DNA of 46,989 nt. It comes from Sharpea porci. GTDB lineage: Bacteria > Bacillota_I > Bacilli_A > Erysipelotrichales > Coprobacillaceae. Made by a program: the position numbers and the translations under genes. The notes below the pieces were generated by a model. It was not told where the DNA came from and did no database searches. It saw only the letters and a list, made by a program, of their open reading frames with translations. Numbering within the stretch: position 1 is the first letter of the stretch; the number at the start of each line of letters is the position of its first letter. Shown here in pieces: positions 1 to 46,989 of this stretch. Where the stretch lies: positions 1 through 46,989 of the forward strand of contig NZ_VUNM01000020.1 in assembly GCF_009695655.1 (NCBI RefSeq), read 5' to 3'.

Positions 1-232
1 GCTCCTTCTTGAGATGGGCAATCTCCTTGGCCTCGTCGCTTTCATAGTTTCCAGACCCGCGTACCACGACCTCTCCACGTGTCTCTGCATCCCTGTACCA
101 TTTTCCCACGGTAGTTGAATGCACGCCAAATTTCTTTCCGATGCTTACAAACGTTTCATCCGGATGCTCCCTCTTGTAGTTCACTACGCCTTCTCTGAAT
201 TCCTTGTCATATGCTGCTTTCTTGTCTTCCAT
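1..232 (-). CDS. IS3-type transposase OrfA, N-terminal part, cut by window edge
   Basis: This is the first 77 codons of a transposase subunit, reading from an ATG at 232 off the left edge. It begins MEDKKAAYDKEFREGVVNYK, followed by a helix-turn-helix (FVSIGKKFGVHSTTVGKWYR) and the start of a charged helix (EIAHLKKE). That is the layout of IS3-family OrfA proteins, which bind the element ends and are extended into the OrfAB transposase by frameshifting. A good ribosome site (AGGAGAGGAG) precedes the ATG, and a TATAAT-like box lies further upstream. The coding sequence is GC-richer than the core genes to the right. The rest of the element lies outside the window, so intactness cannot be judged. 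Confidence 0.75.
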   Translation of the reverse strand, partial: MEDKKAAYDKEFREGVVNYKREHPDETFVSIGKKFGVHSTTVGKWYRDAETRGEVVVRGSGNYESDEAKEIAHLKKE

Positions 233-349
233 AGAACAACAACTCCTCTCCTGACTAACCTAGACAAGCACTATACCTAACACGGTATTATACCACTCTG
301 GTTATTGCAAAACAGCTATTTCACTTGTTCTACTTTTATACTAGCATCA
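233..349 (-). mobile_element. Probable 5' end of the IS3-type element
   Basis: Non-coding stretch between the transposase ATG and the group II intron fragment. It carries a TATAAT-like box and the transposase ribosome site. The element edge is placed near 349, where the intron-like sequence stops and a TG-starting sequence (TGATGCTAGTATAAAAGTAG on the minus strand) begins, as IS3 ends usually do. The opposite end is not in the window, so the boundary is inferred. Confidence 0.45.
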
Positions 350-536
350 AGCCTTATATCCGGTTTCTGTACGTAGGCCCGGGATTTTGCCACACGGTTA
401 GTATGTTCCCGCATCCGGCTTCCTTCCGTTGACACCTCACGATGTCCACGTTGCCTTTGGCTAGCGCTTTGAATCATGCCGCTATACATGCGCAAGGGAC
501 TTTCACCCTCGAGTTATCACCCATGTCGGGTGTACA
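350..536 (-). mobile_element. Group II intron 5' fragment (domain I region), truncated
   Basis: On the minus strand this starts near 535 as GTACACCCGACATGGGTG and continues with GAGGGTGAAAGTCCC, a GTCAACGGAAGGAAGCC segment and ends ACAGAAACCGGATATAAGGC. These blocks occur in the same order in domain I of bacterial group II introns (family pattern from memory). No reverse transcriptase ORF follows; the sequence stops abruptly at the IS3-type element. The 5' end lies a few bases after the terminator hairpin of rclA, the kind of site favoured by class C introns, although the class itself was not determined. It is a remnant and cannot splice alone. Confidence 0.68.
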
Positions 537-541
537 GAAAA

Positions 542-566
542 GAACCAGGCTTTAAGAGCCCGGTCC
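542..566 (-). terminator. rho-independent terminator of rclA
   Basis: On the minus strand a stem GGACCGGGCTC pairs with AGCCTGGTTC across a short loop and is followed by TTTTC. It lies directly after the rclA stop codon at 568. Confidence 0.8.
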
Positions 567-567
567 T

Positions 568-1911
568 TTAAAGGGAGAACAGATCATTCAGACTTTCTGA
601 CATGGTCGGATGAGTGAAGATGAAATTCTTCAGGACATCTGCTTTCAGATTCTGATCCATGGCAAGCTTCACGAGGTTGATCATCTCAGGTGACTCCGCG
701 CAGAACAGTTCTGCACCAAGGATGGTTCCGTCTTCTGTGATCAGCGCTTTCAGCATGCCTTCCTGCTTACGCAGGACCTTGGCCTTCGGAACTGAAGATG
801 CCGGAAGTGATACCGTGCGGTAACCGATCCCTTCACGCTGTGCTTCTTTTTCGTTCAGGCCGACTCTGGAAAAAGGAGGATCCAGAAAAACAGAATACGA
901 GAATGCCCCGCGGTTCTCTATCGTCCTGGTTCCGCTTCCGTTCATATCATCCAGGATAATCCTGCTGTCATCGAGGGAAAGATAAGTGAACTGAAGCTTT
1001 CCGAGCACATCTCCCGCTGCCCAGATATGGCGCTGTGCAGTACGCAGATGTTCATCCGTCTCGATGCCGCCCCTTGCATTCAGGGCAATGCCTGCTCTTT
1101 CGCAATGCAGGTCAGCAGTATTCGGTCTCCGTCCGGTCGCAAGAAGGATCGCATCTGCTTGCAGCGTCTCTGATTTTCCATCCGCTTCATAAGCAAGAAC
1201 ATTCTCCTGGATTCCTGAAATCCGGGCCCCGGTGATGATCCTGACGCCCTTGCGTTCAAGAACGGACCGGATTGATGCAGCGAGATCTTCATCTTCCTTC
1301 GGAAGAAACTCCTTCTGATCCTGCAGAACCGTAACGCTGCTGCCGAACTCCCGGTACATCGAAGCAAACTCCAGACCGATATAGCCGCCGCCGACAATAA
1401 TCAGATGCTCTGGCAGAGTCTCAAGATCCATAAGAGTCTCAGATACATGGACATATCTGCTCTGATCTGCTCCGGGAATCGGCGGGATCACCGGCACGGA
1501 GCCTGTATTGATGATTATCTGCTTTCCCTGCAGCAGGATTCTTCCCTCGGCAGTATCCACAGCCAGATGAAATGCATCTTCGAAGGATGCAGTCCCATCG
1601 ATCACGGAAACTCCGGCAGCGATCAGCTTGTCATAATTCGCCTTGCGAAGCGCAGCGGTCAGAATCCGTTTCTCCGCAATTGCCCTCCGGTAATACTCTG
1701 CCTTCTCTTCCAGCAAGCCATCCGGCGCATGCATTGCATCTTCGATCAGCCGCTTGGAAGGAATGCAGCCGACATTGATGCACGTTCCTCCATACATACC
1801 CGGATCTTTCTCGATCAGAGCAACCTTCCTTCCTGCAGCCGCAAGCTTTGCCGCAATTGTTTTGCCTGCTTTGCCGAATCCGGCAATCAGCACATCATAG
1901 TCTGTTATCAT
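568..1911 (-). CDS. rclA: RclA-like pyridine nucleotide-disulfide oxidoreductase
   Basis: A 447-residue flavoprotein. It has the N-terminal FAD fold (VLIAGFGKAGKTIAAKLA), the redox-active disulfide GGTCINVGCIPSK at about 41-53, the NAD-binding fold (LIIVGGGYIGLEFASMY, about 169-185), the second FAD motif ending in AAGDV, and a C-terminal interface domain ending THPTMSESLNDLFSL. The GFGKAGKT start, the MYGGTCIN block and the C-terminus closely match remembered E. coli RclA, a Cu(II) reductase protecting against reactive chlorine, rather than lipoamide dehydrogenase. The ATG has a strong ribosome site (GAAGGAGGG). A promoter (TTGCAT, 18-bp spacer, TATAAT) lies at 1969-1998. The gene is clearly GC-richer than the core genes and flanked by mobile-element debris, suggesting transfer. 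No rclR, rclB or rclC is nearby. Confidence 0.85.
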   Translation of the reverse strand: MITDYDVLIAGFGKAGKTIAAKLAAAGRKVALIEKDPGMYGGTCINVGCIPSKRLIEDAMHAPDGLLEEKAEYYRRAIAEKRILTAALRKANYDKLIAAGVSVIDGTASFEDAFHLAVDTAEGRILLQGKQIIINTGSVPVIPPIPGADQSRYVHVSETLMDLETLPEHLIIVGGGYIGLEFASMYREFGSSVTVLQDQKEFLPKEDEDLAASIRSVLERKGVRIITGARISGIQENVLAYEADGKSETLQADAILLATGRRPNTADLHCERAGIALNARGGIETDEHLRTAQRHIWAAGDVLGKLQFTYLSLDDSRIILDDMNGSGTRTIENRGAFSYSVFLDPPFSRVGLNEKEAQREGIGYRTVSLPASSVPKAKVLRKQEGMLKALITEDGTILGAELFCAESPEMINLVKLAMDQNLKADVLKNFIFTHPTMSESLNDLFSL

Positions 1912-1968
1912 CTGGCCCTCCTTCTCTGCGGATTACGTGTAAAGTCATAATCCCAGCTTCATGATGAG

Positions 1969-1998
1969 ATTATAACACAGCAGACCGATCGAATGCAA
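1969..1998 (-). promoter_or_regulatory. Promoter of rclA
   Basis: On the minus strand TTGCAT (1993-1998) and TATAAT (1969-1974) are 18 bp apart, about 60 bp before the rclA start codon. Confidence 0.6.
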
Positions 1999-2003
1999 AG
2001 GAT

Positions 2004-2104
2004 AAAATAATAATGTAGGAAAAAGACAAAATAAAAATGTAGGAAAACCTACATTCTTATTTTGTCCAAAACCTGCATTTTTATATTGACTTTTGCAAAA
2101 GTCA
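2004..2104. repeat. Symmetric four-copy motif array plus 18-bp palindrome
   Basis: Two direct copies of an A-rich motif ending in ATGTAGG (2004-2019 and 2026-2043) are followed by two inverted copies starting CCTACATT or CCTGCATT (2048-2065 and 2072-2089). The GG-to-GG and CC-to-CC spacings are both exactly 24 bp, and the array is symmetric about 2045. It runs into TGACTTTTGCAAAAGTCA (2087-2104), a perfect 18-bp palindrome at the point where the recombinase fragment begins. It looks like the fused ends of a mobile element or a recombination-protein binding site. Confidence 0.7.
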
Positions 2105-2448
2105 TCAGAGAGGCTCAGAAGACCACCGCTGATGGCATTGATGAACAGCTGATGGAACTCCAGAAAGAGCTTCTCCAAAAGGCTAACAACAAAGAAGCCT
2201 ATGATGAGATTGCTGACCAGATTTTCAAGCTCCGCGAGCAGCGTGAAAAATGCACTGTTGACACCGCTGCCAGAGACGCGCAGATTGCAAGAATCAATGA
2301 ACTGCAGGACTTCATTAAACAGCAGCGTACCGACCTTGTTGAATTCAACGAGGCCTTGGTAAAACGCTGGCTCAAACAGATAACCGTCTGGGAAGACCAC
2401 TTTACAGTGGAACTTAAGTCCGGACTGAAAATTGATATTGAAGGTTAA
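2100..2448 (+). pseudogene. C-terminal fragment of a large serine recombinase
   Basis: About 115 codons read VIREAQKTTADGIDEQ, then a heptad-like coiled coil (LMELQKELLQKANNKEAYDE to INELQDFIKQQR), and end in LVKRWLKQITVWEDHFTVEL and a KSGLKIDIEG tail. This is the usual C-terminal coiled coil and beta end of large serine recombinases carried by Firmicutes integrative elements. The catalytic resolvase domain, the recombinase domain and the zinc ribbon are all missing upstream. The frame is open to an ATG at 2062, but that start lies inside the motif array and gives no sensible N-terminus. I read it as a truncated relic of the element that brought in this region. Confidence 0.75.
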
Positions 2449-2465
2449 TGCCAATAGACACACGA

Positions 2466-2505
2466 AACCCTCTCGACCTTAGATGGCCGGGAGGGTTGTT
2501 TTGTT
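2466..2505 (+). terminator. Terminator after the recombinase fragment
   Basis: AACCCTCTCGACC pairs with GGCCGGGAGGGTT around a TTAGAT loop, followed by GTTTTGTT. It is just downstream of the recombinase stop at 2448. Confidence 0.7.
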
Positions 2506-3787
2506 ATTGTGCTTTACTTTCGGGAAGATAATAAATCTTTCCATCTTTAGAAATGAGTTGTACATCTTCAGCATATAATTCAGATTTATCAATTTTAGGA
2601 GAAATGTCATGTCCTATCTTCTGAGCTGCAATCATTTTTGCAGTTTTTTCTTCAATTTCACAGAAGTTTAAATCATCGTTAAACAGCCCTGGAATAAAAT
2701 GAATTACACCATCAATTCCAGCTCTCTTTCTTCGAGACTCCTCCACCTCTATGCCTAATCGCTCGGCAGTGCTTTCATGCCAAGCAGTAAGTCGTGCTTG
2801 AGTATCAGATACCTGCTTAGAATATGTAGGCAATAATGCAATACACTGTTCTCTTGAAACTGCTCCAAGATGCAACGTATATCTCAAATCAGAAATTTTA
2901 TATAAAACATCCAGCAGTGATTGTTGATACATAAACCAATCTTGTGCATGTCCTAAAGCTTTTTCATAGCCTTCATAGTCAAAGTCTGATTTCTTTGCAA
3001 ATCCAGTTAAAGTAAGATTAGCTTGTCCCAGAAGCTGAGTACACTCTTCTTCTAAACTATCAAGCTGAGAAATCTTCGAAAGTCGAAGCTCATCGTTTTC
3101 CAAAATCTCTGTCTGGAAATCAGCAATCTTTTTAACATGAGCTACCAGCGAAAATACCCTACTTCGATATTCGTTATCCTGAAAATCCTGTATCTGAGTG
3201 ATACCATCACTAATCGCTCCAAGTTCAGCATTAATCTGCGTCATATAATACTGACCTACCACCATTGATGCAACACCCATTGCCGCTGCTGCTGTATTAG
3301 CCACAACAGTTGTACCTTTTTGTGCCTCAACAGCTACCAAGTTAGCATGTCCTTTGATACCATCAGCCCCATGATAAATACCACGAACAGCACCTTCCAT
3401 CGCTTTGGAATCTGTGAGCTTAGCACCTGCTGGAATAATAGCTCGATACAAAACCTCTCCATTAGCCTTAGCCGCCTGTGCAGCATTGTTTACTGCATTT
3501 CCAGCCTGGGCCAAACCTGGAACAAGATTATTTACATGAGCAAGTACCTTACTATCCGTAATTTCCACAAGTTTTGTTTCGTCCGGAATTGCCTCTGCCG
3601 GAAGGAGCTCCATCTGAATTACAAGTTCATTTGAAGCTTCTGCTACAGGTAATTCACTACTTGATGATTTACTTTCAACAGAAGCTGTATTCATCGGTTC
3701 TTCTTTGTTTTGTTTGTTTTTTAGGTATAGTACAACTCCTACTGCTATCGCAGCTACAATGCATATACCAATTATTACGTATTCCAT
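2504..3787 (-). CDS. Membrane-anchored helical protein of the SIR2 cassette, unknown function
   Basis: I do not recognise this 427-residue family. An N-terminal membrane segment (residues 2-22, YVIIGICIVAAIAVGVVLYL) is followed by a basic KNKQNK stretch and a Ser-rich linker, so most of the protein is probably cytoplasmic. Residues 95-110 are Ala/Asn-rich. A second hydrophobic Ala-rich stretch spans about 158-182 and could insert in a membrane. Residues 190-350 are mostly charged helix. Near the C-terminus, FCEIEEKTAKMI (375-386) closely matches FSEIDEKTEKLI near the C-terminus of the SIR2-like protein encoded just upstream. The gene is 53 bp downstream of that gene, same strand, so the two probably form an operon. 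A role as membrane effector or sensor of the pair is inference. Confidence 0.7.
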   Translation of the reverse strand: MEYVIIGICIVAAIAVGVVLYLKNKQNKEEPMNTASVESKSSSSELPVAEASNELVIQMELLPAEAIPDETKLVEITDSKVLAHVNNLVPGLAQAGNAVNNAAQAAKANGEVLYRAIIPAGAKLTDSKAMEGAVRGIYHGADGIKGHANLVAVEAQKGTTVVANTAAAAMGVASMVVGQYYMTQINAELGAISDGITQIQDFQDNEYRSRVFSLVAHVKKIADFQTEILENDELRLSKISQLDSLEEECTQLLGQANLTLTGFAKKSDFDYEGYEKALGHAQDWFMYQQSLLDVLYKISDLRYTLHLGAVSREQCIALLPTYSKQVSDTQARLTAWHESTAERLGIEVEESRRKRAGIDGVIHFIPGLFNDDLNFCEIEEKTAKMIAAQKIGHDISPKIDKSELYAEDVQLISKDGKIYYLPESKAQ

Positions 3788-3840
3788 TTATCGTATACCT
3801 CCTATCGTTTATTCATAAAAGGCTTTGTAAATTTCGCGAA

Positions 3841-4893
3841 TTAATGATACGGATTAGACAGTGGCATATTTTTACCTCTATTTTCGTTTTCTTCGATAAT
3901 TAGCTTTTCAGTCTTCTCATCTATTTCTGAAAAACTCATACCTTCCTTAAATCCTTTACTTCCGTCAAGCCACATACAATTCATCAATCTATCAAACGTT
4001 GCTTCACAACTTCTTCTTGGACAACGAGCTAATGTAGTATCAAAAAAGCTTGTATGATAAGAATAATGATGGGTATGAATAAACTGCTTCCAAGAATCCA
4101 ACACTTCAGTCTCGTCTCTAATGTCTACCAATTCTATTTCTTCCAAGTTTCTATCATTTACTGCTCCCCATGCTTGTTTAAGCATATCAACAGCTTCAGC
4201 GTCACTTGTTGGCGCACTATACCCAAATATCGTAACCATATATGCTTTTTCAAGAGCATTTTTTAATTGTTTCCATGACTTTGAAATTGCTATATCTCCA
4301 GTATAGTCTTTTTTCTTGATAGGAAATAAAAGTTTCATCGGCTTCAGTGGTTCTCCACATCGACACATTCTTCCCACATTACCCATTATATTATCCTTGG
4401 CACAATAGCCTACTGCAACATTTCCGTGAAGGAATGCGACTTGTGGTATGTTATCTGTATATCGCTGTGCTCTTGCTATTGCCTGAACCAAAAAAGGGTC
4501 CCAATTAAATGTCGCAATTAAATCCTTGCTTGTAAGGCTCATAACTAAAAAATCGTAAATGGTAGGTTCATCTGGTAACTGAAACTCACTCATATAGCTT
4601 CGTATAACATTTTCCAACTCATTTTTTACGTCATTGCATACCTGTTCATCCTTACTCCTATCATCTAATTCCATATAAATATCTTCAAGATTATCAGATG
4701 TTGTATTCAGTTTAACCTTCGAAATAATATCCTTTAATCCCAGCTTTTCAATAAAACCGCTCATTGCCGATATCTTACGTCCATTTTTATCTCCGTGGGG
4801 TATAGCTGCACAACTGGCGCCAGCACCCAGAATTACAACATGAGGTCTATTTTTCATATAATATTCATACTCTTCAACACTAATTTCTGCCAT
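3841..4893 (-). CDS. SIR2-like NAD-binding domain protein, probable defence or NADase protein
   Basis: A 350-residue protein whose N-terminus (PHVVILGAGASCAAIPHGD, 17-35) is the nucleotide-binding start of the SIR2-like superfamily. IATFNWDPFL (126-135) and AFLHGN (153-158) match the Asn/Asp and catalytic His motifs, and IFGYSAPTSDAEA (222-234) matches the family's conserved GYS-x-x-x-SD block. SIR2-like domains of this kind act as NAD+-depleting effectors in several phage-defence systems (established for other families). Cysteines at 164, 177 and 179, with more at 291, 296 and 306, could hold a metal. The C-terminus carries FSEIDEKTEKLI (321-332), shared with the downstream membrane protein. 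The start has a GGAGGA ribosome site. Its place beside a recombinase relic fits a mobile defence gene. Confidence 0.72.
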   Translation of the reverse strand: MAEISVEEYEYYMKNRPHVVILGAGASCAAIPHGDKNGRKISAMSGFIEKLGLKDIISKVKLNTTSDNLEDIYMELDDRSKDEQVCNDVKNELENVIRSYMSEFQLPDEPTIYDFLVMSLTSKDLIATFNWDPFLVQAIARAQRYTDNIPQVAFLHGNVAVGYCAKDNIMGNVGRMCRCGEPLKPMKLLFPIKKKDYTGDIAISKSWKQLKNALEKAYMVTIFGYSAPTSDAEAVDMLKQAWGAVNDRNLEEIELVDIRDETEVLDSWKQFIHTHHYSYHTSFFDTTLARCPRRSCEATFDRLMNCMWLDGSKGFKEGMSFSEIDEKTEKLIIEENENRGKNMPLSNPYH

Positions 4894-5159
4894 TAATATA
4901 TTCCTCCTAACATCTAATCCACTGTCCGAAAATGCCCTTAGTATCGAGTTGCCGGATTTGTTGCCAGTTTGCTACCCTTGCTCAAAAATGCCTGACATCT
5001 AAACTACTCACTCAATTTGCGTTATCTAATCCGAAGTCACAACCTGGCACACATTTTCGCAGTAGATATGTTTCCATATAAAATAACCGGGCCTTTTCAG
5101 GAGTTAGGCTTCTTATCCTAACTTCCGAAAAAGCCCGGAAATACGCCACTTTCTGTCTA
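4894..5159. other. Intergenic junction between accessory segment and core genome
   Basis: No ORF of note. It holds the ribosome site and leader of the SIR2-like gene and, at 5087-5138, a long hairpin listed separately. The sequence from 4920 to 5080 resembles nothing I recognise and may contain the integration boundary of the left-hand accessory region. Confidence 0.4.
5087..5138. terminator. Long near-perfect hairpin downstream of rlmD
   Basis: CCGGGCCTTTTC...GGAGTTAGG pairs with CCTAACTTCC...GAAAAAGCCCGG over about 20 bp around an 8-nt loop. It lies 22 bp past the rlmD stop and could end transcription on either strand, but neither side has a clean run of T, so a repeat or recombination role is also possible. 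Confidence 0.5.
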
Positions 5160-6512
5160 TTATTTATCTTTTCTTGACATCAATACCACCGTCTCAACAT
5201 GAGTCGTCTGTGGGAACATATCGACTGGCTGTATTTCTTTGACTTCATAGTATTGTGTTAATAGCTGCATGTCCCTTGCCTGGGTTGCGACATTGCATGA
5301 GATATAGACAAGTCGTTCTGGACTGAGTTCGATAAGTTGCTTAAGGAAGAGTTCTGAACAGCCTTTTCTAGGTGGATCAACAATGACTACGTCAAAGTGT
5401 ATACCCTGTTTCTTATATTCAAGTGCGACTTCACCTGCATCACCACAGATAAATTCAGCATTCTTTATATTATTTCTTTTGGCATTTTCCTTCGCATCTT
5501 CGATAGCTTGTTCTACAACCTCAATGCCATAGACCTTTTTAACATCTTTCGCAAGAGTTAATCCGATTGTTCCTATACCACAATATGCATCTAGAACAAT
5601 ATCATCTTTATTTAAGTTAGCTAGTTCGATGGCTTTTGTATAAAGCACTTCAACTTGTCTTGGATTGATTTGATAGAATGACTTTAATGAAATTGTATAG
5701 TCATTACCTAGAAGTGTATCATGGATGTAGCCTGGACCATATAGTACATTTACTTCATCTCCTAAAATGACATTATCATGTCTTGGGTTGATATTCTGAA
5801 TGATCGTTGTAATAGATGGAAATCTATTGTGTACATCATTTACTAAATCATTAAGATGAGGCACTTTCTTTGTATAGGTAATGAGGGCAAGCATGCCTTC
5901 ATTTGTATGAACGCCATAGCGTGTTAAGATATGTTTGATATATCCCTGTTTTAAGACTTTCTCATAGGGTTGAATATGATACTTTTCTAGACGTGTTTTA
6001 ACATATTGTGTGACTTCGTTGGAGAATTCATTCTGGATAAAACAGAAATCATTTTCAATAATATCATTAGTATGTGGTTTATAGAATCCAGCAACAATCT
6101 TGTGATCTTTCAAACCGACAGGAACTTGTACTTTATTACGATAATGGTAGATTTCTTCATCCATTAAGCAATCATTAACAGGAAAGAAGACTTGCCCAAT
6201 GCGTTCCATCGTATCCTTGACACGTTTGGTTTTAAAGGCTTGCTGGGCTTTGTAGCTCATATGCATAAGCGAGCAGCCACCACATTGCTTATAGACAGGA
6301 CAGATAGGTTCTTCTCGATCAACTGATGGCTTTATCATCTTATAAACTCTTCCAACACAATAATTCTTGAGTACTTTGATGATTTCTATTTCAGCTTCTT
6401 CCCCAACAAGCAAGTTTTTGACAAAAATAACATCGTGGTCTTTCTTAACAACCCCTAACCCTTCATGTGTATAATCACTACATACACCTATAAATCTCTC
6501 TTTTTTCTTCAT
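5160..6512 (-). CDS. rlmD: 23S rRNA (uracil-5-)-methyltransferase, RlmD/RlmCD type
   Basis: A 450-residue SAM-dependent RNA methyltransferase that makes m5U in 23S rRNA; in Firmicutes one enzyme often handles both uridine sites. An N-terminal TRAM domain (about 1-60) precedes the iron-sulfur cysteines in CPVYKQCGGCSLMH (about 71-84). The catalytic domain has the SAM motif DAYCGIGTIGL (about 310-320), VDPPRKGC with the catalytic base region, and YISCNVATQARD, where the Cys is the covalent nucleophile. All key residues are present and the length is normal. The start has a ribosome site (AGGAGAG). It is separated from the upstream gene by a terminator at 6525-6550, so it probably has its own promoter. 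Confidence 0.9.
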   Translation of the reverse strand: MKKKERFIGVCSDYTHEGLGVVKKDHDVIFVKNLLVGEEAEIEIIKVLKNYCVGRVYKMIKPSVDREEPICPVYKQCGGCSLMHMSYKAQQAFKTKRVKDTMERIGQVFFPVNDCLMDEEIYHYRNKVQVPVGLKDHKIVAGFYKPHTNDIIENDFCFIQNEFSNEVTQYVKTRLEKYHIQPYEKVLKQGYIKHILTRYGVHTNEGMLALITYTKKVPHLNDLVNDVHNRFPSITTIIQNINPRHDNVILGDEVNVLYGPGYIHDTLLGNDYTISLKSFYQINPRQVEVLYTKAIELANLNKDDIVLDAYCGIGTIGLTLAKDVKKVYGIEVVEQAIEDAKENAKRNNIKNAEFICGDAGEVALEYKKQGIHFDVVIVDPPRKGCSELFLKQLIELSPERLVYISCNVATQARDMQLLTQYYEVKEIQPVDMFPQTTHVETVVLMSRKDK

Positions 6513-6524
6513 GACTCTCTCCTA

Positions 6525-6550
6525 TAAAAAAACGGGCTTATGCCCGTTTT
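6525..6550 (-). terminator. Terminator of the camS group
   Basis: On the minus strand AAAACGGGC-ATAA-GCCCGTTTT runs straight into TTTTA. It overlaps the stop region of the 227-residue membrane protein gene and ends the pcrA-ligA-camS transcript. Confidence 0.85.
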
Positions 6551-7232
6551 ATTTCTTGTTGACTTTGTTATATGTTGCTTGGTCTCTTACTGAGGCTAAT
6601 GTGAAATTAAAGTTGTCATTGCCAGCTTTCTTTGTTCCATAGATTGGATAGTCAGCTGCATTATCTTCAGCTGTCAAATAGAAATTGATTTCATACTGAT
6701 TCTGATCATTATATGTACCAAACAAATCACTAAATGCAGATTTGTTTGCTTTAGGTCTACCGCCTGCATCATCTAGCTTCTTTGCAGCATCTTGTGCAAT
6801 TGATTCAGCGACTCTTGCAGACGTCCCACTGACATAGACAATATCAATCTTGACTGTACGACAAGCTGTTTCAATATTAATAGACTTTACAGAATTATGA
6901 TCCTTCTTGACAGCATCAATAGCTGCTGTCTTAACATTTTGTGTGATTGGCAATAAGCCAGCACAACGATCACCATAAACAGGACCATCTTCTTTAGTCA
7001 TAATATAGACACTCACAATACCAATAATGGCTACAATAATCAACACACCAAGAACAATGGGCCATTTCTTAAGTTTTCTTTTCTTTGATGGCTTTTTTGC
7101 CGTGACAACATCATCTTCATCTTTAAAATGAAATTCCTGTGTTTCATCCAGGGATGCTTTATGACCGCTTGGTTTCTTGATTTTTACATCTTCATCATCA
7201 AAATTAAAATGCTTCTGTGCCAAGTTACTCAC
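6549..7232 (-). CDS. Single-pass membrane protein, unknown function
   Basis: A 227-residue protein not assigned to a known family. A charged cytoplasmic N-terminus (NFDDEDVKIKK, then FHFKDEDD) leads to a basic KKRKLKK patch and one membrane helix at about 57-79 (WPIVLGVLIIVAIIGIVSVYIM). The remaining 145 residues would lie outside the cell; they contain two cysteines (CAGLL and ACRTV) that could form a disulfide, and end in NFTLASVRDQATYNKVNKK. It follows camS by 50 bp on the same strand and shares its terminator, so it is co-transcribed with camS-ligA-pcrA. A surface role is inferred only from topology. Confidence 0.65.
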   Translation of the reverse strand: MSNLAQKHFNFDDEDVKIKKPSGHKASLDETQEFHFKDEDDVVTAKKPSKKRKLKKWPIVLGVLIIVAIIGIVSVYIMTKEDGPVYGDRCAGLLPITQNVKTAAIDAVKKDHNSVKSINIETACRTVKIDIVYVSGTSARVAESIAQDAAKKLDDAGGRPKANKSAFSDLFGTYNDQNQYEINFYLTAEDNAADYPIYGTKKAGNDNFNFTLASVRDQATYNKVNKK

Positions 7233-7282
7233 CTACTTTTCTTCCCTATTCTAACAAAATTCATTAAGATATACAACAACCT

Positions 7283-10395
<3,113 letters not shown>

Positions 10396-12561
10396 TTAAT
10401 TCATAAGTCGCTTTAATGCTTTATGGCCAGCCATCAATGTTTTCAGGCCATAAGGAACACTAAAGGCAATATCCAGAGTTTTATCATGCACATTGACAAC
10501 AACACCTTTGCCAAAAGTATCATGCATGACCAAATCTCCTACTTTCCACTCATCAACATGATTATCACCAATCATCTCTTCAATGGATTCATTAGTATGA
10601 ATGTATGTTGATGTTTTGAATGGATTTTTAGCACCCACGTGTTCAACATGATTGTTTCCTATCTCATCGACAAAGCGTGATGTCATCTTAGGTGAGTGAG
10701 ATACAAAGGAGAAGCCCTGTGAGTCAGTCAGATAAAGTTTTTGCTTTGCACGTGTAAATGCAACATAAGCTAAGCGTCTTTCTTCTTCAAGACCATCATC
10801 GCCACCCTCTTCAATTGAACGAATTGAAGGGAAGATATTTTCTGAAAGACCTGCCACAAAGACATTCTTAAATTCAAGTCCCTTGGCCATATGAATACTC
10901 ATCATGCTGACATAATCACCTGTCGTCCCTTCATCCTGGGTTGTATAGAGGGCAATGTCTTGCAGGTAAGATTCAAGTGTCGCATTTTCAGGATTTTCTT
11001 TGACATAGGAAGCGATAGAATTTTTTAATTCCATCAAGTTATCCATACGACTATCTTCCTGATCATGCTTCAACATATCATAATAGCCAACATCCTTCAT
11101 CAATTCATCATAGACATCTTCTAATGGTTTACTGCTGACTCTCGCTTTTTCCAAAGCACTGACAAAGAGCTTAAGGCTTTTCTTAACCTTGGCAGAGAGA
11201 CCAATTTCGTCGCTATAGAAACAAAGTGTTTCATAATCCGAAAGCTGATGATTGATAGCTGCAAGCTGAATTTTTTCAAGTGTCTTTGCCCCAATGCCTC
11301 TTGAGGGCACATTAATAATACGTTCAAAGCTTAAGTCATCATTATTGACAAGAAGACGCAGATAGCTTAGAGCATCTTTGACTTCCTTACGGTTGAAGAA
11401 TTTCAAGCCCCCAAAGATACGATAAGGAATCTTCTTTCTGATCATCATCTGTTCAATTGGTCTTGAGAGATAGTTAGCACGATAAAGTATCGCAAAGTCA
11501 CTATATTGTAGATTTCCATCTTTATTCATGGCTTGTTCAATCTCATCCCCAATGAATTCTGCTTCTGCCTCTTCACTTCGTCCAGAGAAATGAATGATAT
11601 GGGGACCATCTTCTAAATTAGAAAAGAGATCTTTTTCAAGACGGTTCTTGTTTTTGCGAATAAGATTATTGGAAATATCAAGAATGTTCTTAGTAGAACG
11701 ATAGTTCTGATCAAGAATGATTGTCTTGACATTCTTATAATCTTTATCAAAGTTCATGATATAATTGACATCACTGCCTCTAAAGGAATAGATGGTCTGA
11801 TCAGGATCTCCAACAACACATACCGTGGAGTCCTGGGCAAAATAATGAATAAGTTCATACTCAATCTCCCCAACATCCTGAAATTCATCTACATGAACAT
11901 ATTGATAGCGCCGACTCCATTTCTTCACAACCTGAGGATTATCTCTAAAGAGTTCTAATGTCTTAATCAACAAGTCATCAAAATCAAGCATATTATGTTC
12001 TTTATTATAGTGTTCATATGCTCCATAAATAAGTGCTTTTTGTTTTTCACCAGGAAAATCTCCAGCTAGCTTCATAGCCTTTTCGGGTGTTACAAAAGCA
12101 GTCTTATAGCTTGAAATATAATTCATCATACTTTTGATAGAGAACTGTTTCATATCAACCTGATGTTCTTTATACAGCTTCTTTAATAAAGACTTCATAT
12201 CTTCCTCGTCCATAATGACGAAGTTATGCGCATAGCCAAGCAAAGAAATATGCTGTCGTAAAACACGTACACAAAGAGAATGGATTGTGCAGATTGTAGC
12301 ACCTAGTGCTTCACTGCCAAGCAGCTTCTCTACACGTGATTTCATCTCATTGGCAGCTTTATTGGTAAAAGTAATGGCGAGAATATTGCGTGGATTAACA
12401 CCAATGTTCTCAATCAGGTAAGCAATACGATAAGTAACAACCCTTGTTTTCCCTGAGCCAGCTCCAGCAATGATACGTAGATGACTATCTAAGTATGTTG
12501 CTGCTTCTTTTTGTTTTTCATTTAATACGTTATCTAAGTTCACATTAATCACCTTTGTCAT
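10396..12561 (-). CDS. pcrA: ATP-dependent DNA helicase PcrA (UvrD/Rep family)
   Basis: A 721-residue superfamily 1A 3'-5' helicase used in repair, rolling-circle replication and removal of RNA polymerase or recombinases from DNA. It shows the Q motif (LNEKQKEAA), Walker A (AGAGSGKTR, about 33-41), Walker B as VDEFQD, the GDPDQTIYSFRGSD motif III, LDQNYRST motif IV, and VSMMSIHMAKGLEFKNVF and RRLAYVAFTRAK for motifs V and VI. The C-terminus carries the tudor-like tail (VGDLVMHDTFGKGVV) that binds RNA polymerase in B. subtilis PcrA. An ATG at 12561 has no good ribosome site; a GTG at 12543 sits 6 nt after AAAGGTG and may be the true start. Confidence 0.93.
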   Translation of the reverse strand: MTKVINVNLDNVLNEKQKEAATYLDSHLRIIAGAGSGKTRVVTYRIAYLIENIGVNPRNILAITFTNKAANEMKSRVEKLLGSEALGATICTIHSLCVRVLRQHISLLGYAHNFVIMDEEDMKSLLKKLYKEHQVDMKQFSIKSMMNYISSYKTAFVTPEKAMKLAGDFPGEKQKALIYGAYEHYNKEHNMLDFDDLLIKTLELFRDNPQVVKKWSRRYQYVHVDEFQDVGEIEYELIHYFAQDSTVCVVGDPDQTIYSFRGSDVNYIMNFDKDYKNVKTIILDQNYRSTKNILDISNNLIRKNKNRLEKDLFSNLEDGPHIIHFSGRSEEAEAEFIGDEIEQAMNKDGNLQYSDFAILYRANYLSRPIEQMMIRKKIPYRIFGGLKFFNRKEVKDALSYLRLLVNNDDLSFERIINVPSRGIGAKTLEKIQLAAINHQLSDYETLCFYSDEIGLSAKVKKSLKLFVSALEKARVSSKPLEDVYDELMKDVGYYDMLKHDQEDSRMDNLMELKNSIASYVKENPENATLESYLQDIALYTTQDEGTTGDYVSMMSIHMAKGLEFKNVFVAGLSENIFPSIRSIEEGGDDGLEEERRLAYVAFTRAKQKLYLTDSQGFSFVSHSPKMTSRFVDEIGNNHVEHVGAKNPFKTSTYIHTNESIEEMIGDNHVDEWKVGDLVMHDTFGKGVVVNVHDKTLDIAFSVPYGLKTLMAGHKALKRLMN

Positions 12562-12624
12562 TATAGTACAATTTTGAAGAAAAGAGAATTGTTAGTCAAT
12601 TATAGTGCATTACAAAAGACAATG

Positions 12625-12653
12625 AAAGAGGAAGCCGTAATAACTTCCTCTTT
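12625..12653 (-). terminator. Terminator of pyrD
   Basis: On the minus strand AAAGAGGAAG pairs with CTTCCTCTTT 3 nt after the pyrD stop, ending the UPF0223-to-pyrD run of genes before pcrA. Confidence 0.75.
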
Positions 12654-12655
12654 GT

Positions 12656-13573
12656 CTAATATTTGTGTGATAAACCGATGATATCATGAATATCATCAAT
12701 ACCCATTTCATCCAGCCAATCATTCATTTCCTCAATGATTTTAGGACATGCATAAGGATCAATAAGATTGGCACAGCCAACTTCTACAGCACTTGCCCCA
12801 GCAATCATCATTTCAATAGCATCCCTTCCTGAGCTAATGCCACCCATGCCAATAACAGGAATATCAACAGCCTGAGAGACCTGATAGACCATTCGCAAAG
12901 CAATTGGCAAGATGGCAGGTCCAGAATAACCACCTGTCTTATTCGCAATAATTGGACGACCCGTCTTAAGATCAAAGCGCATGCCTACAAGCGTATTGAT
13001 CATAGAGATACCATCAGCACCGGCTTCTTCAACAGCTTTTGCCATTGCAACAATGTCAGTGACATTAGGTGAAAGCTTGACATAAACAGGTTTTGATGAG
13101 ACAGCTTTGACTTCCCTTGTTACTCTTGCCGCCGTAGCTGGATCCGTACCAAACTGCATGCCACCTTCCTTGACATTGGGACAGCTAATATTAAGTTCAA
13201 GAGCACCGACATTTTCTGCTTTTGAAAGGATGGCAGCTGTTTCAACATAATCTTCAAAAGAATGACCACCCATATTCCCAAGAACCTTGCCATTAAAAAT
13301 CTTGGCAAGTTCAGGCAGTTCATATTGAACAACATGTTCTACACCAGGATTTTGTAATCCGATGGCATTAAGCAAGCCAGCAGGCCCTTCGGCAATTCTT
13401 GGTAAGGGATTACCATAACGTTTTTCTCTTGTTGTGCCTTTTATGGATATAGAACCAAGCTTATTGAGATCATAGAACTCTTTGAATTCCTGACCATAAC
13501 CAAATGTACCAGATGCAGGCATGACAGGATTTTTTAAATCTAAACCAGGTAATACTATATGTAAATTAGCCAT
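12656..13573 (-). CDS. pyrD: Dihydroorotate dehydrogenase B, catalytic subunit
   Basis: A 305-residue FMN protein that oxidises dihydroorotate to orotate in pyrimidine synthesis. Visible motifs are the N-terminal [22 protein letters not shown], the active-site region [13 protein letters not shown] with Cys as the catalytic base (the class 1B hallmark), and the FMN phosphate site [17 protein letters not shown]. The ATG at 13573 overlaps the last codons of pyrK, so the two subunits are translationally coupled. In class 1B enzymes PyrK passes the electrons to NAD+. No other pyr genes are in the window. Confidence 0.94.
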
Positions 13574-14318
13574 CAATCTTCACCTCGCTACTCGCAAATA
13601 CAGGACCTTCCAAACAAACACGCTTACTTGAGCCATCTTTCATTTCCATTGAACAGCCCATGCAGGCACCAAAGCCACATCCCATTCTTGCTTCATAAGA
13701 TAGTGAACCATGTTGTTCATCAAACTTGGCTAAAGCCTTTAACATTGGTAAAGGACCACAGGCATAATAATGTTCATAGGAAAGGTTATATTCATTAATG
13801 GCATCAATAACTGTTCCCTTTGTTCCTAGGGTGCCATCCATTGTTGCTACATAAACGGGACATAATTGTTGAAATTCTTCAAGATAGAAGGCATCCTTTT
13901 TACTCGCAAAGCCAACCACAAGCTTAACTTCAACATCTTTTTTAAGTAATTCTTTAGCAAGCTTGTAGAGGGGTGGTAAGCCTAATCCTCCACCAATAAG
14001 GAGTGCACTTCTTTCATTCTGATAAACAAATCCATTTCCTAACCCCGTCAACATATCCATTTTATGGCCAGGTCTGATTTCGCTTAAAAGCTTTGTGCCT
14101 GTCCCAACAACTTTATAGATCATAGTAAGTGTATGATCGTCATAATCACAAATACTCATTGGTCTTCTTAAATAAGGTTCCTGGTATTTATTAAGCTTGA
14201 TATTAACAAACTGTCCTGGAGTTGTAATTGCCGATGTATCTCCTTCGACAACCATTTCATATACATCTTTAATGAGTTCTTTATTGGAAAGAACTTTCAT
14301 GAATGTCTGATTTGCCAT
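13566..14318 (-). CDS. pyrK: Dihydroorotate dehydrogenase B, electron transfer subunit
   Basis: A 250-residue partner of PyrD carrying FAD and a 2Fe-2S cluster. The flavin-binding [10 protein letters not shown] block is at about 52-61. [19 protein letters not shown] (about 105-123) is the NAD-binding motif. The C-terminal cluster ligands are in [18 protein letters not shown] and the later VCLEGP. The protein is slightly short but complete. The start has an excellent ribosome site (AGGAGGACAGT). It lies 12 bp downstream of coaD and overlaps pyrD. Confidence 0.93.
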
Positions 14319-14330
14319 ACTGTCCTCCTC

Positions 14331-14810
14331 TTAAGAATGGTATTTTTCTTTTAATGCCTTATTCACACAATCAGGTACAAGTGTTGAAACATCACGATGA
14401 TGACTTGCGATTTCCTTGATTGCGGAAGATGAAACAAAGGTATAGTCCAGTCTTGTCATTAAAAAGACTTCCTCAATATTTTCATCAAGAAATTTATTGG
14501 AATAAGCCATCATGCTTTCATAATGATAATCATTTGTGGCACGAATACCTCTTACAAGTACCTTCGCACCTACTTCTTCACAGTATTCCACCGCTAGCTT
14601 GTCGCTTGCCGCAATAATGATATGTTGTAAATCTTTTGTTGCTTCATGAATCATTGCCAGGCGTTCGTCAATACTAAAGAGTGTTGCCTTTACTGGATTA
14701 TCAAAGATAACGACATGCACTTCATCAAAGAGGGCAAGAGCTCTCTTGATCATATCGAGGTGACCATTAGTAATAGGATCGAATGTTCCTGCATAAACAG
14801 CTTTAATCAT
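14331..14810 (-). CDS. coaD: Phosphopantetheine adenylyltransferase CoaD
   Basis: A 159-residue enzyme of coenzyme A synthesis that adenylates 4'-phosphopantetheine. It shows AVYAGTFDPITNGHLDMI with the TxGH nucleotidyltransferase signature, LVRGIRATNDYHYE and the C-terminal FVSSSAIKEIA. The start at 14810 was chosen because GGAGG lies 8 nt upstream; earlier in-frame TTG and ATG codons would sit on or too close to that site. It overlaps the end of rsmD by 8 bp, the usual rsmD-coaD pair. Confidence 0.95.
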   Translation of the reverse strand: MIKAVYAGTFDPITNGHLDMIKRALALFDEVHVVIFDNPVKATLFSIDERLAMIHEATKDLQHIIIAASDKLAVEYCEEVGAKVLVRGIRATNDYHYESMMAYSNKFLDENIEEVFLMTRLDYTFVSSSAIKEIASHHRDVSTLVPDCVNKALKEKYHS

Positions 14811-15363
14811 GATCATAACCTCCAAATCTTACAATTTGCATAATCGTAATCCCATATTGATTTTCTTTCACAAGTTCAAATGGCTGGTCAAAAGTAAGAC
14901 GCTCTTCAAGTCGATCTTCAACAACAATAAGACATCCTTCTTTCAACATATGTTGTTGATAAAGCGTATTCATAATGCCTTGGTTAATTTTCATATCATA
15001 AGGAGGATCAAGTAAAACAAGATCAAATTGCATATCTTCATGAGCCAATGTAGATAATGCCTTTCGATAATCCATTTTCAAGACTTTTGCATCATCAATC
15101 TTGAGTGTTGCGAGGTTCTCCTTAATGACTTTAAAGGCAGCATATTGCTTATCAACAGCGACAAGATATGCCATCCCACGACTTAATGCTTCAATACCTA
15201 GGCCCCCGCTTCCCGCAAATAAATCAAGACAGTTTCCACCATCAAAATAAGGACCAATCATATTAAAGAGATTTTCTTTGTTTTTATCGGTTGTTGGTCG
15301 TGTACGATTATTTTCAACCGTTTTAAGCATTCTGCTTCTATACTTTCCGGCAATGACGCGCAT
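14803..15363 (-). CDS. rsmD: 16S rRNA (guanine(966)-N(2))-methyltransferase RsmD
   Basis: A 186-residue SAM-dependent methyltransferase acting on 30S assembly intermediates. It begins MRVIAGKYRSRML and has the SAM motif CLDLFAGSGGLGIEALSRG (about 45-63) and the NPPF-like catalytic motif as LLDPPYD (about 120-126). Length and ends are typical. It overlaps the ylbF-like gene upstream and coaD downstream, so all three are translationally coupled. Confidence 0.94.
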   Translation of the reverse strand: MRVIAGKYRSRMLKTVENNRTRPTTDKNKENLFNMIGPYFDGGNCLDLFAGSGGLGIEALSRGMAYLVAVDKQYAAFKVIKENLATLKIDDAKVLKMDYRKALSTLAHEDMQFDLVLLDPPYDMKINQGIMNTLYQQHMLKEGCLIVVEDRLEERLTFDQPFELVKENQYGITIMQIVRFGGYDHD

Positions 15364-15718
15364 AAACCTTGCCCATCCTTCCTATTGCTAGTTCTTCAGA
15401 AATGTTATGAAAAATAATTTCTGATAATATATCAAGTTCCCTATTTAAGAGACTCAGCTTTTCTTGATAATCCTGGAATTCGGGAATATGCACAAGCTGT
15501 TTACGAATTTCTAGAATATCATTCTTTAACTGACTATTATCGATATATGATCCATAACGCTCACGCCAAGCCACCTCTTGATTAAGACGTTCATAAGTCT
15601 GCATTAAACTTTTAACATCTTGATTGTTCATTAGAGTGATATAGGCTTGTTGGAAATTGAGATAATAGGGTTCTTTATGAATACTTTCTATGAGTTCTTC
15701 TATGAGATTATAATTCAT
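15338..15718 (-). CDS. ylbF: YlbF/YmcA family protein
   Basis: A 126-residue all-helical protein with the low-complexity helix pattern of the YlbF/YmcA family (YLNFQQAYITLMNNQDVKSLMQTYERLNQEV). In B. subtilis YlbF, YmcA and YaaT form an iron-sulfur complex that affects RNase Y, biofilm formation and competence. The position just before rsmD and coaD matches the ylbF-ylbG-ylbH-ylbI order of Bacillus and supports the name. It overlaps the ends of both neighbours. It has a cysteine only near the C-terminus (ARHCRKV), where the conserved C-terminal cluster-binding cysteines would be expected. Confidence 0.75.
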   Translation of the reverse strand: MNYNLIEELIESIHKEPYYLNFQQAYITLMNNQDVKSLMQTYERLNQEVAWRERYGSYIDNSQLKNDILEIRKQLVHIPEFQDYQEKLSLLNRELDILSEIIFHNISEELAIGRMGKVYARHCRKV

Positions 15719-16934
15719 CTTCTACCTTCTTCTTTAGATGATTACGATTATATTTTTTGATAATGGATTGTGCAATGCCTAATGACATCAATCCAGCTAA
15801 TGTAGATGAGCCACCAGCACTGATAAAGATGAGTGGAACACCAGTCATGGGAATAAGACCAGATACGCCCCCTACATTCACAACTAAATGGAAAAAGAAA
15901 TATGAGGAAATACCAATAAGTATTAAACGGTCAGCCGTATTCTCGTTTTCCATGCCATATTTAAATATCTTGAAAATAATATAGAGATAAGGAATCATTA
16001 ATATCGCAAAACCAAAGAGTCCAAATTCCTCAACAATAATGGCTGAAATAAAGTCATTCTGGCTTTCAGGAATATAGCCATATTTCATAATGGAATTCCC
16101 AAATCCTAAGCCAAAGAGCCCTCCATTAGAATAGGCTACGAAGCCATTCACGATTTGCCATGTATCTGTATAGATATTGGAAAGTGGGTCCATCCAGCTA
16201 AAGAAACGCTGAAGCTGGTGAGCCATTAAACCTGCGCCTCCAACAAGAATAATTACTAAAACACCTAATACCATTAAGGTCAAAACAATCCTCTTAAGAC
16301 GACTATATTTCTTATAGGGCACACATACAAAGACAATGACAGAAATCGCTAAGAGAATTAAAGCTGAACCCAAGTCATTTTGAACAAAAGCGCAGACTAA
16401 GAATGCACCCGCAACAGCACACAGAGGAATAAGAACACAGTACTTTAGAAACAAATTGTTCATATATTTTTTATTTTCTGGTGAACTATATTTAGAGGCA
16501 AAATGTTCAGGCAACTCACCTAAAAAATAAGCCAATAAAAGTATGATGACTATTTTCATAAATTCTGCCGGCTGAATCGTAATAGGACCAAGCTTGATCC
16601 AGCCATGAGCACCATTAATACTCCACATTCTACATGCAATCATAGCTAGTAAGGTACCAAAATAAAGAACTTTAAGGGAGTTCTTTGTCAGCATTTTCTT
16701 ACTATTGAATTTATGAGCAATTGTAGCCATTAAAAAAGCTCCTACCGCAAGAAAGAGACATTGCTTGAGCATGTTCATAATAGGATAGTTCTTGCCATAC
16801 TTGACAACCATGCCAACACTCGCATCACCAATCATCACAACCCCAAAGATACATAGAATAAAAGTGCAGATATAAATACCTTTATCTACACCATTATTTG
16901 TAAACATCAGTTTAACGACCTTCTTGATATTCAT
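15708..16934 (-). CDS. ftsW: FtsW/RodA/SpoVE family lipid II polymerase
   Basis: A 408-residue SEDS glycosyltransferase with about ten membrane helices. QNDLGSALILL (about 188-198), GFGNSIMKYGYIPESQNDFISAIIVEEFG (about 275-303) with the catalytic-region Asp, and the C-terminal GLIPMTGVPLIFISAGGSS block are all conserved. SEDS proteins polymerise glycan strands with a partner transpeptidase. The PESQNDFIS and EEFGL wording fits the FtsW/SpoVE group slightly better than RodA, and the ylbF-rsmD-coaD neighbourhood is where Bacillus has ftsW, but a RodA role is not excluded. The start overlaps the UPF0223 stop by 4 bp. Confidence 0.88.
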   Translation of the reverse strand: MNIKKVVKLMFTNNGVDKGIYICTFILCIFGVVMIGDASVGMVVKYGKNYPIMNMLKQCLFLAVGAFLMATIAHKFNSKKMLTKNSLKVLYFGTLLAMIACRMWSINGAHGWIKLGPITIQPAEFMKIVIILLLAYFLGELPEHFASKYSSPENKKYMNNLFLKYCVLIPLCAVAGAFLVCAFVQNDLGSALILLAISVIVFVCVPYKKYSRLKRIVLTLMVLGVLVIILVGGAGLMAHQLQRFFSWMDPLSNIYTDTWQIVNGFVAYSNGGLFGLGFGNSIMKYGYIPESQNDFISAIIVEEFGLFGFAILMIPYLYIIFKIFKYGMENENTADRLILIGISSYFFFHLVVNVGGVSGLIPMTGVPLIFISAGGSSTLAGLMSLGIAQSIIKKYNRNHLKKKVEDEL

Positions 16935-17188
16935 AGCTTAATAAAGCCACCTTTCATTGCTTGCTTATAGACCGCAAAGATGGAATAGGAAGAAACCTCT
17001 TTAAATTCCCTTTCGAATTTCTTTTCTTCAGCCTTAGAATTCAATACTTTACGATAAGCATTATAGGCATCCATAAATTGATTTGCTTCAATTCCTTCTT
17101 CATAAGCCTTTTCTACAGCATTATATAAATTGATTACAATAAGAATCTCTTCAGTTGACCAATCATAATCAAGTGGATAATCGTACAT
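16931..17188 (-). CDS. UPF0223 family protein (YktA-like)
   Basis: An 85-residue acidic helical protein. MYDYPLDYDWSTEEILIVINLYNAVEKAYE is the characteristic start of the UPF0223/YktA family, followed by FMDAYNAYRKVLNSKAEEKKFEREFKE. Function is unknown. The start at 17188 is chosen because AAAGGGG is 8 nt upstream; the frame is open to 17206 but those codons overlap the ribosome site. A TATAAT-like box lies at about 17214-17219. It is the first gene of the run that continues through ftsW to pyrD. Confidence 0.82.
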   Translation of the reverse strand: MYDYPLDYDWSTEEILIVINLYNAVEKAYEEGIEANQFMDAYNAYRKVLNSKAEEKKFEREFKEVSSYSIFAVYKQAMKGGFIKL

Positions 17189-17317
17189 CAACAAATCCCC
17201 TTTCATTTGTGTTCATTATACATGAAAGTCATACAAATGAAAAGTTCACTCTGACTAAATGCTTAGATATGGCATTTCAAAATTAAGTGTGTTATGATGA
17301 CACATGAGGTGAAAGAC

Positions 17318-17887
17318 ATGATAACAATGAAAGATATTATTACGGATCAAGATCCTAGAATAAGAGACATATCAAAGGAAGTTGCACTTCCATTAAGTGA
17401 TGAAGATAGAAATAAGTTAATGGAAATGATGGAATATTTGAAAAATAGTCAGGATGAAGAATTAAGTGAGAAATATCATTTAAGACCTGGCGTAGGCTTA
17501 GCAGCCATTCAGCTTGGTATTCCTAAGCGTATGTTAACAATCTATATTCCTGAGTATGATGATGAAGGCAATATTACACATAAAGAAGAATGGGCTCTCG
17601 TTAATCCAAAGCTTGTAGCCTATACTCAAAAAGAAGCCTATATCAAGGCTGGTGAAGGCTGTCTTTCCGTTCCAGAAGACTTACAGGGCTATGTACCAAG
17701 ACATGCGAAAGTTGTTGTTGAAGCTTATGATGCTATTACTGATAAGCAAGTCAAGATTACGGCAAGAGGCTTTTTCTCAATATGCTTGCAGCATGAAATG
17801 GATCATCTTGATGGAATTCTCTACTATGATCACTTTAATAAAGAAAATCCCTTAGCTCCTATTCCTAATGCTATGGTGATTGAATAG
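17318..17887 (+). CDS. def: Peptide deformylase
   Basis: A 189-residue metalloenzyme that removes the formyl group from new N-termini. All three signature motifs are intact: GVGLAAIQLGI (motif 1), EGCLSVPE with the metal Cys (motif 2), and QHEMDHLDG with the metal His residues and catalytic Glu (motif 3). The insertion between motifs 1 and 2 (EYDDEGNITHKEEW) marks a type 2 enzyme, usual in Gram-positives. The start at 17318 has GAGGTGAAAG just upstream; the open frame extends to 17294. A TATGAT box sits at about 17291-17296. It is transcribed away from UPF0223 and followed by its own terminator. Confidence 0.95.
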   Translation: MITMKDIITDQDPRIRDISKEVALPLSDEDRNKLMEMMEYLKNSQDEELSEKYHLRPGVGLAAIQLGIPKRMLTIYIPEYDDEGNITHKEEWALVNPKLVAYTQKEAYIKAGEGCLSVPEDLQGYVPRHAKVVVEAYDAITDKQVKITARGFFSICLQHEMDHLDGILYYDHFNKENPLAPIPNAMVIE

Positions 17888-17912
17888 AACTGTTTGACAG
17901 TTCTATTTTTTT
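17886..17912 (+). terminator. Terminator of def
   Basis: AGAACTG-TTTGA-CAGTTCT followed by ATTTTTTT, beginning at the def stop codon. Confidence 0.88.
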
Positions 17913-18021
17913 ATACGATAAATTACCATAATAAGTGCAACAGCCTATAAGAACAAAAAAAGTCCATGGGTTCAATGATAAAATGTGAGTGACTAAACAA
18001 ACATTTATCAAGGAGAATCCC

Positions 18022-18297
18022 ATGAACTACAGCCATCTTAACTTAAATGAGAGAACAATCATATCTTTACTTGCTTCTTCTGACGTATCGATTCGTGAAA
18101 TAGCGAAGCAACTTGGAAGAAGTCCGAGTACGATTTCCAGAGAATTGAAACGAAACCAAACAAATGAACGAGATTCCCGATATATCTCTTCGAAAGCTCA
18201 GGAAATATATCAAAACAGAAAACATCATTGTGGCAGAAAATTTTTCCCCTGTTTTGACAATTCATCATACAAAAAAACAGCAAATTATGCTGTTTAA
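18022..18297 (+). pseudogene. IS30 family transposase, 5' fragment
   Basis: It has a normal start (AAGGAGAAT ribosome site, ATG at 18022) and the IS30 helix-turn-helix: LNERTIISLLASSDVSIREI and AKQLGRSPSTISRELKRNQ. The similarity continues to about KHHCGRK near 18240 and then ends; the last 18 codons look random and stop at 18297. IS30 transposases are normally over 300 residues, so the catalytic DDE domain is gone. It is a relic that probably marks an old insertion and deletion between def and the next gene. Confidence 0.82.
18271..18295 (-). terminator. Terminator of the 139-residue gene
   Basis: On the minus strand AACAGCA-TAATT-TGCTGTTTTTTT overlaps the stop codon at 18294. It lies within the degenerate tail of the IS30 fragment. 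Confidence 0.75.
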
Positions 18298-18713
18298 TAA
18301 TAATTATCAACAATTGTCATCATGTCATTCACATATATTCGTGAGTCTTTTAAGACAATATCGGGAAGATGTCTTGATAGAATGGGAAGCTTACATGTAT
18401 ATTGTTCACGCATTAAAGGAAGATCCTGCTTGTGACAAAGAGCAATTGTTTTCTTCATAATATTGTCCGTTATACTATAAGTGCCTACTAGAGCGACATT
18501 ATGGACATGCTGGCGATTTAAAGAAGAAATAAAGTGAGCAATTTGTTTATAATTGAGATGGTTTGAACTAAAGATCAGAACCAGTAGATCAAAGATTGCT
18601 TCATGATCGAATTCATCAGGAGTCAAGGCACGTGTTCTTGCATCTCTTGCGATTTCATTCGCAATTGGCTTCATGAATTTATCTGTTTTCATATAAACAA
18701 CAGCTACTTTCAT
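18294..18713 (-). CDS. Small flavodoxin-like protein, unknown function
   Basis: A 139-residue soluble protein. MKVAVVYMKTDKFMKPIANEIA at the start, FDLLVLIFSSNHLNYKQIAHFI in the middle and VHNVALVGTYSITD later follow the strand-helix alternation of a flavodoxin fold, but the phosphate loop is not the classic T-x-T-G-x-T, so FMN binding is uncertain. The ribosome site (AAGGATG) is good. It stands alone between the IS30 relic and a small membrane protein. I assign no function. Confidence 0.55.
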   Translation of the reverse strand: MKVAVVYMKTDKFMKPIANEIARDARTRALTPDEFDHEAIFDLLVLIFSSNHLNYKQIAHFISSLNRQHVHNVALVGTYSITDNIMKKTIALCHKQDLPLMREQYTCKLPILSRHLPDIVLKDSRIYVNDMMTIVDNYY

Positions 18714-18773
18714 ACATGTCTCACATCCTTCTTCTTTATTCTAGTGATGAAATATGAACTTTTTATAAACAGG

Positions 18774-19208
18774 TTAATAAGCCTGACGATAAGCAAAATA
18801 AGCTCCCGCAGCAACACAAATCAAGTTCATGAGATTTGTGAACATGCTTCTTAAGGCAAAAAGGAGAATCGCCATATTGATGCTTGCAGAGGCAATGACA
18901 TAGGATGCCACGAAGAATACAAAATAGCTAAAAACACTCATGCATGCAGCAATAATAGCAACCTGCTTTCCTTTCTTGTTGACAGCATTGCTGGTCATTT
19001 CACCAATAATCCCTCCAATAACAATCATCAGCATACCACTGAGCAATGATACATAACGATTGAGAAAGGCAAGAATAATGCCACTCACAATAGCGATGAA
19101 AAGAGCAACGCCAATGGCTTTTGGCCATTCACTGCCATGTAGTAAAGTCGCATTATGACTTTTAAAGAAAGCTTTTGCTTCTCGTTCTTCTTTTGTTTTC
19201 CATTTCAT
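18774..19208 (-). CDS. Four-helix membrane protein, unknown function
   Basis: A 144-residue protein with a charged N-terminus (MKWKTKEEREAKAFFKSHN) and four predicted membrane helices (IGVALFIAIVSGIILAFL; LLSGMLMIVIGGIIGEM; VAIIAACMSVFSYFVFFVA; INMAILLFALRSMF). I do not recognise a family. The start at 19208 was chosen because GAGGT lies 9 nt upstream; the TTG at 19214 is less likely. It follows the rhomboid gene with no gap, so the two are probably co-translated and may work together. Confidence 0.6.
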   Translation of the reverse strand: MKWKTKEEREAKAFFKSHNATLLHGSEWPKAIGVALFIAIVSGIILAFLNRYVSLLSGMLMIVIGGIIGEMTSNAVNKKGKQVAIIAACMSVFSYFVFFVASYVIASASINMAILLFALRSMFTNLMNLICVAAGAYFAYRQAY

Positions 19209-19210
19209 AA

Positions 19211-19825
19211 TCAATATACCTCATCATGATGTCTTTTTTGATTCAAGAGAATATATGTTGCAATAAAACCACCAATGAATCCTGAGACGTGGCCAGAAAG
19301 AGAAATCTCAGGAACAAAGAATGAAATCAGGAGCATGAAAATAAGATTGGGTAATAGCGAGCGCCAGATATGCATAAAGATATCTCGATATAATAAGGCT
19401 AATGCGCCTAAAGCACCAATCAGGCCAAAGATGATACCACTTATACCACCACTTACACTCGACCCCTCAAATCCATTGTAAAGATAAAGCAAATAAGGTA
19501 AACCATTCGTAGCCAATGCTGCTATACCAACAACAATCAAATAGCGTGTCTTCCCAAGTACTTTTTCAATGAATACACCTAATCCATATAATGAATAACA
19601 GTTCACAACGATATGAAGAATACCGAAATGAATAAAATTGCTGGTAATAAAACGATAGTATTCATGCGTATGTTGGACATAAAAGCCATTATAGGCACCT
19701 AGATGCAAGGCCTGATAAGCATTCATTGTTGGCCCATAGAGAATAATAGATAGCAGATAGACAATAACTGAAATAACGATCAGGCTTGTTGTAATCGGAT
19801 AGTTTTTATAATCTTTTCTATTCAT
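19211..19825 (-). CDS. Rhomboid family intramembrane serine protease
   Basis: A 204-residue six-helix membrane protease. The family motifs are HFGILHIVVNCYSLYGLG (the HxxxxHxxxN block), GGISGIIFGLIGA (GxSG with the nucleophile Ser) and SGHVSGFIGGF with the catalytic His. All active-site residues are in place, so it should cut membrane-spanning substrates. There is no extra soluble domain, and the length is at the short end of bacterial rhomboids. It sits between the DprA-like gene and the four-helix membrane protein in one transcript direction. Confidence 0.88.
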   Translation of the reverse strand: MNRKDYKNYPITTSLIVISVIVYLLSIILYGPTMNAYQALHLGAYNGFYVQHTHEYYRFITSNFIHFGILHIVVNCYSLYGLGVFIEKVLGKTRYLIVVGIAALATNGLPYLLYLYNGFEGSSVSGGISGIIFGLIGALGALALLYRDIFMHIWRSLLPNLIFMLLISFFVPEISLSGHVSGFIGGFIATYILLNQKRHHDEVY

Positions 19826-19826
19826 A

Positions 19827-20834
19827 TTATTCCTCTATAAATTCAAATATTGTCATCTGATCGATATCTGTATCATCTTCTTCGTTGACAATTCTATTCT
19901 TATTGATGATATGTTCAATATCAAGAGGACTAGCAAGATCATCTTTGCTGACACGTATAGCACCCATTTCAATTAGTCTTAAATTGCCATTGTAATAAGG
20001 TGAAGCATCTACAACAAGTGGTGTTGTCCAGTGATAATGGAGATTTTGCACACTTGTAAACCAGACTGCCCCACTGTTGATATTAGTAGCAATAATGAAC
20101 TGTTCTTTAGAGAGACCACATACATAGATATTACGATCCAATGAGTTTGTGATATCAAAATAGGCATAAGGATCAACAGCACAAAGAATCAACATATGAC
20201 CATCACGCAGATAACGTTTATTCATACGAATCTTATCTAGCATATGATCAGCTACAAACATAATAACATTGCCACCTATTTTCAGCATTGCCCGTGTGGC
20301 GTAGTCATCAATCCCCTTGATCCCGCATGTAATCAATGTACGCTCTTCTTCAAGAACCTTGTTGATCACACTCTTTGTAGCAAAATTTAGCGTACGATTA
20401 TTGACATGAGGACCTACAACACTGACATTATCATCCTTGATTAAATCCAGATTGCCAACATAATAAAGGATGAGAGGCATGCGGTTATTAAGGCAATAGA
20501 GTTCACTTGGGTAGTTCTCTTCATATTTTGTTGTTACATGAATGCCTTCATTTTCTAGATTATGCAATGAATGAATCATGTCAGCAAGCAATGTGCTGCG
20601 AGCTACAATTTTATCAATCAGCATATCATCAATATCTAGCAAGAGCATCAGTGCTTCACGATTCATGCCAATTAATGAACTTACATCATCGCGACCAGTA
20701 TCTTTTATTCTTTTTTCTATTGCATACCATTCATCATTAGTCAGTGGTCCTTCTTTTGTAGGAATCAGGTCACTTGTATAAAGAATCACTGCCAATGAAT
20801 TCAGGTTTAATTTTATTGTTGTCTTCTTTTCCAT
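19827..20834 (-). CDS. Divergent DprA/Smf-like protein
   Basis: A 335-residue protein with the DprA order of blocks: NYPSELYCLNNRMPLILYYVGN (lead-in), SVVGPHVNNRT in place of the usual GSR motif, TLITCGIKGIDDYATRAML in place of SGLAxGID.AAH, a GGNVIMFVADHML segment, and SLDRNIYVCGLSKEQFIIAT. DprA loads RecA on single-stranded DNA during transformation. Here the arginine of GSR and the histidine of the GID motif are replaced, so DNA binding may be weakened or changed. The C-terminus (DQMTIFEFIEE) lacks an obvious winged helix. The start codon at 20834 falls where transcription from the TATAAT box at 20842-20847 should begin, suggesting a leaderless mRNA. Confidence 0.7.
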   Translation of the reverse strand: MEKKTTIKLNLNSLAVILYTSDLIPTKEGPLTNDEWYAIEKRIKDTGRDDVSSLIGMNREALMLLLDIDDMLIDKIVARSTLLADMIHSLHNLENEGIHVTTKYEENYPSELYCLNNRMPLILYYVGNLDLIKDDNVSVVGPHVNNRTLNFATKSVINKVLEEERTLITCGIKGIDDYATRAMLKIGGNVIMFVADHMLDKIRMNKRYLRDGHMLILCAVDPYAYFDITNSLDRNIYVCGLSKEQFIIATNINSGAVWFTSVQNLHYHWTTPLVVDASPYYNGNLRLIEMGAIRVSKDDLASPLDIEHIINKNRIVNEEDDTDIDQMTIFEFIEE

Positions 20835-20841
20835 AGCACCC

Positions 20842-20847
20842 ATTATA
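20842..20847 (-). promoter_or_regulatory. -10 box of the DprA-like gene, possibly leaderless
   Basis: TATAAT on the minus strand ends 7 bp before the ATG at 20834. The frame is open to another ATG at 20843, but that codon overlaps the -10 box and would not be transcribed. No ribosome site fits the 20834 ATG. Confidence 0.5.
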
Positions 20848-20872
20848 GCATAGTATTGTCCTTTGGAAAATG

Positions 20873-20905
20873 AAAAAAGGTCAGTCCTGAATAGCAGGAT
20901 TAACC
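20873..20905 (-). terminator. Terminator upstream of the DprA-like gene
   Basis: On the minus strand GGTTAATCCTG pairs with CAGGACTGACC and is followed by TTTTTT. It is nearly the same sequence as the ppdK terminator at 25109-25142. Confidence 0.8.
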
Positions 20906-21094
20906 TTATGATTATGAGTTATGAATTTCCTTTTACATTAACCTCAAATAATGATGTGTTCACTCCTTTTCATATGAAAAAGAGTTAGTCGAAAAAGCGT
21001 TGTTCTTTCTAAAATATCCTACAACATAGAATATCGAGCTAATTTTTCAAGAAAATGTATATTTCAAATTTCTATTGCTTTGAAAAAATAATAT
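20906..21094. other. AT-rich spacer without genes
   Basis: No ORF, repeat or RNA gene seen between the terminator at 20905 and the IscB element end. It may be the former downstream region of whatever gene the element separated from its terminator. Confidence 0.4.
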
Positions 21095-21127
21095 TTTATG
21101 TTTTATGATTGTGCGAGCTAACGTTCG

Positions 21128-21187
21128 TGACTTCAGTCATAAAATTCTCAGCGGGGAAACCCACATGCTTGTCTGTGGGAGGAACCG
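21128..21187 (-). repeat. Structured downstream end of the IscB element
   Basis: Hairpin CCCACA (21160-21165) with TGTGGG (21174-21179), enclosed by GCGG (21151-21154) and CCGC (21184-21187), plus the palindrome TGACTTCAGTCA (21128-21139). It lies just past the iscB stop. Confidence 0.65.
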
Positions 21188-21189
21188 CC

Positions 21190-22428
21190 TTATACCACCT
21201 TTCTTAATTCAATAAGCATATTTTTTCGCATTTCTAACATCTTAAGGTTCTTATATCCTACGGAAGCATTAACTTTAGTACCATCTAATAGTCTTAAATC
21301 CATTCTTCCAGTAGAACGTCTACCAAAAATAAAGCAGTTTTGACCTTTCCACTTTACTTTATCAAAAAGCCTAAATCCCATTACTTCGTATGATGCTTGA
21401 TTACGTTTTTTGATACCACCTTTGAGAATGGTGTTTTTATGTATTTGACGATTATGGCATCTTACTTTCTTTTGGTAATATACTATACCGTCTGATACTG
21501 CTAATGGATTACCACTAATACATCTTGCATCAATATAATGGTCTTTTAGCAAACCATTCTCGATACGAGTATTCTTTGTGATATATCCGTAAGTTAGGCT
21601 TACATTTGGATATAATTCCTTTAGTTTGTTATAGAAAGCCCATCGCATGATACCCACAAATGTAGCATCTCTAAAAGACATTCCTCGTTTTATGGTCTTT
21701 GGCAATTTTACAAATCCTTTATGATAACCAGTATGACAAGTTTCACATAAAGTAATTAGATTATTGGGAGCATCGCCGCCTGTATGTCTGCTTTCGATAT
21801 GATGAACATTTAGGATTTTGTCTTTGGACTTACCTTTACAACATTGGCAAGTATGACCATCACGAAAAAGCACATATTCACGGATATTCCAAAAGCCTAA
21901 CTGTTCGCCTTGCTGATAGTATGTACCGCTTATCAAGGGATTCTTAATCTTCCGTATATCGAATGATGCTACCTCTACAATAATTTTACTGATTGGTAAG
22001 ATTTCGTGTACTTTACGGATAACAGTCAAGTGACTATCTACCTTATTTTGTACCGAAGGTGCTAACCATCCGTCTGTACGCTTACGGTTATCAAAACGTG
22101 GTTTACGGTATCTGGTTTTGTGGTTTCTTCTGGTTCTACGATTCTGTCTACGTGTAGAAAGCAAATCCACAATATCGTTCCTAAGTTCCACATCAGACTC
22201 AAATAATACTTTGTTTTTTGTAGTTGCTGAAAGACCGATATGTTTACTTCCACTATCTACACCTAAAGAAATTTCTTGTGTATAATTCGTGCTACTATAC
22301 AACAGTTGTATTGTAAACGGACATTTTTTAATAACCTTTGCCTTTTTGGATTTCAACAGAATACGCACTTTAGCATGGTTTTCCGTAGGCATTAAAGGTT
22401 GTCCGTTTTGGTTTAAGACGTAAACCAT
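21190..22428 (-). CDS. iscB: IscB RNA-guided nuclease
   Basis: A 412-residue IscB, the transposon-encoded ancestor type of Cas9. In order: the PLMP domain (NGQPLMP, 8-14), RuvC-I (LGVDSGSKHIGLS, Asp58), the Arg-rich bridge helix (RRQNRRTRRNHKTRYRKPRF, 93-112), RuvC-II (IIVEVASFD, Glu152), the HNH domain (CQCC ... NVHHIESRHTGG ... LCETCH, His209/210 with zinc-type cysteines), RuvC-III (DHYIDA, His297 and Asp300) and a C-terminal domain. All catalytic residues are present, so both DNA strands could be cut. The start at 22428 follows AAGGGGG. The frame is open upstream to 22581, but that part reads through the RNA scaffold and is rejected. The length suits the family. Confidence 0.92.
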   Translation of the reverse strand: MVYVLNQNGQPLMPTENHAKVRILLKSKKAKVIKKCPFTIQLLYSSTNYTQEISLGVDSGSKHIGLSATTKNKVLFESDVELRNDIVDLLSTRRQNRRTRRNHKTRYRKPRFDNRKRTDGWLAPSVQNKVDSHLTVIRKVHEILPISKIIVEVASFDIRKIKNPLISGTYYQQGEQLGFWNIREYVLFRDGHTCQCCKGKSKDKILNVHHIESRHTGGDAPNNLITLCETCHTGYHKGFVKLPKTIKRGMSFRDATFVGIMRWAFYNKLKELYPNVSLTYGYITKNTRIENGLLKDHYIDARCISGNPLAVSDGIVYYQKKVRCHNRQIHKNTILKGGIKKRNQASYEVMGFRLFDKVKWKGQNCFIFGRRSTGRMDLRLLDGTKVNASVGYKNLKMLEMRKNMLIELRKVV

Positions 22429-22431
22429 AGT

Positions 22432-22610
22432 ACGTACCCCCTTTCTTAAACCCATCAAAGGATTTAGTTTCTCGCTCCGAAGAGCGGTTGGTGTACCATC
22501 GCCAATGTTACTAAGAGGTTTCTTCGTCGGCAACACGGTTCCTATACCACAGAACGGTTTAATCACCGACCTTAGAGCCACAGACTTGGTACTACATCCG
22601 TGGGTAACTA
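22432..22610 (-). ncRNA. omega-RNA scaffold of IscB
   Basis: Directly upstream of iscB on the same strand lies a dense set of stems, as expected for the RNA partner. They are CGCTC-TTCG-GAGCG (22473-22486), AAATCC/GGGTTT (22448-22465), and a long-range stem joining CTAAGGTCGG (22566-22575) to CCGAC (22526-22530) and CTTAG (22511-22515). The block runs to the iscB ribosome site, as in known IscB loci. The guide should lie at the 5' end (higher coordinates), derived from sequence outside the element. I cannot fix the 5' end from one sequence, and it may extend into the hairpins at 22653-22707. Confidence 0.7.
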
Positions 22611-22652
22611 TATATTCTCTCGTAACGTAGCCTTTGTTTTAAGGCTTAGGCT

Positions 22653-22707
22653 ACTCACTCTGGGTTGTTAGACAACCCCACGGGCTTGCCCGTGGGTATT
22701 AGTGAGT
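22653..22707 (-). repeat. Three-way-junction end of the IscB element
   Basis: The outer stem ACTCACT (22653-22659) with AGTGAGT (22701-22707) encloses hairpins GGGTTGT/ACAACCC (about 22662-22678) and CCACGGGC/GCCCGTGG (about 22679-22695). A separate AGCCTT/AAGGCT hairpin lies at 22629-22646. Confidence 0.7.
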
Positions 22708-22769
22708 GCAGTTCACCTATTAGTTGGATTTTTACATAATACATCGAACATCTCATTTGTACGTTCGTC

Positions 22770-23276
22770 TCAATAATCCAAATGCTGCCTGCTTCCAAAA
22801 CCTTCCTTCTTTAAATCAGAATCAAGATAATCAAACATTTTAGGAACAACCTTAATCAAATGCATTGGCTGTGGTAATTTCTTCATGACTTCTACAGGAA
22901 TTTTCTTAAAAGCCATAATTTTTAAGTATTCATCAGAAAAAGGCTCAACGATTTCAGCAATGCCTTCTACCTGCAAGCTCTTTAACTGGCCAAATCCACC
23001 ATAAGGTTCAAAGATTGCCATTCCGACATTCTTATTTTCTTTAAGACATTTAAACTTTATTCCTCCTTCAGAAAAGAAATAAAAGAATCCATCAATATAA
23101 TTATATTCAATGGGTGTATTTCTTACCATGTCTGAGGATGCAGTCGCTAGAGCACATGTGTTGTGTCCTTTTATAAAAGTATCAATCTTTTCCTTCAAAT
23201 CTTTATCGTTCATATGAACAGAAGTTTGATCCTTCTTAATCCAATGTGATGCAGCTAAATCATAATCCATATTATA
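22770..23276 (-). CDS. Pyridoxamine 5'-phosphate oxidase-like flavoprotein
   Basis: A split-barrel FMN-binding protein of about 168 residues. The ALATASSDMVRNTPIEYNYIDGFFYFFSEGGIKFKCL block (about 49-85) is the FMN-binding core, and NKNVGMAIFEPYGGFGQLKSLQVEGIAEIV is the next pair of strands. The C-terminal residues (PKMFDYLDSDLKKEGFGSRQHLDY) match a common PNPOx-like subfamily of anaerobic Firmicutes, usually annotated only as pyridoxamine oxidase family. The substrate is unknown. Several N-terminal ATGs are possible (23285, 23276, 23270). It stands between two mobile elements; the IscB element lies just downstream and may have split it from its terminator. Confidence 0.78.
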   Translation of the reverse strand, partial: YNMDYDLAASHWIKKDQTSVHMNDKDLKEKIDTFIKGHNTCALATASSDMVRNTPIEYNYIDGFFYFFSEGGIKFKCLKENKNVGMAIFEPYGGFGQLKSLQVEGIAEIVEPFSDEYLKIMAFKKIPVEVMKKLPQPMHLIKVVPKMFDYLDSDLKKEGFGSRQHLDY

Positions 23277-23384
23277 CATAATCAAACACCTCTTACTTTT
23301 TCATTTGTTGAATGCATCAACTTATTATATTATACAACTCTTATTTATAATAGTCATTGTTTCAGGGGTGTTATCATACTAAAG

Positions 23385-23392
23385 AAAACTGC
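23385..23392 (+). repeat. Target site duplication, left copy (AAAACTGC)
   Basis: AAAACTGC directly abuts the left end of the ISL3-type element and is repeated at 25093-25100 directly after its right end. Eight bp is the duplication size expected for ISL3 elements. Confidence 0.85.
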
Positions 23393-23480
23393 GGTATATT
23401 AAATAATCATGGGGTCGAGGTACACCTATAAATAATTGTGGGGTCGCTTATATATGAGCCTATAAAATATCGTGGGGTCA
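23393..23480 (+). repeat. Left-end triple repeat of the ISL3 element
   Basis: Three AT-rich units ending in TGGGGTC, at 23393-23416, 23425-23446 and 23458-23480. The latter two share CCTATAAA. They probably bind the transposase. Confidence 0.8.
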
Positions 23481-23556
23481 TGAATCTATGTTTCATGATC
23501 CTTTTAAATTGTGCATAATATTATGGTCCGTCTCTCAGATAAAGGAGAACTTAGTA

Positions 23557-24928
23557 ATGAACAATAAAGAATTATGCTATATGCTGGATCTTGATCCTGA
23601 TACGGTTGAAAATGTGAATATCACCAGAAATGATGAGAAATATGAATTCAGGATAACCATGAAAAGACAGACCTATGAATGCCCTGAGTGTCACTCAAGC
23701 CATGTGAACATAAAGTCAAATAAAACAAAAAAAGCTAACAGGAGCTCAGTTCAATAACCGCCCTAGCACCTACATGGTCTCTTTCAAGCGTTTATGCTGC
23801 AAGGATTGCGGTACGTCTTTCTACGATCATGTTCCTCTGGCTGATGAAACGACAAAAATCGCCAAGGTAACCCAGCTGCATATCCTTGAGGATCTTAAGC
23901 CTTTTAACTCTGTCTTTGCATCTGTTGCAAGAAAATACGATATAAGCACGACGAAGGTCATCAGCCTTTTTGACGAGAACATTCAGGTAAGGAGACATCC
24001 GCTGCCACGAATACTTCTTATAGACGAGTTCTATTTTCAGAGACATAGCCAGCAGAAATATGCCTTCGTCATGATGAACTTTGAAAACAAAGTCATTGTT
24101 GATATCATCAATTCAAGATGGCAGAACGTCCTTAGTGACTACTTCTATTCAATAGATGCAGAGAAAGGAAAAGGCGAAAAAAGGGAAAAAGAAAAGGTAG
24201 AGTTTGTATGTTCGGATCTCTATGAGCCATATCGGAGCATCATAGCCACTTACTTCAAAAACGCTACCTATCTTGTTGATCATTTTCATGTTGTCAAGCT
24301 CGTAAATGATCAGCTCAATAATACTAGAAAAAGGGAGATGCGTAAACATTCTGACGACAAACAGTCAAAGGAATACAGACTCCTCAAATTCAGATACAGG
24401 CTTCTCATGCAGTACGGTCCAGCCATTGATATTGAGACATATAGATTCGATTCGATACTAGGCTACCATTGTGTCAATAAAACCGTGCTAGATGAGCTTC
24501 TTTCCATCAGTGATGATATAAAGGCCTTCTATGATGTCAAGGAGGCATTCATGGCCCTTGATGACATTGACGAGAAATCCGCAGCGGAACACGACCTAGA
24601 AAAGGAACTTGACGAAATAATCAACAGATTTCATCAGCTTGGGACGAAAGAAGGTGTGACAATCTCAAAAACCCTGAAATCCTGGAAAAGAGAATATCTC
24701 AATTCCTTCACATGGGTGAATGGAAGAAGAATTTCCAATGGACCCTTAGAAGGCAAGAACAATTACATCAAGAAGATACTCAGCAATGCCAATGGCTATA
24801 GAAATTTTAACAGGGCAAGAAACAAAATCATGTTTTCGCAGAATCTTCATAACGAATATGATTCCGGATTTAGTGACCTGTACATCGTTGACAAGATACT
24901 GAACAATAGAAAACAAAAAGCAAAATAA
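23557..24928 (+). pseudogene. ISL3 family transposase, frameshifted
   Basis: The N-terminal part starts at ATG 23557 (ribosome site AAAGGAG) and reads MNNKELCYMLDLDPDTVENV ... YECPECHSSHVNIKSNKTKK. It goes out of frame in a run of seven A at 23727-23733 and stops at 23757. The other frame continues from 23732 as KLTGAQFNNRPSTYMVSFKR, supplies the second zinc-ribbon half (CCKDC), then a helix-turn-helix (VARKYDISTTKVISLF) and the DDE catalytic region (LLIDEFYFQR, CSDLYEPYRS, VDHFHVVKLVN, and the C-terminal GPLEGKNNYIKKI). Joined, the product would be about 457 residues, full length. One extra A explains the break; slippage on the A run might still make some active enzyme. Confidence 0.88.
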
Positions 24929-24958
24929 AAGCAATAATCTAAAAATAAGGAGACGGAT

Positions 24959-25012
24959 AAAAACTGTGGAATCGTATGCATCAGGTGCATACTGACCCCA
25001 CAGTTTTTTATA
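24959..25012 (+). terminator. Bulged hairpin terminator at the end of the ISL3 transposase
   Basis: AAAACTGTGG pairs with CCCACAGTTTT around an inner perfect hairpin GTATGCA-TCAGG-TGCATAC (24974-24992), ending in T6. The right arm is also the innermost copy of the right-end repeat. Confidence 0.75.
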
Positions 25013-25092
25013 GCGAATTTAAATTTTATCAACTTCGACCCCACGATTTCTTATAGCGAAATTCGTCAAACCCCACGATTATTTAAAGCGCC
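24993..25092 (+). repeat. Right-end triple repeat of the ISL3 element
   Basis: Three inward-pointing units starting ACCCCAC, at 24993-25015, 25036-25058 and 25068-25092. The first two end in TTATAGCG and the last, outermost, in TTTAAAGCGCC. Confidence 0.8.
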
Positions 25093-25100
25093 AAAACTGC
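25093..25100 (+). repeat. Target site duplication, right copy (AAAACTGC)
   Basis: Identical to 23385-23392 on the other side of the element. Confidence 0.85.
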
Positions 25101-25108
25101 TAATATCA

Positions 25109-25142
25109 TAAAAAAGGTTAGTCCTGGTTACCAGGATTAACC
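25109..25142 (-). terminator. Terminator of ppdK
   Basis: On the minus strand GGTTAATCCTGG-TAA-CCAGGACTAACC followed by TTTTTT, 12 bp after the ppdK stop codon. The ISL3 element inserted just beyond it. Confidence 0.9.
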
Positions 25143-25154
25143 ATTTTAGCTTTA

Positions 25155-27809
25155 TTATTTCTTACGATCTTCTTTAACAGCAGCCTGAGCAGCAGCTAAT
25201 CTTGCAAGAGGTACACGGAATGGTGAGCAAGATACATAAGTTAAGCCGACATTATGACAGAATTCAACTGTCTTAGGGTCGCCACCATGTTCACCACAGA
25301 TACCAAGCATGATATCAGGACGAGTCTTTTTACCTTTTTCTACAGCCATCTGAACTAACTGACCAACACCCTCAACATCAATTGTCTGGAATGGATCATG
25401 TTCATAAATGTTATTCTTGTAGTAATCGCCTAAGAACTTACCTGCATCATCTCTAGAGAAACCAAATGTCATCTGAGTTAAGTCATTTGTACCAAATGAG
25501 AAGAATTCAGCTTCTTCAGCAATCTTATCAGCTGTTAATGCAGCTCTTGGAATTTCAATCATTGTACCAACATGATATTTCATATCCACACCAGCTTCAG
25601 CAATAACAGCATCAGCAGTTGCTACAACAGTCTTCTTAACATATCTTAATTCCTTCACTTCACCAACAAGAGGAATCATGATTTCAGGTTCGATATGCCA
25701 GCCTTTTTCCTTGTTGACATTGATAGCAGCTTCAATAACTGCTCTTGTCTGCATTTCTGCAATTTCAGGATAAGTTACAGCAAGACGGCATCCTCTGTGA
25801 CCCATCATTGGGTTGAATTCTTTTAATGATTCAACTCTTTCTTTTAATGCTTCAAATGTCATACCTAATGATTCTGCTAATGGAGCAATTTCTTCATCAG
25901 TATGTGGTAAGAATTCATGTAGAGGTGGGTCCAAGAAACGGATATTAACACCATATTTACCCATTGTTCTATATAATTCTTCAAAGTCTTCTCTCTGATA
26001 AGGAAGAATCTTGCTTAATGCTTCACGTCTAGCTTCAACTGTTTCAGCAGTAATCATACGACGGAAGTTAAAGATTCTTTCTTCATCGAAGAACATATGT
26101 TCTGTACGACATAAGCCGATACCTTCAGCACCAAATTCAGCTGCCTGTTTAGCATCTCTTGGGTTATCAGCATTTGTTCTAACTTTTAATCTTCTTCTTT
26201 CATCAGCCCAGCTCATGAATTCAGCGAAGTGTCCGCCAATTGTAGGAGGAACTGTCTTAATCTGTTCAGCAAAGACTTCACCTGTAGAGCCATTTAATGA
26301 TACATAGTCACCTTCATGTAATACTTTACCATCAGGTAATGTTAATGTCTTAGCTTCTTCATCAACTTTAATAGCACCACAACCAGCTACACAGCAAGTA
26401 CCCATACCACGAGCAACTACGGCTGCATGTGATGTCATACCACCACGTACAGTTAAGATACCATGAGCTAATACCATACCTTCGATATCTTCTGGTGATG
26501 TTTCATTACGGGCAAGGATCATATCCTGAACACCGTTCTCTTTAGCTGTCTTTAAGTCATCAGCATTGAAATATAAATGACCAGTAGCAGCACCAGGTGA
26601 TGCAGCTAAACCAGTTGCGACTGCCTTAGCAGCCTTATAAGAATCATTATCGAAGTTTGGATGTAATAACTGATCAAGTGCCTTAGGATCAACCATTAAT
26701 AATGCATCATCCTTAGTGATCATGCCTGACTGAACCATTTCAACAGCAATTCTTAATGCAGCCTGTGCAGTTCTCTTACCGTTACGAGTCTGCAACATGT
26801 AAAGCTTACCATCTTCAATTGTGAATTCCATATCCTGCATATCTTTATAATGGTTTTCAAGAGTATGACAGATTTCCTGGAACTGTTCATAACAATGAGG
26901 CATTACTTCATTTAATGTAGCAATTGGCTGAGGAGTACGAACACCAGATACAACGTCTTCACCCTGAGCGTTCATTAAATATTCACCATATAATACATTT
27001 TCACCAGTTGCTGGGTTACGTGTGAAGGCAACACCAGTACCTGACTGTTCAGAACGGTTACCATAAACCATCTGCTGTACGTTTACTGCAGTACCCCATG
27101 AACCAGGGATATCATTTAAACGACGATATGTGATGGCACGATCATTATTCCATGAACCAAATACGGCTCCAACAGCGGCCATCAACTGTTCTTTTGGATC
27201 TTCTGGGAATCCTGCTGGATCCAATTTCTTGAATTCTTCTTTATATACTTTTACAACTTCTTTAAGATCTTCAGCAGTAAAGTCTGTATCGAGCTGATAA
27301 CCGTGTTCTTCTTTGATCTTTTCAAATTGTAATTCGAATTTTTCTCTTGGGAAGCCTCTAACAACATCGGCAAACATCTGAATGAAACGACGATATGAAT
27401 CATATACGAAACGATCATTCTTTGTATCAGCAGCGAACTGTGCTGCTACTTCGTCATTCAAACCTAAGTTTAATACTGTATCCATCATACCTGGCATAGA
27501 TTCTCTTGCACCAGATCTAACAGAAACAAGTAATGGATTATTTGGATTACCAAATTCTCTTCCTGTGATTTTTTCTAGTTCAGCTAAAGCGTTCAGAATC
27601 TGTTCTTTCATTTCATCTGTTAGCTTAGCTCCATCTTCATAATACTGTGTACATGCTTCAGTTGTTACTGTGAAACCCTGTGGGACTGGGAGACCAATAC
27701 CAGTCATTTCAGCAAGGTTAGCGCCCTTACCGCCAAGTAGGATCTTCTTTTCAGCTAAAGTCATGTCCAAAGCTGCACCTTCCTTAAAAAGGTATACATA
27801 CTTTTTCAT
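25155..27809 (-). CDS. ppdK: Pyruvate, phosphate dikinase
   Basis: An 884-residue enzyme that interconverts pyruvate, ATP and Pi with phosphoenolpyruvate, AMP and PPi; in anaerobes it often runs glycolytically to save energy. The ATP-grasp domain starts LLGGKGANLAEMTGIGLPVP and has SVRSGARESMPGMMDTVLN. The phosphohistidine domain carries GGMTSHAAVVARGMGTCCVAGCG with the catalytic His. The PEP-binding TIM barrel has LCRTEHMFFD, MGHRGCRLAVTYPEI and a C-terminal GICGEHGGDP with its conserved Cys. All are intact. The ribosome site (AAAGGAGGA) is strong. It is monocistronic, with its own promoter (27840-27869) and terminator. No PPDK regulatory protein gene is adjacent. Confidence 0.97.
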   Translation of the reverse strand: MKKYVYLFKEGAALDMTLAEKKILLGGKGANLAEMTGIGLPVPQGFTVTTEACTQYYEDGAKLTDEMKEQILNALAELEKITGREFGNPNNPLLVSVRSGARESMPGMMDTVLNLGLNDEVAAQFAADTKNDRFVYDSYRRFIQMFADVVRGFPREKFELQFEKIKEEHGYQLDTDFTAEDLKEVVKVYKEEFKKLDPAGFPEDPKEQLMAAVGAVFGSWNNDRAITYRRLNDIPGSWGTAVNVQQMVYGNRSEQSGTGVAFTRNPATGENVLYGEYLMNAQGEDVVSGVRTPQPIATLNEVMPHCYEQFQEICHTLENHYKDMQDMEFTIEDGKLYMLQTRNGKRTAQAALRIAVEMVQSGMITKDDALLMVDPKALDQLLHPNFDNDSYKAAKAVATGLAASPGAATGHLYFNADDLKTAKENGVQDMILARNETSPEDIEGMVLAHGILTVRGGMTSHAAVVARGMGTCCVAGCGAIKVDEEAKTLTLPDGKVLHEGDYVSLNGSTGEVFAEQIKTVPPTIGGHFAEFMSWADERRRLKVRTNADNPRDAKQAAEFGAEGIGLCRTEHMFFDEERIFNFRRMITAETVEARREALSKILPYQREDFEELYRTMGKYGVNIRFLDPPLHEFLPHTDEEIAPLAESLGMTFEALKERVESLKEFNPMMGHRGCRLAVTYPEIAEMQTRAVIEAAINVNKEKGWHIEPEIMIPLVGEVKELRYVKKTVVATADAVIAEAGVDMKYHVGTMIEIPRAALTADKIAEEAEFFSFGTNDLTQMTFGFSRDDAGKFLGDYYKNNIYEHDPFQTIDVEGVGQLVQMAVEKGKKTRPDIMLGICGEHGGDPKTVEFCHNVGLTYVSCSPFRVPLARLAAAQAAVKEDRKK

Positions 27810-27839
27810 AAGATAATTCCTCCTTTAACTCATGGGTCT

Positions 27840-27869
27840 ATTATATAACATGTATGGGTTTACAATCAA
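27840..27869 (-). promoter_or_regulatory. Promoter of ppdK
   Basis: On the minus strand TTGATT (27864-27869), an 18-bp spacer and TATAAT (27840-27845), about 30 bp before the start codon. The rest of the gap to 28070 is AT-rich with nothing recognisable. Confidence 0.65.
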
Positions 27870-28069
27870 TACCTTTGTGAAAAAATAGCGTTGTCAAATT
27901 CGTATTAATACAAATATTAAACGCATACAAAATATTGAAAGTGCTTATATTTCTAATAATACTAAAGCTATTACATCAGTAATTATGACCAATATGACAC
28001 ACAAATTTGTCTTTTTTCGATATTTTCTAAAGTAAATAACATATATCAAAATAATATGATATGGACACG

Positions 28070-28104
28070 AAAAAAAGAGTTAATCTAAAGCTGATTAACT
28101 CTTT
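28070..28104 (-). terminator. Terminator of the DEAD-box helicase gene
   Basis: On the minus strand AAAGAGTTAATC pairs with GATTAACTCTTT, followed by a run of T. It begins 5 nt after the helicase stop. Confidence 0.88.
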
Positions 28105-28108
28105 CTCA

Positions 28109-29674
28109 TTATCGTACTTCTTTCGCAATTTCCAATTTTACTTTTTGATTGCCAATCTTTTTATTAAAGCATTTCTTAACAACGCCTTTAGCCTTAGATT
28201 TCTTAATATCCACAAAAGAGAACTTACGTTTAATGGTGATATCACCAATTTCATCTTTTCTCAAGTTTCCGACGTCTAATAAGAAATTACGTAATTTTGT
28301 CTTGTTGATCTTTTCAGCACTGCCGCAGTTCACAAAGACACGTTCATAGCTTTTAACTTTAGTCGATAAATCGTCATCCTTATAGTCAAAGGCAAGACGT
28401 TCACGATAATTCATATAAAGCAATGAAGCAAGCACATCATCAACCATCGCATTTGGAATTTCGGCAACAACATCATAGAAGTCTTTTTGTTTGCCTTTAT
28501 CCATTACGTGCTGTACATCTGTAAGGACATCTTTCATTTTGGCATTGAAGATATCATCTGCTGTTGGCAGGTTCAGCTCTTCAAAGTGAGACTTCGTGCT
28601 CTTTTCAATTTTATGGAGAATACGGACTTCTCTTGGTGAGACGAATGTGAAGGCCACACCCTCATGACCAGCACGACCAGTACGACCGATACGATGTACA
28701 TAGAGTTCATCTTCCTGTGGCAATTCATAGTTAATAACATGAGTAATACTGTCAACATCAATCCCACGGGCTGCAACATCCGTCGCAATTAAAATTGGGA
28801 CCTTGCGTTCCTTAAACTTCTGCAATGTACGCATTCTTGTATTCTGGTCAATATCACCATGCATACATGCAACGTGATAATGACGGCGTGCAAGCTCATC
28901 CTGTAAAGTATCGACAGAACGTTTAGTCTTACAGAAAATGATGCATGAATCCATTTCATTAGCATCAAGTACACGACACAAACCTTCTAATTTCTTGTTT
29001 TGTGGAACAACAAAATAGTATTGCTTAACAGTTGTTGCTGTCTGCTGAACAGCTTTGATCTTGATATGGGTATAATCACTCTTCATGTAATTTTCTGCAA
29101 TATGCTTGATACCATCAGGCATTGTTGCTGAGAAAAGGATCGTTTGTTTTTCTTTTGGTGCATCAGCAAGAATTGTTTCAATGTCTTCAACAAAGCCCAT
29201 ATTCAACATCTCATCAGCTTCATCGAGAACAAAGAACTGAATATGTTCTAATGAGACAATGTCACGTCTCATCAAATCCATGACACGGCCTGGTGTTCCA
29301 ATCAGGACATCAATACCATGTTTAATAGTGCGAATCTGACGGCCAATATCGCTGCCGCCATAGACACATGCGAATCTTAAATCAGTATATTTTCCAATAC
29401 GACCAAATTCTTCACCAATCTGCATTGCAAGTTCACGTGTTGGTGATAAGACAATTGCAGAAATATGGTCGGATCTTTCAATCTCCGATAGCAAGACACT
29501 TCCAAAAGCTAAAGTCTTACCTGTACCAGTCTGTGCCTGACCGATTACATCTTTACCTTCTAGTAGGACAGGGATACTCTCAGCTTGAATTGGACTAGGT
29601 GCAACATAGCCCATTGCTTCAATTCCTTTTTGTACAGTTTCATTTAATTTTAATTCTTTGAATGTTTTAATCAT
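28109..29674 (-). CDS. DEAD-box RNA helicase with DbpA-type RNA-binding domain
   Basis: A 521-residue ATP-dependent RNA helicase. Helicase core: Q motif (APSPIQAESIP), motif I (AQTGTGKT), Ia (PTRELA), II (DEAD), III (SAT), IV (CIIFCKTKR), V (ATDVAARGIDVD) and VI (HRIGRTGRAG). The C-terminal domain VFVNCGSAEKINKTKLRNFL ... FSFVDIKKSKAK is the DbpA RRM-like fold that in DbpA/YxiN recognises hairpin 92 of 23S rRNA, and is also found in CsdA/CshA. A role in ribosome assembly or cold-shock RNA remodelling is likely. It lies 51 bp after folC in the same direction. Confidence 0.93.
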   Translation of the reverse strand: MIKTFKELKLNETVQKGIEAMGYVAPSPIQAESIPVLLEGKDVIGQAQTGTGKTLAFGSVLLSEIERSDHISAIVLSPTRELAMQIGEEFGRIGKYTDLRFACVYGGSDIGRQIRTIKHGIDVLIGTPGRVMDLMRRDIVSLEHIQFFVLDEADEMLNMGFVEDIETILADAPKEKQTILFSATMPDGIKHIAENYMKSDYTHIKIKAVQQTATTVKQYYFVVPQNKKLEGLCRVLDANEMDSCIIFCKTKRSVDTLQDELARRHYHVACMHGDIDQNTRMRTLQKFKERKVPILIATDVAARGIDVDSITHVINYELPQEDELYVHRIGRTGRAGHEGVAFTFVSPREVRILHKIEKSTKSHFEELNLPTADDIFNAKMKDVLTDVQHVMDKGKQKDFYDVVAEIPNAMVDDVLASLLYMNYRERLAFDYKDDDLSTKVKSYERVFVNCGSAEKINKTKLRNFLLDVGNLRKDEIGDITIKRKFSFVDIKKSKAKGVVKKCFNKKIGNQKVKLEIAKEVR

Positions 29675-29725
29675 TATTTCCTCTTTTTCTTAAGTGTTCG
29701 GTTAACCTTATCACAATAAATCCCA

Positions 29726-31303
29726 TTAAGCAAGGTCTTTTCGAAGAATATATGCCCTTACAAGCGAAATAAAATAGAGCGAACCAGTAATATAGACTTT
29801 TTTCTCTTGTTTAAGTGCTTCATCCACAGCATGCTGCCAGTTTTCATCCTTCTTGACAGGCATATTTTCACACAGGTCGGAAATCGTCGCTGAGCGAACA
29901 TGGGGGAATTTTGTCACCGTCACATCATCAGATAATTTACATAATGCTTCAATCATATGATGAGTATCTTTGTCTTTAAGGGCTGAATAAATAATCTTGA
30001 CAGGTTCATCCTTCTTGATGCTGTTGACGAAAGCTTCCATTCCTTCTCTATTATGAGCACCATCAATAATGACTGTCGGATGAAGATGGATGGTTTCAAA
30101 TCGTCCTGCCCAGTAAGCCTGTGCTAAGCCAGTCGTAAGATCTTCCTTGTCAAAAGGAAAATAACGTGAGAGGTATTCTAAGATATTAATGGCGAGAACG
30201 GAATTGTTGAGCTGATAATGAGCACCTGTATTTAAATGAATATGATGGTCATGATAATCATATTCTATTGATGTATCGTTGTATTGAACATGCTCAGGAA
30301 GTTGAATCTGAATAAGCTTACTTGCATGCTTCTGGCATTCTTGTTTAAACACGTCTAGACATTCTTTACGCGTCTCCCCTGTCATATAGTCAACATGGTC
30401 TTTGATAATGCCTGCTTTATTTAAGGCAATCTCTTGATAAGTATGTCCTAAATAGTCTACATGATCCAAGCCAATATTTGTATTAACAGCCAGCAATGGC
30501 TTGATGACATTTGTCGCATCAAGAAGTCCTCCTAGCCCCACTTCAAAAATAGCTAAATCAGCAGCACGATAATAGAAATAGACAACAGCAATAAAGACTT
30601 CCATCTCAAATTTTGATAAGCCATAATCGAGGAAATCACCCATAAATCGATTCGCAATAGCGACCATCGTTCTTTCATCAATGGCCTGATCATCAACGCA
30701 AATAATATCAAGAGGATGAACAAGAGCTGGAGAAGTAAAGGTTCCAATATTATAACCAGCAACCTTTAAGACCTCTTTTGTATAATTGACAGTGGATCCT
30801 TTGCCATTTGTACCCCCTACATGAAGTGAGGCAAGACCGTTTTGTATATTGTAGGCATCTTCCATGAATTTTTGGAATTGTTTAAGGGAATAGACACGAT
30901 CCTTTTGGTTATTAATAAAGTCATAAACTTCCTCTGCACTCTTGAAATCATGGCTTTTAGGCAAAATCTTGACAAGTGTACCATTTCCCGTTTCATGATA
31001 ACCAAAACTCTTAAAAAAGGCCATCGCAGTTGCCGAAGGATGCAAAATAATGCGATTTAAGCCAATTCGCTCAATAGCATCCAACAGGCTGGCAAATACC
31101 TCTACCTGAATATTGCCTGGTTTCGCATAAATCAATGTCACTGTTTCCATCCGTTCAAGTTCTACAAAACCGACGACCTCGTTGCCAACAGTAGCGACTA
31201 AAGTCAGTGTTCCAGGAGCCTTGAGAATATGTCTGCCCCCACTCGCTTCAATAATATTTGTGACCTGTGTTTCAGTAACATGATCCAGTATTTTAATTTC
31301 CAT
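29726..31303 (-). CDS. folC: GNAT domain fused to folylpolyglutamate synthase FolC
   Basis: A 525-residue fusion. Residues 1-115 have the strand-helix pattern of a GNAT acetyltransferase (LVATVGNEVVGFVELERM, then VFASLLDAIERIGLNRIILHPSATAMAFFKSFGYHETGNG). The rest is a normal FolC ligase, which adds glutamate to folates: ASLHVGGTNGKGST (about 158-171, P-loop), TSPALVHPLDII, FEMEVFIAVVYF, EVGLGGLLDATNVI, NIGLDHVDYLG, AGRFETI and IDGAHNREGMEAF. FolC alone is about 420 residues. The join is continuous, with no internal start or stop. The ribosome site (GGGGG) lies before the first codon, so the fusion is translated as one protein. What the acetyltransferase part acts on is unknown. Confidence 0.9.
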   Translation of the reverse strand: MEIKILDHVTETQVTNIIEASGGRHILKAPGTLTLVATVGNEVVGFVELERMETVTLIYAKPGNIQVEVFASLLDAIERIGLNRIILHPSATAMAFFKSFGYHETGNGTLVKILPKSHDFKSAEEVYDFINNQKDRVYSLKQFQKFMEDAYNIQNGLASLHVGGTNGKGSTVNYTKEVLKVAGYNIGTFTSPALVHPLDIICVDDQAIDERTMVAIANRFMGDFLDYGLSKFEMEVFIAVVYFYYRAADLAIFEVGLGGLLDATNVIKPLLAVNTNIGLDHVDYLGHTYQEIALNKAGIIKDHVDYMTGETRKECLDVFKQECQKHASKLIQIQLPEHVQYNDTSIEYDYHDHHIHLNTGAHYQLNNSVLAINILEYLSRYFPFDKEDLTTGLAQAYWAGRFETIHLHPTVIIDGAHNREGMEAFVNSIKKDEPVKIIYSALKDKDTHHMIEALCKLSDDVTVTKFPHVRSATISDLCENMPVKKDENWQHAVDEALKQEKKVYITGSLYFISLVRAYILRKDLA

Positions 31304-31315
31304 AATATCCCCCTA

Positions 31316-31341
31316 CAAAAAAGGATGGCACAGCCATCCTA
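31316..31341 (-). terminator. Terminator of darA
   Basis: On the minus strand AGGATGG-CTGTG-CCATCCT followed by TTTTTTG, overlapping the darA stop. It separates darA from folC. Confidence 0.88.
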
Positions 31342-31665
31342 CATTTTTTCGAATCGATCAACATTCAATACAAAGACAGTGGCACCGCCAACAAGGACAT
31401 CGACCATGATTGGAGTAAAAAATTCACCCATTTCTGTTGGAGGAATAGTAGGTTCTTTTTCTACACGTTTCTTTGCATTGGCTTTAATGATTTCAAGAGC
31501 ACCATCAACCTTTTCATCATTTGTACCAATTAGGAATGTGGTATTTCCCTTTCTTAGGAATCCTCCACTTGTAGCCATCTTAGTAATAAAATAGCCACCT
31601 TCAGTCAGTGCAGTCTGTACAGCGTTACTGTCATCATTATTCACAATCGCAATGATTAATTTCAT
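31339..31665 (-). CDS. darA: Cyclic-di-AMP receptor DarA/PstA (YaaQ family)
   Basis: A 108-residue PII-like signal protein that binds c-di-AMP as a trimer. MKLIIAIVNNDDSNAVQTAL, TKMATSGGFLRKGNTTFLIG and a C-terminal ATVFVLNVDRFEKM are the family's conserved blocks; the GGFLRKGNT loop contacts the ligand. In most Firmicutes it lies next to tmk and holB, but here it stands as a single gene with its own terminator. The ribosome site (AAAGGGGG) is strong. Confidence 0.92.
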   Translation of the reverse strand: MKLIIAIVNNDDSNAVQTALTEGGYFITKMATSGGFLRKGNTTFLIGTNDEKVDGALEIIKANAKKRVEKEPTIPPTEMGEFFTPIMVDVLVGGATVFVLNVDRFEKM

Positions 31666-31740
31666 AGGTATGCCCCCTTTACAAAAACTATTCTACCATG
31701 AATCATGCCATTTGTATCTAAATTTTTTTGGTTTTGGTGG

Positions 31741-32919
31741 TTAGGATATGTTTTCGCGCATTGTTGGCAAGAAGACTTTTTTATAGTATTCCAGTAAATA
31801 GGTATCTGTCATTCCAGATAAATAATCCGATACTATGAGTTCTTTAGGTGTCTTCAAATAGGCTGCATTCATACCAGAGAGATATTTCTGAATCCCACGG
31901 TCTTTAAGATGAGGGTCATCTAAATCTTCATAAAAGACATCATAGAGTTCCTTCACCATCCTGAAGAGTTTTTCATTTTCTTTTACAAGAACAGGATTAT
32001 GGTGAATATGGATAGAAATAAAATCATAGAGTTTGTTGAGAGCTTCAAATGTTTCTTTAGAGAATTCAAGATAAGGCTTGTTATAGGAATGAATGACAAG
32101 ATCTTCAACAAGATGGTTGATCATAGAATTATTACCATCCCCTATAACATTTGTAATATCACTTGGTAAATCCGATCTTTTCATCAAGCCAACATTAATA
32201 GCATCATCAATATCTTTACCAATATAACTAATAACATCACTTATTCTTACAACACAACCTTCAAGCGTCATTGGAGCTATATGTTCACTTGCATGAGGAG
32301 TATGCCAGCATTCGTGATATTCCTTCCAAAACTGATCAATAGTTTTATAAGCATCAGGTTTATAAATACGGTTAATCATTTCGCCATTATGACAAAGAAT
32401 GCCATCAAGCACCTGCAAGCTTACATTATATCCTTCGCCCTTTCTTTCAACATAGAGTAGTTCTCTTACACTGTTGGCATTATGGCAAAAATAACCAACC
32501 CCACGTTCTTTCAGGCATTCGTTAATTGCCTTTTCGCCAACATGGCCATAAGGAGCATGTCCTAAATCATGACCGAGTGCTATTGCCTCAATAAGGTCAG
32601 TATTGAGATTAAGGCATCGGCCAATTTGTCTCGCAATACGGGAAACCCATTGAACATGCAATGATCGCTTTGTGATATGAACATTGTTGAAAAATGATAA
32701 AGCCTGTGTTTTATCAACATAGCGGCGATAGGCTTTTGAATAGAGTATCCTGTCGATGTCTTTTTCATAAGGCCAGCGCACATCAAAGTCATAGGGCTTG
32801 GTGTGGGTTGGATGAACTTTAATATAATCACTGTTTTTGGTTGCAAAGACAGATAACCGTTCATCATATTCCTGAGTCGCAAGCAGCGACTGACGGATAA
32901 TCTCATCTTCTTTTTTCAT
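31741..32919 (-). CDS. dGTPase-like HD-domain triphosphohydrolase
   Basis: A 392-residue enzyme of the deoxyguanosinetriphosphate triphosphohydrolase family, which cuts dNTPs to nucleoside and triphosphate. Conserved are SKAYRRYVDKTQALSF near the N-terminus, HITKRSLHVQWVSRIARQIG with the first metal His, AIALGHDLGHAPYGHVGE with the HD pair, and CVVRISDVISYIGKDIDDA with the last Asp. The start at 32919 is the last of three candidates (TTG 32937, ATG 32925, ATG 32919); spacing to the weak AAGAAGTG ribosome site favours the ATGs. It diverges from mutY with overlapping promoters, a sensible pairing of nucleotide-pool and DNA-damage functions. Confidence 0.88.
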   Translation of the reverse strand: MKKEDEIIRQSLLATQEYDERLSVFATKNSDYIKVHPTHTKPYDFDVRWPYEKDIDRILYSKAYRRYVDKTQALSFFNNVHITKRSLHVQWVSRIARQIGRCLNLNTDLIEAIALGHDLGHAPYGHVGEKAINECLKERGVGYFCHNANSVRELLYVERKGEGYNVSLQVLDGILCHNGEMINRIYKPDAYKTIDQFWKEYHECWHTPHASEHIAPMTLEGCVVRISDVISYIGKDIDDAINVGLMKRSDLPSDITNVIGDGNNSMINHLVEDLVIHSYNKPYLEFSKETFEALNKLYDFISIHIHHNPVLVKENEKLFRMVKELYDVFYEDLDDPHLKDRGIQKYLSGMNAAYLKTPKELIVSDYLSGMTDTYLLEYYKKVFLPTMRENIS

Positions 32920-32950
32920 GAGCATCACTTCTTTCAATTTTATCTATTTC

Positions 32951-32979
32951 TAGTATAATCGACTTGGTGATAATATGCA
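32951..32979. promoter_or_regulatory. Overlapping divergent promoters of the dGTPase-like gene and mutY
   Basis: For the dGTPase gene on the minus strand: TTGCAT (from about 32979), 17-bp spacer, TATACT (to about 32951). For mutY on the plus strand: TATAAT at about 32954-32959. The minus -35 box overlaps the mutY start codon. Confidence 0.55.
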
Positions 32980-34006
32980 AAAATTTACAGATGAACTCAT
33001 AAACTGGTATGAGAAAAACAAAAGGGATCTTCCCTTCCGACATACAAACGATCCTTATGCTATATGGATCAGTGAAATCATGCTCCAACAAACAACAGTA
33101 ACGGCGGTCATTCCCTACTACTACCGCTTTCTTTCGACCTATCCAACAGTTAAAGACTTAGCTAACGCTTCACTTGATGACGTCTATAAGCTCTGGGAAG
33201 GGCTTGGATATTATCGTAGAGCTAAAAATCTTCATTTAGCTGCCATCAAGATTGTTGATGAATTTGAAGGAATATTCCCTCGTGATCACACTGACATTTT
33301 GAGCCTGCCTGGCATTGGGCCTTATACCGCAAGTGCTATTTCTTCTTTTGCTTATCATGAAGAATATGCAGCTATTGATGGTAATGCTTTAAGAGTCTTA
33401 AGCAGAATGCTAGGCTTACATGATAATATTGCACAAGCTAAAACCATCAAGCGTATCACTGATTATGCCAACAAGATGATTGTTGGTAAAGATTCCGCCT
33501 CCTTTAATCAAGGACTCATGGATTTATCAAATGCCTATTGCCGTCCAAAGAATCCAGATTGTTCAAACTGTCCACTCGTTACATATTGTCAGGCTTATAA
33601 ACATCATGAAGAAAAAGTATTGCCTATTCATATTAAAAAAATCAAGAAAACAGAACATTCTTTTATCACCGGCTATATCACTTATCAGGATCAGGTCATG
33701 ATGAAAGTGAATGATGAAGGTTTATTAGAACATATGTATGGTCTTATACAGTATGAAGTGAGTGATCCATATATGTTTATGGAAACTTTTGAAAAAGAAT
33801 TTGGACAGCCTCTTTATTTAGAAAGCTTTGTGAAGGACTTTAAACATGTCTTTACACATCGTACTTGGCATATGCATGTCTTTCATTTTATCCTAAGTGC
33901 ACCTAATAGCTATCTCATGACAAATGCAGATCTTAAAAAAGCTGCCATTCCGACAGCTCACAAAAAGATACTCGACTTTATCAATAAGCATCGCATTACA
34001 TCTTAG
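32975..34006 (+). CDS. mutY: A/G-specific adenine DNA glycosylase MutY
   Basis: A 343-residue repair enzyme that removes adenine paired with 8-oxoguanine. It shows the catalytic Glu in WISEIMLQQTTV, the helix-hairpin-helix LPGIGPYTASAI followed by AAIDGNALRVLSR with the catalytic Asp, and the 4Fe-4S ligands in CRPKNPDCSNCPLVTYC (C-x6-C-x2-C-x5-C). A MutT-like C-terminal domain (about 225-343) reads 8-oxoG. The enzyme is complete. Its stop overlaps by 4 bp the stop of the convergent kinase gene, with no visible terminator between them. Confidence 0.94.
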   Translation: MQKFTDELINWYEKNKRDLPFRHTNDPYAIWISEIMLQQTTVTAVIPYYYRFLSTYPTVKDLANASLDDVYKLWEGLGYYRRAKNLHLAAIKIVDEFEGIFPRDHTDILSLPGIGPYTASAISSFAYHEEYAAIDGNALRVLSRMLGLHDNIAQAKTIKRITDYANKMIVGKDSASFNQGLMDLSNAYCRPKNPDCSNCPLVTYCQAYKHHEEKVLPIHIKKIKKTEHSFITGYITYQDQVMMKVNDEGLLEHMYGLIQYEVSDPYMFMETFEKEFGQPLYLESFVKDFKHVFTHRTWHMHVFHFILSAPNSYLMTNADLKKAAIPTAHKKILDFINKHRITS

Positions 34007-35013
34007 AAAAAAGCAATCATGATAACGGAAATCACAAACCAATAAAATGTAAGAGAAATCACTCTTCCCGCTATTCTTAGTATACGATGTGGATTCTTTT
34101 TAAAAAGACAGAAACGATAGAGATCAAAGGTATTAAGAAAACACATAGGAATATAGATCAGTGTAAAGAAAATCCAGAAACGATAAAGAAGTAACCCAAA
34201 TGCACTTGTTACTTCTTTTGTTTTCATTGTTGCAGTAACCGCAAGCATCAACAATCCATAAACTACAAGAAGTATTGTTTTTATAGGATGTGGTATGGAA
34301 GGAAAATTGAGCGAGATGGGTAATGATAAACGATTGAAGGCATTGTTCATTTCTTGAGCGCTTTGATAACGATCTTGAGGCGAAGAGCTTGTTGCTTTAG
34401 TGATAATTTTGCGATAAATGCCTTCTGCTTGTTTTTTATAAGGCAATTCCCCTGTCAACAAGACATTTAATAGCACACCACATGCATAAATATCAGCAGT
34501 CACTCCTGTTTCATCAAAACCAAACTGTTCCGGTGCTGCATAGCCTAGTGTTCCTAGCACCTCTGTATCCTTGCTTTGTGTCGCCTTATAGCTACGGGCA
34601 ATATCAAAATCAGCAAGAACAACACGATAACCATTATAGAAGATATTCTCAGGCTTAATATCACGATGAATGATGGGAGGTTTTGAAGCATGCAGTACCA
34701 TAAGAATGTTCAGTAACTGATGCATAATACCTATAACCTCTCCTTCTTCAAGTTGATGTTCGATACGATAGGCTTCCAATGTCGGGGATTGAATATATTC
34801 TTCAATAACAATAACATCGTCATCATCCTCGGTGACTTGATAGACTTCAGGAATACCATCATGAATACACTTGAGGCGCTTATAGAGTTCTGCATCACCA
34901 TGCTTAAGCACCTTTTCGATACATATTTGTTTTGTTTGATTATTTATGACGAGAAAGATTTTCTTGGCATCCTCGCTCTTGATTGTCTTTAAATAGCTAT
35001 ATCCCTCAAGCAT
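34003..35013 (-). CDS. Eukaryotic-type Ser/Thr protein kinase with C-terminal membrane helices
   Basis: A 336-residue kinase. Usual landmarks: a hinge VIVIEEYIQSP, the catalytic loop PIIHRDIKPENIFY, the metal motif as LADFDIA (DFD replacing DFG), an activation segment ending LGTLGYAAPEQFG, and ADIYACGVLLNVLLTG. The glycine-rich loop is poor, but a Lys (IEKVLKHG region) may fill the ATP site. Residues after about 250 form two to three membrane helices (KTILLVVYGLLMLAVTA, FWIFFTLIYIPMCFL, VISLTFYWFVISVIMIAFF), unlike PrkC, which carries external PASTA repeats. The start at 35013 has GGAGAGGGAG upstream; the frame is open to 35094 but would overlap the divergent regulator gene. Confidence 0.88.
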   Translation of the reverse strand: MLEGYSYLKTIKSEDAKKIFLVINNQTKQICIEKVLKHGDAELYKRLKCIHDGIPEVYQVTEDDDDVIVIEEYIQSPTLEAYRIEHQLEEGEVIGIMHQLLNILMVLHASKPPIIHRDIKPENIFYNGYRVVLADFDIARSYKATQSKDTEVLGTLGYAAPEQFGFDETGVTADIYACGVLLNVLLTGELPYKKQAEGIYRKIITKATSSSPQDRYQSAQEMNNAFNRLSLPISLNFPSIPHPIKTILLVVYGLLMLAVTATMKTKEVTSAFGLLLYRFWIFFTLIYIPMCFLNTFDLYRFCLFKKNPHRILRIAGRVISLTFYWFVISVIMIAFF

Positions 35014-35043
35014 ACTCCCTCTCCTTGCATTCTCATCCATTCC

Positions 35044-35063
35044 ATTATACCATAGTTTATGGT
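35044..35063. promoter_or_regulatory. Palindromic operator overlapping the kinase promoter
   Basis: ACCATA-GTT-TATGGT (35049-35063) is a perfect 6-3-6 palindrome, 7 bp before the regulator's ATG. It abuts the kinase -10 box TATAAT (minus strand, 35044-35049). It is the natural site for the adjacent HTH protein to control both genes. Confidence 0.55.
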
Positions 35064-35069
35064 GATAAG

Positions 35070-35480
35070 ATGAAAACAGAAGAATTAATGTCAATACTTA
35101 GTGATCAGCGTGTTTCGCTAGATGATGTCCTATCCAATCTCAAAACACAAACACTTGCCAGCTATCTCAATGACTTACTTGATGAAAAAGGACTGACAAG
35201 AGCACAGGTGATTAACGCATCAGGTCTATCAAGAGACTATGCTAATCAGATTTTCAATGGTAAAAGAAGCAATCCCTCACAAATAAAGATTCTGGCTTTA
35301 GCGATTGCGATGGGGCTTACGCTCGAACAAACAAACCGTGTTCTTAAGCTTGCTGGGGCAAGTACGCTTTATCCTAAGCTCCCCTTTGATGCTACTATTA
35401 TCTTTGCGATTGTCCATAAAATGAATGTTATAGAGACAAATACATTGCTGGATGAACACGGCTTAACAATCCTCGAATAA
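35070..35480 (+). CDS. XRE-type HTH regulator divergent from the kinase
   Basis: A 136-residue protein. A short helical N-terminus (MKTEELMSILSDQRVSLDDVL) is followed by an XRE-like helix-turn-helix at about 35-90: LNDLLDEKGLTRAQVINASGLSRDYANQIFNGKR, then ILALAIAMGLTLEQTNRVLKLAG. The last 40 residues are helical with no known domain. The start at 35070 was chosen to avoid overlap with the kinase start; the frame is open to 34983. Divergent placement across a palindrome suggests it regulates, or is phosphorylated by, the kinase. Both ideas are inference. Confidence 0.75.
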   Translation: MKTEELMSILSDQRVSLDDVLSNLKTQTLASYLNDLLDEKGLTRAQVINASGLSRDYANQIFNGKRSNPSQIKILALAIAMGLTLEQTNRVLKLAGASTLYPKLPFDATIIFAIVHKMNVIETNTLLDEHGLTILE

Positions 35481-35483
35481 ATG

Positions 35484-35514
35484 AAAAAGATGGCTGTAAA
35501 TCAACCATCTTTTT
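35484..35514. terminator. Two-way terminator between the HTH gene and the DUF4190 gene
   Basis: AAAAAGATGG pairs with CCATCTTTTT, with A and T runs on both sides, between convergent stops at 35480 and 35513. Confidence 0.88.
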
Positions 35515-36118
35515 AATAACTTGATGCTTCAATAATCTTGAATTGAGCTTTTTTTAAACTTTCTACCTTTTCTTCTTCAACTGCTTCAAAAGCTTTAAAA
35601 TCCTGTGACTGATTACCACCTAAATCATTAACATTAACATAGTCATCAGCAATTCTTTTCCCATTAGCATCAACTGCTTCAATATGAATGCTATAAGAAT
35701 GTTTCTTATCAGTGATATTTTTAACAGTGACAGGTAGTTTTGTGCTCACAATACCATATTCATCCTTGTTGGCTTCAAAAGTCCCCAATGTGACGTTGAC
35801 TTCTTTTTTTAACACTTCGTTGGTACTATTGCCAGTTGCCTTATCAAGTTTCTTGCTTGTGTCGTCAAGAGCACTTGAAAAAGCACTTTGCATAACAAGT
35901 GTAATGACAATCGCAAGAATCCCTAATACAAGCCCTGCAATCGCCTTTCCCTTTGAAGCTTTCTTGGCAAGTGAAATAATACCAAATATGGCAGCAAGAA
36001 CACCAAGGACAAATGCGCCATTATTGATGATTGGGATAAATGAGAACACAATTCCAACAATACCTAAAACAAGTGCGGCAACCGCAAAGCCGCTCTTATT
36101 AACGCTTTTTTCTTCCAT
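35513..36118 (-). CDS. DUF4190-type membrane protein with extracellular FxLYD-like domain
   Basis: A 201-residue protein. Two to three membrane helices in the first 80 residues (GFAVAALVLGIVGIVFSFIPI, NNGAFVLGVLAAIFGIISLAKK, KAIAGLVLGILAIVITLVM) match the DUF4190 pattern of paired Gly-rich helices. The outer part (VNVTLGTFEANKDEYGIVSTKLPVTVKNITDKKHSYSIHIEAVDANGKR) is a small beta domain of the FxLYD/DUF type often attached to such anchors. Function is unknown; it is probably a surface or stress-related protein. It has its own transcript, ending at the two-way terminator. Confidence 0.75.
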   Translation of the reverse strand: MEEKSVNKSGFAVAALVLGIVGIVFSFIPIINNGAFVLGVLAAIFGIISLAKKASKGKAIAGLVLGILAIVITLVMQSAFSSALDDTSKKLDKATGNSTNEVLKKEVNVTLGTFEANKDEYGIVSTKLPVTVKNITDKKHSYSIHIEAVDANGKRIADDYVNVNDLGGNQSQDFKAFEAVEEEKVESLKKAQFKIIEASSY

Positions 36119-36210
36119 AATCTTTTCCCTTCTTTTTAAATATGACGGTCTTGCTTCATGAAGATTTCTTTTTGACCACCATTATTCTATACAAAAGAGA
36201 CATATCTTTG

Positions 36211-36256
36211 GTGTGCTGCAAGCACACAAAAAAGAACCGTATTAAGTACGGTTCTT
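36211..36256 (-). terminator. Terminator of phoH plus a second hairpin
   Basis: On the minus strand AAGAACCGTA-CTTAA-TACGGTTCTT followed by TTTT; the loop contains the phoH stop codon. A second stem GTGTGCT/AGCACAC follows at 36211-36227. Confidence 0.85.
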
Positions 36257-37216
36257 GCGAAGTTCTTCCCTTCTTTTTGCTTCTTCATCATAGCGCTCTA
36301 TTATTCTTGCTACAACAGGATGTCTCACAACATCAAGTGCACTTAAATAAATGAATTTGATACCTTTCACTCCTTTAAGCAGCTTTGCAGCAACCTTAAG
36401 ACCACTTTCAACACCATGAGCTAAGTCAATCTGAGTAATATCACCTGTAATAATCATTTTAGAGTTAAAGCCAAGTCTTGTTAAGAACATCTTCATCTGA
36501 TTGTTTGTCGTATTCTGTGCTTCATCAAGAATGACATAGGCATCATCAAGTGTACGTCCACGCATATAAGCTAATGGGGCAATTTCAATCACGCCTTTTT
36601 CAATCAGTTTTTCCGTCTTCTCAACACCAAGCATATCATATAATGCATCATAAAGCGGACGTAAATAAGGATCAATCTTTTCCTTTAAATCCCCAGGTAG
36701 AAAGCCAAGCGATTCCCCTGCCTCGACTGCTGGGCGAGTAAGGATGATACGTTTAACTTCATTATTCTTTAAGGCCTGTACAGCAAAGATAACAGCGAGA
36801 TAGGTTTTACCTGTCCCAGCTGGTCCAATCGCAAAGACAACATCATTATTCTTTAACGAAAGATAATAATCTCTTTGTCCAATTGTCTTTGGTGTAATCA
36901 GCTTACCTGAATGCGTTCTAGCAATTTGAATGGCATAAAGTGATTCAAGATCTTTGAGCTGATTGGATTTACTGAGGGCAATAGCACTCATAATTTCTTT
37001 CTTTGAAACACGGATATGCTTACGTATCAGCTTCAACAGATGCATAATGACATCTTCTAATTGTTCATTCTCTTCCTGAATGATGATTTCATTACCTCTT
37101 ACAATAATATCAGTCTTGAATTCCTCTTCAAGAATAGCAATGTTTTCTTCATTAGGTCCACAAAGGGCTTGGATTTCTTCAATTGTATAATCTGCTAATT
37201 CAAGTCTTTTTTCCAT
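36242..37216 (-). CDS. phoH: PhoH family ATPase
   Basis: A 324-residue PhoH-like protein. An N-terminal KH-like region (IAILEEEFKTDIIVRGNEIII) precedes the P-loop FAIGPAGTGKTYLAV (about 133-147), IILTRPAVEAGESLGFLPGD and the Walker B-like VILDEAQNTT, then ITGDITQIDL. PhoH proteins are RNA-associated ATPases, often linked with YbeY and ribosome quality, in the cytoplasm. YbeY is not in this window; rpsU lies just upstream on the same strand but behind its own terminator. Confidence 0.93.
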   Translation of the reverse strand: MEKRLELADYTIEEIQALCGPNEENIAILEEEFKTDIIVRGNEIIIQEENEQLEDVIMHLLKLIRKHIRVSKKEIMSAIALSKSNQLKDLESLYAIQIARTHSGKLITPKTIGQRDYYLSLKNNDVVFAIGPAGTGKTYLAVIFAVQALKNNEVKRIILTRPAVEAGESLGFLPGDLKEKIDPYLRPLYDALYDMLGVEKTEKLIEKGVIEIAPLAYMRGRTLDDAYVILDEAQNTTNNQMKMFLTRLGFNSKMIITGDITQIDLAHGVESGLKVAAKLLKGVKGIKFIYLSALDVVRHPVVARIIERYDEEAKRREELRKNRT

Positions 37217-37247
37217 AAATGTTCACTTCCTAATTCCATTATACATG

Positions 37248-37275
37248 AAAAAAAGAAGGCATTACACCTTCTTTC
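37248..37275 (-). terminator. Terminator of rpsU
   Basis: On the minus strand AAAGAAGG-TGTAATG-CCTTCTTT followed by TTTTT, 7 nt after the rpsU stop. Confidence 0.85.
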
Positions 37276-37281
37276 TTACTT

Positions 37282-37467
37282 TTATCTTCTTCTCTTGCGC
37301 TGATTCTTTCTAGCTGCTTCTGATTTCATTTTTCTCTTTAAACCAGGTTTAACGTAGAATTCTCTCTTACGAGCTTCAGCAAGGGTTCCTGTTCTAGATA
37401 CCTGTCTTTTGAAACGACGTAAAGCGTCATCTAAAGATTCGTTTTCTCTTACTACAGTTTTAGCCAT
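37282..37467 (-). CDS. rpsU: 30S ribosomal protein S21
   Basis: A 61-residue basic ribosomal protein that aids initiation near the anti-Shine-Dalgarno region. [27 protein letters not shown] is the family's start, and the Arg/Lys-rich end ([10 protein letters not shown]) is typical. The ribosome site (AAAGGGGGG) is strong. The promoter is TTGCAT, 16-bp spacer, TATAAT at 37506-37533. It is a single-gene unit. Confidence 0.96.
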
Positions 37468-37505
37468 TGGACATTCCCCCCTTTACTTCTAAGATTACGT
37501 TAGTC

Positions 37506-37533
37506 ATTATAACATCTCATTACATTAATGCAA
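37506..37533 (-). promoter_or_regulatory. Promoter of rpsU
   Basis: On the minus strand TTGCAT (37528-37533), 16-bp spacer, TATAAT (37506-37511). Confidence 0.65.
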
Positions 37534-37558
37534 TACTTTTTTATCAATTATGAGATAT

Positions 37559-38200
37559 TTATTCAGCCATTAACTTCACGCCTGCAGATGCACCAATACG
37601 TGTTGCACCAGCTTCAATCATGGCCATCATTTCTTCATGCGTATGAATACCACCTGATGCCTTGACCTGACAACGATCGCCAACAGTTTCCTTCATAAGT
37701 TTAACAGCATGTACAGTTGCTCCCCCTTTAGAGAATCCCGTTGATGTTTTCACAAAATCAGCACCTGCTTCTACAGAAAGCTCACATGCACGAATAATTT
37801 CTTCATCATCTAATAAACATGTTTCAAGAATGACTTTTGTGATTTTACCAGGTGTAGCATCAACAACAGCCTTAATATCATTTAAGACATAAGCATCATC
37901 ATGATCCTTTAATGCGCCAACATTAATTACCATATCTACTTCCTGGGCACCATTTTCAACAGCTTCCTTGGCTTCAAAAACCTTTGTAGCAGTTGTCGTA
38001 GCACCTAGTGGGAAGCCGATAACAGTACATGGCTTAACATCTGTTCCCTTTAATTCTTCGGCACAGAATTTTACCCAGCAGGCATTAACCATAACACTCG
38101 CAAAATCATATTCCTTAGCTTCATCACAAAGCTTCTTGATATCTGCTCTTGTGGCATCCTGGGCTAAATTAGTGTGGTCAATATATTTATTATATTTCAT
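37559..38200 (-). CDS. deoC: Deoxyribose-phosphate aldolase
   Basis: A 213-residue class I aldolase that splits 2-deoxyribose 5-phosphate into acetaldehyde and glyceraldehyde 3-phosphate. [49 protein letters not shown] and [20 protein letters not shown] (Schiff-base Lys in FVKTSTGF), then [18 protein letters not shown], are all present. The start at 38200 sits 8 nt after AAAGGAGG; the next ATG upstream (38206) is too close to it, and longer starts fall inside the upstream gene. It overlaps the MurE-like gene by 11 bp and is the last gene of a five-gene operon. Confidence 0.95.
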
Positions 38201-39662
38201 CTTCATTTCCTCCTTTAAAGATTGCATCAATAGCACTCTTGGCAACATATTTATCTCCTGGATAAGGTGTATTCGACAAACTTGATGCCATGAATTGCTC
38301 ATGACCTTTTCCCAATATTAAAATTATATCATCTTTACAAGCAAGTTCAACAGCTTGTGAAATCGCAATACGTCGATTTGTGATAATGACAGAAACAGGC
38401 TTTGAAATATAGTTTTGCATCATTTCACAGGCTTCCTGAACATTATCTATACGACCATCCTGCTCCGTTAAAATCACCTGATCACAATAATTATTCGCCA
38501 GTCTCGCTATTTCGATTTCCTTTTCTTCACTGCGTGTGCCACTTGGACCAAATACGGCAATAATACGTCCTTTGCCTCGTTTCACCTTTCTTGCAAATTT
38601 AAAGATATTTTCATAAGAATGTATATAGGCACAATAATCAATTAAGATATCAAATGGCTGATCCGTGTCTAAAAGCTCCATGCGTCCATCAATCGGTTTA
38701 ATAAAGCCCAATGCTTCAATGATTTGTTCAAGAGGCATCTCCATCGACTTAAGCGCTGCAATAAGAGCAAGAACCATCGGAACATTAAAGCCTCCAAGTA
38801 TTGGAACAGAGACATCAAACATATGTCCATCAAGAAGCAAGATGAATTCTGTATGATCAATATATTCACGAATATCATGCGCCATGATGTCAGCACGATG
38901 TTCAATGCCATAAGTAATGATTTTAGCCTTGATGACATCATTGGTCTGTAGAAAATGATTGAAGACAACGGAATCTGCATTAAGTATCGCTGTATTCTTT
39001 TCATCTAATCGTTCAAAGAGCTTGGCATAAGCACGCATAAGATTATCCATTGTACCGTGTAAATCAAGATTTTCAGGATAAAGATTTGTGAATATTGCAA
39101 CATCAAAGTCAATAGAATCCACTCTATGCAGTGTTAGGCCATAAGAAGAGACTTCTAAAGCCACCCCTTTTACATTCGACTTCACCATTTCATTAAGGGT
39201 ACGGTGCAGATAGATTGGTTCAGGTGTTGTATAAGGAGAATGAACAATACGATTATCAAACTGGGAATCGTTTGTTCCCACATATCCCATACGAATATAA
39301 TGTCCCAATACATCCTTAATCATCAATGAGACAATTGTTTTCCCGCTTGTTCCTGTCACACCAAATACTGTCATTTTATATGATGGATAGTCATAAAAGA
39401 TATTCGCAACACGGTTAAGCTCAGCCAAAACATCATTGACCTGTATATAGAGCACACCAGGATATTCACGCTTTAGTGGCTTAGAGTGAACAATGCATTT
39501 TGCCCCTTGAAAGACAGCATCATCAGCATATTTATGTCCATCCGTACTTAAACCTTCGACGCAAAAGAAGATTGAGTCTTTACCAACATATCTAGAATCA
39601 CTATGTAAAGATAAAATCTTAAAATCTTCCTCAACATCAAATAATTCATTGATTCTCTTCAT
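38190..39662 (-). CDS. Divergent MurE-like Mur ligase
   Basis: A 490-residue protein with the MurE order: [15 protein letters not shown] (N-terminal domain), P-loop GVTGTSGKT (101-109), YTTPEP (144-149), [12 protein letters not shown] (170-181), [12 protein letters not shown] (193-204), [11 protein letters not shown] (290-300), DGRMELL, and ILGKGHEQF near the end. MurE adds the third amino acid to UDP-MurNAc-L-Ala-D-Glu. Several usual residues are changed: SSHAL to SSYGL, DHLDFH to ENLDLH, DYAHTPD to DYCAYIHSY, and the DNPR/DNPA substrate-specificity motif to EQDGR. It is probably a paralogue with altered substrate or activity. It overlaps both operon neighbours. Confidence 0.75.
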
Positions 39663-40956
39663 GATGATTTTCCCCTAAAAGATCCACTCCATCACAGGCA
39701 ATAATCTTAATATCATAAAGATGATTAAGCTTAATCCTATCATCCTTTACTTTAACAAGCAAATAATTGGAAGCATGGCCAATCTTGTAGCCATCTTTTT
39801 CTTCTTCAAATAACACTTCAAGCGTCTTTCCAACCTGACTGAGCGCAAATTCATGCTTTAATGTATCACTTAAAGCCATTAAACGCTTCACTCGTTCTTT
39901 CTTCACATCACCAGGTACTTGATTAGCCATGGTTGCTGCAGGTGTTCCACTGCGCTTTGAATACGGGAAGACATGAAGCTGATTGAAATGACACTTCTTA
40001 ATCCAGTTATAGGTATGTTCGAAATCTTCTTCAGTTTCTCCTGGAAATCCAACAATAACATCTGTTGTGACTGAAAGGGTTGGCAAAGCTTTCTTTAATT
40101 TGTTGAGATTATCTTCAAATTCAGCTGTTGTATAATGTCTTGCCATACGTCTTAAAGTTTCATCCGTACCAGATTGAATAGGAATATGCAGATGATCAAC
40201 AATTACTGGTGAAGTGGCTATTAAGTTAATGATTTCAGGTGTTACCTGACTCATTTCAATAGAGGAAATACGTATTCTCTTTAACCCTTCAACCTTGGTT
40301 GAAAGATCCCTTAATAAGTCACTAAAACTATAATTTTCTAAATCCATGCCATATCCAGCAGTATGAATACCAGTGAGAACAATTTCTACAAATCCCTGAT
40401 TCACAAGTTCCTGTGCTTGTCTTAAGACATCTTCTGGCGCTCTTGAACGCACCCCGCCACGGGCATAAGGAATGATGCAATAAGTACAAAAATTATTACA
40501 GCCATCCTGAATCTTCATAAAGGCTCTTGTACGATTTTCAAAAGATGTGATATTGAGTTTTTCGAATTGTTTTAGCTTCATGACATCGGAAACATCGACA
40601 ATCTGTTTATGATTATTCTTATATTCCTCTATATAATCAACAATCTTTTCACGATGTTTTGTCCCAATGACAATATCAACACCTTCAATCTCAGCAACCT
40701 CACCACTCGCCACCTGGGCATAACATCCCACGACAGCAATAATAGCATCAGGATTCTCCTTCTTAGCACGTCTGATCATCTGCCTGCTTTTGGCATCGCC
40801 TGTATTCGTGACTGTGCATGTATTGATGACATAGACATCAGCTTTCTCTTTCCAGTCAACGCTTGTATATCCTCTTTGCTTAAAGAGTTCAAGCATTCCC
40901 TCCGATTCATAACTATTAACTTTACATCCTAATGTATGAAATGCTACACTTGCCAT
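39646..40956 (-). CDS. mtaB: tRNA t6A37 methylthiotransferase MtaB
   Basis: A 436-residue radical-SAM enzyme that turns t6A into ms2t6A at position 37 of ANN-decoding tRNAs. The N-terminal UPF0004 domain has cluster cysteines in HTLGCKVNSYES, VINTCTVT and VVGCYAQ. The radical-SAM motif is QDGCNNFCTYCIIPYARGG (about 146-164), followed by EIVLTGIHTAGYG and IPIQSGTDETLRRMARHY. A TRAM domain ends the protein. The GCKVN and GVRSRAP wording marks MtaB rather than MiaB. It lies 3 bp after the 257-residue gene and overlaps the MurE-like gene by 17 bp. Confidence 0.93.
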   Translation of the reverse strand: MASVAFHTLGCKVNSYESEGMLELFKQRGYTSVDWKEKADVYVINTCTVTNTGDAKSRQMIRRAKKENPDAIIAVVGCYAQVASGEVAEIEGVDIVIGTKHREKIVDYIEEYKNNHKQIVDVSDVMKLKQFEKLNITSFENRTRAFMKIQDGCNNFCTYCIIPYARGGVRSRAPEDVLRQAQELVNQGFVEIVLTGIHTAGYGMDLENYSFSDLLRDLSTKVEGLKRIRISSIEMSQVTPEIINLIATSPVIVDHLHIPIQSGTDETLRRMARHYTTAEFEDNLNKLKKALPTLSVTTDVIVGFPGETEEDFEHTYNWIKKCHFNQLHVFPYSKRSGTPAATMANQVPGDVKKERVKRLMALSDTLKHEFALSQVGKTLEVLFEEEKDGYKIGHASNYLLVKVKDDRIKLNHLYDIKIIACDGVDLLGENHHEENQ

Positions 40957-40959
40957 TCT

Positions 40960-41733
40960 TTACTCCTTAATTAATTTACTTAATTTCTTATGAACTTTCT
41001 CATTCATCAATCCCTTTTCCAACATATAGTCAAGCACATCTTTATTCTTTTCGTCCATAAAATAAGCGCATAATGTCTTAACATCCTCTATTTCAATCTT
41101 ACGCTCTACTTTAGGCATGCTGAGATAAATACGGTTGACAAGATCAAGAGATGCTTTTTCTAGAATAAAAATCATATCCTGATCCTTGAAGAAATAAGCA
41201 AGAAAACCATCTTGATCATAAACCTTCTCTAAAGAAGAAAAGTTGGTATTAAACATATTGATTCCATAAAGATCAAGAGGTGTATGAGGATTGATGGCCA
41301 TATTCTTAATCTTTTCAGCATGTTGTTTAAGTGTTGTCAAACTATAATCCTGAATAAACCAGCGATTAATTTCTGGTTCGTATTGGGGAAGATAGATTTC
41401 TAAATCACTCGTCTTCTCATAGAAATGGGGCAGTTCTGCTAAGACTGGAGATAGATCATTATTAAACATCTTCTGCTTTTCTTCATAATTAATATAGTTG
41501 AACGTATCGTAGTATTCACCTCTAAAATCATCCCAAGCACGGTTAATGCGCCATTCATTATAGAAGCTTCGATAGATCACTTCAAATAGAAAGAGATCCA
41601 TTTCTTGTTTGACTTTAAAATCAATTTTATGATCATTTAATAGATTCTTATGTTCCTCTATTTCTTTATAGAGTGGTGTTTTACTTAATTTTATGATTGT
41701 TGCTTGTTTGTTGAATTTTTCAATAAATCCCAT
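40960..41733 (-). CDS. Unknown 257-residue protein in the rsmE-mtaB operon
   Basis: I do not recognise a family. It is soluble, acidic and rich in aromatic residues (EWRINRAWDDFRGEYYDTFNYINYEEKQKMF; PHFYEKTSDLEIYLPQYEPEINRWF), with a helical C-terminus (CAYFMDEKNKDVLDYMLEKGLMNEKVHKKLSKLIKE). No catalytic motif, signal peptide or membrane helix is seen. The start overlaps the rsmE stop by 14 bp and the stop is 3 bp from mtaB, so it is tightly coupled to two RNA-modification genes. That placement hints at an RNA or translation role, but nothing in the sequence proves it. Confidence 0.6.
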   Translation of the reverse strand: MGFIEKFNKQATIIKLSKTPLYKEIEEHKNLLNDHKIDFKVKQEMDLFLFEVIYRSFYNEWRINRAWDDFRGEYYDTFNYINYEEKQKMFNNDLSPVLAELPHFYEKTSDLEIYLPQYEPEINRWFIQDYSLTTLKQHAEKIKNMAINPHTPLDLYGINMFNTNFSSLEKVYDQDGFLAYFFKDQDMIFILEKASLDLVNRIYLSMPKVERKIEIEDVKTLCAYFMDEKNKDVLDYMLEKGLMNEKVHKKLSKLIKE

Positions 41734-42466
41734 TATTATTCAGCTCTCTTTCATATCCAATGACACTCAACATATAGAGTGGTGCTGTCTCACTGCGTAA
41801 TATTCTTTTGCCTAAACCACAGCGCTTAATTCCTAATGTTTCCATTGCTTCTATTTCGCTTTCATCAAAACCACCCTCAGGTCCAACAATAATCGTAATG
41901 GATTTAGTGAGTTGAGAAAGTGCTTGATGAAAAGTGCTTTCTTCGTGATTTCGACTTGCTTCTTCATAAGCGACTAGATTGACTTCACTTAAGTACTGAT
42001 GCAATGTCTTAATATTTGCAAGTTCAGTAATTTCAGGGAGAATTTCCCTTTCGCTTTGTTCAGCAGCTTCCTGAATGATACGGTTGTAGCGCTCATACTT
42101 CTTTTTAAGACTCTTAGCGTCCGTTCTGATAATTGAGCGTTGGCACATAAATGGAACGATACGGCTTACCCCAAGCTCTGTCGCCTTCTTGAGCACAAAT
42201 TCAAACTTGTCTCCTTTTGGCAAGCCATAAACGAGTGTCACATCAACATCAAGTTCATGATTCTCATCGATATGCTTTTCTTTAATCAGCACACCCTTTG
42301 TGACATCCGCAATCGTACAGTCATAGACATTGTGATCCTCATCTATGCAGATAACATGGGTACCATTTGTATAGCGCATAACTTTACTTATATGCTTATG
42401 CATGACGCTATCCGCTTCAATAATGCCATCATGCATCTGTGTATTCTTAATAAAATATCTTTGCAT
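41720..42466 (-). CDS. rsmE: 16S rRNA (uracil(1498)-N(3))-methyltransferase RsmE
   Basis: A 248-residue SPOUT methyltransferase acting on assembled 30S subunits. It has an N-terminal PUA-like domain (MQRYFIKNTQMHDGIIEADSVMHKHISKVMRY), VTLVYGLPKGDKFEFVLKKATELGV, CQRSIIRTDAKS, and the knot motif ITIIVGPEGGFDESEIEAMETLG ... GLGKRILRSETAPLYMLSVIGYE. All SAM-binding knot residues are present. It is the first gene of the rsmE-257aa-mtaB-murE-like-deoC operon. Confidence 0.94.
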   Translation of the reverse strand: MQRYFIKNTQMHDGIIEADSVMHKHISKVMRYTNGTHVICIDEDHNVYDCTIADVTKGVLIKEKHIDENHELDVDVTLVYGLPKGDKFEFVLKKATELGVSRIVPFMCQRSIIRTDAKSLKKKYERYNRIIQEAAEQSEREILPEITELANIKTLHQYLSEVNLVAYEEASRNHEESTFHQALSQLTKSITIIVGPEGGFDESEIEAMETLGIKRCGLGKRILRSETAPLYMLSVIGYERELNNNGIY

Positions 42467-42543
42467 AAAGTTCCTCCGCCTTGTATTCTAACATTTCTCT
42501 TTACTCAAGAAAAGCAATTCTACCACAGTGTTCCTCTAAAAGC

Positions 42544-42569
42544 AAAAAAGCGAAGATTTCTCTTCGCTT
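42544..42569 (-). terminator. Terminator of clpB
   Basis: On the minus strand AAGCGAAGA-GAAA-TCTTCGCTT followed by TTTTGC, at the clpB stop codon. Confidence 0.85.
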
Positions 42570-45135
42570 AATGAGCCGGTCTAATAACAAATCCCTGATC
42601 ATAGTCAATGACAACATGGTCACCTTCCTTAACATGACCAGCAATCATTTCTCTAGCAAGAAGTGTTTCAATATTACTCTGGATATAACGTTTGATTGGA
42701 CGAGCACCAAATGTCACATCATAAGCATCAGCTTCAATCTTTGCTTTAGCACGATCTGTAACACTTAATGTAATCTTCTTTTCACTTAAACGTTCTTCAA
42801 GTTCACCAACGAACTTATCAATAATATCGTAAACAACAGATTCATTCAGACTATTGAACATAATAATTTCATCAATACGGTTTAAGAATTCAGGTTTGAA
42901 GTGCGCTTTTAAGTCTTCTTCAACAAGCTTTCTATTCTCTGGTGTATTACCATTCAACAAGTATTGTGAACCAATATTACTTGTCATAATGATGATTGTA
43001 TTCTTGAAGGATACAACATTGCCTTTAGAATCCGTTAAACGTCCATCATCCAATAACTGTAAGAGAATATTGAAGACATCAGGATGAGCTTTCTCAATTT
43101 CATCGAGCAGTACAATGCTATAAGGAGCACGACGTACAGCTTCTGTTAACTGACCGCCTTCTTCATAACCAACATATCCTGGAGGTGCACCGACAAGACG
43201 TGACACACTGAATTTCTCCATATATTCACTCATATCAATACGAACAATATTACGTTCACTATCAAAGAGCTGTTCAGCTAAAGCTTTTGCGACTTCCGTC
43301 TTACCAACACCCGTAGGACCTAGGAAGAGGAAGGAACCAATTGGTCGATTCTCATCATTAATGCCTGCACGACTTCTTAAAATCGCATCAGTCACCGTCT
43401 TAATGGCTTCATCTTGCCCCATAACACGTTTTTTAAGAATATCTTCTAGATGTAATAATTTCTCTTTTTCACTTTCCATCAATTTACTTACTGGAATATG
43501 TGTCCAACGAGAAATGACTTCAGAGATTGTATCGACAGTTACTTTCTCCTGCAATAATGCATCTTCTTTTTCAGCTTCCTGATGAGCTGCAATTTCCTTT
43601 TCAATAGCAGGTAAAGTTTGGTATTTGATACGTGAAGCTTCTTCTAGATTGCCTTCTGTCTCATATTGGGACATTGCTGTTTCAAGACGCTGTTTTTCAT
43701 TTTTCAATTTCTTAACATGATCCAGGCTAGATTTTTCTTCTTTCCACTTATCTGTTAAGCCAGAAATCTTTTCATTCAATGAAGCAATCTTTTCCTGGAT
43801 AGAAGCAAGACGTTCTTTTGTATCTTCACTCTGATCTTCTTTTTCAATAGAAATACGTTCCATTTCCAGTCTATTCTTATCACGTGTTAAGCTATCAAGT
43901 TCTTCTGGCATTGAATCAATTTCCATACGTACACTTGCACAGGCTTCATCAATTAAATCGATGGCTTTATCAGGTAAGAAACGATCTGTGATATAACGAT
44001 CACTCATATGGGCTGCTGCAATAATGGCATTATCAGTAATCTGAACACCATGATGGCTTTCAAAGGATTCCTTTAAACCACGAAGAATAGCAATCGTGTC
44101 ATCAATATCTGGCTCACCGACAAGAATCTTTTGGAAACGTCTTTCAAGAGCTGGATCTTTTTCAATATATTCACGATATTCGTCAAGTGTTGTTGCCCCA
44201 ATACAATGTAACTCACCACGAGCAAGCATAGGTTTCAACAAGTTAGCAGCATCCATTGCCCCATCTGTCTTACCAGCGCCAACTAGCTGATGAATTTCAT
44301 CGATAAACATGATAATGTTACCTTCAGACTTCTTGATTTCTGATAATACGGCTTTTAATCTCTCTTCGAACTCACCACGATATTTAGCCCCAGCAACAAG
44401 TGAACCTAAATCAAGTTCAAACAATGTTTTGCCTTTCAATGTTTCAGGCACATCATTCTTGAAAATACGCCAAGCCAATCCTTCAACAATGGCTGTCTTA
44501 CCAACACCTGGTTCACCAATCAAGATTGGGTTATTTTTTGTCTTACGACTCAAGATCTGAATCACACGTCTGATTTCTTCATCACGACCGATGACTGGAT
44601 CAAGCTTGCCATCTCTCACATCCTGAATTAAATTACGTCCATATTTTTCTAAGACTTCATAGTTGTTTTCAGGATTTGGATTATCAACATTATGTCCACC
44701 ACGCATTTCATCAATGATCTTCTTTACTTGTTTTTCATTGAGATTGAATTTCTTAATAAAATCATTAATAAATGTTGTATTGGTCTTAAATAAGGCAAGA
44801 ATTAAATGTTCAACTGACATATAACTATCCTTATATTGTGTCATGACTGTATTAGCATTGCCTATTAACTGATTTAAATCATAGCTCATACGTAAGTCAT
44901 TTTCACTTACCTGACCAACATTGGGTTTTTTATTGATCGATGCATTCAAATAATCTCTGACATCGTTAACTCTAATTCCTAACTTTGAGAGCACGCGATA
45001 AAATATACCGCTGGAATCTTCCAATAAGGCATACAGCAAATGTTCTACATCAATGACCTGCTGTCCTAATGCCATAGCAGAACTTGCTGCTCTGCCAAAA
45101 GCTTCCTGCATTGTCTGTGTGAATTTTTCATTCAT
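42568..45135 (-). CDS. clpB: ATP-dependent disaggregase ClpB
   Basis: An 855-residue AAA+ chaperone that rescues aggregated proteins with DnaK. The Clp N domain spans 1-145. The first AAA module has Walker A GEPGVGKT (207-214) and Walker [13 protein letters not shown] long coiled-coil middle domain (about 410-530) distinguishes ClpB from ClpC/ClpA. The second AAA module has [32 protein letters not shown] and a GARPIKR sensor 2. No ClpP-binding loop is seen. Transcription starts from TTGACA/TATAAT flanked by two CIRCE operators, so HrcA repression is expected rather than CtsR. Confidence 0.96.
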
Positions 45136-45148
45136 AATATCACTCCCT

Positions 45149-45221
45149 TTAGCACTCTCTTCTTCTTTGTGCTAATTGTATTATACATCGATTTTTAGCA
45201 CTGTCAATAGGTGATTGCTAA
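45149..45221 (-). promoter_or_regulatory. clpB promoter with two CIRCE (HrcA) operators
   Basis: CIRCE copy 1: TTAGCACTC, 9 bp, TTGTGCTAA (45149-45175), two mismatches from consensus. CIRCE copy 2: TTAGCACTG, 9 bp, GATTGCTAA (45195-45221), two mismatches. On the minus strand the promoter is TTGACA (45202-45207, inside copy 2), 16-bp spacer, TATAAT (45180-45185, between the copies). Repressor would cover both sides of the promoter. Confidence 0.9.
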
Positions 45222-45290
45222 AAAGAAGAAGAAAAGATATCTATTTTTTTCTATTTCCTCTATAATGATAGAAAAGGATGTGATAAATAC

Positions 45291-46829
45291 ATGAATATGA
45301 CTAATGAAGAAATTGGTGACGTCAAGAATAGTGTAAAAAGATTATTCTTTGTCGTTGTCTCAGTTATACTACAACTTGTCTGGCTTGCTTATTTAATGAC
45401 AGAAGTTGTTGATATATCGCCTTATATTTCGGGAGGCTTGCAGGTGATTGCTGTTATTATTGCTTTATTTCTCTATGCTGGAAGACGCAATCCCGATATC
45501 AAGCTGCCATGGATTATGTTAATCTTAGTCTTTCCAGTCTTAGGTGTATTGATGTTTATACTCTTTGATGCAAGTATAACAACATATACAGTTCGTAAAC
45601 ATATCGAAGCTATTGATCAACAGATTGATCCCCATCTCAAACAGAACGAAGAGACACTCAATGCACTCAAGAAGGAAGATCCTTCAATGAGTAATATTGC
45701 GACATATCTTTATAAATATGCCAATGCACCTGTCTATCGTTACAACGATGTCACTTTCTACAACAATGCTTCCGATGCTATTGAAGCCCAAAAGGAAGCT
45801 TTAAAAAAGGCTAAACGTTTTATCTTTATGGAATATCATGCGATTGAGGATGCCCAAAGCTTTGCTCCTATTAAAGAAATCTTAGCAGCCAAGGTCAAAG
45901 AAGGCGTTGATGTACGTATCTTCTATGATGATGTTGGTTCGATTGGCTTTATCAACACAGATTTTATCGAACGAATGGAAGAGCTCGGTATACACACCCG
46001 TGTTTTCAACAAAGTTGTGCCCTTTCTCTCCTTCTTTATGAACAATCGTGATCATCGTAAAATAACAGTCGTTGATGGACAGGTCGGTTTTACAGGTGGT
46101 TATAATCTCGCAAACGAGTATTTCAACCTCACTCATCCCTATGGTCATTGGAAAGATACTGGCATACGTATCGAAGGTAGTGCTGTTCAGTCATTGACAG
46201 CTCTCTTTCTTGAAATGTGGAATGCGATAAAGGATGACCATGACAATATCACAAACTTCCTCTATATGACACCACATTATAAATCCGATGGCTTTATTCA
46301 GCCCTACGGCGATACACCCCTTGACCAGGAAACAACAGGTGAAGATGTTTACTTAAATATCATCAAGCGCGCTAAGCATTATGTCTATATCACAACGCCT
46401 TATTTAATTACGACAAGTGATATGACAAGAGAACTCACTCTTGCAGCGAAAAGAGGTGTTGATGTCAAAATCATTACCCCTGGTATTCCTGACAAGAAAA
46501 CCATCTATCGTGTTACACGCAGCTATTATCAAAATCTCGTCCGTGCCGGAGTAGAAATCTATGAATATACACCTGGATTTATGCACGCTAAGGAAATTAT
46601 CTCTGATGACGAGATTGCGACATGTGGTACGATTAACTTTGATTACCGTTCTCTTTATCATCACTTTGAAAATGGTGCTGTGCTTTTTAAATGTTCATGT
46701 ATTAAAGACATGATTACGGACTTCAACAATACACTTACTGTTTGTGAAAATGTCACAGATAAATATTTACATCGTCGTGGGCGTTCTATTATTGATATTG
46801 TCTTGAGATTATTTGCCCCACTTCTTTAG
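45291..46829 (+). CDS. cls: Cardiolipin synthase
   Basis: A 512-residue membrane enzyme that joins two phosphatidylglycerols into cardiolipin. Three N-terminal hydrophobic segments (FFVVVSVILQLVWLAYLM, GGLQVIAVIIALFLYAG, WIMLILVFPVLGVLMFILF) anchor it. Two phospholipase D HKD motifs are complete: NRDHRKITVVDGQVGFTGGYN and MHAKEIISDDEIATCGTINFD. Length is normal. It is divergent from clpB, with a TATAAT-like box near 45262-45267, and is followed by its own terminator. Confidence 0.95.
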   Translation: MNMTNEEIGDVKNSVKRLFFVVVSVILQLVWLAYLMTEVVDISPYISGGLQVIAVIIALFLYAGRRNPDIKLPWIMLILVFPVLGVLMFILFDASITTYTVRKHIEAIDQQIDPHLKQNEETLNALKKEDPSMSNIATYLYKYANAPVYRYNDVTFYNNASDAIEAQKEALKKAKRFIFMEYHAIEDAQSFAPIKEILAAKVKEGVDVRIFYDDVGSIGFINTDFIERMEELGIHTRVFNKVVPFLSFFMNNRDHRKITVVDGQVGFTGGYNLANEYFNLTHPYGHWKDTGIRIEGSAVQSLTALFLEMWNAIKDDHDNITNFLYMTPHYKSDGFIQPYGDTPLDQETTGEDVYLNIIKRAKHYVYITTPYLITTSDMTRELTLAAKRGVDVKIITPGIPDKKTIYRVTRSYYQNLVRAGVEIYEYTPGFMHAKEIISDDEIATCGTINFDYRSLYHHFENGAVLFKCSCIKDMITDFNNTLTVCENVTDKYLHRRGRSIIDIVLRLFAPLL

Positions 46830-46850
46830 CCAGGATGATCCTGGCTTTTT
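46828..46850 (+). terminator. Terminator of cls
   Basis: AGCCAGGAT-G-ATCCTGGCT followed by TTTTT, starting within the cls stop codon. Confidence 0.88.
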
Positions 46851-46858
46851 CTATATAA

Positions 46859-46989
46859 AAAAAGGGTCTGTCCCGAAATAAAATAGACGCATAAAAATAG
46901 CGGTATCACACATATAGTGTATGATGCCGCTATTTTGTGGTATAATAGAGCTATGGAAACTATAAATAATAAAGGCTCTATATACACCA
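46859..46989 (+). mobile_element. Start of a probable insertion sequence, cut by window edge
   Basis: A GGGTCTGTCCCG sequence is followed by a long hairpin in which AAAATAGCGGTATCA (46894-46908) pairs with TGATGCCGCTATTTT (46922-46936), then TATAAT (46941-46946) and an ATG at 46953. This layout of a hairpin end, a close promoter and a short leader is typical of insertion sequences. The family cannot be named from the visible part. Confidence 0.5.
46953..46989 (+). CDS. N-terminus of an ORF inside the right-edge element
   Basis: Only METINNKGSIYT is visible before the window ends. It starts 7 bp after a TATAAT box with no clear ribosome site. It is probably a transposase, judging only by the hairpin end upstream. 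Confidence 0.35.
   Translation, partial: METINNKGSIYT

What the first reader, a model, noticed from the sequence alone, without database searches (positions are those of the whole stretch)
22432..22720. IscB locus with a readable omega-RNA and unknown guide
An IscB with all RuvC and HNH residues intact is preceded by about 180 bp of nested stems running into its ribosome site. The 5' part should hold a guide copied from flanking DNA, so the element boundary fixes what it would target. A gut Firmicute IscB of 412 residues is also a compact nuclease scaffold of natural interest.
Basis: partly seen in the sequence, partly recalled or inferred. Interest (0 to 1): 0.62.

Follow-up and report, generated by a model that had tools for sequence, protein, structure and literature searches.

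The report
IscB transposon with legible guide RNA
This is an intact member of a known family of small mobile elements that carry an RNA-guided DNA-cutting enzyme (IscB); both ends of the element and the guide it carries could be read, and its relatives turn out to sit unusually often exactly between a gene's ribosome-binding site and its start codon.

Summary
Minus strand 22428-21190 encodes a 412-aa IscB (NCBIfam guided_IscB, E 2e-115). Upstream, 22706-22487 matches Rfam HEARO (the IscB omega-RNA) end to end at 115 bits. Two more hairpins lead into the ribosome site. Covariation across 40 relatives is strong. The scaffold edge is sharp at 22706, so the guide is 5'-UAAUAGGUGAACUGCA-3' (22722-22707, assuming the usual 16 nt). 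The other end lies at 21141, followed by ATGAC. The element is 1566 bp and has no transposase. Two relatives of other copies (a sister species, a phage-like contig) show uninterrupted sites where guide-side flank and ATG motif abut. One finding goes beyond the family description: the adjacent motif is ATGRY, and 35 of 69 relatives carry a Shine-Dalgarno-like motif at start-codon spacing (about 10% expected). Many copies therefore sit between a ribosome site and its start codon. I found no report of this, but the searchable literature was limited, and a smaller second set showed it in only 2 of 12.

The parts
21190..22428 (-). iscB coding sequence, 412 aa, stop codon included
   Evidence: NCBIfam NF040563 guided_IscB E 2e-115; Pfam RRXRR and HNH; solved IscB relatives; dN/dS 0.05-0.07
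22487..22706 (-). omega-RNA scaffold (HEARO RF02033); its first base 22706 is the element's edge
   Evidence: 115.4 bits, full-length match; sharp edge in 22 relatives; covariation
22448..22486 (-). two further conserved hairpins (22486-22473 and 22465-22448) between the Rfam match and the ribosome site
   Evidence: paired changes among close relatives (for the first hairpin, for both by inspection of single folds)
22437..22444 (-). iscB ribosome-binding site AAAGGGGG, 8 nt before the ATG
   Evidence: sequence itself
22707..22722 (-). predicted guide, 5'-TAATAGGTGAACTGCA-3', flanking DNA outside the element; the 16-nt length is taken from characterised IscBs
   Evidence: edge at 22706; no second match in the assembly within 3 mismatches
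22676..22696 (-). terminal hairpin CCCACGGGCAAGCCCGTGGGG, identical to one at the end of TnpB elements in the same genome
21141..21189 (-). other end of the element with hairpin CCCACAGACAAGCATGTGGG (21179-21160), ending GAGAATTTT
   Evidence: conserved in close relatives; edge placed
21136..21140 (-). target-adjacent motif ATGAC, just outside the element
   Evidence: ATG[AG][CT] in all 21 relatives with both edges

Best explanation
A non-autonomous IS200/IS605-type element of 1566 bp (22706-21141, minus) that carries iscB and its omega-RNA. Shown: both edges, RNA structure, the ATGRY motif beside the element, and guide-side flank abutting that motif in uninterrupted relatives of two other copies. 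Inferred: a Y1 transposase encoded elsewhere moves it; transcription that enters from outside makes guide, scaffold and iscB mRNA; IscB uses the guide to cut DNA reading TAATAGGTGAACTGCA followed by ATGAC, that is, the empty insertion site left by excision or present on a sister chromosome, so that repair copies the element back. The occupied locus is spared because CTCAC, not the motif, follows the guide there.
For: Protein family and catalytic residues; HEARO match and covariation; edges; uninterrupted sites next to the motif; three copies in this genome with different flanks and absence from the syntenic locus of the sister species; purifying selection; shared terminal hairpin with TnpB elements and 19 Y1 transposase matches in the genome.
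Against: No expression, cleavage or transposition data. No transposase inside the element. The empty site at the window's own locus could not be read to the base. The motif is inferred from insertion sites, not from a cleavage assay.
Confidence: 0.88

Rival explanations
1. A dead relic: the element no longer makes an active nuclease or RNA.
For: No transposase in the element; no minus-strand promoter consensus between the upstream gene and the element.
Against: Intact ORF and catalytic residues, dN/dS 0.05-0.07, full-length HEARO structure over the gathering score. The selection measured is over the lineage, so a very recent loss is not excluded.
Confidence: 0.07
2. A host-adopted IscB with a fixed guide that regulates or defends, rather than a mobile element homing to its empty site.
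For: No transposase in the element; long-term purifying selection.
Against: Three copies in this genome have three different flanks and therefore three guides; relatives have unrelated guides; absent from the same locus in the sister species.
Confidence: 0.05
3. Concerning placement at start codons: the surplus arises only because the motif contains ATG and insertions inside genes are purged, not because host transcription of the guide is favoured.
For: The motif is ATGRY; purging of insertions within genes is expected; windows kilobases away are also mostly co-directional with iscB (52:10), so gene-block orientation contributes; in 12 further HEARO loci only 2 show it.
Against: Other ATGRY sites in the same flanks have a Shine-Dalgarno-like motif in only 9.8% of cases, so the motif alone does not explain 51%. 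Insertion before a start codon also cuts the gene from its ribosome site, so it is not plainly harmless.
Confidence: 0.5

Closest known systems
IscB with omega-RNA (OMEGA systems), such as OgeuIscB
   Same: PLMP-type N-terminus, split RuvC, RRXRR region and HNH; structured RNA upstream with a 5' guide; alignment to solved chains 7utn, 7xht and 11hr
   Different: 412 aa against about 495; different motif (ATGRY here; NWRRNA for OgeuIscB from memory, NTAAA for OrufIscB in PMC13180657)
HEARO RNA, Rfam RF02033
   Same: Full-length match of sequence and structure, same position upstream of the nuclease gene; HEARO and IscB are argued to be one family in PMC9755519
   Different: Two conserved hairpins follow the end of the Rfam model
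IsrB (HNH-less relative)
   Same: NTGA motif and hairpins next to the ribosome site (PMC9581776)
   Different: IsrB lacks HNH and nicks; this protein has an intact HNH
IS200/IS605 TnpB elements in the same genome
   Same: Identical 21-bp hairpin at the guide-side end
   Different: They encode TnpB; that hairpin lies downstream of tnpB, whereas here it opens the RNA upstream of iscB

Membership tests
IscB RNA-guided nuclease | RRXRR/RuvC and HNH domains in one protein of the guided_IscB family | tested here: met
   385 bits against a cut-off of 175
IscB RNA-guided nuclease | Catalytic residues of RuvC and HNH | tested here: met
   D58, E152, H209/H210, H297, D300 by alignment to solved IscBs
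IscB RNA-guided nuclease | omega-RNA upstream of the gene on the same strand | tested here: met
   HEARO full length, 115 bits; covariation
IscB RNA-guided nuclease | Guide at the RNA's 5' end, drawn from the flank | tested here: met
   Conserved scaffold edge with unrelated upstream sequence; three guides in three copies. Presence in an actual RNA not tested
IscB RNA-guided nuclease | RNA-guided cleavage next to a motif | not testable with these tools
   Motif inferred from insertion sites only
HEARO RNA (RF02033) | Score above Rfam's gathering threshold with the consensus structure | tested here: met
   115.4 against 83 bits
IS200/IS605 element | Subterminal hairpins at both ends and insertion beside a short fixed motif without target duplication | tested here: met
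   Hairpins at 22696-22676 and 21179-21160; ATGRY on one side only; guide flank and motif adjoin in the uninterrupted GH32 gene
IS200/IS605 element | Encodes its own Y1 transposase (autonomous form) | tested here: not met
   None in the element; 19 matches elsewhere in the genome. Filed as non-autonomous only

The most novel reading that the evidence does not exclude
In this clade the IscB motif (ATGRY) doubles as a start codon: elements settle between a gene's Shine-Dalgarno sequence and its ATG, in the gene's direction, so that the host promoter transcribes the guide, which lies outside the element; the guide is then the gene's own ribosome site.
Probability: 0.4. Interest if true: 0.6.

Novelty: new member of a known kind. 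Interest (0 to 1): 0.38.

Why it matters
As a locus it adds one well-delimited IscB of about 410 aa with a predicted guide and motif, ready for a cleavage test. More generally, the start-codon placement of its relatives suggests how an RNA whose guide lies outside the element gets transcribed, and that can be tested on the many IscB elements already sequenced.

Tried and rejected
Base-exact empty site at the window's locus: the sister species is syntenic but its intergenic DNA does not align. Empty site for copy C1: the sister gene's start is too diverged. Second target for the guide in the own genome: none within 3 mismatches. Viral relatives of the genes downstream of L100 and L101: self-matches only. 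A plain motif scan for the left edge failed in divergent relatives and was replaced by a search for the first helix, which is unreliable for very divergent loci; low-scoring ones were left out. A phylum search for HEARO gave only 5 genomes, so a large independent test of start-codon placement was not possible. I looked for matching ends around the genome's Y1 transposase genes; the hairpin was not found within the stretches held, so a shared transposase remains a suggestion. Literature: no paper in the held library was found that reports IscB insertion at start codons, and none pairs HEARO with ATGA. From memory only, the paper that first described HEARO noted insertion at ATGA or GTGA; I could not check it here.

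Full report
What is there. On the minus strand, 22428-21190 encodes a 412-aa protein that scores 385 bits against NCBIfam guided_IscB (cut-off 175), carries Pfam RRXRR and HNH and aligns to solved IscB chains at E of about 1e-50. RuvC D58, E152, H297 and D300 and the HNH histidines H209/H210 are present. dN/dS against five relatives is 0.05-0.07.

The RNA. Rfam HEARO matches 22706-22487 over its full length at 115 bits. On a sequence-only alignment of 40 relatives the HEARO structure keeps 86.9% of cells paired, against 33-41% when the partners are slid, with 260 cells changed on both sides against 16-64. Two more hairpins follow, 22486-22473 and 22465-22448, with paired changes among relatives, and end just before the AAAGGGGG ribosome site. 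A comparable arrangement, with the Shine-Dalgarno sequence in the terminal hairpin, is described for IsrB (PMC9581776). That HEARO RNA and IscB omega-RNA are one thing is stated in PMC9755519.

The edges and the guide. In 22 relatives the alignment is nearly invariant from CTCACTAATACCC onward and unrelated before it, which fixes one edge at 22706. The three copies in this genome show the same edge with three different flanks. The guide is therefore the flank: 5'-TAATAGGTGAACTGCA-3' if it is 16 nt long, the length known for characterised IscBs (own knowledge). The other end is GAGAATTTT|ATGAC at 21141/21140, giving an element of 1566 bp. Among 21 loci with both edges the motif is ATG in all, then A (17) or G (4), then C (18) or T (3). 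This is in keeping with the NTGA reported for IsrB (PMC9581776).

Uninterrupted sites. Copy C67 lies in a GH32 gene. The sister species has the gene whole, reading CCAGATTGTGAAT|ATGACAAC where C67 reads CCGGATACTGAAT|element. The viral contig L168 reads TTGTTGGAGGAATTAAATT|ATG where L118 reads TTGTTGGAGGTAAAAAT|element|ATG. Both show guide-side flank and motif side by side, as the homing model requires. At the window's own locus the sister species has the same neighbouring genes and no element, but its intergenic DNA is too different for a base-exact reading. The occupied site should not be a target, because CTCAC and not ATGAC follows the guide. No other copy of guide plus ATG exists in the assembly within 3 mismatches.

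Mobility. The element has no transposase. The genome has 19 Y1 transposase matches. The 21-bp hairpin at the guide-side end is identical to one at the end of TnpB elements in the same genome, which suggests, without proving, a shared transposase.

Placement at start codons. Of 69 distinct flanks, 35 have a Shine-Dalgarno-like motif 4-11 nt before the edge, most often at 8-9 nt, against 10.9% of other windows in the same flanks and 9.8% of other ATGRY sites there. With a stricter motif the surplus holds separately in cellular genomes (16 of 41 against 7.8%) and viral contigs (14 of 25 against 7.0%). In 7 of 21 loci with both edges the flank has the motif and the ATG opens an ORF of 40 codons or more, against 4% of control sites. 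Downstream genes run with iscB in 47 of 50 scorable cases and upstream genes in 38 of 44; windows kilobases away are biased too (52:10), so this reflects orientation relative to whole gene blocks.

Limits of that result. The motif set was chosen after the pattern was seen, so the p-values (about 1e-17 for the first test) overstate the case; the strict motif was a second choice on the same data. The 69 loci were found by similarity to this protein and are not independent of one another. In 12 further HEARO loci from four other genomes only 2 had the motif; five of those are near-identical copies in one genome. For the window's own copy the flank has AGGTGA at suitable spacing, but the ORF after it is only 14 codons, so it need not be a gene start. 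I propose, as inference, that a guide lying outside the element must be transcribed from outside and that sites just downstream of a host promoter, in sense orientation, are favoured. Selection against insertions inside genes is a serious alternative.

Verdict. A well-preserved, ordinary member of a known family whose guide and motif can be read. The start-codon placement of its relatives is the part worth following.

Noticed in passing
L003 (G000:C67:19951-21448): A second IscB copy of this genome sits in a GH32 gene whose middle (about 1 kb) is missing; the loss appears to run between two ATGAC sequences, one of them the motif next to the element.
   Followed up: partly
L004-L006 and L013-L023: Ends of TnpB elements in this genome and in relatives carry the same 21-bp hairpin as the IscB element's guide-side end.
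   Followed up: partly
window 23488-24928: An ISL3-family transposase gene upstream of the PNPOx gene appears split in two reading frames (89 and 384 aa), so probably broken by a frameshift.
   Followed up: no
window 308-446: Rfam group-II-D1D4-3 intron match on the minus strand, 38.4 bits against a threshold of 32.
   Followed up: no
L061 5001-6218: A 61% identical IscB lies in a contig labelled Methanobrevibacter thaueri (a MAG), pointing to transfer into archaea or to a binning error.
   Followed up: no
L028, near 4747: This relative is inserted between two diverged copies of a roughly 45-bp repeat that each begin ATGACACGG.
   Followed up: partly
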